A stretch of 43,027 nt of DNA from a virus: positions 1 to 43,027 of IMG/VR virus record IMGVR_UViG_3300020202_000130. One strand, written 5' to 3'. This document shows positions 1 through 43,027 of this stretch, piece by piece. The position numbers and the translations under genes are program-made. The number at the start of each line of letters is the position of its first letter. Position 1 is the first letter of the stretch. The notes under the pieces were generated by a model. The model searched no databases. It was not told the DNA's origin and saw only the letters and a list, made by a program, of their open reading frames with translations.

Positions 1-168
1 TCATTTGCCTGCGCCTTCTATGTCGGTATGGCGTTCGTATGGCGCGGAGGGGCCCGGACAATCGTTTGCTGCGGCTTCCCCGGTCGTCACCGGATCATCA
101 ACCGCCGTGCTGCTAGTTGCCGGGGCGTCAGCACGATGCACTTGCGCCCCCTCCGCATTGGTAGTCAC
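1..168 (-). CDS. Small hypothetical protein, left-end allele
   Basis: A 55-residue product read from a GTG at 166-168 that overlaps the TGA of the upstream gene as GTGA. It is hydrophilic and rich in Ala, Thr and Asp, with no recognised domain. Most of it lies inside the terminal repeat. This copy ends in EGAGK and the right-end copy ends in DGKEL. The sequence cannot show which ending belongs to the intact genome. Other starts upstream in the same frame would run across the neighbouring gene and are less likely. Confidence 0.55.
   Translation of the reverse strand: MTTNAEGAQVHRADAPATSSTAVDDPVTTGEAAANDCPGPSAPYERHTDIEGAGK
17..139. repeat. Left copy of 123-bp terminal direct repeat
   Basis: Bases 17-139 recur identically as the last 123 bases of the window (42905-43027). 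The overlap joins the two ends of the leftward early operon in one reading frame, so the genome closes as a circle. Bases 1-16 differ from the bases preceding the right copy, so the match does not begin at base 1 as a plain assembly overlap would. Strain variation at the junction or assembly of two alleles would explain this. Confidence 0.95.
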
Positions 169-299
169 GTTGATATGGACGCTACATTGTCCCGCAGCAC
201 CTTCAGCGCAGCGAGGTAGGCCGGATGCGCGGATAGCTCCGTCTTGCTCACGGCTTCGCACAGGTCTATCAGGGCGTGAAGGATGGGGTCGGTGGTCAC
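165..299 (-). CDS. Small hypothetical protein (44 aa)
   Basis: A 44-residue reading frame with a GTG start at 297-299. It begins MTTDPILHALIDLCEAV and predicts mostly amphipathic helix, which looks like a real protein. It ends with a GTGA overlap into the next leftward gene. A competing longer frame on the same strand covers this stretch but has poor protein character. Function is unknown. Confidence 0.6.
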   Translation of the reverse strand: MTTDPILHALIDLCEAVSKTELSAHPAYLAALKVLRDNVASIST

Positions 300-319
300 G
301 TTACGTACTCGTGGCGTTC

Positions 320-523
320 CTACACGTATCCGACGATGCAGCCGACCGGGACGACGAAGATGCCGATGGCGCGGACGATCAGCAGGCCGGTGATGGGATC
401 AAGGCCCATGCCGACGAGTTTGATGATGTTCCATACCCATCCCCACGCCGCGCCGATGATGAGCGTGGACACGAGAATTGCCGTCATCAGTTCTGTGATC
501 GTGAAGCCGATTTGCTTTTTCAT
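320..523 (-). CDS. Small membrane protein with prepilin-like N-terminus
   Basis: This 67-residue product has two hydrophobic segments, roughly residues 7-35 and 43-67. The start follows an AAGGAG ribosome-binding site. The N-terminus MKKQIGFTITELMTAIL matches the type IV prepilin pattern: a short basic leader, Gly at -1, Phe at +1 and Glu at +5 before a hydrophobic helix. The second half, with a DPITG turn and another helix, resembles small phage membrane proteins rather than a pilin body. The protein probably sits in the inner membrane. A role in altering pili or excluding other phages is inference only. Confidence 0.75.
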   Translation of the reverse strand: MKKQIGFTITELMTAILVSTLIIGAAWGWVWNIIKLVGMGLDPITGLLIVRAIGIFVVPVGCIVGYV

Positions 524-587
524 GCGTTCTCCTTGTTGTAGTCGTTCCTAGTGGAAGGACGGCTTACCGTCTCGGCGTAACTCACGG

Positions 588-773
588 TCAATAGTCCTCT
601 CTGAGCGACAGCCCTATCGAGTAGGGAGCGAAGTTGAAGTAGACCGTCCTCACAACGTGGTCGGTGTAGACGGTTGTCCAATAGGAGAAACGCCACCATC
701 GTTTGATGAATGTGTGGATGGCTTTGTCTAGATTCTCCGCAGCCTTGGCGTTGCGCCAATTGGCTTGATCCAT
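588..773 (-). CDS. Small hypothetical protein (61 aa)
   Basis: Starts with ATG at 771-773, whose G... strand neighbour is the upstream TGA (TGATG junction); a GTG one codon earlier is also possible. The product is rich in Trp, Tyr and Phe in its centre (WWRFSYWTTVYTDHV), which could be a membrane-associated or core beta region. No family was recognised. A second frame on the same strand at 520-759 has atypical composition and is not called. Confidence 0.6.
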   Translation of the reverse strand: MDQANWRNAKAAENLDKAIHTFIKRWWRFSYWTTVYTDHVVRTVYFNFAPYSIGLSLREDY

Positions 774-1027
774 CACAGACGACTCCTTACTTGTTCGATT
801 AGATTGGCTGCGGCGACTGCTTCAGGCGCAGTGTTGTTTGTGATCGCCAGCAGGTTTTCTAGCGCGACTAGCAGAGCAGCAGCGTCCGCAGACCGTGAAT
901 CAGCCGCTAAGTGCCTGCCCTCGGGCGTGGTTCCGTTAGGCTCCGTAGAACGGCTACCCTCGGCGCGCTGGGCTTCATCCGGGTTTTGCGGGGTATCGGC
1001 TCCTGCGGACGCTGCATTCGTGTTCAT
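773..1027 (-). CDS. Small hypothetical protein (84 aa)
   Basis: The ATG at 1025-1027 overlaps the preceding stop as ATGA. The N-terminal half is low-complexity (Ala, Asp, Glu, Thr). The C-terminal half is helical (ALLVALENLLAITNN) and resembles the helical tails of small phage accessory proteins. No domain was recognised and nothing suggests secretion or membrane insertion. Confidence 0.65.
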   Translation of the reverse strand: MNTNAASAGADTPQNPDEAQRAEGSRSTEPNGTTPEGRHLAADSRSADAAALLVALENLLAITNNTAPEAVAAANLIEQVRSRL

Positions 1028-1275
1028 AGCTCGACCCACCTATGTCCGTCTTGCTTGAGCCATTGGCAGCAGCGCGTGCAGGACGTGGCGGGCGGCTGAC
1101 CAGGGTTGTTCTCCCATTCCTGCCGGATTGCATGCTCGCCTACGAGCCAGCAGAGGACGCGCCCGAACGTATCGACCCACACGTATCGCTGGAACCTGCC
1201 GCGCTTCAGGTGACGCCAGAAGTTCGCTCTACACTGCTTCTTGAAGAGGTCGAAACCTTCGCGTGCCGCTCCCAT
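1024..1275 (-). CDS. Small basic hypothetical protein (83 aa)
   Basis: The start at 1273-1275 is preceded by GGAGG at good spacing. The protein is rich in Arg, Trp and Phe. It contains a CTRCCQWL stretch near the C-terminus that might bind metal, together with a Cys and His elsewhere. Many small early phage proteins look like this, but no specific family or function can be named. Confidence 0.65.
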   Translation of the reverse strand: MGAAREGFDLFKKQCRANFWRHLKRGRFQRYVWVDTFGRVLCWLVGEHAIRQEWENNPGQPPATSCTRCCQWLKQDGHRWVEL

Positions 1276-1335
1276 TCAATCCTCCTTTTTGCTGCGCTGC
1301 CCACGGACACGGCTATCTGGTAAGCGAGGGACCAT
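1276..1335 (-). CDS. Possible 19-aa micro-ORF
   Basis: This tiny frame starts with the ATG of a TGATG junction with the upstream stop and ends just before the next ATG, filling the gap between two genes. Its product is MVPRLPDSRVRGQRSKKED. It may exist only because ribosome-binding-site sequence is read as codons (AAG GAG GAT). It is listed because it fits the tiling pattern. Confidence 0.2.
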   Translation of the reverse strand: MVPRLPDSRVRGQRSKKED

Positions 1336-1553
1336 CACGACGGCCATCCGATCAGCCGCCTCGCCGCCTTGCACTCCGGGCAGCTTGGGTCGTCCGTCAC
1401 GGAGTCGAGCGTGTGCGACAGCGCTGACTGCAGGCGTCCGATCTCCTCGATGGCCTCCAACACCACTTTCCCGGTGTAGTGGTGGCTGCGCTCCTCGGTG
1501 GCCTGCTTATGCAGCTCGCGGAGCTTGGTCACGATGTCCTGGCGCTTACCCAC
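1335..1553 (-). CDS. Small hypothetical protein with CxxC pair
   Basis: A 72-residue product from a GTG start overlapping the upstream TAA. The N-terminal two-thirds is charged helix, possibly coiled coil (IVTKLRELHKQATEE...). The C-terminus carries PSCPECKAARRL, a CxxC typical of a small metal site or redox pair. Unknown function. Confidence 0.65.
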   Translation of the reverse strand: MGKRQDIVTKLRELHKQATEERSHHYTGKVVLEAIEEIGRLQSALSHTLDSVTDDPSCPECKAARRLIGWPS

Positions 1554-2073
1554 GGGAGTCGCCCTTGCCGTCTACCGGGTCCATCCCCGAGCCTTTACAG
1601 TGCCCGCACTCGACTTCGCCTGTAACGTGGTTGTCAGTACGCCCGGAGCCGTGACACTCGGAGCAGAGCGCGGCTATGGACTGTCTTGCGGAACCTGCGC
1701 AGGCTTTCAGCGCGGTGTCGATGCGCGGGATCAGGCGTTCGATGGCCGGGCCGGTCAGAGGCAGGTGATCCATCGCCTTCGGTGTGGCGCTTACCAGCCG
1801 AAGCTCGCTACGCGCCTCCCGCAGAAGCTCCACGATGGACAGGTCGGCAGAGCACGACGACTGCCCGGCGAAACGGCAATCCCCAACCGGCCAGGAGCAC
1901 GGCTCGTCCGTCAGGGGCGCGGCAGGGGCGGGCGTGGCAAAGGCGTCGATGCGGTCCAGTTCGGCGTACAGCGCACCGTTGGTTCCACCGTACAGCTTGA
2001 GCAGCAGCGCCCGCAGTTGCTCGGTCAGGCGAAATGGTCGTCCATGCTTATCGTCGTGCTTAGGCTTTTCCAT
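1546..2073 (-). CDS. Hypothetical protein with DnaJ-like zinc knuckles
   Basis: The product has 175 residues. The C-terminal region has two CxxCxGSG units (CSECHGSGRTD and CGHCKGSGMD), the repeat type that forms the zinc site of DnaJ and of many small phage proteins. The remainder is helical and variable, with a central Ala/Pro-rich linker. It overlaps the upstream gene by 14 bases. Zinc binding is well supported by the motif. Any chaperone or nucleic-acid role is inference, because no J-domain is present. Confidence 0.7.
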   Translation of the reverse strand: MEKPKHDDKHGRPFRLTEQLRALLLKLYGGTNGALYAELDRIDAFATPAPAAPLTDEPCSWPVGDCRFAGQSSCSADLSIVELLREARSELRLVSATPKAMDHLPLTGPAIERLIPRIDTALKACAGSARQSIAALCSECHGSGRTDNHVTGEVECGHCKGSGMDPVDGKGDSRG

Positions 2074-2503
2074 TGCCGCTCCCCATTACGCCGTCGCTGT
2101 TCTGCACCGGCCCCGCACTAGACGCCGTAAGCCCACGGCGGCGCACGATGTACCAAAGGTCTTTGATCCAGTCGGCCTCGTAGCGTCGGTCCTGCCCGTC
2201 ATGCCGGAACACCACATCGACGTGGTGGGCGTGCCAGAACCCTTGATCGAGGAACTGCGCTACCAGCGGGCACTTACGCAGTGCCTTCTCGACCTGGGCG
2301 AGAACGTCCGGTGCGGTCGCCTGTGTCTCCGACACGGACGACTGCCCGGAAATCGCCAGCCGGAACGTCGCGCGGCATTGCTCGGCTACCTTGCGCGGAA
2401 TCTGCACCGACATGCTCCCGCCGTCAGGGCAGCAGTCGCGGAACTTGTCGTCCACCGGCCCAACCGAACCGCAGCCGGCGCAATAGCGAGTCAGGTCGCT
2501 CAT
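2060..2503 (-). CDS. Hypothetical protein with N-terminal zinc-ribbon-like motif
   Basis: The 147-residue product starts at the ATG overlapping the upstream TGA by two bases. It begins MSDLTRYCAGCGSVGPVDD and continues with CCPDG, giving CxxC plus CC, which could bind one zinc ion. The rest is soluble, mixed alpha/beta and unrecognised. A much longer same-frame extension upstream would overlap the conserved preceding gene and is rejected. Confidence 0.65.
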   Translation of the reverse strand: MSDLTRYCAGCGSVGPVDDKFRDCCPDGGSMSVQIPRKVAEQCRATFRLAISGQSSVSETQATAPDVLAQVEKALRKCPLVAQFLDQGFWHAHHVDVVFRHDGQDRRYEADWIKDLWYIVRRRGLTASSAGPVQNSDGVMGSGNGKA

Positions 2504-2892
2504 TTCGTCACCGTGATGATCTTGTCGGGGTGGACCTTCTCGGCCAGTTCCGAGATGGGGTCGATCTCGTAGTGCTCGCCGGGCGGCAGCTTCGCCACCG
2601 GCAACTCGGCTCCGTACTTCGCCACCTGGGCCTGAAGGAACTCCTGCCAGTTGTCCCCGTTCACACCGCTCGCGTCGATCTCGGCGAGCTGCGGATGCTG
2701 CTTCAGCAGGTATGGCTCGCACTCTCTGGACACGCGGGGAAGCTGGTGCGTGAAGAGGTTGTCGCCGGTCATGTAGTTCAGGATCTCGTACACCTTGCCG
2801 ATGGGGCAGAGCAGCACCCCGGTGGTGATCGACAGAATGTCCCCGAGGGGGAAACGTCTTACTGGGGTAGCACGCTCGGGCTTTTCGCTCAT
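2500..2892 (-). CDS. Conserved phage protein of unknown function
   Basis: The 130-residue product starts at ATG 2890-2892, which overlaps the stop of the restored ASCH gene as ATGA. It contains FPLGDILSITTGVLL and FTHQLPRVSRECEPYLL, a pattern I associate with a common phage accessory family (replication/early region) without known activity. In this window it appears fused in frame to the upstream ASCH gene, but only because that gene carries a one-base insertion. I treat it as a separate protein. Confidence 0.75.
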   Translation of the reverse strand: MSEKPERATPVRRFPLGDILSITTGVLLCPIGKVYEILNYMTGDNLFTHQLPRVSRECEPYLLKQHPQLAEIDASGVNGDNWQEFLQAQVAKYGAELPVAKLPPGEHYEIDPISELAEKVHPDKIITVTK

Positions 2893-3258
2893 GCGGTCCT
2901 CTTGAAGTGGATCAGGTCGCCGTGGAACGGCAGCCCGTAGGTGTTCTTGAAGAACTCGAAAAAACTCGGTGACGCTGGTAAAGCCGTCGTCCACCGCCAG
3001 CGCGTCGGCCTTCTCGGCAGACAGCCTCTCGTCGTCCAGGCGGATTACGCCGTCAGGCTGAATCGACACGCTCTGAACCTTGGTGATCTCGCCTCGCAGC
3101 AGGCAGCGGCACTTCTTCGTCCGCATGCCCTCGTAGGCGGCGAAGAGCTGGCCGGGTTTGGGCCCGTTGCCGTCCTTCCTCGGGGCCCGGATCGTGTGAG
3201 TCTTGGCGCCGGACTCGACCTTGCGCGCAAAGCGGTATTGGAAGTTGTAGGCCGGCAT
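2889..3258 (-). CDS. ASCH-like domain protein, frameshifted near its end
   Basis: The N-terminal 96 residues (MPAYNFQYRFARKVESG onward, with KTHTIRAPR and GQLFAAYEGMRTKKC) match the ASCH/PUA-like beta-barrel, a family expected to bind RNA. A run of six A on the plus strand at 2959-2964 throws the frame. With five A the protein would end EFFEFFKNTYGLPFHGDL... and stop in an ATGA overlap with the next gene, exactly as its neighbours do. This is either a homopolymer sequencing/assembly error, a true frameshift mutation, or slippage used in expression. A 122-residue product is expected if corrected. Confidence 0.65.
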
Positions 3259-3294
3259 CAGCGTCCATCGCTCGGTGTGGCAGTAGGCGAGGGG

Positions 3295-3702
3295 CTAGTC
3301 ATCGACGTAGTCCTCGTAGGAGCGGTAGATCACTGTGCCGCATGAGCACGTCCACTTCGCCGGCTGCGGATCGTGGAACGGCCATTCATGCCTGCACCCG
3401 TCGATTACGGGGCGCCCTGCTACCGCGACCGGGCGCCACTTCTCCAGTTCCGCCACGGTGGCGTTCCAGCCGGTCAAGGCGCGTCGCATGTCGTGGCGAA
3501 GATCGCGGATGTCGGACTCCATCAGCGCCCACCACAGCATCCCGTAGAAGGCCAGAAACAGGCCCATCGTCTCGCCTCGACCGAGGCAGACCAGCGCGAA
3601 GTAAATCCACAGCCCGCCGATGAGCAACGGGCTTACCTTCGTCCACCAGTCGATAAAGGCCGAAAAAGCCCTAGCGCGGTAGCTGTCCGAGACGACCGTC
3701 AT
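3295..3702 (-). CDS. Small membrane protein (135 aa) with cytosolic zinc-like tail
   Basis: The start ATG at 3700-3702 overlaps the upstream TGA. Two adjacent hydrophobic segments at about residues 20-60 (PLLIGGLWIYFALVCLG and GLFLAFYGMLWWALM) form a membrane hairpin. They are followed by a charged helix and a C-terminal CSCG plus C/H residues (GCRHEWPFHD...WTCSCGT) that may bind zinc. Function is unknown. It is expressed with early genes, so a role in takeover or exclusion is possible but not shown. Confidence 0.65.
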   Translation of the reverse strand: MTVVSDSYRARAFSAFIDWWTKVSPLLIGGLWIYFALVCLGRGETMGLFLAFYGMLWWALMESDIRDLRHDMRRALTGWNATVAELEKWRPVAVAGRPVIDGCRHEWPFHDPQPAKWTCSCGTVIYRSYEDYVDD

Positions 3703-3920
3703 GTGTATTTCGTCCTGCGCGGCTTGGCCGCACGGCGGGCTTCCTTGAGCCTCGCAATGGCAGACTCCAGGCGGCGCATAGAGCCTGGGAAGTGAACCTT
3801 GTTGTCCAGCCCGAAGGCCCACCCCTCCGAGTTCACGATGCCCATAGCGCAGCGGATGACGTGGCGCTCGGCCTTGTCCTTCGCTGTCTCCGTGCCACGG
3901 TCCATAGCTCGCTTCTTCAT
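3699..3920 (-). CDS. Small basic hypothetical protein (73 aa)
   Basis: A strongly basic product (many Lys and Arg, ending RRAAKPRRTKYT) with an ATGA overlap at its start. The charge suggests nucleic-acid contact. No helix-turn-helix or other fold is recognisable. Confidence 0.6.
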   Translation of the reverse strand: MKKRAMDRGTETAKDKAERHVIRCAMGIVNSEGWAFGLDNKVHFPGSMRRLESAIARLKEARRAAKPRRTKYT

Positions 3921-4201
3921 GCAGACCCTCCGGTTTGCAATGAGCCTTGATTGATCAACGGCGCTGACTCTTCCGCCGATTTCCTGAACCAGACCTTCGA
4001 TCCGCGCACCTTGCCGTTGCGCGTAATCAGCTTGTAAAGCCGCTCCAGCTTCCCGAAGTGGACGAGGGATTCGGCGTAGCGAAGGTCAAGCGGCTTGCGC
4101 CATGCTGCCGTTGCGTTCGCAAGCTCGGCGGCGTACTTCGCCTTCGTGGCATCGCAGTTTCCGGCGAGGAAGGCTTCAAGGTTATGGACGTGCTCAGTCA
4201 T
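3917..4201 (-). CDS. Small hypothetical protein (94 aa)
   Basis: Begins MTEHVHNLEAFLAGNC with an ATGA overlap at its start. The central region (LRYAESLVHFGKLERLYKLI) is helical and followed by a basic segment. It could be a small winged-helix or helical DNA-binding protein, but no motif is clear enough to name. Confidence 0.65.
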   Translation of the reverse strand: MTEHVHNLEAFLAGNCDATKAKYAAELANATAAWRKPLDLRYAESLVHFGKLERLYKLITRNGKVRGSKVWFRKSAEESAPLINQGSLQTGGSA

Positions 4202-4473
4202 CGCGGCGTTCCTTTCGCCTTGGCGATGGCCTCGCGCACAGCGTCAGCGGCTTTTCTGTCCAGCATGGAGTCGAGGTCAAGACCTTCCAGCGCTTCCAGC
4301 ATGTCCGGCGCGGCGGCGATCAGGTTGGCGTTTTCGAGTCCACCCTTACCATCGGGATCGCGCGGGCTAAGGTCGCCTATCCACCCACCCTCCGCCCAGA
4401 TGCGATAGCCCTTGTGGTTCTCGCTGCCCGTAAGTTTGGTCAGCACTTGCCACGGTCCCGGCGTATGGCTCAT
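4198..4473 (-). CDS. Conserved phage protein of the MSHTPGPW type
   Basis: The 91-residue product starts MSHTPGPWQVL and later has NANLIAAAPDMLEALE. These two blocks define a small early protein family seen in very many phages and prophages. Its function is not known to me. Start choice is fixed by the family N-terminus and the ATGA overlap; an upstream same-frame extension is ignored. Confidence 0.8.
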   Translation of the reverse strand: MSHTPGPWQVLTKLTGSENHKGYRIWAEGGWIGDLSPRDPDGKGGLENANLIAAAPDMLEALEGLDLDSMLDRKAADAVREAIAKAKGTPR

Positions 4474-4784
4474 TCCGGCTCCCCCTGCCATCCGCAGTCC
4501 AGGCAGTAGTCGTAGGAGCACTCGGGGGCGTAGCCGTCGCCGGCACGGTGGGCTACCTCAAGCGTGCCGCCGCACTCCGGGCACAGCACAAGCTGGCTTT
4601 CGTATGCCGCCAGCGCTTCCGCCGCCCCTTTGTCGCTTGCCTCGTACACTCGGCCCGTTCCGCTTTGCGTCCTGACGGTCAGCGATCCTCCGAAAAGCTC
4701 GACCTTGAAGCCGTGGCGAATGAGGCGGCGTACCGAGTCCATCATCGGACGGTCGTTCTGGCCGAAGGCCGGAATGTTCCTCAC
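4470..4784 (-). CDS. Hypothetical protein with C-terminal zinc ribbon
   Basis: The 104-residue product starts with GTG in a GTGA overlap. The C-terminal part contains CPECGG, then about 20 residues later CSYDYCLDCGW, giving four or more cysteines in zinc-ribbon spacing. The N-terminal half is a small alpha/beta domain. Probable zinc-binding nucleic-acid or protein adaptor; specific role unknown. Confidence 0.7.
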   Translation of the reverse strand: MRNIPAFGQNDRPMMDSVRRLIRHGFKVELFGGSLTVRTQSGTGRVYEASDKGAAEALAAYESQLVLCPECGGTLEVAHRAGDGYAPECSYDYCLDCGWQGEPE

Positions 4785-5134
4785 AGCCCTTGCGTCTCCA
4801 GCCAGTCCGCGATTTGCTCGCGGGTGAAGCCGCCCGTGTCGTTCTTCCCCCAGATCGTGTCGCAGCCGGGGCCAAACTTCTCGTTGTGAACCAGCTTGTG
4901 CGGCAGATTGAGCCGAGAGGCGACGTAGTTAATCGCTATGGCGGTCTGGAGGGATGGGTCGTACCGATGTCCAAGCGCCTCTGCGGCGGCTCCCCACGCG
5001 CAGGAACCGCCATTGGCGAACGGACATCCCCGGCTCTGAGGGCGCATACCCGCACCGACGCGGATAGCTTCGGAAAGCAGCGTGATCGTGCCGACTGCTG
5101 CGCGCTCGAATTTCAGGACTTCGCTTTGATCCAT
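4781..5134 (-). CDS. Hypothetical phage protein (117 aa)
   Basis: Contains CPFANGGSCAWGAAAEALGH and a C-terminal TGGFTREQIADWLE segment, blocks that recur in small phage proteins of unknown role. It is soluble, with five Cys/His that are not in standard finger spacing. The start ATG follows GAGGAA. Confidence 0.7.
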   Translation of the reverse strand: MDQSEVLKFERAAVGTITLLSEAIRVGAGMRPQSRGCPFANGGSCAWGAAAEALGHRYDPSLQTAIAINYVASRLNLPHKLVHNEKFGPGCDTIWGKNDTGGFTREQIADWLETQGL

Positions 5135-5163
5135 TGGGGTTCCTCGCTGTGTATGGGTGCGTG

Positions 5164-5358
5164 CTAGGCGACTTGCGCTGCGTCGCGCTCCTTGAGGCTG
5201 GCCTTGAAGTTGTCGGCGCTGCCGTAGGAGGCGTTCTTGTCGTGCTCGACCTTCGTCACCGTCATGCGGTTGCCCTCGGTGAACTGGCGGTCGAAATACT
5301 GCTGAAGGGCATCGATCATCGTTTCCTGATTGATGAGGATTTCGGTGCAGCCTTTCAT
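5164..5358 (-). CDS. Small hypothetical protein (64 aa)
   Basis: A charged, soluble product that starts after GGGAG. It combines a helical N-half (MIDALQQYFDRQFTEG) with a Lys/Asp-rich C-half. It lies in a slightly looser part of the operon, with about 30-base gaps on each side, so it has its own ribosome-binding site rather than coupling. Confidence 0.65.
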   Translation of the reverse strand: MKGCTEILINQETMIDALQQYFDRQFTEGNRMTVTKVEHDKNASYGSADNFKASLKERDAAQVA

Positions 5359-5393
5359 GCGTTCTCCCTATGAAAAAGGAACATTCCGACTAC

Positions 5394-5687
5394 CTACATG
5401 GCTAGGCGCTTCTCTAGCGCCTCGTTCGTCCAGACCAGCAGCCCGTATTCGCTATCGCCTGGAGGCTGGTAGAGCCGAATAAAAGCCTTTGTTCCCATGC
5501 CATGAAGCCCGCTCTTGCCTCGGTGGTGCTCCATGCACAACGGGACGGCGGAGAAATCCGAGCGCAGCCCAGACCCCTCCGCGACGTGGTGAACCTCCAC
5601 CGGCCCGGATTCCAGTCCGAGCTTTCGGCAGACCACGCAAGGAAGCTGCGCGATCAAGTCCATCCACCTTTTTCTGGCAGCGCTCAC
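5394..5687 (-). CDS. Ref-like / HNH-type nuclease
   Basis: The 97-residue product starts with GTG in a GTGA overlap. It shows CVVCRKLGLESG, then VEVHHVAEG, then PLCMEHHRG, and GLHGMGTKAFIRLY. This order (CxxC, xHH, CxxHH, H-G) is that of the treble-clef HNH fold in phage P1 Ref and related DUF968-like proteins, which are recombination-linked nucleases. It follows the exonuclease gene directly, supporting a role in the phage recombination module. Whether it cuts DNA alone or with RecA cannot be seen here. Confidence 0.75.
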   Translation of the reverse strand: MSAARKRWMDLIAQLPCVVCRKLGLESGPVEVHHVAEGSGLRSDFSAVPLCMEHHRGKSGLHGMGTKAFIRLYQPPGDSEYGLLVWTNEALEKRLAM

Positions 5688-6460
5688 GCGGCGATGGCCT
5701 CTTTCGTGAAGCTCGACTCGAATCCGGTTTTCGCTTTCCAGAACTGCAATAGCGAGTAAAAGCACTTCCAGCCCTTGACCAGCTCTTCCTCGGGGATCTC
5801 GATCAACTTCGCCAACCCCGGATTCGTCGTGCTCACGTACACGATGGCGCAGCGGGCTTTCTCCATACCAAGGCCCATGCGGTAGGCGGCGAGCTGCATG
5901 GCGTGTTCGTCCCAAGTTCTCAGGTCGTTATCCGGCCCGAATTCCTTGGTCTTGAAGTCGATCACGCAGTCCATGCAGGACAGGTCAACCTTCCCTCCAA
6001 AGCCGAGAACGTGAGCGAACGACTGCTCAGGCGTCCAGAAGCCATTGCCGCCCATCGCGTCTACCTGCGTATGCGCCGCTTGGATATACGGCCACATATC
6101 GGCTGGGTAGGCTTCCCCTTCGTAGCTGCCTTGGATAGCCGCGTGGATCGCTGTGCCGCGTTCTGCGGCCTTCCGCGCCTGCTCCCTGCTGTCCTGCTCG
6201 ATCCTCTGTAAGAACGCTTCCTCGGCCTCTCCGTCGCGCCTGGTGGCCGTTAAGGCTGAAAGCATCATCTGTTGCAGCATCCAGCGGTTTAAGCCGGGAC
6301 GGTCGGCGCACTTGATGATGGTCGTGACCGAGGGGACCAACCCTAGTTTCCGGGCATCCCGCAGGGTCGTGGGGCGCATGGAGCCATCCCGCGCCTTGAC
6401 CTCGTAGGCTGGCGTGCCGTCCTTGCGATAGAAATGCGTACTCTCAGCTACGTGCGCCAC
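5684..6460 (-). CDS. PD-(D/E)XK exonuclease, RecB/Cas4-like
   Basis: A 258-residue nuclease. Key blocks are RGTAIHAAI at about residues 101-109, a Glu near 145, the GGKVD Asp at 159, and IDFK with Asp168 and Lys170, followed by MQLAAYRMGL. These are the catalytic Asp-Asp/Glu-x-Lys and the Q-helix of the PD-(D/E)XK family. Phages use such enzymes to resect DNA ends before single-strand annealing or to degrade host DNA. Its neighbours are an SSB-like gene and two treble-clef proteins, forming a recombination/replication group. No separate annealing protein (Beta, RecT or Erf) was recognised nearby. Confidence 0.88.
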   Translation of the reverse strand: MAHVAESTHFYRKDGTPAYEVKARDGSMRPTTLRDARKLGLVPSVTTIIKCADRPGLNRWMLQQMMLSALTATRRDGEAEEAFLQRIEQDSREQARKAAERGTAIHAAIQGSYEGEAYPADMWPYIQAAHTQVDAMGGNGFWTPEQSFAHVLGFGGKVDLSCMDCVIDFKTKEFGPDNDLRTWDEHAMQLAAYRMGLGMEKARCAIVYVSTTNPGLAKLIEIPEEELVKGWKCFYSLLQFWKAKTGFESSFTKEAIAA

Positions 6461-6923
6461 GTTGCTCCTCCCAATTCCTTTGATAGACGCGGTTACAGGG
6501 CTTGCAATAGCTGGAGCGCCGGTTTCTCGACCCCATAGGGAATGAGTAAAAAGGCTTCACTGCCTTGCAGATCGCGCAACGCCGAAGCTCGTCAGGCAAG
6601 TCCTTATTCGGGCCTGCGCTGTTCTTGCGCAATTCAAGCCAACGGATATTCCCTGGCACGTAGCCTTTGCTTTCCACGATCCTGTCAATGGACGGCTGTC
6701 GCATATCGGCTGGAGGAGGGTTATCCATTACCCACTGGATCAAGGTTTCCTTCGTGAAGGCCAGCGGGATGCCGACATAAGAGGAGCACTTGCCATTGAC
6801 GTTAGCCACGCGCTGCCACATGGAAGTCCACTTGTCGCCGGCCCAGCAACGGAAGCACTTGACCCCTCGATACCTGGGCCTAGTGCATCCTCCGTTCTTG
6901 CAGGATTCGGCGGCGTGGGCCAT
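6444..6923 (-). CDS. HNH/endonuclease VII-like zinc-finger protein
   Basis: This 159-residue product starts in a TGATG overlap. The N-terminal CKNGGC...CFRC is a zinc knuckle. The central PSIDRIVESKGYVPGNIRW is the block found in phage HNH-type and intron-encoded endonucleases. The C-terminal CAICKAVKPFYSF...YCKPCN is a second CxxC...CxxC finger of the endonuclease VII type. Likely a structure-specific or site-specific DNA nuclease or binding protein within the recombination module. It overlaps the exonuclease start by 17 bases. Confidence 0.75.
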   Translation of the reverse strand: MAHAAESCKNGGCTRPRYRGVKCFRCWAGDKWTSMWQRVANVNGKCSSYVGIPLAFTKETLIQWVMDNPPPADMRQPSIDRIVESKGYVPGNIRWLELRKNSAGPNKDLPDELRRCAICKAVKPFYSFPMGSRNRRSSYCKPCNRVYQRNWEEQRGARS

Positions 6924-7579
6924 CAGAACGGCGGCTCGTCTACCGGAACGCGGCGGGCTTGTTCCTCTTCCCAAGGAATGTCGTCCGGCATGTCGTCGAA
7001 GTGCCCCGCGCCGTTTCCCTTCGCCGGCTGCTGGCGAGTTCCGCCGCTGGTGCGGGCAATCCATTCGTCGGACTGCTTGACGATCTTCTGAATCCACTCG
7101 GGGAGGATTGAGGGATCGTCGGTGTCCACGTCGAAGTAAACGTCCTTGTTGACCGGCGCGAACTTCTCCATGCCTTTCGGGACGGGCATGATTCCCTTCA
7201 CATTCGCATAGGTTTTGTCGCCGTCCTTGTTGTGGACGATGGACAACATGCAGTACTTGCCGAGGACGTTCTTCACGTCGAAGCCCGCGACTTCCGCCTC
7301 GGTGAATTGCACGCCGCGCCACGACTCAAGGTGCTGCCGCAGGATGGCCTGGTCGAAGAGGGACAGCGTGTAGCGGCTGTTGATGGCGAATGGGCGACCG
7401 TCGCTCATCTTCTCGGCCAGCTCCCACGCGAGCATTACCTTGTGGGCCTTCTTCGGCTTGCCCATGTAGGACGAGTTCTGCGTCCCGAGGTCCACCACCA
7501 TGTAGCAGCGCCCGATTACGGCCCCCGCGCTCGGAAGCTCGAAATCACCGCCGCCAGATGCTTTAGCTACCGTTCCCAT
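6923..7579 (-). CDS. Single-stranded DNA-binding protein, phage type
   Basis: The 218-residue product has an N-terminal beta-rich domain (GRCYMVVDLGTQNSS, KVMLAWEL, INSRYTLSL, VLGKYCMLSIVHN, YANVKGIM), typical of a large phage family annotated as SSB or recombination-associated. The C-terminus is an acidic tail ending DDMPDDIPWEEE...DEPPF. This resembles the tip of bacterial SSB that recruits repair enzymes. It should coat ssDNA during phage replication and recombination. Position directly before the exonuclease group supports this. Confidence 0.8.
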   Translation of the reverse strand: MGTVAKASGGGDFELPSAGAVIGRCYMVVDLGTQNSSYMGKPKKAHKVMLAWELAEKMSDGRPFAINSRYTLSLFDQAILRQHLESWRGVQFTEAEVAGFDVKNVLGKYCMLSIVHNKDGDKTYANVKGIMPVPKGMEKFAPVNKDVYFDVDTDDPSILPEWIQKIVKQSDEWIARTSGGTRQQPAKGNGAGHFDDMPDDIPWEEEQARRVPVDEPPF

Positions 7580-7582
7580 GCT

Positions 7583-7750
7583 CTACGTCCTTTCGATGTG
7601 TCGAATGTCGATGCCCGCTTCTCGGGCCAAGTGTTCCAAGTCCTCTTCCGGCACGCCACGCTCCTTGCAATGGAGCAGGGCGTCTATGCTTCTCATCCAG
7701 CGCTCGCGCTCGGCTTCCTGCTGCTGGCCGTAGTCGGGGAAGTCATCCAT
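7583..7750 (-). CDS. Small hypothetical acidic protein (55 aa)
   Basis: Starts ATG 7748-7750, overlapping the upstream gene by 8 bases, and ends four bases before the SSB-like start, with the SSB ribosome-binding site (AGGA) inside its 3' end. Product MDDFPDYGQQQEAERERW... is helical and acidic, with a single Cys. Family unknown. Confidence 0.65.
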   Translation of the reverse strand: MDDFPDYGQQQEAERERWMRSIDALLHCKERGVPEEDLEHLAREAGIDIRHIERT

Positions 7751-7910
7751 GAGATTTCCTCGGGAGCTGTCTAACGATTTCCTCGCGCTTCGCCTTCTCG
7801 GCTTCCATCCGCTTTCGTGCCGCTTCCCATGTGCGGGTAATGTCGGTTTCGATGGCGCGGCGGTAGGGGCGGGGATAGCGGTGCGCGTCGGTGAACTTGG
7901 GCTTTGCCAT
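7743..7910 (-). CDS. Small basic helical protein (55 aa)
   Basis: Starts ATG in a TGATG overlap with the upstream gene; product MAKPKFTDAHRYPRPYRRAI..., with a long Arg/Glu/Lys helix (TWEAARKRMEAEKAKREEIV). Probably a small nucleic-acid-binding or scaffold peptide; no family named. Confidence 0.6.
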   Translation of the reverse strand: MAKPKFTDAHRYPRPYRRAIETDITRTWEAARKRMEAEKAKREEIVRQLPRKSHG

Positions 7911-8188
7911 CAAGCGTTCCTCCACAGCGCCGCACAGGCTTTGTAGATTTCCTCGGCGTCCCGCTCCAGCTCTTCGACGGCGGCTCTGACGTTGACGCAG
8001 TTTTCCCCGAAGCTATGGCGGACCATCCTGATATGGATCAGCGAGGAGAAAAGGGCGTGGAGGGGATCGACTAACTGGGCGGGAACGATCTGCGCCAGTT
8101 GGTCATCGTTCGTTGGGTCGAAGGGCTCTAGTTCGTGGCAGGGCTCGCCGTTGACGACTACCAGACCTTCTCCGAGGTCGCGCTTCAT
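7910..8188 (-). CDS. Small hypothetical protein (92 aa)
   Basis: Start ATG 8186-8188 in an ATGA overlap. The product is acidic and helical (VRAAVEELERDAEEIYKACAALW) with a short beta-rich N-terminus. A longer same-frame extension upstream would cover the preceding zinc protein and is not used. Function unknown. Confidence 0.65.
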   Translation of the reverse strand: MKRDLGEGLVVVNGEPCHELEPFDPTNDDQLAQIVPAQLVDPLHALFSSLIHIRMVRHSFGENCVNVRAAVEELERDAEEIYKACAALWRNA

Positions 8189-8367
8189 GCGTCCTTCGTC
8201 ACGAACAAGTTGCGCATAAGGGCTTGGCATTTCACGCACTCGATACGGCCAAGGCTGTAGAGGCGGAACGCTTCGCCATCGCAGCGCGTGCAGAACCACT
8301 GCGCGTCCGGGCGGGGCTTGGCGTCCACGCGGTTGCTCACGACCTTGAGGGGCGTCGGCTCGGTCAT
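8185..8367 (-). CDS. Small zinc-ribbon protein (60 aa)
   Basis: Product MTEPTPLKVVSNRVDAK... has CTRCDG and, 17 residues later, CVKCQA, a compact CxxC...CxxC zinc ribbon. It starts in an ATGA overlap. Small ribbons of this kind often bind DNA, RNA or RNA polymerase. Its position as the second gene of the early transcript would suit a regulatory job, but this is inference. Confidence 0.7.
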   Translation of the reverse strand: MTEPTPLKVVSNRVDAKPRPDAQWFCTRCDGEAFRLYSLGRIECVKCQALMRNLFVTKDA

Positions 8368-8525
8368 ACCCCGTACACCGTGGCAATGCCGAGGAAGATC
8401 ACCGCCGCCGCGAAGATGAGCATCGCACCAGCAATCCCGAGGAGGAGCCACCCAAGGGCGGTAACGATGTCGCCGTATACCTCCGCGTCGTCGTCTGCTA
8501 CGAAGTGCTTCAGGTCATCCGGCAT
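8364..8525 (-). CDS. Small single-pass membrane protein, first early gene
   Basis: The 53-residue protein has one long hydrophobic segment (residues about 24-50, ALGWLLLGIAGAMLIFAAAVIFL) after an acidic N-terminus. I chose ATG 8523-8525 because GGGAG lies six bases upstream and the predicted transcript begins near 8551. Longer forms would start in or before the promoter. It is the first gene after the leftward promoter, where phages often place exclusion or takeover peptides. Confidence 0.7.
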   Translation of the reverse strand: MPDDLKHFVADDDAEVYGDIVTALGWLLLGIAGAMLIFAAAVIFLGIATVYGV

Positions 8526-8557
8526 CTGCGCTCCCATGTTTAGAGGCATGGGGAGCA

Positions 8558-8586
8558 ACGATACCTAAGGTATCAGACTATGTCAA
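8558..8586 (-). promoter_or_regulatory. Leftward early promoter
   Basis: On the minus strand TTGACA (8586-8581) is followed after 17 bases by TATCGT (8563-8558), a plausible sigma-70 promoter with a perfect -35. Transcription would start near 8551 and read the whole leftward operon. Both hexamers overlap the operators listed next, so repressor binding should block it. Confidence 0.75.
8560..8574. promoter_or_regulatory. Operator, perfect palindrome
   Basis: GATACCTAAGGTATC is a perfect inverted repeat of GATACC with a three-base centre. It covers the -10 box of the leftward promoter. The same half-site recurs at three other places around the repressor gene. Confidence 0.75.
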
Positions 8587-8599
8587 TACCTTTTGTATC
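8585..8599. promoter_or_regulatory. Operator overlapping leftward -35
   Basis: AATACCTTTTGTATC is a degenerate copy of the GATACC palindrome. With its flanking bases it is the exact reverse complement of the element at 9168-9182 beside the rightward promoter, extended through TTGACA (20 bases shared). Confidence 0.7.
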
Positions 8600-8616
8600 A
8601 AGCCAACGAAAAAAAG

Positions 8617-8808
8617 CTAGATCGTGACCTTCGGCGCGATGACTACAAGGTTGTGGGTGCTATGGGTGCTGCAGTTGGACGCCGAGGCGTTGGCGAACCA
8701 AAGAAGGCCCTGGCGGTGATGGTGACAGCAGGACCGGAATGCGCGAACTAGCTGTAATTCTTCGTCAGAGAGTTTAACCAGACCCGGCAGAGCGCTTGCT
8801 TGCGTCAT
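8617..8808 (-). CDS. Small hypothetical protein downstream of repressor
   Basis: This 63-residue frame starts inside the 3' end of the repressor gene (35-base overlap) and is read from the same transcript. The product MTQASALPGLVKLSDEE... has a helical region with CCHHHR. That cluster of Cys and His could bind metal. Unknown family; it may be an immunity accessory. Confidence 0.55.
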   Translation of the reverse strand: MTQASALPGLVKLSDEELQLVRAFRSCCHHHRQGLLWFANASASNCSTHSTHNLVVIAPKVTI

Positions 8809-9151
8809 GTTGAGCCAAGATACCTTGTGCGGCGGTCCACAGTACTCCCCGTTGTTCAGGGGTAGCTTTCGTCCAGGCTTCCCCTATGGCAAGGAACTTT
8901 GCATCCACTTTGCCAGCGAACAGGATCATGGCGTGATCCAGTCCCGCCGCATCGCACAATTCTATGAAATCCGTCAGGTTTATATCGCGGGTTCCGTTCG
9001 TCCAGCTCCTGACGGTCGATTCTGCTAGATCGAGCTTTTCAGCAACGTCAGCGAGGCTCAGGCCCTTGGCTCTGGCCTGATCTCTAAAGCGTTGCCCCCA
9101 CCCTAGCGGCGTTTTTTCCTTCTTTTTATCCACCGCACCACGGTAGGGCAT
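8774..9151 (-). CDS. CI-like transcriptional repressor
   Basis: The 125-residue protein has an N-terminal XRE/Cro-CI helix-turn-helix at about residues 31-60 (LSLADVAEKLDLAESTVRSW, then NGTRDINLTDF). No LexA-like Ser/Lys protease domain is visible; the C-terminal 60 residues are helical and probably used for dimerisation. It is transcribed away from the Cro-like gene with operators between them, the classic immunity layout. I chose ATG 9149-9151, which leaves both right operators upstream. An in-frame ATG at 9200-9202 would lie next to the operator and cannot be excluded. Confidence 0.85.
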   Translation of the reverse strand: MPYRGAVDKKKEKTPLGWGQRFRDQARAKGLSLADVAEKLDLAESTVRSWTNGTRDINLTDFIELCDAAGLDHAMILFAGKVDAKFLAIGEAWTKATPEQRGVLWTAAQGILAQHDASKRSAGSG

Positions 9152-9167
9152 CCCCTTGTGGCGGTGT

Positions 9168-9182
9168 GATACAAAAGGTATT
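9168..9182. promoter_or_regulatory. Operator overlapping rightward -35
   Basis: GATACAAAAGGTATT resembles the GATACC palindrome and runs directly into TTGACA. The 20-base unit TGATACAAAAGGTATTGACA is repeated in inverted orientation at 8581-8600. Confidence 0.7.
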
Positions 9183-9210
9183 GACAGTCGGGCCGACGCC
9201 ATGATTCAAT
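9181..9210 (+). promoter_or_regulatory. Rightward promoter of the Cro-like gene
   Basis: TTGACA at 9181-9186 is followed by TTCAAT at 9205-9210 (18-base spacer), a perfect -35 and a four-of-six -10. Transcription would start near 9217, almost at the ATG at 9219, so the message may be leaderless or nearly so. Confidence 0.6.
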
Positions 9211-9217
9211 AGGTATC
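9203..9217. promoter_or_regulatory. Operator overlapping rightward -10
   Basis: GATTCAATAGGTATC keeps one full GGTATC half-site and a degenerate GATAC half-site. It covers the -10 box just before the Cro-like start codon, mirroring the operator at 8560-8574. Confidence 0.6.
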
Positions 9218-9218
9218 G

Positions 9219-9452
9219 ATGGCTAAGAAAGTCTCGCAAAAGACCGCACTACGTGCCTTCCGCAAGCGCAGCGGTATGTCCGCCGATGAGTGCGGCGCAA
9301 AGGTCGGCATTTCAGGCATTACGTGGCGCAGTTACGAGAACGGCCACCGCGAAGTAGATGCCGACATGGCTCTGAAGATTGAGCGTGCCCTCGGCATCAA
9401 GCCAGTACTCGTCCGGGCAGACTTGTTCCGCAGAACAGGCGAGGCCGCTTGA
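9219..9452 (+). CDS. Cro-like helix-turn-helix regulator
   Basis: A 77-residue protein almost entirely made of an XRE-type HTH: RKRSGMSADECGAKVGISGI then TWRSYENGHREVD at about residues 15-48. It faces the CI-like repressor across shared operators and probably acts as Cro, shutting off repressor synthesis. There is no good ribosome-binding site; the promoter position suggests a leaderless message. The gene ends at 9452, two bases before the stop of the convergent gene. Confidence 0.85.
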   Translation: MAKKVSQKTALRAFRKRSGMSADECGAKVGISGITWRSYENGHREVDADMALKIERALGIKPVLVRADLFRRTGEAA

Positions 9453-9453
9453 C

Positions 9454-9651
9454 CTACTCGCCGCGAAATCCTCTGCGCACCCAGGCCACGGCAAATCCGA
9501 TGGCGTACAGAGCAACGCAGAAGGCGACTCCAGCGGCGATGTTCCACGGTTTCCAGTCTGAGTATTCGCTAGGCATTGCCCCGGCAACGCTTCCAAGAAC
9601 AATTGGGACAGACGCCACCACCCAAATCCGCTGCCAGCCGTTGAGACGCAT
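9454..9651 (-). CDS. Small inner-membrane protein
   Basis: The 65-residue product has two hydrophobic segments (WVVASVPIVLGSVAGA and IAAGVAFCVALYAIGFAVAW) and a basic C-terminus (VRRGFRGE) expected in the cytoplasm. It is the last gene of a three-gene leftward group on the right of the immunity region, after a lipoprotein. This position, next to a repressor and against the direction of the lytic genes, is typical of genes expressed in the lysogen. Confidence 0.75.
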   Translation of the reverse strand: MRLNGWQRIWVVASVPIVLGSVAGAMPSEYSDWKPWNIAAGVAFCVALYAIGFAVAWVRRGFRGE

Positions 9652-9652
9652 A

Positions 9653-9823
9653 TCAGCGGGGGCGCTGCAGAGCTTCCTTCGGGATCGTGCCGGTAACGTC
9701 GTGGGTGGAGCGCCAGCGGTCCTCGAAAGCTTCGGGGCTCGATTGCCTGCCGGTGCTGATGTCGTACCAGACCTCGTTCGACGCGCAGCCCGCCAGAAGA
9801 ACCAGGACGATCAGGTAACGCAT
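9653..9823 (-). CDS. Small lipoprotein
   Basis: Start ATG 9821-9823 gives MRYLIVLVLLAGCASNEVWYD, a signal peptide with lipobox L-L-A-G followed by Cys at residue 13. After processing, a mature peptide of about 44 residues would be lipid-anchored. There is no Asp at +2, so it would be sorted to the outer membrane under the E. coli Lol rule. A longer upstream start would spoil the signal peptide. Candidate superinfection-exclusion or lysogenic-conversion protein; an o-spanin is less likely because it is far from the lysis genes. Confidence 0.8.
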   Translation of the reverse strand: MRYLIVLVLLAGCASNEVWYDISTGRQSSPEAFEDRWRSTHDVTGTIPKEALQRPR

Positions 9824-9922
9824 ATCCACCTCCCTGTGGGTATGGCGAAGGAAGTCTACTCCCAATGAGCGCCGACGCCCTAGACGACAAACTGGACGCG
9901 CTGTTCGGAATCCAGGTAGCGG

Positions 9923-10132
9923 TTATGTCTGAGCTATCAAAACCGCTTTGGCGTGCTCCACGCCCTGAAAGAAATTCTCGTCTGCGCGCGTTGCGAGCGT
10001 TATCGCGATCAATCTCTCGACCTGTTGATCCAGTAGTTGAGGAACGACTCCGCCGCCGGGGTGCAGTTCGATGAGTATTTTTAGAGCCGCCAGCATGACC
10101 GTGAGTTGTCCTTGGGCGTTCATATCTACCAC
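9923..10132 (-). CDS. Small hypothetical protein (69 aa)
   Basis: A GTG at 10130-10132 has GGGAG six bases upstream; ATG at 10121-10123 is the alternative. The product is mostly helical (LTVMLAALKILIELHPGGG...VERLIAITLA) and soluble or membrane-peripheral. It opens the leftward lipoprotein/membrane-protein group. No clear promoter was identified upstream of it. Confidence 0.65.
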   Translation of the reverse strand: MVDMNAQGQLTVMLAALKILIELHPGGGVVPQLLDQQVERLIAITLATRADENFFQGVEHAKAVLIAQT

Positions 10133-10265
10133 GGGGTTCTCCCTGTGAAATCTGCCAAGGGAACTCTACCAGCCACACGCCGCCATCTCTCCCTTCTCCG
10201 TTGGGATGGAGGTTCTTTACCGGCGCGGGGCGCTTCTCCCCGCCCGGCCTATTCAGGAGCCAGCT

Positions 10266-10493
10266 ATGTACGCTGACCCCGCACTGCTCCGCCAACGTCC
10301 TGTCCGTATCAACTTCAACGATTCCGAGCGGAAGTTGATTGACGCCCTCACCGAATACACCGGGGAGCAAAGGGCCGTTCTCATTCGTCGTCTGATCCTG
10401 GATCAAGCGGCACGCATCCTTTCTGGTGAGGCTGACTATGCGCCTAATCGCCAGTTGTTCGAGACGCCTCAAGCGGCTCTAAAGAGCGCCTAA
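10266..10493 (+). CDS. Ribbon-helix-helix-like DNA-binding protein
   Basis: The 75-residue product contains RPVRINFNDSERKLIDALTE followed by YTGEQRAVLIRRLILDQA. This is the beta strand plus two helices of a ribbon-helix-helix regulator (Arc/MetJ fold), common in phage early regions. AGGAG precedes the chosen ATG. It may control middle-gene transcription or plasmid-like copy functions; the target is unknown. Confidence 0.75.
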   Translation: MYADPALLRQRPVRINFNDSERKLIDALTEYTGEQRAVLIRRLILDQAARILSGEADYAPNRQLFETPQAALKSA

Positions 10494-10511
10494 AGAGGGC
10501 CCTGAAAAGGA

Positions 10512-10703
10512 ATGAACAAAGCCCCCGATACCGCTTTCACCGAAGAAGAGGCGGCATTGGTGCGCAAGGTCGCTGAGCTGTACGGCATCACGGAAGAAGA
10601 AGCGCACACGAATCTGGCTAAGGCAGGTTTGGCGCGCAGAGTGAAAAAAAGAACGGGCAGCAATCCGGCCCGCGTTTACCAGATCAGAAGGAGAACGACT
10701 TAA
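10512..10703 (+). CDS. Small hypothetical protein (63 aa)
   Basis: Starts after AAAAGGA, 18 bases behind the previous gene. The product has a helical N-half (TEEEAALVRKVAELYGITEE) and a very basic C-half (RRVKKRTGSNPARVYQIRRR), suggesting DNA or RNA contact. No family recognised. Confidence 0.6.
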   Translation: MNKAPDTAFTEEEAALVRKVAELYGITEEEAHTNLAKAGLARRVKKRTGSNPARVYQIRRRTT

Positions 10704-11084
10704 CTCTAGGCGGTGGGGCACTCCGGGCCGATAACAAAGTGCTGAGACTCCAGCAGCGCGGAAGGAAAGGAGTCACACGGCGATGGTTCTGCGACTCGCC
10801 GCAAGTTGCAAGCAGAAGACCGGCGTGACCCGCGCCCTCGAAAGAGATACAGGCAGAGGCTTGGCAAGCCACCATCACGCAACTAGCGAAGACGGCATCC
10901 GCTGATTTTTGGCGGATATACCGGCAGGGCAGCAACCTACCTTCCCTGCACGATGAACGGTCTGGCGGCGGAGTGCCCCTCCGATAGTGCGAGCAGCACG
11001 GGGTCTGCCATAAAGGTTCCTTGCTCCATCTGCGTGCGGAGTAAAGGGTAAGGGTAACTACGTCTAAATAAATCAGAGGGGCAG
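10704..11084. other. Non-coding stretch without convincing gene
   Basis: About 380 bases between two rightward genes. Two very short frames exist, 40 codons from about 10771 and 32 codons from about 10953. Neither has good spacing from a ribosome-binding site or clear protein character, although the second ends in CSICVRSKG. There are no obvious iterons, tRNA or strong terminator. An origin, promoter or small RNA could lie here, but I see no direct evidence. Confidence 0.4.
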
Positions 11085-11597
11085 ATGGATGAAAGGTGGG
11101 AACGGGTAAGGCAGATAGTCAGGGAAGAGTGCGAACGAATAAGCGAGCGGCTTGAGCAAAAAATAATCGAAGCCGCTCAACAACGAACGAAGAACAAGCT
11201 GGAGCTGGTCAACGGACGATGGGTAGGGGTGACGGAACCACAACTGCAGGCATGGCGGGATGCTTTCCCTGCGGTGGATGTGGACGCCGAGTTAAAGAAG
11301 ATGGCCGCGTGGATCGTGAGTAATCCCATGATGGCCCCGAAGTCTCAGGTGGGGCGGTTCGTCAATTCATGGCTGACCAAGTGCCAGAACCAGGCGAGCC
11401 TGCGCAGCATTCCTTTCACGCCCAAGGCGGATCCCAAGGCGATCACGCCAAGCTTGTGCGAGTACTGCCTGAAACCGGCCTCTGGCTCGGTCAACGGCAT
11501 ACGCCATTGCTCGTCGCATACGGATGACGCGATGTATCAGAAGGCTCGCCCGAGAATGCCGGGTGTCGTTCCTAAAGCCGTGGCGGGGGGCGACTAA
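11085..11597 (+). CDS. Replication-linked phage protein (candidate)
   Basis: The 170-residue product starts with a charged coiled-coil-like helix (residues 1-40). A domain follows with TEPQLQAWRDAFPAVDVDAE, LKKMAAWIVSNP and QVGRFVNSWLTK. This helical block recurs in phage replication-initiation or helicase-loader-like proteins, usually at their C-termini. A CEYCLKPASG...HCSSH segment near residues 125-145 may bind zinc. It is the best candidate for a replication protein in the rightward operon, but no helicase or polymerase accompanies it. Confidence 0.55.
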   Translation: MDERWERVRQIVREECERISERLEQKIIEAAQQRTKNKLELVNGRWVGVTEPQLQAWRDAFPAVDVDAELKKMAAWIVSNPMMAPKSQVGRFVNSWLTKCQNQASLRSIPFTPKADPKAITPSLCEYCLKPASGSVNGIRHCSSHTDDAMYQKARPRMPGVVPKAVAGGD

Positions 11598-11929
11598 TGC
11601 CGAAAGCCGAGGCCCCATACACCGCAGCACTCCGCAAGTTCCAGCGCGACTACTTCGGGATGATGCTGCAGACGAACGGCTGGAATGTTTCTCGGGTCGC
11701 TGAGTTGGCGGGGATGGACCGCTGCAGCGTCTATCGGATCTGCAAGGTTTTGGGATTGATGATCCCCAAGCGGCAGGAAGGCCGGCCTGGACTGAAGCCG
11801 CGTCCGGTGAAGGTCAACGGCGTCGAGTACCCATCGGTGCAGGAGGCAATGCGTAGGACGGGCTGGAACGCGCAGAAGGTGTACGCGAAGAACGAGAAGA
11901 ATGAAACCGAATTGGCCGTTAGTGCTTAA
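11597..11929 (+). CDS. Fis-type HTH protein with second DNA-binding repeat
   Basis: The 110-residue product has a Fis/NtrC-type HTH at residues about 15-45 (RVAELAGMDRCSVYRICKVLGL). A C-terminal unit follows (VKVNGVEYPSVQEAMRRTGW, then NAQKVYAKN) resembling the NUMOD-type DNA-binding repeats of homing endonucleases, without a nuclease domain. The start ATG overlaps the preceding stop (TAATG). Probably a middle-gene transcription factor. A paralogous C-terminal unit occurs in the protein at 16493. Confidence 0.7.
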   Translation: MPKAEAPYTAALRKFQRDYFGMMLQTNGWNVSRVAELAGMDRCSVYRICKVLGLMIPKRQEGRPGLKPRPVKVNGVEYPSVQEAMRRTGWNAQKVYAKNEKNETELAVSA

Positions 11930-12104
11930 GCAAGTAATCGCCGCTACCGATTGCGAAGTGCAGGACATCGCCCGTCATTGCGGAGTGTGCAAGTCTGCGG
12001 TGGAGCAGTGGATGCGCGGCGACAAGTCTCCGAGTTTTACGCCGGGTTGGGAATTGCTAAACGCCTACATAGCGAACGTGGGCAGGAAGATTCCGCAGGC
12101 ATGA
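11901..12104 (+). CDS. Cro-like HTH protein (67 aa)
   Basis: Residues about 17-45 (CEVQDIARHCGVCKSAVEQW then MRGDKSPSF) form an XRE-like helix-turn-helix. The gene overlaps the previous frame by 29 bases. It could be a second Cro-type regulator or replication control protein. Confidence 0.65.
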   Translation: MKPNWPLVLKQVIAATDCEVQDIARHCGVCKSAVEQWMRGDKSPSFTPGWELLNAYIANVGRKIPQA

Positions 12105-12424
12105 GCGACTTCGACCCCAACCGGATCTATCAGGAAATCATCACGGCCGGCGAGGACTGGACCGACAAGAACGCAGCAGCCGAAATGCTGGAGGAGAACA
12201 AGAAAAGCGTGCTGGCCGAGATCATGAGTGAGAAGCAGGGGAGCAACCCAGAGAGGGAGAGACAGGCCCTAGCCGATGCCGCTTACCGGCTGCACCTGAA
12301 GAACATGGTTGCGGCTAGGAAAGAGGCGAACAGGGCGCGGGTGAGATATGACGCGGTGCGGGTTCTGGCTGAGATGCGCCGCACACAAGAATCAACAAGA
12401 CGAGCGGAGGCGAGTATCCGGTGA
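12101..12424 (+). CDS. Conserved helical phage protein (107 aa)
   Basis: Begins MSDFDPNRIYQEIITAGEDW in an ATGA overlap. It is almost wholly charged helix, with long coiled-coil potential in the second half (AAYRLHLKNMVAARKEANRA...). This kind of small helical protein is common between the regulators and the nuclease gene in many phages. Function is unknown. Confidence 0.7.
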   Translation: MSDFDPNRIYQEIITAGEDWTDKNAAAEMLEENKKSVLAEIMSEKQGSNPERERQALADAAYRLHLKNMVAARKEANRARVRYDAVRVLAEMRRTQESTRRAEASIR

Positions 12425-12882
12425 GTCAGGATTATTGGGATAGCGCGGTAGGCATCAGTTGCTCGGCATACGGTAACAACCCATCGCGTTGGTCTTCATC
12501 ACTTGGGGCGCTCGGCGCGACAGCCCTTCAGAACGCTGCCCAGCAATCCGCTTACGCGCAACAGGCGGCGCTTCAGCAAGCCATGCAGAGACCGTTGAAT
12601 TGGGACGATCTGGTGAACGTGAAACCGGGAGGCATCGTCAGGGTAGATGAGTTACGCAAGACGCAACCACCGCAACAACCACAACCCAAGGAGCAAAGCA
12701 TGTTTGGCGAGATCGCAAAAGACATCAAGACGTTCATCCTCGAATACCGCGCCGTCCTGTACTTCATCGCAATCGCGCTGATTCTGGATGAGTTCATTTT
12801 CAAGGGCGCGTTCCGGGCTCGCCTTCAAGGCGTGGCGGATCAGATCGTCAAGAAGGTAGAGAGCAAGGTCGCAGATGCGTAA
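12421..12882 (+). CDS. Membrane-anchored hypothetical protein with internal start
   Basis: The 153-residue form starts with GTG in a GTGA overlap and has a Gln/Ala-rich first half. An internal ATG at 12700-12702 has AAGGAG seven bases upstream and would give a 60-residue membrane protein (MFGEIAKDIKTFILEYRAVL, then YFIAIALILDEF). Two products from one frame are possible, as with phage lysis and scaffold genes. The single transmembrane segment lies at about residues 110-127 of the long form. No family recognised. Confidence 0.6.
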   Translation: MSQDYWDSAVGISCSAYGNNPSRWSSSLGALGATALQNAAQQSAYAQQAALQQAMQRPLNWDDLVNVKPGGIVRVDELRKTQPPQQPQPKEQSMFGEIAKDIKTFILEYRAVLYFIAIALILDEFIFKGAFRARLQGVADQIVKKVESKVADA

Positions 12883-13006
12883 GACCATGAGTGGCATCGC
12901 GTGGTTTGCGGCAGGGATGGCATTCGGGGAGTTCGTCCTTCGTTGGCCTATCCACGTCGCATACATCGGGACTATCGCGGTCCTGCTGTTCCGCCTGTAT
13001 GGCTGA
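12875..13006 (+). CDS. Small membrane protein (43 aa)
   Basis: Start ATG lies within the last codons of the previous gene. Product MRKTMSGIAWFAAGMAFGEF... then IGTIAVLLFRLYG has two short hydrophobic stretches and a positively charged N-terminus. Together with the preceding protein it makes a small membrane pair in the middle operon. Confidence 0.6.
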   Translation: MRKTMSGIAWFAAGMAFGEFVLRWPIHVAYIGTIAVLLFRLYG

Positions 13007-13057
13007 TGCCCAAATTCACGAAGGGCAATCGCACAGCGAGTCCGTGGAGGGGCGGAA

Positions 13058-13324
13058 TTGACCTTACGACGCGCCGCAAAGGTAGACGCAAATCAAGCCG
13101 AGGTCGTGGAGGCTCTGCGTCGTTGCGGGGTGGCGGTGGAGATCATCGGCTTCCCGGTGGATCTGCTGTGCTGCGATCAGCGGGGAAAGCTATCGCTGGT
13201 GGAGATTAAGACTGACGAGGGGCGATTGACTAAGCAACAGGTTGAATTTATCGCTCGATGGCCCGGACAGGTGCATGTCGTTCGCGGCCCGCAGGAAGCC
13301 GTTAAGGCGGTGGTGGGCGAATGA
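13058..13324 (+). CDS. VRR-NUC-like small nuclease
   Basis: The TTG start at 13058 has GGAGGGG five bases upstream. The 88-residue product begins MTLRRAAKVDANQAEVVEAL and continues with GFPVDLLCCDQRGKLSLVEIK and RLTKQQVEFI. Asp in GFPVDL, the ExK of VEIK and the downstream Gln helix match the minimal PD-(D/E)XK fold of phage VRR-NUC or Holliday-junction-resolvase-like enzymes. It probably processes branched replication or recombination intermediates. A 67-codon overlapping frame at 13006-13209 has poor composition and may only aid coupling. Confidence 0.75.
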   Translation: MTLRRAAKVDANQAEVVEALRRCGVAVEIIGFPVDLLCCDQRGKLSLVEIKTDEGRLTKQQVEFIARWPGQVHVVRGPQEAVKAVVGE

Positions 13325-13980
13325 AGTCATGCGTGCTCATAGGCTCGGGCTCAACGATTGGCTCGTACATCGCCACTGTGATGCGTGCCGAGGGATGGGA
13401 TGTGTCTGGCTGGCAGCGCGATCAAGCCATGCCTAAAACGCCGTGGGATGTTGCTCTTTGCGCTATCGGCACAGTCGCCCCGGTGGGGTTATGGCATCAG
13501 GTAGACCATTTCGATTGGCTTGTCGGGGTAGACGCAAACCTTTTGCAGCCCGTACTGCGGTTGCGTCAAATCTGGTCGAATCGTAAGCCGGATGCCGCAG
13601 TCTGCTTCCTCGCCGGCTCCAATCCCAACAAGGTCATGCCCGGCTACTCCGCCTACAACGCCGGGAAGATGGCGCTGCTAAAGGTGGTTGAGCAGCTTGA
13701 CCACGAAACACCGGACGCCAAGTTCTTCGCTCTGGGGCCTGGGTACATCCCAACGAAGATCCACAAGCCGACCATCGAGGCGGGCTGGCCGAATGAGCGG
13801 ATAGCCCAAGGCGGGGGAACGCCGATGGAGAAGGTCTACGACTGCCTCAAGTGGTGCTTGGAACAGCCGAAGGAAGTTATCGGTGGTCGGAATATCTGCG
13901 TCAGCGATCCCTACGGGCCTGAACTTGCTGAACGGCTGAAGAACAACAACGCACTCTACAAACTGCGGAGGGTGGAGTGA
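13321..13980 (+). CDS. SDR-family oxidoreductase
   Basis: A 219-residue short-chain dehydrogenase/reductase. The Rossmann glycine motif is GSGSTIG at residues 8-14. Ser100 (LAGSNPN) and the YxxxK pair Tyr112/Lys116 (SAYNAGKMALLK) supply the active site. GPGYIPT at about 140 is the usual loop after the sixth strand. It should use NAD(P)H to reduce or oxidise a keto/hydroxyl group, probably on a nucleotide sugar or a product of the ThDP enzyme two genes downstream. ATGA overlap couples it to the nuclease gene; it opens the cargo cassette. Confidence 0.85.
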   Translation: MKSCVLIGSGSTIGSYIATVMRAEGWDVSGWQRDQAMPKTPWDVALCAIGTVAPVGLWHQVDHFDWLVGVDANLLQPVLRLRQIWSNRKPDAAVCFLAGSNPNKVMPGYSAYNAGKMALLKVVEQLDHETPDAKFFALGPGYIPTKIHKPTIEAGWPNERIAQGGGTPMEKVYDCLKWCLEQPKEVIGGRNICVSDPYGPELAERLKNNNALYKLRRVE

Positions 13981-14192
13981 AGGGTAATGTTCCTGCAGTG
14001 AATTTCTATATGTCCGATTGGGGCGAATTCGAGATGCCGCTTGGGTTGTACGAGAAAACCAAGTGGCGTTACGTTGAGGTTGAAACGATGTCTGGCAGGA
14101 GGATTGTTTCCGAGCCGGCACCGACAAGCGATAACCATGAGTTTTTCACTTGGCTGCATGGTGAGGAAGTCAAGGCGGGCAAGCCGGAATGA
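13977..14192 (+). CDS. Small cassette protein of unknown function (71 aa)
   Basis: Begins at a GTG overlapping the SDR stop (GTGA) and ends in an ATGA overlap with the ThDP gene. The product has aromatic-rich beta character (VNFYMSDWGEFEM, KTKWRYVEVET) and no membrane segment. Its fixed place between two enzymes suggests a cassette-specific partner, perhaps an enzyme accessory, but no family was recognised. Confidence 0.6.
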   Translation: MKGNVPAVNFYMSDWGEFEMPLGLYEKTKWRYVEVETMSGRRIVSEPAPTSDNHEFFTWLHGEEVKAGKPE

Positions 14193-14701
14193 AGGTTAGC
14201 GATGCCGTGGCCGAATTCCTTGCCCGCCACGTTAAGCACGTTTTCTGCGTTAGCGGCGGCGCTTCGCTGCATCTGATCCATTCCATCGCGGCGAGGGATG
14301 ACATCAAGTTCGTATGCCCGCAGCACGAACAATCAGCGGGCTTTATGGCCGATGCCTACGCGAGACTTACCGGCTTCGGGGTTGCCATTGCCACCAGCGG
14401 ACCAGGGGCCAGCAACTTCGCTACCCCCATCCTTGCCGCCTACTGCGATTCCGTCCCGGTTCTTTTCCTGACCGGCAACCAGACCCGCGAGCGGATGAAG
14501 GACTACGGCACTAGAGGTTACGGCTTCCAAGCAAGCAAGGTGATTGAGCGGCACAAGCACGAACTGAAGTACGCGGCGCATGTAGACGACCCCGGAGCCA
14601 TCCTTGCCGAGCTGCAAACGGCGGTAACGATAGCCAAGGGCGGAAGGCCGGGGCCGGTATTGCTGGATTTGCCGGACGACGTACAGAGGGCCGAATGCTA
14701 G
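14189..14701 (+). CDS. ThDP-dependent enzyme, PYR-domain subunit (acetolactate-synthase-like)
   Basis: This 170-residue protein equals the N-terminal pyrimidine-binding domain of the acetolactate synthase family. It has VSGGASLHLI, then CPQHEQSAGFMADAYARL with the catalytic Glu47, SGPGASN and GRPGPVLLDLP. Glu47 activates the thiamine diphosphate cofactor. In most relatives this domain is fused to the central and PP domains as one chain of about 550 residues. Here the gene stops at the domain border and overlaps the next gene by 7 bases in the -1 frame. Either it forms a two-subunit enzyme or the split is a frameshift. Confidence 0.85.
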   Translation: MKVSDAVAEFLARHVKHVFCVSGGASLHLIHSIAARDDIKFVCPQHEQSAGFMADAYARLTGFGVAIATSGPGASNFATPILAAYCDSVPVLFLTGNQTRERMKDYGTRGYGFQASKVIERHKHELKYAAHVDDPGAILAELQTAVTIAKGGRPGPVLLDLPDDVQRAEC

Positions 14702-15810
14702 AAACCCTAGACCTTCAGCACGTCGTAATGGACATCGCCGGGGAGATTATGACGGCGCAATGCCCTCTCCTCCTTTACGGGGCGGGCATCCACCAAGCCG
14801 GCGCGGAGCACGAAGCAAAGGCGGTAGCGCAAATCTCCTGCGTGCCGGTGATCGGGACTTGGGGCGCAGCGGACCTTATGCCCGAGGTAGGTACGTTCGG
14901 GACGCACGGCAACAAGTTCGCAAACCTTGCTGTTCAAAACGCTGACTACATCCTCTGCGTAGGCTCAAGACTCGACACGAAAGCGACAGGTCATCCTGCC
15001 AGCAGCTTCGCACCAAAAGCTAGGCTGGTGATGGTCGATATAGACGGGGCAGAACTCGACAAGATGGAGAAGATCGGGAGGCCCCTATATCGAGCGATCC
15101 GGGCGGATGCGCGGGAGTTCCTGATGATGCTGGATCGTCACTTGATGGCGATGGCGCAGTCCGAGGAAACATGGCCGTCGTTCGGCATGTGGCGCTCGGA
15201 GATTGCGGCGTGGAAGAAAGATCATCCGGTATGCAACGAAGGCCCTTACGAGTTCGTACAGCGTCTAGGGAAGTACCTGAAGCCCGATGATGTGATCGTG
15301 AGCGATACCGGCTGCTCGCTCGCCTGGATGATGCAGGCGTTCCAGTTCAGCGGGCAGCGGTTCGTACACGCTTTCAATCAGACCCCGATGGGTTACGGGC
15401 TTCCTGCGGCGATAGGAGCGGCGTTCGCTACGGGCCGGCGGGTGATCCTCATAACAGGCGATGGCGGGCTGTCGGTGAACATCACCGAGCTTGCGACGCT
15501 GGCGCGGCACAAGTTGCCGGTGAAGATCATTCTGTTCAACAACAAAGGGCATGCGATGTGCCGCCAAACACAGCGGCAATGGCTTGGCGGCGAGTATCCG
15601 TCTACATCATATGACGGCGGCTTGGCGTGCCCAGATTTTCTGTCGATAGCAGAAGCGTATGGCCTGCATATTGGGTTCAGCGAATGGGAGCGCGGCTTGG
15701 AGTACGTCATGGGTGTCGCCGGGCCGGCTCTGCTAGAGGTGAGAGTGGCCAAAGAGTGGGGCGTTGAAGGCCAGATCAAGTTCGGCGAACCGCTCGCGGA
15801 GGCCGCATGA
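14695..15810 (+). CDS. ThDP-dependent enzyme, central and PP-domain subunit
   Basis: The 371-residue product supplies the rest of the enzyme. The central domain (GTHGNKFANLAVQNADYILC, GSRLDTKATG, MVDIDGAEL) matches the ALS-type FAD/nucleotide domain. The PP domain (PMGYGLPAAIGAAFATGRRV) holds the cofactor motif from GDG at 255-257 to NN at 282-283. The details resemble the ThDP enzymes of O-antigen and capsule loci more than housekeeping IlvB. Likely chemistry is C-C bond formation with pyruvate-derived acetyl transfer, as in YerE of yersiniose synthesis, but substrate is inference. No regulatory IlvN-like gene is present. Confidence 0.85.
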   Translation: MLETLDLQHVVMDIAGEIMTAQCPLLLYGAGIHQAGAEHEAKAVAQISCVPVIGTWGAADLMPEVGTFGTHGNKFANLAVQNADYILCVGSRLDTKATGHPASSFAPKARLVMVDIDGAELDKMEKIGRPLYRAIRADAREFLMMLDRHLMAMAQSEETWPSFGMWRSEIAAWKKDHPVCNEGPYEFVQRLGKYLKPDDVIVSDTGCSLAWMMQAFQFSGQRFVHAFNQTPMGYGLPAAIGAAFATGRRVILITGDGGLSVNITELATLARHKLPVKIILFNNKGHAMCRQTQRQWLGGEYPSTSYDGGLACPDFLSIAEAYGLHIGFSEWERGLEYVMGVAGPALLEVRVAKEWGVEGQIKFGEPLAEAA

Positions 15811-16496
15811 ACACTCGCGGCCTGAGCATCCCCTTCGTTTCGTTCGGCAACGTCACCAGCGATGACCTGTTCTGCGACAAAGAGCAGGCCATCTTTGATC
15901 TCTACGAAAAATGGGGCCATGAGCAGCGCTATCACGCGGCCTTAGACATAGGCGCAAACATAGGTGTGCATTCCTGCCTGATGATGAGAGCGGGGATGAG
16001 GGTTGATGCTTTCGAGCCAGACCCGGAGCACTTCAAGATCCTGCGGCAGAACTTGAGCGGCCACGACAAAACGCAGTGGACGGCCTATCAAGCGGCCATG
16101 TCAGACCGCAACGGCACGGCGGTATTCGTCCGGGTCAAAGGCAACACCACCGGCTCGCACTTGAAAGGCGACAAGGCCCCTTACGGCGATCTCGAGGAAT
16201 TTCCGGTTCGCGTGATGGACTGCCGCCCCTGGTTCGATTGGGCGAACTTCGCAAAGATCGATTGCGAGGGCCATGAGGCGCGATTGCTTACGACAGTTGA
16301 TCCTGCGTCCTGCCGCTGCGAGTTCTTGGTTGAGGTCGGCACGCTGATGAACGCCGAGAGGATCTTTGGCCATTTCGTCGGCACGGATTACGGCATGTGG
16401 TCGCAAAAGTCTGGATGGGGAGAGGTCAAGGCTCTAGCGGATATGCCAATGCATCACTCCCACGGTGCTTTGTTCATCGGCAGGAGCGCGCCGTGA
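15807..16496 (+). CDS. FkbM-family methyltransferase
   Basis: The 229-residue product has the SAM-binding motif LDIGANIGVHS at about residues 46-56 and the acidic FEPDPEHF at 69-76. The FkbM hallmark KIDCEGHEARLL lies in its second half. FkbM enzymes transfer methyl groups to hydroxyls, very often of sugars. The ATGA overlap places it on the same message as the SDR and ThDP genes, so it probably O-methylates the sugar they make. It is slightly shorter than many relatives but all core motifs are present. Confidence 0.87.
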   Translation: MNTRGLSIPFVSFGNVTSDDLFCDKEQAIFDLYEKWGHEQRYHAALDIGANIGVHSCLMMRAGMRVDAFEPDPEHFKILRQNLSGHDKTQWTAYQAAMSDRNGTAVFVRVKGNTTGSHLKGDKAPYGDLEEFPVRVMDCRPWFDWANFAKIDCEGHEARLLTTVDPASCRCEFLVEVGTLMNAERIFGHFVGTDYGMWSQKSGWGEVKALADMPMHHSHGALFIGRSAP

Positions 16497-16813
16497 AACT
16501 GATACGCGACCGCTGGCGCAGGCCCATCGTTGTCGAGGGCATGGAGTACGAGGGTGTTAGGGATGCGGCGAGGGCGCTCGGAGTCAGCACCACGACCGTT
16601 TACCGAATGATGGGAGAGGACTGGAGGGTTGACCGTGGGGCACCAAAACCAAGAAAACCAAGAGCACGTCGGCGTGTCAAACGATTCGCAGGAATCGACT
16701 GCGGCTGGCTCCTCCCAAGACGGGACGGATCTGCGCGTGGTGAAGGCGCTAATCGATTGGCTGGGGGAGTACGCAGCAATTCAGAAGAGGGCGGGGCGCT
16801 GGGTGTTCGCTGA
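16493..16813 (+). CDS. NUMOD/HTH-like DNA-binding protein
   Basis: GTG start at 16493 overlaps the FkbM stop. Residues 10-45 (RPIVVEGMEYEGVRDAARAL then GVSTTTVYRMMG) are a DNA-binding repeat like the C-terminal unit of the protein at 11597. The last 60 residues are very basic and low in complexity and overlap another frame by 179 bases, so the true C-terminus is uncertain; a frameshift could end it earlier. Probably a regulator. Confidence 0.55.
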   Translation: MKLIRDRWRRPIVVEGMEYEGVRDAARALGVSTTTVYRMMGEDWRVDRGAPKPRKPRARRRVKRFAGIDCGWLLPRRDGSARGEGANRLAGGVRSNSEEGGALGVR

Positions 16814-16883
16814 GGAATTGGAGTGCTACCGGACGCACCTTATCCGCTGGGTTGACTCTCCGATATTCGGGCCGAGGGTATGA
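16635..16883 (+). CDS. Hypothetical protein (82 aa)
   Basis: GTG at 16635 has GGAGGG six bases upstream. The N-terminus is polar and disordered-looking. The C-half (RVVKALIDWLGEYAAIQKRA...ECYRTHLIRWVDS) is helical and protein-like. It overlaps the previous frame, of which only one may be fully translated in the shared stretch. Function unknown. Confidence 0.55.
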   Translation: MGHQNQENQEHVGVSNDSQESTAAGSSQDGTDLRVVKALIDWLGEYAAIQKRAGRWVFAEELECYRTHLIRWVDSPIFGPRV

Positions 16884-17047
16884 GACCAAAGAAGATCGAG
16901 CGATGGGAGTACCTGTACGTCGTGACTGCTGGGGAGGAAAGAAGCCTCCAGACGTACCTAGGCGAGCGCGGTAACGAAGGCTGGGAGCTGGTGAGCGTGC
17001 AGCCCAAGGCCCCCCTGGTGGCGCTGTACTTCAAACGCAGGAGGTAA
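16880..17047 (+). CDS. DUF4177-like small protein (55 aa)
   Basis: The frame runs from an ATGA overlap to the TAA directly before the next ATG. The product has ERWEYLYVV, then LGERGNEGWELVSVQ and a terminal YFKRR. This tyrosine/tryptophan pattern defines the DUF4177 fold, a small beta-alpha domain with unknown role in phages and bacteria. Confidence 0.75.
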   Translation: MRPKKIERWEYLYVVTAGEERSLQTYLGERGNEGWELVSVQPKAPLVALYFKRRR

Positions 17048-17413
17048 ATGCTCGCCGCAAAAAAAGAAGAACAAACAATCGGCGGGATGCCAGAGGCAAG
17101 GCTGGAGTGGCATTTCGATAACTGGCGACGTTGGATGAAGCGGGACGACGTGGGGGAGGGATACCCGAGGACCGCTGCGGGGTGTGTAGGGGGCGGGTAC
17201 AGCCAGAGCTTTGACGACATGGCGGACGCCTCTGATATCCGCTGCGCCCGGATCGTTGACTCCTTGGTGAACAGCTTGGAGCCCACCCAGCGGGCGGCGA
17301 TCTACCACCAATACCTTTATGCGGTGTTTCGCTTCCCGAGGGGATTTGAGGAGGCCATTGCTGCGGCGCGTCTAAGGGTGGCTGGTTGGCTGGTGCAACG
17401 TGGGGTGTACTAG
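17048..17413 (+). CDS. Q-like late antiterminator / late-gene regulator (candidate)
   Basis: The 121-residue product has LEWHFDNWRRWMKRD at the N-terminus and a C-terminal helical bundle (ARIVDSLVNSLEPTQRAAIY, then AAIAAARLRVAGWLVQRGVY). This resembles the sigma-4-like helices of phage late-transcription regulators of the ArpU/RinA/antitermination-Q-like group. Its place fits: it is the last gene of the middle operon and stands immediately before a promoter and terminator at the head of the late genes. Direct homology to lambda Q is not claimed. Confidence 0.65.
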   Translation: MLAAKKEEQTIGGMPEARLEWHFDNWRRWMKRDDVGEGYPRTAAGCVGGGYSQSFDDMADASDIRCARIVDSLVNSLEPTQRAAIYHQYLYAVFRFPRGFEEAIAAARLRVAGWLVQRGVY

Positions 17414-17429
17414 GGCTAGTAGAAAGTTG

Positions 17430-17457
17430 TTGACTTCCACTAAATCTTGTGTATCCT
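17430..17457 (+). promoter_or_regulatory. Late promoter (lambda PR'-like)
   Basis: TTGACT (17430-17435) and TATCCT (17452-17457) with a 16-base spacer form a good sigma-70 promoter in the gap after the Q-like gene. Transcription should begin near 17464 and meet the terminator at 17509 within about 50 bases. Confidence 0.7.
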
Positions 17458-17463
17458 GCGAAA

Positions 17464-17533
17464 TTGACGGTTCACCACGCGCGACCACCTACCGCGTAAA
17501 CCGAGACCAAGGCCCCGCTTCAGGGGCCTTTTT
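17464..17533 (+). ncRNA. Putative short late-leader RNA
   Basis: In the absence of antitermination, transcripts from the late promoter would end at the hairpin near 17533, giving an RNA of about 70 nt. It resembles the 6S-like leader made from lambda PR'. The RNA has no open reading frame of note. Its ends are inferred from promoter and terminator positions only. Confidence 0.5.
17509..17533 (+). terminator. Intrinsic terminator in late leader
   Basis: AAGGCCCC pairs with GGGGCCTT (8 bp, loop GCTTCA), and the U-rich tail ends with five T at 17529-17533. This strong rho-independent terminator lies just before the first late gene, where read-through must be enabled for late expression. Confidence 0.85.
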
Positions 17534-17553
17534 CATTTCCAGATCAGGATTTT

Positions 17554-17967
17554 ATGGATCGCTCTGCAGCGAGGGGTGCCTACGACCGCCAGAAGGCAAA
17601 CGCGCGTCGTCGCGGTATCGAATGGGAGTTCAACTTCCAGTCGTGGTTGGATTGGTGGGGCGAGGACTTGGAGCGTCGAGGCGTCGGCCCCAACAGTCTG
17701 CAGATGCAGCGCTTTGCGGACGAGGGGCCTTACGCTGCGTGGAATGTGCGCAAGGGTACGCCGAAGGACAACGCGAAGACGCGCGGGCACATGGAGCGCA
17801 AGCGGAACTCGTTGGCGGCGAAGGCGGCATTGGAGGCCGCGCGAGACGCGGACCAAGGTACGGCCCCAGAACGCGACGAACTGCCGGAAGACGAGGCTTA
17901 CATCAAAAGAATGGTGGGTCTGCGCAATTCATTCCAGTTGACTGGAGTTTTCAAAGCAGACAAGTAG
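17554..17967 (+). CDS. Conserved phage protein, possibly homing-endonuclease-related
   Basis: The 137-residue product starts after AGGA. It contains ANARRRGIEWEFNFQSWLDW, then GPYAAWNVRKGTPKDNAK. The shape (WEF..., WLDWWG, GPYxxxNVRK) recurs in phage proteins related to HNH/NUMOD-type endonucleases, but the catalytic His-Asn-His is not evident. It is the first gene after the late terminator. Function uncertain. Confidence 0.6.
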   Translation: MDRSAARGAYDRQKANARRRGIEWEFNFQSWLDWWGEDLERRGVGPNSLQMQRFADEGPYAAWNVRKGTPKDNAKTRGHMERKRNSLAAKAALEAARDADQGTAPERDELPEDEAYIKRMVGLRNSFQLTGVFKADK

Positions 17968-18167
17968 CTCAGAAACCCGGAGCAAGCCTGACACCCTCGC
18001 CAGATCGAGGCTTTCGCCCGGTCGCGGGGCGGCGCGACATCCGCCCACCTACAAGCCCACCGAGCGGTGGCGATGTAACCCTCGGGGCCGTGGGTCGCCG
18101 GGCTCCTTTCCCCGGCTTCGCGCCGGTCTTTGTTCGCGGCGATGCCACGGCAGCAGTTCAAGTTCTA

Positions 18168-18242
18168 TGCGCGGTGGAGCAGGGGCAGCTCGATTGGCTC
18201 ATTACCAATAGGTCGCAGGTTCAAGTCCTGCCCGCGCTTCCA
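18168..18242 (+). tRNA. tRNA with CAT anticodon, initiator-like (tRNA-fMet/Met)
   Basis: A full cloverleaf of 75 bases. Acceptor strands TGCGCGG and CCGCGCT pair in six positions with a T1-T72 mismatch. The D-arm is GAGC/GCTC with A11-T24, the anticodon stem ATTGG/CCAAT carries loop CTCATTA (anticodon 18200-18202), the variable loop is AGGTC, and the T-arm is GCAGG/CCTGC with TTCAAGT. CCA is encoded. The unpaired 1-72 position and purine-11/pyrimidine-24 pair mark bacterial initiator tRNA. Only two of the usual three G-C pairs adjoin the anticodon loop, and base 73 is T rather than A. A tRNA-Ile2 role is less likely. Confidence 0.9.
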
Positions 18243-19030
18243 TGACTAGATGGGCGCTGTACGACTTGCGGATCGGCCCGCCGTCGTTCGACTTCCTGAC
18301 CTTCCTAGTTCTCGCCAAGTACCACGGCGCGGAGGCGGTATGGCTGGTTCCTGGCATCAACGAAGCAAAGCTTCAGTGGTACACCCCTGCAGAGCAGGAG
18401 AGGCGCCTTAGAAGCATCGTAGAACCAGCTATGAGGCTCTACGGCATGCGCTGGAAGATCGAGCCGCTATCGGGTAGTCCCAAGGATTACGACCTTTGCT
18501 GGCCCCCGTACGCAAGATCCGGGAAGGCGATCCACAACGGCTACATGGTCGGCTGGCTAAGGAGCATCAAAGCCCCGGAGCCGTTCATGCCGAGCGATGA
18601 AGCAAAGAGCAAGGCAGCGGACAGGCTTCGCGGGAAACGGATCGTTTGCCACCTTCGCAAGACGAAGTATCAGGACGCGCGGAACTCAGGCAAAGATTGG
18701 GAGCGGTGGGCCTTAGACCACAACGCCTACGTCCTGAAGGACGAACCAATCGACCTTGAAGAGCGCTGCGCGATTCACGAACTGGCGGAATTGAACATCG
18801 GAGTAAACGCGGGGCCGATGGTTCTCTCCGAGTATTCCAAGCACCGGCCATACATCATCCTCAAGAAGCTGGCCGGGGAAATCTCAACAAACACAGAGTT
18901 CTACGCATGGCAGGGCTGGTATCCGGGGGACCAATACCCTTGGGCTAGTCCCAAGCAAATGCTGGTGTGGAACGACCGGGACGATTACCAAACCATTGAG
19001 GACGCTTATCAACGCTGGTTGATGGCTTAA
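18242..19030 (+). CDS. GT-B-like glycosyltransferase (candidate)
   Basis: The 262-residue product resembles sugar-transferase-like proteins of surface-polysaccharide loci. It has a Rossmann-like N-half (WALYDLRIGPPSFDFLTFLV, AVWLVPG) and a C-half with KRIVCHLRKTKY, then AELNIGVNAGPMVLSEYSKH and YIILK. The NxGPMxL loop is like the acceptor/donor-site loop of GT9 and fucosyltransferase-type folds. The A of its ATG is the last A of the tRNA CCA end and no ribosome-binding site is present. The nearest in-frame alternative, TTG at codon 9, is no better. Exact activity unknown. Confidence 0.65.
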   Translation: MTRWALYDLRIGPPSFDFLTFLVLAKYHGAEAVWLVPGINEAKLQWYTPAEQERRLRSIVEPAMRLYGMRWKIEPLSGSPKDYDLCWPPYARSGKAIHNGYMVGWLRSIKAPEPFMPSDEAKSKAADRLRGKRIVCHLRKTKYQDARNSGKDWERWALDHNAYVLKDEPIDLEERCAIHELAELNIGVNAGPMVLSEYSKHRPYIILKKLAGEISTNTEFYAWQGWYPGDQYPWASPKQMLVWNDRDDYQTIEDAYQRWLMA

Positions 19031-19142
19031 GAACAACGGCGACGTGAGTGCGCGCAGAGGCCCCGCGTTATGGGCAACGGGTTTCACTCAACCTTTATCC
19101 CAAGCAGCGAAAGCTGCCGCCGCCACCCATTCAGGAAGGCAC

Positions 19143-19301
19143 ATGCTTAGTGACGACGCGAGGCTGCTACTAAGGGCGCTTCTGAACGCCAAGGCTCCGT
19201 TATCGGTTGCCGATACGGGATTGACGCCAGAGCGCTTTCGAGCCGCTTTGGACGAGGTACGCGCTGAGGGCGTGGAAGTGCAGGAAGGGGTGGTGCATTG
19301 A
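19143..19301 (+). CDS. Small winged-helix-like protein (52 aa)
   Basis: ATG at 19143 follows AGGAAGG. Product MLSDDARLLLRALLNAK..., then LTPERFRAALDEVRAEGVEV, has the helix pattern and terminal strand of a tiny winged helix. It overlaps the next gene as TTGA. Possibly a regulator for the terminase genes. Confidence 0.65.
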   Translation: MLSDDARLLLRALLNAKAPLSVADTGLTPERFRAALDEVRAEGVEVQEGVVH

Positions 19302-19798
19302 ATCGCGTTTGCGATTGCTCTGTTAACTCCGCCGAGCCGAAGCAAGCATTCCGGTACAGGCAGGCATATGGTTTGGCTATTTGCTGGGACTGCTACAAGG
19401 CCATGTGGCGGTTCTTTGTTTACGAGATCGTTGTTGATGGCCGCGTGGTGTACGTCGGCAAGGGGCAGCAGGAGCGGGCTAATGCCTCGGCCCGCAGGTT
19501 TGGCGGGAAGCCTGTCATCGTCGCTTACTTTAAAGAGGAGTGGGATGCTCTGGCGTTTGAGCGCAAGCGGATAGCCGAACGGATGGCGGAAGGCTGCGCC
19601 CTGAAGAACGTACTGCACGGCAACCATATTCCTTGGGAAAAGAGGACGGATACGCAGCAAATGGCGCGAGAGGTTCTTCAGTGGGTTGCGGGGCGCGTTG
19701 GGCGCTGGCAAAAGGCCGGGAAAATAGACCAACTGTCGAAAATCGTCCGTGTTCCGCGTGAAGAACTTATTTCGTTACATCAAAGGTTTGGTGCTTGA
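19298..19798 (+). CDS. GIY-YIG endonuclease-like protein
   Basis: The 166-residue product starts with TTG in a TTGA overlap. After an N-terminal Cys-rich patch (CDCSVN...CWDCYK) it has VYEIVVDGRVVYVGKGQQERA, the GIY...YVG strand pair and catalytic Arg region. ERKRIAERMAEG near residue 90 carries the Glu of the GIY-YIG core. It lies directly before the terminase genes, a frequent location for free-standing homing endonucleases and for nucleases that aid packaging. The rest of the C-terminus is basic and helical. Confidence 0.75.
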   Translation: MNRVCDCSVNSAEPKQAFRYRQAYGLAICWDCYKAMWRFFVYEIVVDGRVVYVGKGQQERANASARRFGGKPVIVAYFKEEWDALAFERKRIAERMAEGCALKNVLHGNHIPWEKRTDTQQMAREVLQWVAGRVGRWQKAGKIDQLSKIVRVPREELISLHQRFGA

Positions 19799-19803
19799 GT
19801 CAA

Positions 19804-20103
19804 ATGCAGGGCGCTCCGGTAGGAAACAAGAACGCGACGAAGAACAAACTGTGGGAAGACACGCTGCGCCGTGCCCTGCTTGCGGAGGACGGGAAGAAGC
19901 TGCGCGCTCTTGCTGAGAAGCTGATTGCTCGCGCAGAGGAAGGCGACGTTACGGCCCTGAAAGAGATTGGGGACCGGATCGACGGCAAGCCAACACAGAC
20001 TATTGCCGGGGACGCGGATAGGCCGCTGCGGACGGTGAGCCGCATTGAACTGGCCCCGCTTACGGCATCGCTTGGACTCGGTACAGGTAGCCCTCCCGCC
20101 TAA
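19804..20103 (+). CDS. terS: Terminase small subunit (probable)
   Basis: The 99-residue protein starts MQGAPVGNKNATKNKLWEDT and has a helical core (RALLAEDGKKLRALAEKLIA, EEGDVTALKEIGDRIDGKPT). This compact family sits right before large terminases in many phages and probably forms the DNA-recognising ring that starts packaging. I use ATG 19804 rather than TTG 19795 because the family starts close to GAP(V/I)GNKN. Its end overlaps the large subunit by 59 bases. Confidence 0.75.
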   Translation: MQGAPVGNKNATKNKLWEDTLRRALLAEDGKKLRALAEKLIARAEEGDVTALKEIGDRIDGKPTQTIAGDADRPLRTVSRIELAPLTASLGLGTGSPPA

Positions 20104-21394
20104 ACTCATCCCGGTATTTCTCGGGCAGGCGGATGTAAGAGGGGCGTACGGGGGTAGGGGGTCAGGCAAGACCCGCAGCTTTGCGAAGATGGCTGCTGTT
20201 CGGGGTTACATCCACGGACAGGCCGGTGAGTCGGGAATCATCCTCTGCGCTCGCCAGTTCATGAACTCGCTGGACGATAGTTCGCTAGAAGAATGTAAGC
20301 GGGCCATCGAGGAAGAGCCCTTTCTAGCCGAGTATTACGACTGCGGCGAGAAGTACATCAAGAGCCGGGACGGGCGGATAGCGTTTACCTTCGCAGGCCT
20401 GGACAGGAACATCGCCTCGATCAAGTCGAAGGGGCGGATTCTCCTTTGCTGGGTGGATGAGGCAGAGCCAGTTACGGACGATGCTTGGTCAACCCTGATC
20501 CCGACGCTGCGGGAGGAGGGGGAAGGCTGGAACGCAGAGCTATGGGTGACGTGGAACCCGAAGCGCAAGACCGCTGCTGTGGAAAGCCGGTTCAGGAACT
20601 CGAAAGACCCTAGGTTCAAGTTCGTAGAGCTGAACTGGAAGGACAACCCGAAATTCCCCGCGAAGCTAGAGCGGGACCGCCAGCGGGATCTTGCAGAGCG
20701 CCCGGAGCAGTATCCGCACATATGGGATGGGGCGTATGCAACGGTCCTTGCTGGGGCTTACTTTGCTGCTCATCTGCTGCAGGCCAGGACGCAAGGACGT
20801 ATCACCCGGATAGGCGCTGATCCGCTGATGGCTCTAAGGGCCTATGTGGACATCGGCGGGACAGGCGCAAAGGCAGACGCCTTCGCTATGTGGATAGCGC
20901 AGTTTGTCGGTAGAGAAATCCGCGTGCTGAACTACTACGAAGCGCAGGGTCAGCCGTTGTCGGTCCATCTAGCCTGGATGCGGGAGAACGGCTACGGGCC
21001 GGGCAAGGTGCAGATATGGCTTCCCCATGATGGTGAGACCCATGACCGGGTTATTGATGTGTCGTTTGAGTCGGCCTTCAAGTCAGCCGGCTATGCGGTG
21101 ACGGTTGTTCCGAATCAGGGCAAGGGCGCTGCGAAGCAGAGGATCGAGTCCGCACGTAGGCGCTTCCCGATGGTTTGGTTCAACGAGGAAACGACCGAGG
21201 CTGGCAGGGAAGCCTTGGGCTGGTATCACGAAAAGCGGGACGAGCAGCGTGGTGTTGGGCTTGGCCCAGAGCATGACTGGTCTAGCCACGGAGCCGATGC
21301 GTTCGGTCTCATGTGCATTGCGTACCAAGACCCTGCGAGCACGGTTAACCCAGGCTGGAACAAGCCGATCAATTACAAGTTGAAGGTCTATTAA
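20045..21394 (+). CDS. terL: Terminase large subunit
   Basis: The 449-residue DNA-packaging motor has an N-terminal ATPase with Walker A GGRGSGKT at residues 36-43 and Walker B LLCWVDEAE with Asp138/Glu139. The C-terminal RNase-H-like nuclease begins at YVDIGGTGAKADAF and ends with HGADAFGLM. It cuts concatemers and pumps DNA into the head through the portal. Start is uncertain: TTG 20045 and TTG 20072 are both in frame and neither has a clear ribosome-binding site; conservation favours a start a little before LPPKLIPVF. Confidence 0.93.
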   Translation: MNWPRLRHRLDSVQVALPPKLIPVFLGQADVRGAYGGRGSGKTRSFAKMAAVRGYIHGQAGESGIILCARQFMNSLDDSSLEECKRAIEEEPFLAEYYDCGEKYIKSRDGRIAFTFAGLDRNIASIKSKGRILLCWVDEAEPVTDDAWSTLIPTLREEGEGWNAELWVTWNPKRKTAAVESRFRNSKDPRFKFVELNWKDNPKFPAKLERDRQRDLAERPEQYPHIWDGAYATVLAGAYFAAHLLQARTQGRITRIGADPLMALRAYVDIGGTGAKADAFAMWIAQFVGREIRVLNYYEAQGQPLSVHLAWMRENGYGPGKVQIWLPHDGETHDRVIDVSFESAFKSAGYAVTVVPNQGKGAAKQRIESARRRFPMVWFNEETTEAGREALGWYHEKRDEQRGVGLGPEHDWSSHGADAFGLMCIAYQDPASTVNPGWNKPINYKLKVY

Positions 21395-21401
21395 GGACTA
21401 G

Positions 21402-23447
21402 ATGCCCGACACCAAAGCGCTACTTTCCGCGATCAACAAGGCGGAAGCAGCGGCCTATGGCTCAGACAACAACGGCGAGCTTTCCCAAATCCGCGCTCGC
21501 TCAATCGAGGACTACCTTGGCGAGCCATACGGTGATGAAGTCGAAGGTCAAAGTCAGGTTGTTTCACGTGACACATTCGACACCATCGAGAGCATCAAGC
21601 CTTCCCTCGCGCGAATCTTTACCGGGGGTGAGCGGGTCTGCAAGTTCGACCCGATAGGCCCGGAGGATGAGGAGCAGGCGGAACAGGAGTCCGATTACAT
21701 AAACCACGTCATTCAGGAAAAGAATGATTGGTTTCGCATCTTCTACGACTGGAGCGCTGACGCCTTACTGACGAAGAACGCCTACTGCATGGCTTACTTC
21801 GATAAGTCTGTAGAGGTCGAGTCGGAGAAGTATTTCGGGCTGACGGACGACGAGTTCGCCATGCTCATGCAGGACGGGGAACTAGAGATCGTCGGGTACT
21901 CGACCTATCCCGATCCGATGGGGCAGCAGCCTGGGCTTCCCTTCGCTATGGATGCGATGGCGCAGGCCGTTGCGAGCATGCAGGCCCCGATGCTGCACGA
22001 CGTTGAGGTAAAGAGAACCAGGCACAAGGGGCAGGTAAAGCTGTGCGTTCTTCCCCCGGAGCGCTGCAAGGTGGACGAGAACACGCCGAGCTTCAGCGTC
22101 AAGGGCGCGAATTACTTTGAATATTGGGACCACAAGACCCTTTCCGAGATCAAGGAAATGGGGTTGCAGGTTGATGCGGAGGTCTTGAAGGGCGGGGAAG
22201 AGGGCCGGGACACGCCGGAAGATGAGGCCCGCGATAACTTGGGAGAGAGTCGGGATGATGGGGCTTCGGACCAGACTATGGCTCGCCACAAGGTCAGGAT
22301 GGTCTGGATCAGGCACGACTACAACGAGGACGGGATTGCGGAGCTACTGTTCTGCATCGTCGTCGGGAGCCAAGTCCTGCATCAAGAGGAGTGCAACGGC
22401 ATCCCGGTTGCCTCAATCGTTCCTACGCCTTTACCGCACCGTCACATCGGCCTTTCGATCAGGGACGCGGTAACTGATCTGCAGAGGATCAACACGGTCC
22501 TCTGGCGGCAGGCTCTTAACAACATGTACCTCGCCAACAACGGCAGGTACGGCATTTCGGACAAGGTGAACCTTGACGACATGCTTGTAAGCAGGGCTGG
22601 TGGGATTGTTCGGGTTAACGGCGTGCCGAGCCAAGAGATTTTCCCCTTCCAGCATCCGTTTATTGCGAATCATGCGATAACGATGATGGACTATGTGAGC
22701 CAGATGCGGGAGAACCGCACCGGCACGAACAGGTATTTCACTGGGTCCGATCAGAACGCGCTGAACAAGACCGCTTCGGGTATTGCCCAGCTTACGTCCG
22801 CTGCCTCTCAGCGGGTGGAGATGATTGCAAGGGTGATTGCCGAGGGCGTGAAAGAGCTATTCCAGATCGTTCATGAGCTGACGATCAAGCACGCCGACGT
22901 AAGCCGGCAGGAGAAGGTCAGGATTAGGGGCCAGTGGATTCCGATTGATCCCAGCCAGTGGCGCAAGCGCTCGGACCTGAAGATTTCCGTTGGTCTGGGG
23001 ACGGGCAACAAGGAAGTGATGGGCCAGAACCTTGCGAACATCCTCCGTGCCCAGGAAGGGGCGCTGCAGCTTGGGATTGCTGAACCAAAGCACGTCCACT
23101 ACACGCTGACGGAGATGACGAAGAACTACGGCTTCCCGAATCCAGAGGCGTTCTGGAAAGACCCCGGAGATCAGCCGGTGCCGCAGCAGCCTGACCCGAA
23201 GATGGCGGCTGTCCAGCAGAAAGCGGCGGCGGACCAAGCCAAGCTACAAGCGGATATGCAGTTGGAGCAAATGCGCGCCATGCTTGATGAGAGGTTGGAG
23301 ATTGCCCGGCAGGAGCGCGAGCAGGACTTCCAGCGCTGGAAGGCGATGCTGGATGCCCAGACAAAGGCAGTGGTGGCCCAGATTACAGCGGGAGCGCAGT
23401 TGCAGGCTTCGCAGGTTGCGGCGGCTGATGCTGCCAGCCGTGCATGA
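21402..23447 (+). CDS. Portal protein
   Basis: At 681 residues it has the size of P22/SU10-type podovirus portals. Typical blocks are SIEDYLGEPYGDEVEGQSQV, DTIESIKPSLARIF, SADALLTKNAY, and TASGIAQLTSAASQRVEMIA in the wing/crown region. A Gln/Ala-rich coiled coil forms the last 90 residues (barrel). It forms the dodecameric ring through which DNA enters and leaves the head. It follows the terminase by 7 bases and overlaps the next gene as ATGA. Confidence 0.92.
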   Translation: MPDTKALLSAINKAEAAAYGSDNNGELSQIRARSIEDYLGEPYGDEVEGQSQVVSRDTFDTIESIKPSLARIFTGGERVCKFDPIGPEDEEQAEQESDYINHVIQEKNDWFRIFYDWSADALLTKNAYCMAYFDKSVEVESEKYFGLTDDEFAMLMQDGELEIVGYSTYPDPMGQQPGLPFAMDAMAQAVASMQAPMLHDVEVKRTRHKGQVKLCVLPPERCKVDENTPSFSVKGANYFEYWDHKTLSEIKEMGLQVDAEVLKGGEEGRDTPEDEARDNLGESRDDGASDQTMARHKVRMVWIRHDYNEDGIAELLFCIVVGSQVLHQEECNGIPVASIVPTPLPHRHIGLSIRDAVTDLQRINTVLWRQALNNMYLANNGRYGISDKVNLDDMLVSRAGGIVRVNGVPSQEIFPFQHPFIANHAITMMDYVSQMRENRTGTNRYFTGSDQNALNKTASGIAQLTSAASQRVEMIARVIAEGVKELFQIVHELTIKHADVSRQEKVRIRGQWIPIDPSQWRKRSDLKISVGLGTGNKEVMGQNLANILRAQEGALQLGIAEPKHVHYTLTEMTKNYGFPNPEAFWKDPGDQPVPQQPDPKMAAVQQKAAADQAKLQADMQLEQMRAMLDERLEIARQEREQDFQRWKAMLDAQTKAVVAQITAGAQLQASQVAAADAASRA

Positions 23448-23749
23448 CGAACGACGAACAGACGCTACGGAAGGCGCTAGACCAAGCCGCTAAGGCTAGG
23501 ACGGTCCTAGATTCTGAGCCCTTCCAGAACGCCTACAACGCTGTAGGAGCGGCGATTGTGGAGGCGTGGCAGAACTCCCCGGTGAGGGACCGGGACGGCG
23601 CACACGAACTCAGGCTTCTTTGGAAGCTCCATTGCGACTACATGGGGCATCTGAGGAAGGCGATAGACGACGGCAAGTTTGCAGCCGAGCAACTGAAACA
23701 GGACAAGACCATCGGCCAGCGTATCGCTGACCGGCTGAGAGTCATCTAG
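23444..23749 (+). CDS. Hypothetical protein between portal and scaffold (101 aa)
   Basis: A fully helical soluble protein (MTNDEQTLRKALDQAAKART..., WKLHCDYMGHLRKAIDDG). Small helical proteins in this slot are common in related podoviruses and may assist assembly, but no activity is known. Confidence 0.7.
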   Translation: MTNDEQTLRKALDQAAKARTVLDSEPFQNAYNAVGAAIVEAWQNSPVRDRDGAHELRLLWKLHCDYMGHLRKAIDDGKFAAEQLKQDKTIGQRIADRLRVI

Positions 23750-23835
23750 TTTTTCAACGCCTCATGTCGTGAGACAGCGGGCACCCGGCCTAGTCGGAGA
23801 TATATCCGGCGGGCCGGTCCTTCTAGGAGAAGTGC

Positions 23836-24780
23836 ATGTCTGAAGTCACCGAGCAACCCGCGCAAGCGGATTCGGAAACCTCGATTGATGCGAAGCTGGA
23901 CCGCTTCTTTCCGAGTGAAGAGCCGCAAGAAGAAACCCAGCAGACTGCCGAGACCCCGGCAGCGGAGCAACCTGCGGAGGAACCTGTCGAGGCTCCAGCA
24001 GATTCCGAAGAAGAAATCGAATGGGAAGGGCTGAAGCTCAAGCTGCCGAAAGAGGCGGCGACGAAGTGGAAGTCCACCGCCGAGGGTTACAAAGACTATA
24101 CGCGCAAGACCCAAGAGGTCGCGGATGCGCGCCGTATGGTCGAGCTGCAACAGCAGCAGCGGCAAATCGAAGTGGCTTTCCAGCAAGCAGCCTCTCAGGA
24201 TCTCTCCGAAAAGGCTGAACTGGAAGCGGCGCTCAAGCAGTACAAGAACGTGCAGTGGCAGACGCTCGACTTTGAAACCACCATGCGCACCAAGCTTGCC
24301 GAGGGCGAGCTTAAGGAGCGTTTGGCCGAAGTAACGAAACGTCTTGACGGTAAGCAGAAGGAATTCGAGCAACACGTCAACGGCGTTCGTAATCAGCTCG
24401 CTCGGCAGGCATTCGATGCTCTGACCCGGCAAGTCCCCAAGTGGTCGAAGGAGACCCATGAGGGGGTGCTGAACTACGGGAAGTCGGTTGGTCTGTCGGA
24501 TCACGAAGTCGGGCAACTCTCGCTCGATCCTCGTCTTGTCTCTGCGTTCTACAAGGCCCAGCAATGGGACCAACTGCAAGCCGCAAAACCACTCGCCGCA
24601 AAACGCGCAGCGGGTGTCCCGCCTGTCGTCAAGCCGGGAGCTACCAAGCCGGTAGCTTCTGCGCAGGCGCAATACGCGGACACGGTTAAACAACTCCATC
24701 AGGCCAAAGACCCGGAGCGGAAGAAAGCCCTCCTCGATAAGTCTCTGGATCTGAAACTCGACAGGATGTTCAAGCGATAA
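23836..24780 (+). CDS. Scaffolding protein
   Basis: The 314-residue protein has an acidic disordered N-terminus (EQPAEEPVEAPADSEEEIE) and a long Gln-rich coiled coil. Its basic C-terminal helix (LDKSLDLKLDRMFKR) resembles the coat-binding end of P22-type scaffolds. It lies directly before the major capsid gene. AGGAG precedes the ATG, and the 87-base gap upstream contains a GC-rich inverted repeat (CCGGCC...GGCCGG) that may structure the leader. Confidence 0.85.
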   Translation: MSEVTEQPAQADSETSIDAKLDRFFPSEEPQEETQQTAETPAAEQPAEEPVEAPADSEEEIEWEGLKLKLPKEAATKWKSTAEGYKDYTRKTQEVADARRMVELQQQQRQIEVAFQQAASQDLSEKAELEAALKQYKNVQWQTLDFETTMRTKLAEGELKERLAEVTKRLDGKQKEFEQHVNGVRNQLARQAFDALTRQVPKWSKETHEGVLNYGKSVGLSDHEVGQLSLDPRLVSAFYKAQQWDQLQAAKPLAAKRAAGVPPVVKPGATKPVASAQAQYADTVKQLHQAKDPERKKALLDKSLDLKLDRMFKR

Positions 24781-25770
24781 ATGGCTCAACTTACTGGCAC
24801 TACCGATTCCTACCGCGTAGGCTCGGGCGGCGGCAACCGCGAAGACCTTGAGGACGTGATCTGGGAACTGGAACCCCTGGACACGTACTGCCTTACGAAC
24901 TTCGAGCGCGTCAAGGCCGAAGCGACCTTCCACGAATGGGAGACCGACACGCTCGTCGGTGTCACCGCCAACCGGCAACTGGAAGGCGACGACGCGACGA
25001 TGGTGACGGTTGCCTCTCCCGCTCGGGTTGGCAACTATTGCCAGATCAGCCGCAAGACGTTCCTCATCTCGGGCACTCAGGAAGTGGTGTCCAAGGCTGG
25101 CCGCAAGTCGGAGATCAAGCGGCAGCTCAAAAAGCAGATGAAGGAGCTGAAGAACGACATGGAATACGCCCTGGTGCGTAACCAGGCGTCCTCGGCTGGT
25201 GGTTCGGCGACTGCCCGTTCCTCGGGCGGCATCGAGTCGTGGATTCCCTCGACCGACAACTCCGGTAACGGAGTGAAGGCGACGACCACGGCCTCGGGCT
25301 CCACCGCTGCGTTTGCGAACAACGTGGTTTCCTCGCCGACCGATGGTTCGACCACTGGCGCGTTCAACGAGACGCAGTTCCTTGCGGCTCTGCAACTCGC
25401 GTGGGAGGACGGCGGCAACGCGACGGCAATCCTGATGAACGCGGGGAACAAGCGTACTGCGTCCTCGTTCGCTGGGGTTGCGGATCAGACCCACAACGTG
25501 ACTGGCAAGACGAAGCCTGTCATCGCCGGCTCGGTGGATGTGTACGTGTCGGAGTTCGGCACGCACAACTTCATCCTCCACCGCCATGTGCGCGGTGCAA
25601 CGGTGCTGTGCCTCGACCCGAATTACTGGGCTGTCGGCATGCTCCGCTCGCCGTTCATGGAAGAACTGGCGAAGACCGGCGACGGCGAGAAGCGTCAGCT
25701 CATCGCTGAGTACACGCTTATCAGCCGTAACCACAACGCCTCTGCAAAAGTGGCGAACTGCGTCGGCTAA
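24781..25770 (+). CDS. Major capsid protein, SU10/DUF5309-like
   Basis: The 329-residue product matches the SU10-type branch of the HK97 fold. Recognisable blocks are REDLEDVIWELEPLDTYCL, VKAEATFHEWETDTL, NYCQISRKTFLISGTQEVV, KELKNDMEYALVRN, and the C-terminal LRSPFMEELAKTGDGEKRQL region. It is the building block of the icosahedral head. Start codon follows directly on the scaffold stop. A terminator-like hairpin after the gene may set expression of downstream genes below that of the capsid. Confidence 0.93.
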   Translation: MAQLTGTTDSYRVGSGGGNREDLEDVIWELEPLDTYCLTNFERVKAEATFHEWETDTLVGVTANRQLEGDDATMVTVASPARVGNYCQISRKTFLISGTQEVVSKAGRKSEIKRQLKKQMKELKNDMEYALVRNQASSAGGSATARSSGGIESWIPSTDNSGNGVKATTTASGSTAAFANNVVSSPTDGSTTGAFNETQFLAALQLAWEDGGNATAILMNAGNKRTASSFAGVADQTHNVTGKTKPVIAGSVDVYVSEFGTHNFILHRHVRGATVLCLDPNYWAVGMLRSPFMEELAKTGDGEKRQLIAEYTLISRNHNASAKVANCVG

Positions 25771-25783
25771 ACAACGCCGGCTT

Positions 25784-25813
25784 AAGGGGCGGGTCTTCGG
25801 GCTCGCCCCTTTT
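25784..25813 (+). terminator. Hairpin terminator after capsid gene
   Basis: AAGGGGCG pairs with CGCCCCTT, enclosing GGTCTTCGGGCT, followed by TTTTC. The stem is strong but the T tract is short, so partial termination is likely, as often seen after major capsid genes. Confidence 0.7.
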
Positions 25814-25827
25814 CACCTAGGGACGCT

Positions 25828-26229
25828 ATGAGCCATATCAGGTGGACGGAATATGACCCTTATTCTGGGGTTACAGAGATCAACAACGCCTACGACGACG
25901 ATGATCTCGTTCACGTCACCTACCAGCAGGACGTAGAGCCGCTTCTGGCCCTTACGGCGGAAACGAGAAACACGCGGTCAGCAGACGACCCTAAGAAGGG
26001 TCTTAGGAAGTATTGCTCCATTCCGGTAACGGTCCAACACGAACTGCTCAAAAAAGGGATCAACGTATACAACCCGGATCACATGCCCGCAGTGCTGCGG
26101 GAGATCAACGAGAACTATCCGCGACTCAAGTACACGGAAAAGACACACGCGCTTGGGTCAAGAAGGGCATCGAGTACGCAGAAGCAGGAGACCTCGACCG
26201 AGCCTGGGCCTATTGTGATCGTGCCCTAA
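25828..26229 (+). CDS. Conserved capsid-adjacent protein with aberrant C-terminus
   Basis: The first 109 residues form a conserved podovirus protein (VTYQQDVEPLLALTAETRN, KKGLRKYCSIPVTVQHELLK, VLREINENYPRLKYTEKTH) found after the capsid gene. Relatives I know end around this KTH. Here the frame reads on for about 24 low-complexity residues (ALGSRRASSTQKQ...). At this point the TPR protein continues in the -1 frame. The original stop was therefore probably lost when the next gene was joined on. Function in the virion is unknown. Confidence 0.75.
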   Translation: MSHIRWTEYDPYSGVTEINNAYDDDDLVHVTYQQDVEPLLALTAETRNTRSADDPKKGLRKYCSIPVTVQHELLKKGINVYNPDHMPAVLREINENYPRLKYTEKTHALGSRRASSTQKQETSTEPGPIVIVP

Positions 26230-27536
26230 AGGCAGACCCAGACGATCTGGGGGCGCTGATCTGCGCTACCAAGATCAATTACAAGGCGTGGCGGTTGACG
26301 ACCGCGTATCAGTTTGCAAGGCGAGCGGCTGGAATAGGAAGCAAGAACTCCTACTGCTGGGGGAACTTGGCGAACATCGAGCATGAGCTTTACAGGTTCG
26401 ATCAGGCCGAGTTCTGCATAGAGCATGGGTTGAGGGTAGCGAATAGCCGCAGGGAGTATGCGTTTCTCAGGAAGATCCAGGCTGCGCTATTCGTGCAGAT
26501 GGGCGATTGGGAGCGGGCTGTAATAGCCGGAAGAATTGCCTGCGCTCTGAACGACGACGCCAAGAACCGGGCGAATCTCGGAATGGCGTTGCTGGGGGTT
26601 GGGAAGTGGTCCGAGGCGTGGCCGCTGTATGTGGAGATTTCCGGTCGGGATCAGTCCAGCCGGCGGATGCAGTATGTAGACGAGCCTGCTTGGGATGGGG
26701 CCAAGGGCAAGAGCATTGTGGTCTACGACGTGCAGGGCATTGGAGATGCGATCTCCTTTGCGTCGATAGTCCCCGACGTGCTTAAGGACTGCAAGGTTGT
26801 GATGGATGTAAGGCCACAGCTCGCGGGGCTGTTCAAAAGGTCATTCCCAGATGCGGAGGTTTACGGCTCCTTCAGCGGGATAGGGAGTGGGCTTGAGGCT
26901 GGGATAGGCGAGGATTGGCGCTCGCGGCACAAGATCGAAGCGTCGATAGGGCTGGATGGCCTTGCGAGGTTCTACAGGCCGAATCCCGAGTCCTGCCCTG
27001 GCACGCCTTACCTGAAGGCTGATCCGGTAAAGGCCGCGAAGTGGAAGCGGAAGTTCAGCAGGGAGAAAAAGCCGGTTATCGGGATCGCGTGGTCTGGCGG
27101 GATGGAGCACACGCATGCAAAGCATCGGGTTTGGAAGTTGAGCGAGCTTCTGCCGATCTTCAAGGCTGTTGATGCTATCTGGGTGAGCCTCCAGTACAAG
27201 GACGCTGAAGCGGAAATAGCGGAGTTCCGCATGCAGCATCCTGAGATTGATCTGCGGCAGTACAAGAAGGCGACCATCACGAAGGACTATGACGATACAG
27301 CTTCGTTGGTGGAGGCGCTTGATCTGGTGGTTGCCATGCAAACCGCTGTCATCCATTTAGCCGGCGCGCTGGGGAAAGAATGCTGGTGCTTCGTGAACAA
27401 GCATAGCCAATGGCGCTATGGACCGAATACGCAAAATACGCTTCCCTGGTACTCCAGCGTGAGGCTGTTCAGGAACATTGACGGCTGGCCGATTGAGCAA
27501 GCCGCAAACGAACTCAAGGAGCGGTTTAGCGCTTAA
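26013..27536 (+). CDS. TPR plus GT9-like glycosyltransferase, no own start
   Basis: Real protein sequence begins near 26145 (AWVKKGIEYAEAGDLDRAWA) and continues for about 460 residues. Tetratricopeptide-like helices cover roughly the first 170. A GT-B/GT9-like domain follows, with YDVQGIGDAISFASIVPDVL, KPVIGIAWSGGMEHTHAKHR and LVVAMQTAVIHLAGALGKEC. The frame opens only at a TTG (26013) inside the preceding gene and has no ATG or GTG before the TPR region. Expression may depend on -1 slippage at GGAAAAG (26137-26143), giving a fusion. Expected to transfer a sugar; target unknown. Confidence 0.75.
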   Translation: MLHSGNGPTRTAQKRDQRIQPGSHARSAAGDQRELSATQVHGKDTRAWVKKGIEYAEAGDLDRAWAYCDRALKADPDDLGALICATKINYKAWRLTTAYQFARRAAGIGSKNSYCWGNLANIEHELYRFDQAEFCIEHGLRVANSRREYAFLRKIQAALFVQMGDWERAVIAGRIACALNDDAKNRANLGMALLGVGKWSEAWPLYVEISGRDQSSRRMQYVDEPAWDGAKGKSIVVYDVQGIGDAISFASIVPDVLKDCKVVMDVRPQLAGLFKRSFPDAEVYGSFSGIGSGLEAGIGEDWRSRHKIEASIGLDGLARFYRPNPESCPGTPYLKADPVKAAKWKRKFSREKKPVIGIAWSGGMEHTHAKHRVWKLSELLPIFKAVDAIWVSLQYKDAEAEIAEFRMQHPEIDLRQYKKATITKDYDDTASLVEALDLVVAMQTAVIHLAGALGKECWCFVNKHSQWRYGPNTQNTLPWYSSVRLFRNIDGWPIEQAANELKERFSA

Positions 27537-28171
27537 TGGCGATCTCTACGTGGTCCGAGCTTAAGACCGCTGCGGCCTCATGGCTTCACCGGGACGGACT
27601 CTCAAGCCGAATCGAGGAGTTCATTTCACTGGCAGAGGCCCGCATCCACTACGGCAGCAAAGACCCCATGTTCCCCTCGGAGCCTCTGAGGGTAAGGGCG
27701 ATGCAGCAGCGTGATACAGGGGCGGTCTCTAGCGGCTCGATCACTATTCCCACCGGGTATCTGGAAACGATCCGCTTGACGATCACGGTAGGCGGAAAGA
27801 ACAAGACGTTGACTTACCAGCCTGCCGCTGAAAACGCGGCGTGGGAGTCTGAGACAAGCGAAGCCTCGTTCTTTACGGTCCTGAACGGGGCAATCAAGAT
27901 CGGCGGCTCGAACGGTGGATCTGGATACGTTCACGACTACTACAAGGCGATGGACGCTTTGTCGGTGAGCAACGCGACGAACTGGCTTATCACCAACGCT
28001 CCGAATGCGTACCTCTACGGGACGCTGATCGAAGCAATGCCCTTCATCGGGAAGGATGAAAGGCTGAATACGTGGTATCGGCTGTTTGCTGCTGCGATCA
28101 ACGGACTTAACTCGCAGGACAAGCGAGATTCCTATGCGCGTGGTGCTCTACAGGTGCGCGTAGCGTCGTAA
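27536..28171 (+). CDS. Head-tail adaptor, P22 gp4-like
   Basis: The 211-residue product starts MAISTWSELKTAAASWLHRD in a TAATG overlap. It has ISLAEARIHYG, SGSITIPTGYLETIRLTI and LYGTLIEAMPFIGKDERL, the helical-beta-helical plan of podovirus adaptors that bind under the portal ring (P22 gp4 type). It overlaps the next gene at one base. Confidence 0.8.
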   Translation: MAISTWSELKTAAASWLHRDGLSSRIEEFISLAEARIHYGSKDPMFPSEPLRVRAMQQRDTGAVSSGSITIPTGYLETIRLTITVGGKNKTLTYQPAAENAAWESETSEASFFTVLNGAIKIGGSNGGSGYVHDYYKAMDALSVSNATNWLITNAPNAYLYGTLIEAMPFIGKDERLNTWYRLFAAAINGLNSQDKRDSYARGALQVRVAS

Positions 28172-29667
28172 TGCTCTACCCGCTGAAGGGTTTCATGCCT
28201 GATGCCGACCCTTCTAAGCCTGGAGTAGTCACCGCCTGCTCTGCGAGGTATCCGACCACTAAGGGCATGAAGGCCGCTCCTTCGGCTGTGTCGGTGGGGT
28301 TGCCTGCTCTTGCTGCTGCGTGTATCGGTGCGGCCACGTTGACGACGCTGAACGGTACGGTGCGGTTCGTTGCCGGGACGACTTCAAATCTCTACCTTGC
28401 CAATAGCTCGACGTGGGAAACGGTAACGCGGGTTTCGGGGGCTTATAACGCTTCCTCAGACCAACGCTGGCGCTTCGCTCAGTTCGGTGATGTAAGCCTT
28501 GCAACGCAAAAGGGCGACATCCTGCAATTCCTCTCCTCGGGTACGGACTTCGCCAACGTCGGGGCTTCTGTACCGAAGGCCGCGATTGTCGAGACCGTCA
28601 ATCAGTTCGTGTTCATTGCGGACACGAACGACCAGGGGAACCTGCTGGGCGGTGGTGCGGGAGCCGATGAGCCTGATAGATGGTGGTGTAGTGCTCAAGG
28701 CGATTACACCGATTGGACGCCTGCGGCTTCTACGCAATGCACTTCCGACAGGCTGATTTCTTCGCCAGGAGCTATTCGGGCGATGCGCCGGCTTGGCGAT
28801 GGGCTGGTGATCTACAAGGAACGGGCCATGTACCTGTTCCTGTACGTCGGGCCTCCTGTTGTATGGCAACCGCAGGAAGTATCTGCCGCTGTGGGTGCGC
28901 AGTCGCAGGAAGCGGTGGTTCCTATCGTTCTCCCCGGCGGGGGTCCAGCCCATGTGTTCATGGGGGCGGACAACTTCTACCTGTACGACGGATCGAGGCC
29001 GATCCCTATTGGGGATCAGTTGAAGGACTGGTTCTTTGCGAGGCTGAACACCGATTTTGCTTATCTGTCGGTGGGGGTGCATGACCCGGTTAATTCGCTC
29101 GTTTACTTCTTCTACCCGAGCACGTCGAGCTCTACCGGAGCTTTGGATAGCTGCGTCGTTTACAACTACCGTGTAAACGAATGGGGGATTGACGACCGCT
29201 CTGCGGAGATGGCGTCAACCTACCTGCAGAACGGGTTGACGTATGCGCAGTTGGAGGCTGCGTATGCAACTTACGCGGCCCTGCCTTCTATTTCCTACGG
29301 CTCGCCGTTCTGGTTCGCGGGGAAATTAGTACCAGCATTCTTCAACACGTCGCACGTAGCGCAGACGTTGACCGGGACTCCTGGGGATTCGAGCTACACG
29401 ACCGGGGACATTGGGATAGATGGGCGTGTTTCTCTGCTTACCCGCGTTCGTCCTCGTGCCCTTACCAAGCCGACGACTTCGCAGCTTACGCCGATGTATC
29501 GGGATTCCCTCGGGGATTCGCTAACTAACGACACGACGGTAACGCTTGCGAATAACAGGTTCGATGTTCTTCGCTCTGCAAGGTGGCACCGGCTGAAGGT
29601 GGACGACAACGGGAGTTCTGAGACCTCGGCCTTAGACCTAGAGATGCAGGATGACGGCACCGACTAG
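28171..29667 (+). CDS. Tail accessory/stabilisation protein, P22 gp10-like
   Basis: The 498-residue product is beta-rich with repeated propeller-like units (FVAGTTSNLYLANSSTWETV, RWRFAQFGDVSLATQ, HVFMGADNFYLYDGSRPIPI, VYNYRVNEWGI). This matches the P22 gp10 family of tail-hub proteins that seal the connector and hold tail spikes. Order adaptor then gp10-like is as in P22. Confidence 0.83.
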   Translation: MLYPLKGFMPDADPSKPGVVTACSARYPTTKGMKAAPSAVSVGLPALAAACIGAATLTTLNGTVRFVAGTTSNLYLANSSTWETVTRVSGAYNASSDQRWRFAQFGDVSLATQKGDILQFLSSGTDFANVGASVPKAAIVETVNQFVFIADTNDQGNLLGGGAGADEPDRWWCSAQGDYTDWTPAASTQCTSDRLISSPGAIRAMRRLGDGLVIYKERAMYLFLYVGPPVVWQPQEVSAAVGAQSQEAVVPIVLPGGGPAHVFMGADNFYLYDGSRPIPIGDQLKDWFFARLNTDFAYLSVGVHDPVNSLVYFFYPSTSSSTGALDSCVVYNYRVNEWGIDDRSAEMASTYLQNGLTYAQLEAAYATYAALPSISYGSPFWFAGKLVPAFFNTSHVAQTLTGTPGDSSYTTGDIGIDGRVSLLTRVRPRALTKPTTSQLTPMYRDSLGDSLTNDTTVTLANNRFDVLRSARWHRLKVDDNGSSETSALDLEMQDDGTD

Positions 29668-30028
29668 GACCGCATTAGCGCAGCAGACGCCTGTTCAGTA
29701 CGCGGCGCAGGTATTTGCGAGGCTGCTGCGGACAATCGACTTGGAGTTTGCGCGGCTTACGCAGTTCACCGCCACGGTGACGTGGAATCCGGCGTCGATA
29801 GCCGATGGTGACAACGCCACTACGACGGTAACGGTAACTGGCGTAAGGGCTGGGATCAGGGCGCATGTTCGTGTTTTCCCTCCGTACAGCCTTCAGGGGT
29901 TGATTGCTGGTGGGTATGTATCGGCTGACGACACCGTAACGATTTGCCTCAACAACAACACAGGTGGAGCGGTGGATCTTGGCTCCGGCGTGTGGGGTGT
30001 CGCAGTAGAAAACTTCGTTTTCACCTAG
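29651..30028 (+). CDS. Small beta-rich virion protein (125 aa)
   Basis: After a helical N-terminus (YAAQVFARLLRTIDLEFARL) a beta-sandwich follows with TATVTWNPASIADGDNATTT, PPYSLQGLIAGGYVSADDTV and CLNNNTGGAVDL. This C-terminal pattern is common in small phage structural or tail proteins. It overlaps the upstream gene by 17 bases. Probably a virion component. Confidence 0.7.
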   Translation: MTAPTRTALAQQTPVQYAAQVFARLLRTIDLEFARLTQFTATVTWNPASIADGDNATTTVTVTGVRAGIRAHVRVFPPYSLQGLIAGGYVSADDTVTICLNNNTGGAVDLGSGVWGVAVENFVFT

Positions 30029-30035
30029 GGGATTA

Positions 30036-31541
30036 ATGCCGCTTCCAGTTCAGCTTATTCAACAAATGATCCGGTCAAACCCGGAGCTAATGCGAGATGG
30101 GCTTTTCTACCAGCCTGTTTCCGTTGAAGGCGGCACGCAGGCGAGGCAGGCATACGACCCGAATACGGGCATGGAGGTAGGAGGCCCGCAGCACGCTTGG
30201 CATAACGCTTCCATGGGTTGGGATGGAGTGTCGTTTGCGGCCCCGAATCAGGCCGGAAATGTTCAGTGGGGCGAAGCCTCTCCTGGGTCTGGCTGGGCGA
30301 AGATGAATCAGGCCAGCGACTTCCTGACTCCTAGCGACATCGCAATCATAGGGAGCATGGCGGCGGTGCCGTTCGGTGTCGGCGCTCTTACCGGCGCTGC
30401 AGGCATGGCTGGCGGTACTTACGGCGGGCTCGCTGGATTCGAGGCTGGAGCTGCTGGGGCTGGCGTGGGTGGTGCGCAAGCCTCCGCCCCCGGAAGCTTC
30501 TGGGACGGCGCTACAGCAAGTGCTGGAGTTTCGGATGTTGGTAGCGGCGGGTGGACTTCCTTTAATGCGACGCCAGACCCCAGCCAGTTTGGCGCAAATT
30601 GGGGAAGCACCGTAGATGTAACGGGACAACTCCCGCTCAACTCTTTCCCCGGCCAATCCTTTTCTATGGCGGGCCTCGGAGCTTCTCTCGGCTTGGGCGC
30701 TGCTGGCGCTGCGGCTGGTAGTGGAGCCGGTAGCGCTGCTGGAAGCGCCGCAGGTAGCTTTCTAGGCGGTGCTGGTAATGCACTACTAGGCGCTGGTATT
30801 GGCGCTGGCCTTGGCATGCTCGGCGGAGGCTCCAAGCCTGCTGGGACGATTACGACCGTCCAAGACGTGCCGGAATGGCTTAAGCCGTACATCACGGAGA
30901 ACATCGACAAAGCCAGAGGAACACGCGATCAGCTGCTCATGCAGAACCAAGGTGCTCTCGATACCTCCGAGAACGCGCTTTCCGCCTTTGCTCGCGGCGA
31001 CAGCCTGAACGCCAATCCTGCCTTGGGGCTTCTCCAAGGCACGGCCAGCGGTTCCTACCTCAATTCCAATCCGTACCTCGACGCCATGTACGCCAAGGCC
31101 GCAAGAGGCGTGACGGATACTTACCTCAACACCACTCAACCGAGGACTGACGCGATCTTCAATGGCCCTGGGACGATGGGCGGCAACACTGCTTATCAGC
31201 AGATGGTGGCGAGGAACCAATACGGGCTTGGTGAAAACCTTGGGAATCTAGCAACGAGCATCTACGGCGGGAACTACGCCCAAGAGCGTCAGAATCAGCT
31301 CGGCGCACAGCAGTCCATCGGAAACCTGTTCTCGACCGGACAACAGCAGCAGCTCGCGGCGGCAGGGGCGTTGCCTGGTGTTGCAAGTGCGCGGACTCAG
31401 AATGCAATGTCCCCGTACACGCAATACAACAGCCTCTTCCCGAATATTTCGCAGACTTCACAGCCGTTTTTCGAGAACAAGATAGGCAATCTATTCGGCG
31501 GGGCTCTTGGTGGTGCGGCTCTTGGGAGGCTCTTTAGCTAA
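30036..31541 (+). CDS. Internal virion/ejection protein 1, glycine-zipper type
   Basis: The 501-residue product is Gly/Ala-rich. It has a hydrophobic region near residues 105-150 and a repetitive Gly/Ala-zipper stretch around 205-270 (GAGSAAGSAAGSFLGGAGNA...) able to insert into membranes. The C-half is helical and Gln/Asn-rich. With the next two genes it forms the set of three internal proteins that podoviruses eject ahead of DNA to bridge the envelope. Assignment rests on size, position and composition. Confidence 0.65.
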   Translation: MPLPVQLIQQMIRSNPELMRDGLFYQPVSVEGGTQARQAYDPNTGMEVGGPQHAWHNASMGWDGVSFAAPNQAGNVQWGEASPGSGWAKMNQASDFLTPSDIAIIGSMAAVPFGVGALTGAAGMAGGTYGGLAGFEAGAAGAGVGGAQASAPGSFWDGATASAGVSDVGSGGWTSFNATPDPSQFGANWGSTVDVTGQLPLNSFPGQSFSMAGLGASLGLGAAGAAAGSGAGSAAGSAAGSFLGGAGNALLGAGIGAGLGMLGGGSKPAGTITTVQDVPEWLKPYITENIDKARGTRDQLLMQNQGALDTSENALSAFARGDSLNANPALGLLQGTASGSYLNSNPYLDAMYAKAARGVTDTYLNTTQPRTDAIFNGPGTMGGNTAYQQMVARNQYGLGENLGNLATSIYGGNYAQERQNQLGAQQSIGNLFSTGQQQQLAAAGALPGVASARTQNAMSPYTQYNSLFPNISQTSQPFFENKIGNLFGGALGGAALGRLFS

Positions 31542-32902
31542 TGCTCGGCATCGATCCGCTTACCCAAGCTTTACTCGCGGCCAGTGGTGGGATGCTGGCT
31601 TCGTCCGGTCCATCGCTTGTACCGCAGTCGTTCGGGAGTGCGGCAGGCAGGGGCATGCTGACCGGGCTAAATGCCTACAACGACGCGCGGATCGTCAACC
31701 AGAAAGAAGCGCTCGGCAACCTGCACATGCAGGGGATGCAGCAGAGTCTAGAGGACGCGAAGCGTTCTAGGGCGGCTATCGAAGCGTTCGCGGCTCAACT
31801 TCCTGCAGATCAGCGTGGTTTATTCCTGGCCAATCCTCAGGCGTACATCAAAAGCGCGACGGAAACGCGTGCGGTCTCTCCTGGGCAATCTCTCGTCCGT
31901 GGGAATACTCCGATCTATACGGCTCCGCCGAATCTTCAGCCGGTGGACACTGGCAGCGGCATCATGCCGTGGAACCCGCAGACAGGCGCGGCAGGCGCGG
32001 CGGTTATCCCAAAGACCATGACGCCGGGAGAGAGTGCGCGTCACGATTGGGACCGCTTCACGTTCAACAACCTTTCTGCGCAGCAGCGCGGGGCCTTTGA
32101 TCGTCAGGACCGCGATTTCAATCAAATGTCACTTGCTCAACGTGTCGCGGCTGGTCAGCGCGATACAGAGCTTGGCATGCAGGGACTTAACACCTACTAC
32201 AACACCGGCATGTTGCCCGGCGGGCTTCCTACCCTATCCTCGATTCAGGGCCGACAGCAAACGCCGCCGTTCACTGCGGCACCGAGTGCTGCGCCTATGG
32301 CTTCAATTTCCATGCCGGTGTCGAATGTCCCACCGTTCCCGCAGCCAGCCACTAACAGTGCAGGACTCCCACTCTCCCCGAAGATGATTCAGGAAGTCGC
32401 GGCCTCCGCTGCCAAGCAGAAGGCGGAGGCCGAGGGGAAGCGAGAGTTCAACATGAGCGGCCTTACCGATGCGATCACCAAGGCCGAAACCATCCTGAAA
32501 GGTGGGTCGCGTCAGGATCTCGGCGGTAAGAGGGGCCAAGCTCCCACTGGCAGCGGTATCGGTGCCGGCGCTGATTGGGTGGCGTCTCTGTTCGGCTATG
32601 CCCCTCCGGGTGCTGCGGAGGCCGCGCAGCTCAAGACCATCGCCGGCGTACTGGTGGCGAAGATGCCGCGCATGGAAGGCCCGCAGTCCGACCGCGACGC
32701 CCAGCTCTACCGCGAGGCCGCTGGTGACATTGGCGATGCCTCTAAGCCTACTGCTATAAGGCTTGCAGCGCTTAAGACAGTGCGTGAGTTGCATGGCAAG
32801 TATGACAAAAGCGCTCCCAATGCTGCGCCCGGTGTGCCTCCCGGCATTGATCCCAAGGTTTGGGAGCGGATGACCCCGCAAGAAAGAGCGCTGTGGAACT
32901 AA
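31541..32902 (+). CDS. Internal virion/ejection protein 2
   Basis: A 453-residue product with an N-terminal hydrophobic segment (LLAASGGMLASSGPSLV), long Gln-rich helices, a Pro-rich middle and a helical C-third. It ends in PQERALW, the short motif near the C-terminus of many internal virion proteins. No enzymatic motif (no transglycosylase Glu) was found. Start overlaps the previous stop. Confidence 0.6.
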   Translation: MLGIDPLTQALLAASGGMLASSGPSLVPQSFGSAAGRGMLTGLNAYNDARIVNQKEALGNLHMQGMQQSLEDAKRSRAAIEAFAAQLPADQRGLFLANPQAYIKSATETRAVSPGQSLVRGNTPIYTAPPNLQPVDTGSGIMPWNPQTGAAGAAVIPKTMTPGESARHDWDRFTFNNLSAQQRGAFDRQDRDFNQMSLAQRVAAGQRDTELGMQGLNTYYNTGMLPGGLPTLSSIQGRQQTPPFTAAPSAAPMASISMPVSNVPPFPQPATNSAGLPLSPKMIQEVAASAAKQKAEAEGKREFNMSGLTDAITKAETILKGGSRQDLGGKRGQAPTGSGIGAGADWVASLFGYAPPGAAEAAQLKTIAGVLVAKMPRMEGPQSDRDAQLYREAAGDIGDASKPTAIRLAALKTVRELHGKYDKSAPNAAPGVPPGIDPKVWERMTPQERALWN

Positions 32903-34995
32903 CCCTTGAGCAGAAGCGGGCTATAGCGCTTGCGTCTGCTCGCATGAGGATGGAGGAGGAAGCCGAGTCTCCCAAGGTACCGGCTACCCTGTCTCAGAAG
33001 GTTCAAGCCGGCGTCCCGATGCGGATTGTCCAAGGGCTGCGTGACCCTATCGACGCTGGGGCTCAAGTCCTCGCCAATGCATCGCCAAACTGGCTTACGT
33101 CCGCTCTGGACTACCTGCCGGCCAAGATGCGGAACAGCGATAGCCCGCTCCTCCAGACCATCGGCGACAGGTTCTTTGCCGACCCTCGCGGCGAGGCGGT
33201 GAATAAGCAGCTTGCCGACACCGAGACGCAGTATCAGGCAGCGCGTCAAGCCACCGCGCCTAAAGGCCAAGAACCAGGCTTCGATGCCGCCCGACTGACG
33301 GGCAACGTTCTGAGCCCTGTAAACGCCGCAGGAGCGCGTTTCATCCCTGCCAAGGCGATGACCACCGCACCGCGCATGGCGGCCACAGGGAGCGTTCTAG
33401 GGGCTTCTGGCGGGCTTGTAACCCCGGTGCTGGATCAGGAGGGGCAGGAGAATTTCGGAGCGTCTAAGGCGGCTCAAATCGGCCTGGGGGCCGTTACTGG
33501 AGCGGTAGCCACTCCGGTTCTCGGAAAGGTCATGGAAGCCGCAGCCCCCCATGTTTCGAGGGCGCTGGACAAGTTCAGCGGTAGGGCTGAACTACGTGCT
33601 GCGCAGGCTTCGCTCGAAACGGACAACATCCTCCGCCAAGCCCTTGCGGATGTCGGGCAGAGGATAGAGGACATCCCGAAGGAGCAGATGGCGGCGCTTC
33701 GTCAGCAGGTAAACGAAGCCCTCAAGAGCGGCAAGCAACTTGACGCTGCGGCCATCATGCGCAAGCAGGATTTTGAAGCGCTCGGGATAGAGGGGACGCT
33801 AGGCCAGATCACCAGAGACCCGGCGCAGTTCGCAAGGGAGAGAAACCTTCGCGGCGTTGCCGGGGTGGGCGATCCGCTGATGAACCGCTTTGACGCTCAG
33901 AACAAGGTGCTTCAGGAGCGTATTGGTGGTTTTGCCCAAGGCGCATCGGACAGGGTGACGGCTGGAGAGAGGATCAGCGCAGCCCTGCAAACCGTAGACA
34001 AGGGCCTGAAAAACACCGTAGACGACGCTTACGGAGCCGCTAGGGACCACGTAGGCCGCGCTGCCCCTATGGATCATGTCGCCTTCGCCAATGCGGCAAA
34101 CAGGGCGCTCGATGAGTCCATGCTCGGCATCTACCTGCCGACCGAGGCCCGCAGCTACCTGAATGGCATTGCTGAGGGGAAGATCCCGTTCAACGTCAAC
34201 ACAGCCGTTCAGATCGATCAGGTTCTATCCTCTGCTCAACGTGCTGCCGGCCAAAGCCCACAGGCTCTTGCTATCGGGAAAGTCCGCGACGCGCTGAACA
34301 AAGCGCCCATTGATGACAACGTGGGCGCAGATGCGAAATCCATGTTTGACGCAGCTCGCGGCATGGCGAAGAAGCGCTTTGCGCTCCACGAAGCCATCCC
34401 AGCACTAGAGGCGGCGGCTAACGGCTCGGCGTCTGCTGACGCCTTCGTTCGTAAATTCGTCCTCAACGGCGACGCCAAGGAAGTCAACGCTATGGCGACG
34501 ATGCTGAAGAAGGCTAGTCCTGAAGCCTTCCAAGAAGCTCGCGCGCAGATCGGCGCTCAACTGCAACGGGCTGCGTTCGGGGAGAACATGGCTGGGGACA
34601 AGGTTCTCGCCCCTGAGAGGCTTGCGAAAGCCCTCCGAGACATTGGTCCGCAGAAGCTTAAAGCGTTTTTCGATCAGACCGAAATCGAGACGATGAATCG
34701 GATTGCCAGGGTCGGGGCTTATGCCAACTCCATCCCGAGCGTTGCAACGGTGAACACTTCCAACACGGCTTCGACGTTGGCGAATATTGCGGGTGGTCTG
34801 CCAGGGTTTCCGACCACCGCCGCAGCGGTCAGAGCGATTGCGATGCCGGTGCTAAACCAGCGTGCGGTCGGACGAGCGATTAACGCGCAGGTTCCTGAAA
34901 CGACTGCCCCAGCGTCGCCCGAAGTCATAAGACGCCTGCAACTTCTTGCTGGCGTTGGCGGACTCCTCAGCGGAGGTGCTGTCGCTCCGAGGTAG
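32893..34995 (+). CDS. Internal virion/ejection protein 3
   Basis: GTG at 32893 overlaps the previous stop by ten bases and is preferred over an upstream start in the previous gene. The 700-residue product is mainly helical. It has a Gly/Ala hydrophobic stretch near residues 165-215 (AATGSVLGASGGLVTPVL, IGLGAVTGAVATPVLG) that could cross a membrane, followed by coiled coils. A catalytic domain was not recognised. Likely the largest of the proteins injected with the genome. Confidence 0.62.
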   Translation: MELTLEQKRAIALASARMRMEEEAESPKVPATLSQKVQAGVPMRIVQGLRDPIDAGAQVLANASPNWLTSALDYLPAKMRNSDSPLLQTIGDRFFADPRGEAVNKQLADTETQYQAARQATAPKGQEPGFDAARLTGNVLSPVNAAGARFIPAKAMTTAPRMAATGSVLGASGGLVTPVLDQEGQENFGASKAAQIGLGAVTGAVATPVLGKVMEAAAPHVSRALDKFSGRAELRAAQASLETDNILRQALADVGQRIEDIPKEQMAALRQQVNEALKSGKQLDAAAIMRKQDFEALGIEGTLGQITRDPAQFARERNLRGVAGVGDPLMNRFDAQNKVLQERIGGFAQGASDRVTAGERISAALQTVDKGLKNTVDDAYGAARDHVGRAAPMDHVAFANAANRALDESMLGIYLPTEARSYLNGIAEGKIPFNVNTAVQIDQVLSSAQRAAGQSPQALAIGKVRDALNKAPIDDNVGADAKSMFDAARGMAKKRFALHEAIPALEAAANGSASADAFVRKFVLNGDAKEVNAMATMLKKASPEAFQEARAQIGAQLQRAAFGENMAGDKVLAPERLAKALRDIGPQKLKAFFDQTEIETMNRIARVGAYANSIPSVATVNTSNTASTLANIAGGLPGFPTTAAAVRAIAMPVLNQRAVGRAINAQVPETTAPASPEVIRRLQLLAGVGGLLSGGAVAPR

Positions 34996-35112
34996 CAGGT
35001 AGAAGTAAAGAAGCATCCCGAGGGCCGGGGCTAGCGGTTGCCACCACTCCATCGGCTCAGATTACCACACCACCATGTAACTAGACCGTCGTGAGACGGA
35101 CTGTAAGGACTA
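34996..35112. other. Short intergenic gap before tail-fibre gene
   Basis: 117 bases with a small inverted repeat CCGTC/GACGG (loop GTGA) shortly before the tail-fibre start. It may be a weak processing or terminator structure; there is no T run. A leftward frame starting at 35052 is noted separately as rejected. Confidence 0.4.
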
Positions 35113-35997
35113 ATGGCAAACATCAGTACGGACCTAAACACTTGGTCTCAGACCGCAGCCTCCAACCAGCCCGACTCCGGGGATGCGGCGACTCTCCAGG
35201 CTGACCTACAGGCTCTCCAGGCTGCGGTAGCCATCGCCCTCAGCGGTTCCTTCCGCATGTTCATTTCTGGTCTGACCTACGCCAACAACGCCAGCGATGC
35301 GACGAACGACATAGATATCGCCGTGGGCTCCTGCAGGGATTCCACCAACGTCAGGAACCTAGTTCTTGCTTCAGCGATCACCAAGCGTCTGGATGCAGCT
35401 TGGGCGGTGGGCACGAATCAGGGAGGTCTCGATACCGGGGCAATCGGGAACAGCGATTACTACATCTGGCTGATCATGCGCTCCGATACCGGGGTGGTGG
35501 ATGCGCTGTTTTCTCTGTCTCCAACAGCCCCCACCATGCCGAGCAACTACGACTACAAGCGGCTGATCGGCTGGTTCAAGCGGGTGGGCGGGACCATCGT
35601 CGCATTCGAGACATACGAACTGCCGGGCGGTGGTCTCGACTTTCGCTGGGACGCTCCGACCGCAGATGTAAGCCTTGCATCTACTCTCGGCAATGCGCGC
35701 CGCACGGATGCGGTCAAAGTGCCGCTCAACTTCTCGACCTTGGCCGATCTCACTATTCTGATGTACGACGCATCCACCGCGTTTCAGGCGCGTGTTATGT
35801 GTCCGGACGAGACAGATGCAGCGGTTACGTCAGCGAACGCGAACTTCACGTCCTCAACGACGGCAATCGAGGAAACTCGCCAGATGGAAGTGCGCACTAG
35901 CGCCACCGGAACAATCGCTGCTCGGGCCGAGTTTTCGACCGTCGATACCTACACCGTCCGCACATGCGGTTTCAAATGGGCGCGGAGGAATTCATGA
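35113..35997 (+). CDS. Tail fibre / receptor-binding protein (candidate)
   Basis: The 294-residue product has a helical N-terminus (TLQADLQALQAAVAIAL) and then an all-beta region (MFISGLTYANNASDATNDID, DYKRLIGWFKRVGGTIVAFE, TADVSLASTL). N-terminal coiled coil plus beta body, placed after the internal virion genes, is typical of fibre or spike proteins that touch the host surface. It is short for a main fibre, so it may form only the tip or an adaptor. No depolymerase motif was seen. Confidence 0.65.
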   Translation: MANISTDLNTWSQTAASNQPDSGDAATLQADLQALQAAVAIALSGSFRMFISGLTYANNASDATNDIDIAVGSCRDSTNVRNLVLASAITKRLDAAWAVGTNQGGLDTGAIGNSDYYIWLIMRSDTGVVDALFSLSPTAPTMPSNYDYKRLIGWFKRVGGTIVAFETYELPGGGLDFRWDAPTADVSLASTLGNARRTDAVKVPLNFSTLADLTILMYDASTAFQARVMCPDETDAAVTSANANFTSSTTAIEETRQMEVRTSATGTIAARAEFSTVDTYTVRTCGFKWARRNS

Positions 35998-36167
35998 CTT
36001 ACTACGTAGGCCGTAAGCCTGACGGCACGATTTATGGACTGTGGACGGTGAAGCAATCTGAGGGGCAGGAGAGTTTGCCGGCGGATCACGCCGAGGTTGT
36101 CGCGTTCTTCGCGCAGATGAAACTGTTAAGCCCTAAGCGCGTCCTGCCTGATGGGACTATCGGATGA
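35994..36167 (+). CDS. Small fibre-associated hypothetical protein (57 aa)
   Basis: ATGA overlap with the fibre gene. Product MTYYVGRKPDGTIYGLWTVK... is beta-rich N-terminally and helical C-terminally (HAEVVAFFAQMKL). Small genes in this slot often encode fibre chaperones or fibre-like fragments; not proven. Confidence 0.65.
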   Translation: MTYYVGRKPDGTIYGLWTVKQSEGQESLPADHAEVVAFFAQMKLLSPKRVLPDGTIG

Positions 36168-36457
36168 GCGACGAAAAGAAAAAGCCCATCACTGTTGGGA
36201 CGGTGTTGCTCATTGCCGGGGTGATCGGCGGGCCTTTGGCTGTCTACAGCGAGGCTCAAGTGGAAAGGGGCAGCACAAAGGAACGTATCTCCCACATCGA
36301 GACGCGCCAGCAGGAGGACCGCAAGGACACGCGCCAAGCCATTAGCGAAGTCCGCGAGCACGTCAAGATCATTGACCAGAACACCCAGCAGATCCTCCAG
36401 ACCATAAAGGTAATGGAGGCTGAGCAAAGAGCGGAGAGGCGCGAAAGGCGAAAGTGA
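36164..36457 (+). CDS. Membrane-anchored coiled-coil protein
   Basis: The 97-residue product has one N-terminal transmembrane segment (VGTVLLIAGVIGGPLAVY, about residues 11-28). A long charged coiled coil follows (HIETRQQEDRKDTRQAISEV...). The shape is that of an i-spanin or an XhlA-like holin accessory. It sits about 2 kb before the lysozyme gene. No lipoprotein partner is adjacent. Confidence 0.65.
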   Translation: MSDEKKKPITVGTVLLIAGVIGGPLAVYSEAQVERGSTKERISHIETRQQEDRKDTRQAISEVREHVKIIDQNTQQILQTIKVMEAEQRAERRERRK

Positions 36458-36639
36458 GCGACGCGGCCCAGGTCAGGGCGGATGCCAAGATCCTTACGAA
36501 ACTTCTTGGCAGGACGATTGTTGGGGTGTCGCTGGTGCGAGAGGCCGGATGTTTCATGCTCCTGTTGGATGCGGACACGGAGCTATATATACGAGCGAGT
36601 GGGATTGAGTTTGAAGTAGATGCCCCCGAGAAGCACTGA
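36454..36639 (+). CDS. Small hypothetical protein (61 aa)
   Basis: Starts in a GTGA overlap with the coiled-coil gene. Product MSDAAQVRADAKILTKLLG... is a small alpha/beta protein ending in an acidic strand. No family recognised. Confidence 0.6.
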   Translation: MSDAAQVRADAKILTKLLGRTIVGVSLVREAGCFMLLLDADTELYIRASGIEFEVDAPEKH

Positions 36640-36918
36640 ATGAAGCGCCCATTCCAGCACTACCCAATGGTCGAGGTTGTCTGGAACGATGCCTCGGAAT
36701 TGACCAGCGGTTGGTCGGACGAGGTAGTGGAGAAGGACGAGCCCGCCCTTGCGTTGTCGGTCGGGTTCCTCGTCAGGGAAACCAAGGAGCACATCGTAAT
36801 CGCCCAGGACACGGACGAAGCGGGCCATCACAACGGGCGCTCGCAGATTCCAAGGGGCATGGTGAAGTCAATCAAAGTCCTCCGCAAGAAGGACAAGAAA
36901 AAAGATGGCAGCGCTTAA
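36640..36918 (+). CDS. Conserved small phage protein (92 aa), SH3/Sm-like
   Basis: Begins directly after the previous TGA. The product has VEVVWNDASELTSGWSDEV, ALALSVGFLVRETKEHIVIA and IPRGMVKSIKVL, a small beta-barrel seen in many phages without assigned role. The C-terminus is Lys-rich and overlaps the exonuclease gene by 14 bases. Confidence 0.7.
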   Translation: MKRPFQHYPMVEVVWNDASELTSGWSDEVVEKDEPALALSVGFLVRETKEHIVIAQDTDEAGHHNGRSQIPRGMVKSIKVLRKKDKKKDGSA

Positions 36919-37837
36919 GGCTACAGACCAAGACATTATCCGGCTCTGGCCTAAGTTCCCCTCCATCACCGCATTAGCCAGCCATTTCGGCATGGCGCAC
37001 CGAGTCCTTGCAACGCGGGTCGCAAAGCTAAGGGCCGCAGGGCACCCGCTGAATTCCGAAGATTGCAGAAGCCCCCATTTCGTAGCCGGTGACGCGAAGA
37101 TCCTCCTGCTCGATATAGAAACAGCCCCCAACAGGGCCTACGTGTGGGGGATGTGGAAGCAGAACATCAACCCGGAATGGATCGATGCTGCGGGCTACAT
37201 CCTTTGCTGGACCGCTAAATGGCTGGGGGAAGATGGCTCGACCTTCAAGAGACTGAAGGACGAAAACCACAAGTCTCTACTCGGTCCCATTCACAAGATG
37301 CTCGGGGAAGCGAATGCCGTCATCCACTACAACGGCGCGTCCTTCGACATCCCCACGCTCAACAAAGAATTCCTCACGCACGGCTTCACCCCTCCATCTC
37401 CCTACAAGCAGATAGACCTCCTGCTGACGATGCGGGAGAAGTTCCGGTTCCCGTCGAACAAACTCGACTACATCTGCCAAGCGCTGTCCATCGGGGAGAA
37501 ACTGAGACACGAAGGGCCGCAGTTGTGGCTTGACTGCATGGACGACAAGAAAGACGCCTGGGAGAAGATGGAAGCCTACAACCGGCGCGACGTGGAGCTA
37601 CTGGAAAAGCTCTACAAGAAGCTCCTGCCGTGGATCAGGCAGCACCCCAACCGCTCGGCAATGATGGGCATTCCTGCCTGCCCCTCCTGTGGTTCCGAGA
37701 ACTTCAAACGTGACGGTACTTACTTAGCCCAGCAGTTGAAGTACGAGCGTTACAAGTGCGGCGAGTGTGGGACTTGGTTCAGGGGGACGAAGACCATCAA
37801 CCCGAGGAAAGAAATGCGCGTGGCGGCTGCGGCATGA
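36905..37837 (+). CDS. DEDD-family 3'-5' exonuclease with HTH and zinc ribbon
   Basis: The 310-residue product has an N-terminal HTH-like region (SITALASHFGMAHRVLATRV, residues 20-39). An RNase-H-like exonuclease core follows: LLLDIETA with Asp70/Glu72, HYNGASFD with Asp148, and a late YNRRDVELL with Tyr and Asp (DEDDy type, YprB-like RNase_H_2). A C-terminal zinc ribbon is formed by CPSCGSENF...CGECG. It probably trims or surveys DNA (or RNA) ends in a sequence-guided way. Its place among fibre and lysis genes, not replication genes, is unusual. Confidence 0.8.
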   Translation: MAALKATDQDIIRLWPKFPSITALASHFGMAHRVLATRVAKLRAAGHPLNSEDCRSPHFVAGDAKILLLDIETAPNRAYVWGMWKQNINPEWIDAAGYILCWTAKWLGEDGSTFKRLKDENHKSLLGPIHKMLGEANAVIHYNGASFDIPTLNKEFLTHGFTPPSPYKQIDLLLTMREKFRFPSNKLDYICQALSIGEKLRHEGPQLWLDCMDDKKDAWEKMEAYNRRDVELLEKLYKKLLPWIRQHPNRSAMMGIPACPSCGSENFKRDGTYLAQQLKYERYKCGECGTWFRGTKTINPRKEMRVAAAA

Positions 37838-38028
37838 CCCTAAACGACCTTTATGTAAATGAGCGCTGCCTAGAGCTGCGGCGAGCTTCGGACTCCCTCC
37901 AGTTAGCCATGCGCGACGGCCAGTTGAGCGAGCTAGCCAGAGCAGTAGGGCGGATCAACAAGGTTTCGGAAGAGCTGATTCACCGGATACACGATTTGCA
38001 GGCTAGACAAGAAGAGGTAAAGCCATGA
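37834..38028 (+). CDS. Small coiled-coil protein (64 aa)
   Basis: ATGA overlap at the start. Product MTLNDLYVNERCLELRRASD... is one long heptad-like helix (INKVSEELIHRIHDLQARQE). Unknown role; encoded directly before a signal-peptide protein and the lysozyme. Confidence 0.65.
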   Translation: MTLNDLYVNERCLELRRASDSLQLAMRDGQLSELARAVGRINKVSEELIHRIHDLQARQEEVKP

Positions 38029-38369
38029 CCGAAGAACAACTAGAGCGCTGCTATCTCCGCAGGATAATCCTCTTCGCCTTGCTCGCCGCGCTCATTGTCG
38101 GCCCTGTCCTTGTCTATTCGGGCATGGCTCACGCGGCTCCCCGGTATGTAGCTAACGTCGAAGGGGTGACGATCACTCTCTTTGACGAGCCCTGTTCTCT
38201 GGATGCGGTGGAGAACCTTCCCTACAAGGCGACGTGGACGGAGAACGGCGTGACCTTCCAAGGATGCTGGAATTTCTTCCAGAACGCCGGGGTGATCGTG
38301 GGTTACTTCTCGGATAAGTCCGTCGCGCCGATGCCGGTGCAGATATTCAAGCCTCTGTCCAATGGGTAA
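38025..38369 (+). CDS. Exported or membrane-anchored protein before lysozyme
   Basis: The 114-residue product has an N-terminal hydrophobic segment (IILFALLAALIVGPVLVYSG, about 14-33) with a possible signal-peptidase site after AHA. A periplasmic domain follows with two Cys (DEPCSLD and FQGCWNF) that may form a disulfide. It overlaps the lysozyme gene by 8 bases. Possible role in lysis control or envelope modification; no family match. Confidence 0.65.
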   Translation: MTEEQLERCYLRRIILFALLAALIVGPVLVYSGMAHAAPRYVANVEGVTITLFDEPCSLDAVENLPYKATWTENGVTFQGCWNFFQNAGVIVGYFSDKSVAPMPVQIFKPLSNG

Positions 38370-38784
38370 CTACCGCGACATTGCCCGCGAGCAGTTGAAG
38401 TTCGATGAGGGGGTGCGCCAGTTCCCTTACAAGTGCAGCGCTGGCAAGACTTCGATAGGGGTCGGCAGGAACTTAGACGACGTTGGCCTCTCTCCCTACG
38501 AGATCAACGTCCTCCTAGAGAACGATCTGGTGAAGGCGGAGAACGACGCGAAGATTCTCTTTCCATCGTTCGACAAGCTCTCCGACGTTCGCAAGTCGGT
38601 GCTCATCAACATGGCTTTCAACCTGGGTAGGTCGCGGCTGGAGGGGTTCAAGAACTTCAAGGCTGCGGTGGAGGCGGGGAAGTTCCACATAGCGGCGGAG
38701 GAGATGCTGTCCTCGCGCTGGGCCCAACAGGTCGGGAAGAGGGCGGAACGACTCGCCCATCAGATGCTCACGGACAAAGCGTAG
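38362..38784 (+). CDS. T4-type lysozyme (endolysin, GH24)
   Basis: The 140-residue muramidase has Glu16 (KFDEGVRQ), Cys25 and Thr30 (YKCSAGKTSIGVG), the E-8-C-T variant of the GH24 catalytic triad, and the downstream core VLINMAFNLGRSRLEGFKNF. Spacing between Cys and Thr is four residues where T4 has five, so the active site is slightly compressed. No signal or SAR segment is present, so it needs the holin to reach the cell wall. Confidence 0.9.
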   Translation: MGNYRDIAREQLKFDEGVRQFPYKCSAGKTSIGVGRNLDDVGLSPYEINVLLENDLVKAENDAKILFPSFDKLSDVRKSVLINMAFNLGRSRLEGFKNFKAAVEAGKFHIAAEEMLSSRWAQQVGKRAERLAHQMLTDKA

Positions 38785-38813
38785 TTATACGTAACAACAT
38801 AGGAAGCTAGTAT

Positions 38814-39314
38814 ATGGAACCCGTCAGTATCGCCCTTGCACTTGCACAAGCGGCCCCCTCAATCATGCGGTTCTTCGGGGTGGGGGAGAAGCCCGTAGCC
38901 GTGGCCGAAAAGGTCGTGGAGATCGCACAGACAGTCACCGGCAAGCAGAAGCCCGAGGAGGCGATGGAGGCGATTCAGCAAGACCCCGCTCTGGCCATTC
39001 AGTTCAACCTTGCTGTCCTAGCGGCCAACAACGATCTTGAGAAGGCTTACCTAGCCGACCGGCAGGACGCTAGGGACCGGGAAGTAAAGATAGCCACCAG
39101 CGACGCCGCTCCCATGCTTAACAAGGTCATCACGCCGATCCTGGCTTTGGTCGTGACCCTCGGCGGCGGGGCGGTGCTCAACTTCAACAACGACCCGGAT
39201 GTGCGGATGGCGGCGGTATCCCTGATGACACTGGTGCTCGGCTACTACTTCGGCACATCGCAGGGGAGCACCAAGGCGAACCAGCTTTTCAGGGACTTGG
39301 CGCGCAAGCAGTAG
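38814..39314 (+). CDS. Holin, 3TM-family-like
   Basis: The 166-residue product has an amphipathic N-terminus (ALALAQAAPSIMRFFGVGEK) and a charged middle. Two clear hydrophobic segments lie at about 106-125 and 132-148 (ITPILALVVTLGGGAVL and AAVSLMTLVLGYYFG). A soluble C-terminus (QLFRDLARK) follows. This plan fits the Holin_3TM family that often follows phage lysozymes. It is the last rightward late gene before attP. Confidence 0.78.
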   Translation: MEPVSIALALAQAAPSIMRFFGVGEKPVAVAEKVVEIAQTVTGKQKPEEAMEAIQQDPALAIQFNLAVLAANNDLEKAYLADRQDARDREVKIATSDAAPMLNKVITPILALVVTLGGGAVLNFNNDPDVRMAAVSLMTLVLGYYFGTSQGSTKANQLFRDLARKQ

Positions 39315-39386
39315 GGCCGATCATCCCGGCAATGGGGCCAATATGCGACCAATCCTCCCAAGGCTATGAAGCAGCGCGGTATTCCT

Positions 39387-39434
39387 CGCCCTTTCACGGC
39401 GGTAACCGGGGTTCGAATCCCCGTGGGGACGCCA
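39387..39434 (+). other. attP core: 3' end of tRNA-Glu(TTC)
   Basis: The 48 bases equal the 3' part of a bacterial tRNA-Glu: half of the anticodon stem with loop CTTTCAC, stem GGCGG, variable loop TAAC, T-arm CGGGG-TTCGAAT-CCCCG, acceptor strand TGGGGAC, G and CCA. The 5' half of the tRNA is missing. It lies 73 bases beyond the integrase stop. Integration here would rebuild the host tRNA gene, the usual trick of tRNA-targeting phages. Confidence 0.92.
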
Positions 39435-39494
39435 AGTCTAAGGTGCTAGGAAAGGCCATAGAAGGCCGCCGGAATGCGACAAAAATAGGGGCAA

Positions 39495-39507
39495 CACGGC
39501 GGTAACC
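39495..39507 (+). repeat. 13-bp copy of the attP anticodon-stem segment
   Basis: CACGGCGGTAACC occurs at 39395-39407 inside the attP core and again here, exactly 100 bases on, abutting the integrase stop codon. It may be an arm-type integrase site, a secondary crossover point or a relic of an older recombination. Confidence 0.6.
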
Positions 39508-40506
39508 CTAGATCGCAAGCCGCAGCGCAGCCTTGGGGTCTTGGCGCAAGACTTGGTAGGCGTATTTCTCGGTCGTGCTGATGTGGGCGTGGCCGGCGTA
39601 GAGCTGGACCGTCCTGATCGGCACCCCGGCAAGCAACAAGTGGCAGATGTAGGTGTGCCGCAGCGAGTGCAGGGAACCGCCTACCTCGGCATGCCTCGCA
39701 TCCCGCGCGAAAGCCCTTGAGAGCGATTCTGGAGCGATGCGGGGGAGCAGGTACGGGCCATCTCCTTGGAGGCGTTCCAGGGCCTTCCTAGCCCCGTCTG
39801 TGAGGGGGATCTTGCGCCACTCTCCCGCCTTAGTCCGCTCCTCCCCGGTGGACTCGATTCTCACCGCGTCAGTGATCCACATCCGACGCATATTCAGGGC
39901 CTCGCCACGGCGTACCCCAGTATTCGCCATGAACCGCCAGATCGGCCCGTAGGAGGAAGCCTTGTAGAGCCGCTTTAGCTCGTCAGGCTGGTAGTAGTGG
40001 TGCGGCTTGGATTCGAGGTTCTGCGGCGGCTGGACAATTGAGATGGGGTTCTCGGCTATCAACTTCAGGTCAACGGCCCGGTTAATGACCGCCTGGAGGA
40101 CGCGAAGCTCCTTTTCCACGGTGGCCGGCTTGACCTTGAACCGGCGCTTCGTTTTCCAGTCCTCGGCCTGCTTGACGGTGATGAGGTTCAGCGGCGTCGG
40201 CCCAAACTCGGCCAAGAGGTGATCGTGGATGATCTGTGAAGTACGGTAGTTGCTATCCGGGTACTCGGCTTGGTGCCAGAGCAGGTAGTCGGTTACGAAT
40301 TGCTCGAAACGGGGAGCCGGCCGACGATGGGCGTGGAGGAGTCTTGCTCCGGTTGAGAGTTCGTAGTTCTTGATTCTGAGGATGTCGTCAAGCTCGCGCT
40401 TGGGGATTGTCCCGACCTTGCCAAGCGAGGTCTGTTTGCGCTTGCCGGTCTGCGGGTCCGTCCAGTTGAGGACGTGGTAGCCACGGCGAGGGGTGATCGT
40501 TGCCAT
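39508..40506 (-). CDS. int: Tyrosine integrase
   Basis: The 332-residue site-specific recombinase has all catalytic residues in place: Arg199 (NTGVRRGEA), His280-x-x-Arg283 (LHSLRHTY), His306 (AGHAHIS) and Tyr315 (TTEKYAY). The N-terminus (residues 1-60) is a small arm-binding domain (YHVLNWTDPQTGKRKQTSLG), and residues about 65-165 form the core-binding SAM-like domain. It lies next to attP and should insert the phage into host tRNA-Glu. Transcription comes from the leftward operon crossing the circle junction, so integration may reduce its expression. Confidence 0.96.
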   Translation of the reverse strand: MATITPRRGYHVLNWTDPQTGKRKQTSLGKVGTIPKRELDDILRIKNYELSTGARLLHAHRRPAPRFEQFVTDYLLWHQAEYPDSNYRTSQIIHDHLLAEFGPTPLNLITVKQAEDWKTKRRFKVKPATVEKELRVLQAVINRAVDLKLIAENPISIVQPPQNLESKPHHYYQPDELKRLYKASSYGPIWRFMANTGVRRGEALNMRRMWITDAVRIESTGEERTKAGEWRKIPLTDGARKALERLQGDGPYLLPRIAPESLSRAFARDARHAEVGGSLHSLRHTYICHLLLAGVPIRTVQLYAGHAHISTTEKYAYQVLRQDPKAALRLAI

Positions 40507-40967
40507 TAGCGCCAGTTCGTCCCGTTCTTGATGTGCCGTATGTGGGATGCACTAGCCGGGTAGATTCTGGCTAGGGCTTTCGAACTTAGGGAGCTTGCCT
40601 TTATCTCGCCAACTTGCTCCGCAGTTAGCCTGGAACGAGGATGCAATTCGCCTTTAAGGGAGCCGCCCTTGCTACGCCCCTTTAGGTGCCTGTCGGCAAT
40701 GTTCTGTGCGTGAGTGCCAAGGAATAGGTGATCAGGATTTACGCATAACCTGTTATCGCACCTGTGGCAGACGCTCTTTTCAGGCGGGATCGGTCCTTTG
40801 AACAAGGTCCACGACACGCGATGCGCCCCCGTCATCCTGCTTCCCGTCCTGATTTCCCCGTACCCGCAATTGTTCCTGCTTGCGGTCCAAGGCCAGCACT
40901 CGCCGGGGCCTTTTACGTCCACTTTCGCCATGAACCGCTGCTGCAATTGGTGATCTTTGCCAAGCAT
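40506..40967 (-). CDS. HNH homing endonuclease
   Basis: The 153-residue product has the CWPW start block ([20 protein letters not shown]) and the HNH core with AHR at 48-50, [20 protein letters not shown] at 67-86. A C-terminal NUMOD-like DNA-binding unit follows ([20 protein letters not shown]...). It is a free-standing selfish nuclease inserted between excisionase and integrase. Its start lies inside the excisionase reading frame (188-base overlap), which suggests it arrived by insertion and displaced the original end of that gene. Confidence 0.88.
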
Positions 40968-41142
40968 TATCGAGCGCTCCCTGTAGGTCGGCCTTTCTGT
41001 AGAGCCTCTTACCCATGAACGTGAAGCCCTGCAGGCCGTATTCTGCCCGCTTGGCCCTGAACTGGCTTTCCGAGACGCAGCAGTACGCCGCCGCCTCCTC
41101 CTCGGTGAAGTAGTCCTTGCCGGCGAGGACGAGTTCAGCCAA
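40780..41142 (-). CDS. Excisionase-like wHTH protein, 3' end altered
   Basis: The first 60 residues ([54 protein letters not shown]) form an MerR/excisionase-type winged helix: EEEAAAY recognition helix, then [10 protein letters not shown] wing. Relatives normally end soon after the DLQGAL helix. The remaining 60 residues are basic, low-complexity and lie over the HNH gene in another frame, so they are probably read-through. I take TTG at 41140-41142, overlapping the GIY-YIG stop, because no ATG or GTG fits. Confidence 0.65.
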
Positions 41143-41581
41143 TGCGACCAGCCTTGTTCCCGTGAGGCTGAAGAGCCTTAATGTAGCGGGACTCGATCTT
41201 GAGTAGTTCGCCCGGCTTGCATGGCATGACGTAGTAGGCGTCAAACCCGAAATCTGCCTTACGTATATGCCCAGAGATGCGTTCGTATACGCGGCGGGAC
41301 TGGCCGATATAAACAATCCTAGATCCAGCGATCAGAAAGTAAACACCGCATACCTTGCTGATCGATGTGGCCCGCCTAACGATTGTCGCCCCGCTCAATA
41401 TTCCTGCCGCTTGCGGATGTGGCTCCTTTATCGGCTTACGGTCCGGCCCGGTCGGGACCACAACCTCTTTTTTGCCGTTGATGTAGAACCGATAGCCCAT
41501 GTCTCGCAGCCATAGGATCTGATCCGCCGACTTATCAAAGCCGGTGAGGCGGCGCAGTTCGGCGTCGTCCAGGTAGATCAG
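41135..41581 (-). CDS. DUF4224 plus GIY-YIG nuclease fusion, probable CTG start
   Basis: The first 45 residues ([37 protein letters not shown]) match DUF4224, usually a small free protein beside phage integrases. The rest is a GIY-YIG nuclease ([41 protein letters not shown]). The first ATG (41498-41500) would cut DUF4224 in half. In-frame coding extends upstream to a CTG at 41579-41581 that overlaps the previous TGA as CTGA, just like the ATGA joints around it. Likely role: integration or excision control, or mobile nuclease. Confidence 0.75.
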
Positions 41582-41793
41582 GAGCTTTGTCCCGTCTTTG
41601 AGGAACGGCGAGGGGCTTTCTCCTCTGCCTCGCGGATGCGGTCCTGCACGCCGCGCAGCAGCTTCTCGATCTGGCGGCAGTCGTATGGTGGCTGGCCAAT
41701 GCCGTTCGGGCCGGTCAGCAGCGGATCGGTCCAGTTGGTCGGCACCAGATCGGACAGGGGGCGCTTCTTCGCGCGCTTCAGGGACGCGCTCAT
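41578..41793 (-). CDS. Small hypothetical protein (71 aa)
   Basis: Start ATG in an ATGA overlap. Product MSASLKRAKKRPLSDLVPTN... has a basic N-terminus, a GPNGIGQPPYDC middle and a charged C-terminal helix (IEKLLRGVQDRIREAEEKA). Possibly nucleic-acid-binding; no family. Confidence 0.65.
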   Translation of the reverse strand: MSASLKRAKKRPLSDLVPTNWTDPLLTGPNGIGQPPYDCRQIEKLLRGVQDRIREAEEKAPRRSSKTGQSS

Positions 41794-41963
41794 AGCTTCG
41801 CCGCTGCGTCCGCCCAAGAGCGGCCGATCACGACGGCCTCGTTACGGCCTGTCGGCACTTGGATATATCCGGCCGTGTTCATTGCGGCTTTCGGATACCG
41901 GCGCAGAACGCGCTGCTTCGGCGTGAGTCTCTTCGGAGCATTCTTCGCACGATCCAGAGTCAT
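41790..41963 (-). CDS. Conserved small phage protein (57 aa)
   Basis: Product MTLDRAKNAPKRLTPKQRVL RRYPKAA... continues with GYIQVPTGRNEAVVIGRSWADAAA. The KQRVLRRYP start and WADAA end form a small early phage family. It is flanked by ATGA overlaps on both sides. Confidence 0.75.
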   Translation of the reverse strand: MTLDRAKNAPKRLTPKQRVLRRYPKAAMNTAGYIQVPTGRNEAVVIGRSWADAAAKL

Positions 41964-42340
41964 GCCGACCCTTTCTCGTCACCGTGCTTGCTGCACATGT
42001 GGCGGGCGAGGTTCTGGAAGCTGCGGTTGCAGTGCGGGCACACGCCACGCTGCACGCGCTTTAGCTTTCGCTCCAGCTTTGCCTTTGCTTCGGCCTCCTG
42101 CTGTACGCGGGTCGTCAGGTCGGTATTGCGGGTGTTGGCGGCGGCGAGCATCTTGCGCAGTCTGTCCGCCTCAGTCTCCCCAACGTAGTGCTGCTGGTGT
42201 CCGTTCGGGCAGAACCAGGTATCGCGCTTCGCCAAGCGCTCCTTGTCCCACGTCTCCGGCACCCAGAACGGGATGTCGCACTTGAAGCAGCGGACGACAA
42301 CGAACTCGACGCGGATCGGTTGTGCGAATGCGTAACCCAT
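41960..42340 (-). CDS. Zinc-binding coiled-coil protein with C2H2 finger
   Basis: The 126-residue product has an N-terminal CFKCDIPF...CPNGH metal site. A long coiled coil follows (residues about 58-95, DRLRKMLAAANTRNTDLTTR...). A C-terminal C2H2 zinc finger closes the protein (CPHCNRSFQNLARHMCSKH). Such proteins are frequent in phage early operons and may contact DNA. Role unknown. Confidence 0.78.
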   Translation of the reverse strand: MGYAFAQPIRVEFVVVRCFKCDIPFWVPETWDKERLAKRDTWFCPNGHQQHYVGETEADRLRKMLAAANTRNTDLTTRVQQEAEAKAKLERKLKRVQRGVCPHCNRSFQNLARHMCSKHGDEKGSA

Positions 42341-42520
42341 CTATCCCTCCTTTTTCGGTAAGCCGTCTGCGGCGTCGTGGCGTTCGTAAAGATCAGACAG
42401 TTTGCGTTGCAGGCTCACCAGCACGTCGGCGGTCTGCTTGCTCATGCCGTAGCGGTTCTCGGTGAAGTGGAGGGCTAAGACCCCCATCGCGGCCTTGATC
42501 CCGCGCTGCGCTTCAGTCAC
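42341..42520 (-). CDS. Small helical hypothetical protein (59 aa)
   Basis: Starts with GTG in a GTGA overlap and ends in a TAG directly before the next ATG, with the AAGGAGGGA ribosome-binding site of that gene in its 3' end. Product MTEAQRGIKAAMGVLALHFT..., then GMSKQTADVLVSLQRKLSDL, is fully helical. Confidence 0.7.
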   Translation of the reverse strand: MTEAQRGIKAAMGVLALHFTENRYGMSKQTADVLVSLQRKLSDLYERHDAADGLPKKEG

Positions 42521-42744
42521 TTCTCAGCCCCTTCGCCCGACTGAGGTACGGAACGATAGCGCTCCAGTTCCGCGTTGATGTTGTATGCCTCCATGTTATT
42601 CGCGCACATGGACGGGAAGATCACGTTCGCGGCGGCTATCCGGCGCAGAAGGCGCTCCATCGGGCGGGCCACTTCAGAGTCCACCACGTCAGCGCCCCAC
42701 TCGTCCTCATGGCATGCGGCGTCGCACATCGGGGTGTCACTCAC
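42517..42744 (-). CDS. Small hypothetical protein (75 aa)
   Basis: I use the GTG giving MSDTPMCDAACHEDEWGADV rather than an ATG four codons upstream, because many phage relatives begin MSDTP. It has C-x-x-x-CH and a further Cys (PSMCANNME), possibly metal-binding, and a C-terminal helix (AYNINAELERYRSV). Unknown role. Confidence 0.65.
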   Translation of the reverse strand: MSDTPMCDAACHEDEWGADVVDSEVARPMERLLRRIAAANVIFPSMCANNMEAYNINAELERYRSVPQSGEGAEK

Positions 42745-42889
42745 CGTTATCTCCATCGGGCTGTTCTGCCAGCAGGCGGGCCTTGAACGCTTGGTAAAGC
42801 TGCTCCAGCGTGAAGTGCCTGCGGTTCTCGTAAAAGCCAGAGGCCACGGTGTAGTCCTCGTGCTCCTTGAAAAATGCTTCCCATTCCAT
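42737..42889 (-). CDS. Small hypothetical protein (50 aa)
   Basis: ATG 42887-42889 overlaps the upstream TGA as TGATG. Product MEWEAFFKEHEDYTVASGFY..., then RRHFTLEQLYQAFKARLLAE, is an acidic helical peptide. A same-frame extension upstream runs through the terminal repeat and is not used. Confidence 0.65.
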   Translation of the reverse strand: MEWEAFFKEHEDYTVASGFYENRRHFTLEQLYQAFKARLLAEQPDGDNGE

Positions 42890-43027
42890 CAAAGCTCCTT
42901 GCCGTCTATGTCGGTATGGCGTTCGTATGGCGCGGAGGGGCCCGGACAATCGTTTGCTGCGGCTTCCCCGGTCGTCACCGGATCATCAACCGCCGTGCTG
43001 CTAGTTGCCGGGGCGTCAGCACGATGC
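42889..43027 (-). CDS. Right-end partial copy of the terminal-repeat gene
   Basis: Continues in frame from the left-end gene (1-168) across the circle junction: the shared part lies in the repeat, but this copy ends DGKEL and its TGA overlaps the ATG of the next gene. The tight overlap with a downstream gene suggests that this is the native ending. The 5' part is missing here because the window ends. Confidence 0.6.
   Translation of the reverse strand, partial: HRADAPATSSTAVDDPVTTGEAAANDCPGPSAPYERHTDIDGKEL
42905..43027. repeat. Right copy of 123-bp terminal direct repeat
   Basis: Identical to 17-139. Sequence to the left of this copy (phage early operon) differs from bases 1-16. See the left copy. 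Confidence 0.95.

Follow-up and report, generated by a model that had tools for sequence, protein, structure and literature searches.

A conserved phage cassette encoding an SDR, a split ThDP enzyme and an FkbM methyltransferase, with a likely role in nucleotide-sugar tailoring

We found that an uncultured phage carries a gene cassette for an SDR-family oxidoreductase, a ThDP enzyme divided over two genes and an FkbM-type methyltransferase, and that this set and its order are conserved across phages with different backbones. The ThDP enzyme groups with enzymes of glycan loci and has intact motifs, some relatives carry the cassette in an operon with GmhA-, transaldolase-, HldE- and 4,6-dehydratase-like genes, and a similar operon exists in a bacterium. 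On these grounds the cassette likely tailors a nucleotide sugar by C-branching, reduction and O-methylation, by analogy with the synthesis of yersiniose.

The cassette in the window and in other phages

The window, that is the whole stretch of 43,027 nucleotides analysed here (IMG/VR record IMGVR_UViG_3300020202_000130), carries the SDR gene, a 71-aa ORF, the split ThDP enzyme and the FkbM gene at 13321-16496 as consecutive overlapping genes. From the VRR-NUC-like gene through to the HTH gene the overlaps are, in order, 4, 4, 4, 7, 4 and 4 bp. An earlier note on this DNA had described four enzymes and one small unknown protein joined by overlaps of 4-7 bp between a nuclease and a regulator, and the ORF coordinates and domain matches agree with it:

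13058-13324: VRR-NUC-like gene, the ORF immediately 5′ of the SDR gene
13321..13980, + strand: SDR-family oxidoreductase, 219 aa, YxxxK present, same-position homologues in nine other phages (35-58% identity)
13977..14192, + strand: ORF for a 71-aa protein, no family match in Pfam
14189..14701, + strand: Pyr (N) domain of the ThDP enzyme as a separate gene (TPP_enzyme_N, 3e-31), activating Glu in CPQHEQ
14680..14701, + strand: ThDP gene junction where the Pyr domain ends, with an AGAGG some 5 nt ahead of the second subunit's ATG and a start/stop overlap reading ATGCTAG
14695..15810, + strand: central and PP domains of the ThDP enzyme (TPP_enzyme_M, 1.2e-23; TPP_enzyme_C, 3.4e-33), GDG...NN cofactor motif, GHAMCRQTQ
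15807..16496, + strand: FkbM-type SAM methyltransferase, 229 aa (TIGR01444, 1.3e-23)
16493-16813: HTH protein, the ORF directly 3′ of the FkbM gene

The FkbM protein scores above the TIGR01444 cut-off (84.1 versus 37.7 bits), and a PDB sequence search with it returned nothing useful. The Pfam match of the SDR is weak (adh_short, 5e-5, 23.3 bits against a cut-off of 26.6); in the SDR alignment the YxxxK motif is present as YNAGK, and the Ser near position 100 is not invariant.

The ThDP enzyme was found in ten other IMG/VR phage contigs, eight of which have SDR, ThDP and FkbM genes in that order, which answers the search for the same gene order in other phages that had been suggested earlier. 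ThDP and FkbM distances are correlated across phages (r = 0.54, with 4 of 2,000 permutations as high), and the SDR has been swapped between two types with its position unchanged. The cassette is neither a chance cluster nor a product of decay. The earlier note had weighed the possibility that the genes are interrupted or absent in all close relatives; instead, they are retained across phages. Its five-gene unit holds for the SDR, ThDP and FkbM genes but not for the 71-aa protein, which has no counterpart in the cassette relatives (a different gene, or none, lies at that position) and probably does not belong to the core unit. Because it is not conserved, we rejected it as an enzyme subunit.

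Among 50,697 phage records, ThDP matches showed 21-35% identity, the annotated ones being acetolactate synthases, and no convincing member of the family was found; these matches appear to be host genes in seemingly bacterial or contaminated records. Plasmid searches returned mainly ordinary acetolactate synthases.

Proposed pathway and target of the sugar

We propose that the cassette is a phage nucleotide-sugar tailoring module whose sugar is moved onto a head protein to give a glycosylated virion, a mechanism in which we place about equal measures of confidence and doubt. The two ThDP subunits would reassemble into one enzyme, which would decarboxylate a 2-keto acid (pyruvate, for example) and attach the two-carbon unit at the keto group of a 4-keto sugar carried on a nucleotide; reduction of the branch or ring ketone would fall to the SDR, and methylation of a hydroxyl to FkbM. 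The keto sugar would come from the host in the window phage, and in some relatives from their own heptose-type pathway (GmhA, transaldolase, HldE and 4,6-dehydratase homologues). Transfer to the head protein would take place in the cytosol through an OGT/SPINDLY-like TPR-GT, perhaps together with a GT-B-like protein.

We counted against this mechanism that the window phage has no dehydratase, kinase or nucleotidyltransferase of its own and is temperate, that one relative (G007) has no FkbM match, and that JanthE, the nearest characterised enzyme, is only a cousin of the phage enzyme, which has its own clade.

The genes relevant to transfer are the following:

18242..19030, + strand: GT-B-like putative glycosyltransferase, 262 aa, Foldseek matches including heptosyltransferases; a homologue adjoins the TPR-GT in contig L007
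24781..25770, + strand: major capsid protein (phrog_1328, 7e-84)
26013..27536, + strand: TPR + GT-B protein resembling OGT/SPINDLY, shortly after the major capsid gene

The genes at 18242 and 26013 had been called glycosyltransferase-like from the sequence alone. Neither protein has a GT match in Pfam, but the predicted folds (AF2 models of moderate quality, pLDDT about 70) match GT-B enzymes. The 18242 protein has no Pfam match at all and gave nothing useful in a PDB sequence search, and the 26013 protein matches TPR_2 (5e-8). The top Foldseek matches of the 26013 model are SPY (1.2e-9) and OGT, at a pLDDT of 69 and with low whole-chain TM-scores; for the C-terminal half, the match to the GT9 heptosyltransferase II (1psw) has a better TM-score. 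As in OGT and SPINDLY, TPR repeats are followed by a GT-B domain, although the phage protein is shorter. The TPR-GT gene adjoins the capsid gene in the window and in L007, and lies in the head module of L112. Among the other cassette phages, homologues of these two proteins were found in G002 alone, and the transferase is therefore not strictly linked to the cassette.

The major capsid protein is our candidate for the glycan acceptor. For the mycobacteriophages Che8 and Rita, phages of a different type, PMC11256854 reports phage glycosyltransferases and a glycosylated major capsid protein, with reference to Freeman et al. 2023; the passages on these phages mention neither ThDP branching nor an SDR/FkbM cassette.

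The earlier note had left the target between host O-antigen and the phage's own virion. With the same chemistry, the product could indeed be incorporated, in lysogeny or in infection, into the polysaccharide of the host surface and change the phage receptor, resulting in lysogenic conversion or superinfection exclusion. The window phage is temperate (integrase and CI-like repressor), the nearest bacterial ThDP relatives sit in glycan loci, and O-antigen-modifying genes are well known in temperate phages, which makes this the most serious alternative, though one we judge rather improbable. Against it, the cassette does not adjoin the integrase but belongs to a series of overlapping genes that runs rightward to the terminase. 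On its strand neither a promoter nor a convincing terminator was found at 10900-16450, and its surroundings in the window showed no recognisable flippase or membrane transferase. Furthermore, in contigs where such genes were identified, the cassette adjoins terminase, portal, scaffold or capsid genes, and no tyrosine or large serine integrase was found in 12 relatives (four of them of 38-44 kb). We favour the virion as the target because of this head and packaging location, the integrase-free relatives, and a TPR-GT of the cytosolic, protein-modifying OGT/SPINDLY type beside the capsid gene, together with the GT-B-like 18242 protein.

Nucleotide-sugar context of the relatives

In two relatives (G005 and G006) the cassette stands directly behind HldE-like and 4,6-dehydratase-like genes and closes a longer operon that also holds GmhA- and transaldolase-like genes. 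A bacterial operon in an Actinomycetota genome (G487) comprises HldE, GmhA, dehydratase, epimerase, E1a/E1b, SDR, ThDP (L104) and GmhB genes. It shares with the phage operons homologous dehydratase (34%), epimerase (43%), SDR (33.5%) and ThDP (41-43%) genes, and differs from the phage cassette in its fused ThDP enzyme (602 aa), its UbiG/UbiE-type methyltransferases with no FkbM match, and its lack of recognised phage genes. Four other IMG/VR contigs of 23-91 kb (L117, L120, L121 and L124) combine a fused glycan-type ThDP gene with a dTDP-glucose 4,6-dehydratase-like gene, and L120 and L121 also carry RfbH above the curated cut-off; in contrast to the window enzyme, these ThDP enzymes are unsplit and have separate places in the tree.

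The yersiniose precedent proposed earlier is strengthened by the 4,6-dehydratase-like gene ahead of the cassette, and by the 4,6-dehydratase and RfbH genes beside fused phage ThDP genes. As to the kind of sugar, the gene neighbours in the relatives suggest a nucleotide sugar of the heptose type and not a CDP-3,6-dideoxyhexose. The broad substrates of the SDR and FkbM families, and a window without nucleotide-sugar genes of its own, would also suit a cassette whose substrate is not a glycan but, for instance, a nucleotide or a small signalling molecule; we find this unlikely given relatives in which the cassette comes right after HldE-like and 4,6-dehydratase-like genes.

Family and split of the ThDP enzyme

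In the tree, the phage ThDP enzymes stand with those of glycan loci (support 100/98-100), apart from AHAS, and their closest bacterial relatives sit in glycan loci, which upholds the earlier likening to the O-antigen/capsule type. Their clade includes the sister bacterial enzyme L104 from the HldE/GmhA operon, and lies outside the JanthE-like branch, represented by the stand-in L054. Acetolactate synthases rank first in NCBIfam and PDB sequence searches, but every score is far under the equivalog cut-offs: a fused homologue (L018) reaches 357 of 538 bits for TIGR00118 and 347 of 738 for PRK08978, and the window halves score lower. The substrate motif reads CRQTQ in the window versus KQWQ/RQWQ in ilvI and ilvG, with the Trp of AHAS replaced by Thr. 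With no regulatory subunit gene recognised, and an SDR and FkbM as constant partners, an ordinary acetolactate synthase serving as a metabolic booster for branched-chain amino acids is highly improbable, and tree, motif and cut-offs led us to reject this AMG identity.

Of the eleven phages with a readable enzyme (window included), nine have the ThDP gene divided behind the Pyr domain and two have it fused. The relative frame of the halves varies among phages, either +1 with a 26-nt overlap or -1 with a short overlap, and the second halves begin at overlapping, apparently coupled start sites. As judged from these sequences the split is genuine: nine split phages, differing frame relations and two fused genes exclude one sequencing error, and the differing frames and fused genes also rule out a programmed frameshift. 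Loss of cofactor binding, raised in the earlier note as a possible objection, is not borne out by the sequence of the window halves, in which the activating Glu (CPQHEQ) and the GDG-NN motif (GDGG...FNN) are intact. Unsplit homologues in bacteria and two phages, and further frame breaks in one relative (G012), would suit a decaying remnant in a passive moron insertion, which nonetheless has very little probability in our view, as the split falls at one domain boundary in nine phages, whose enzymes keep 44-62% identity to that of the window, with invariant catalytic motifs and these apparently coupled starts.

YerE-like enzymes that have been characterised add branches to keto sugars (PMC12247030), and JanthE-like genes are found in glycan loci in the company of epimerase/dehydratase genes (PMC12247030, PMC12188165). 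YerE (yersiniose A) and JanthE (PDB 8rph) share with the phage enzyme the three-domain ThDP fold, the activating Glu and a motif of the TQ type where AHAS has WQ. They are single chains, whereas the phage enzyme is mostly encoded by two genes, and it has GDG where JanthE has CDG.

We tentatively suggest, as a possibility more doubtful than not, that an uncultured podovirus-like phage family uses a two-subunit ThDP enzyme to make a C-branched, O-methylated heptose-type sugar, attached to its own capsid via an OGT/SPINDLY-like cytosolic GT. This would be a virus-borne branched-sugar pathway with a naturally split three-domain ThDP ligase. C-branched sugars occur in bacterial LPS and antibiotics; if the suggestion is true, phages too make such rare sugars, perhaps for a coat concealing the particle or changing its adsorption, and the split ligase would be a natural subject for studies of subunit assembly and biocatalysis. 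In the open-licence literature on phage ThDP or FkbM glycosylation we found no match to the SDR-ThDP-FkbM set, and a 2025 review of tertiary-alcohol-forming ThDP enzymes names viruses as yet unexplored (PMC12247030). A 2021 paper on lake viruses has a single 'acetolactate synthase' next to sugar genes in its list of AMGs, and the passages concerned do not analyse it further (PMC8226683).

The putative sugar cassette and its conservation among phages

Seven rightward genes, from a VRR-NUC-like ORF through an HTH protein, overlap each with the next by 4-7 bp and enclose the cassette:

13321-13980, rightward: SDR
next in order, rightward: 71-aa ORF
14189-14701, rightward: Pyr half of the ThDP enzyme
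14695-15810, rightward: central and PP half of the ThDP enzyme
15807-16496, rightward: FkbM

The ORFs, domains and 4-7 bp overlaps were checked, and the earlier note had described the region 13321-16496 accurately. Because the window, a 43,027-base IMG/VR virus record, carries TerL, portal, scaffold and major capsid genes together with an integrase and a CI-like repressor, it is a temperate tailed phage, and we read its head genes as podovirus-like. A 51-base stretch (2733-2783) is 92% identical to Mycobacterium phage prophiGD43A-5.

The same gene order was then sought in other phages, as the earlier note had proposed. A single-protein scan with the central/PP half of the ThDP enzyme matched two IMG/VR contigs (58 and 51% identity), and the ORFs of these first two relatives, like the alignments, revealed the same domain content. 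Profile scans of IMG/VR brought the number of contigs encoding a window-type ThDP enzyme to ten, with neither the window itself nor the damaged contig G012 counted; this figure takes in G003 and G009, both cut by contig ends. The SDR-ThDP-FkbM order is kept in the window and eight uncultured phage contigs (G001, G002, G004, G005, G006, G008, G011 and G012). G009 starts within the ThDP gene and retains FkbM, G007 has SDR and ThDP with no FkbM match, and G010 has FkbM with no ThDP match in the profile scans. The cassette is a real and conserved set. The G010 locus (L092:10776-14492) lacks ThDP; its FkbM lies alongside GT2, a methyltransferase and a small SDR/RmlD-like gene.

Across the phages, ThDP distances correlate with those of FkbM (a permutation test that ignores phylogenetic dependence and is indicative only), and ThDP distances follow the terminase too. 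SDR distances do not follow ThDP: the window SDR is closest to G005-G007 (55-58%), and its ThDP enzyme to G002 and G001 (60-62%). That the SDR gene was swapped while its position was kept suggests selection for the cassette as a set.

The split ThDP enzyme and its relatives

Nine phages (window, G001, G002, G004-G009) share the split: their Pyr domain closes at a ...DIPDDVQRA... motif, a stop comes next, and a different frame opens the central/PP half. The G011 enzyme is a single 529-aa chain, and the G003 gene likewise reads through. The halves overlap by ~26 nt (frame +1) in G002, G004, G005, G006 and apparently G009, and by 4-7 nt (frame -1) in the window, G001, G007 and G008; at the window junction, AGAGG stands ~5 bases upstream of the second ATG. 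The split falls where structures of acetohydroxyacid/acetolactate synthase (AHAS) place the end of the Pyr domain. The best reading of the split gene is a genuine enzyme of two subunits whose translation is coupled. In G012 (L048, L094-L096) the cassette spans contig ends and breaks interrupt the SDR and ThDP frames in places, perhaps through damage or sequencing error; this contig was excluded from the split count and the tree.

Cofactor binding, whose loss would have spoken against the proposed system, appears intact at the sequence level, with the activating Glu and the GDG-NN motif retained; Thr stands where AHAS has Trp. Two maximum-likelihood trees unite the phage enzymes in one clade (support 100/99) and place it with glycan-locus enzymes, away from AHAS, bearing out the likeness to polysaccharide-locus enzymes suggested earlier. 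A bacterial sequence, L064, lay at the base of the phage clade on a long branch in the first tree and was dropped from the second, which also omits further rows that were long or partial. Of the bacterial enzymes found, the closest comes from the Actinomycetota operon L104 (42.8% identity to the window); the second tree makes it the sister of the phage clade (support 100/99), and the JanthE-like branch (L054, 791 bits to PDB 8rph) is a more distant cousin. Sampling took in only ~600 genomes from two phyla, so there may be nearer relatives among bacteria. Several records of the 'phages' collection seem to contain host acetolactate synthase genes, and are probably contamination or bacterial records.

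Putative sugar genes around the cassette and its homologues

Before the cassette, G005 and G006 carry SIS/GmhA-like, transaldolase-like, epimerase, HldE-C-like nucleotidyltransferase, HldE-N/PfkB-like kinase and dTDP-glucose 4,6-dehydratase-like genes, and between SDR and ThDP a fragment-sized UDP-glucose-dehydrogenase-like gene (domain searches were run on the G005 copies, and G006 genes assigned by similarity and order). The dehydratase gene is also present in G002; G012 has kinase, nucleotidyltransferase, SIS and dehydratase-like stretches; and L104 holds, in a single run, HldE, GmhA and GmhB homologues, dehydratase, epimerase, SDR and ThDP. Because nearly all these matches fall below NCBIfam equivalog cut-offs, "heptose-type" is a statement of family and makes no substrate claim.

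On separate IMG/VR contigs, glycan-type ThDP genes in fused form stand with 4,6-dehydratase-like genes, and in two of these contigs RfbH exceeds its cut-off. YerE, a known sugar-branching enzyme, uses the class of product that RfbH makes. The YerE acceptor is described in PMC12247030.

Glycan-type ThDP genes on separate IMG/VR contigs
L117, L118, L120-L124: contigs of 23-91 kb; ThDP gene fused in 5/5 examined
L117: NeuB/PseI-like synthase alongside the fused gene
L120/L121: RfbH and 4,6-dehydratase-like genes alongside the fused gene

Candidate glycosyltransferases and the possible target of the sugar

Two further window genes had been called glycosyltransferase-like, and GT-B fold matches uphold this to differing degrees:

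18242-19030: GT-B-like protein
26013-27536: TPR and GT-B protein, after the capsid gene

For the 26013 protein (AF2 model, pLDDT 69), Foldseek returned SPINDLY and OGT as first matches, while the GT-B part matched heptosyltransferase II; as whole-chain TM-scores are low, this is fold-class evidence. Its homologues lie shortly downstream of the capsid gene in G002 (L007) and near a virion structural gene in contig L112. The 18242 protein (pLDDT 71) has GT-B matches including WaaF, WaaC and TibC (E 1e-4 to 1e-3, TM-scores ~0.45), and is tentatively a GT-B-like putative glycosyltransferase, because its best-ranked structural match is to a photosynthetic supercomplex chain. The last base of a tRNA-Met (CAT) at 18168-18242 is the first of this gene.

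Neither a tyrosine integrase nor a large serine recombinase was found in the 12 relatives, several of them fragments. A search for a cassette-specific promoter found none, and terminator-like sites are no commoner than in shuffled sequence. Together with the evidence on the two transferase candidates, these observations lead us to favour expression of the cassette with the late genes and decoration of the virion by the sugar; the main rival is that the sugar modifies the host surface instead. The cassette is most likely active in sugar tailoring; its product and target are putative. At L108:591-2297, an 18242 homologue is fused to a C-terminal region that by eye resembles a MAF/DUF115 (flagellin glycosylation) protein.
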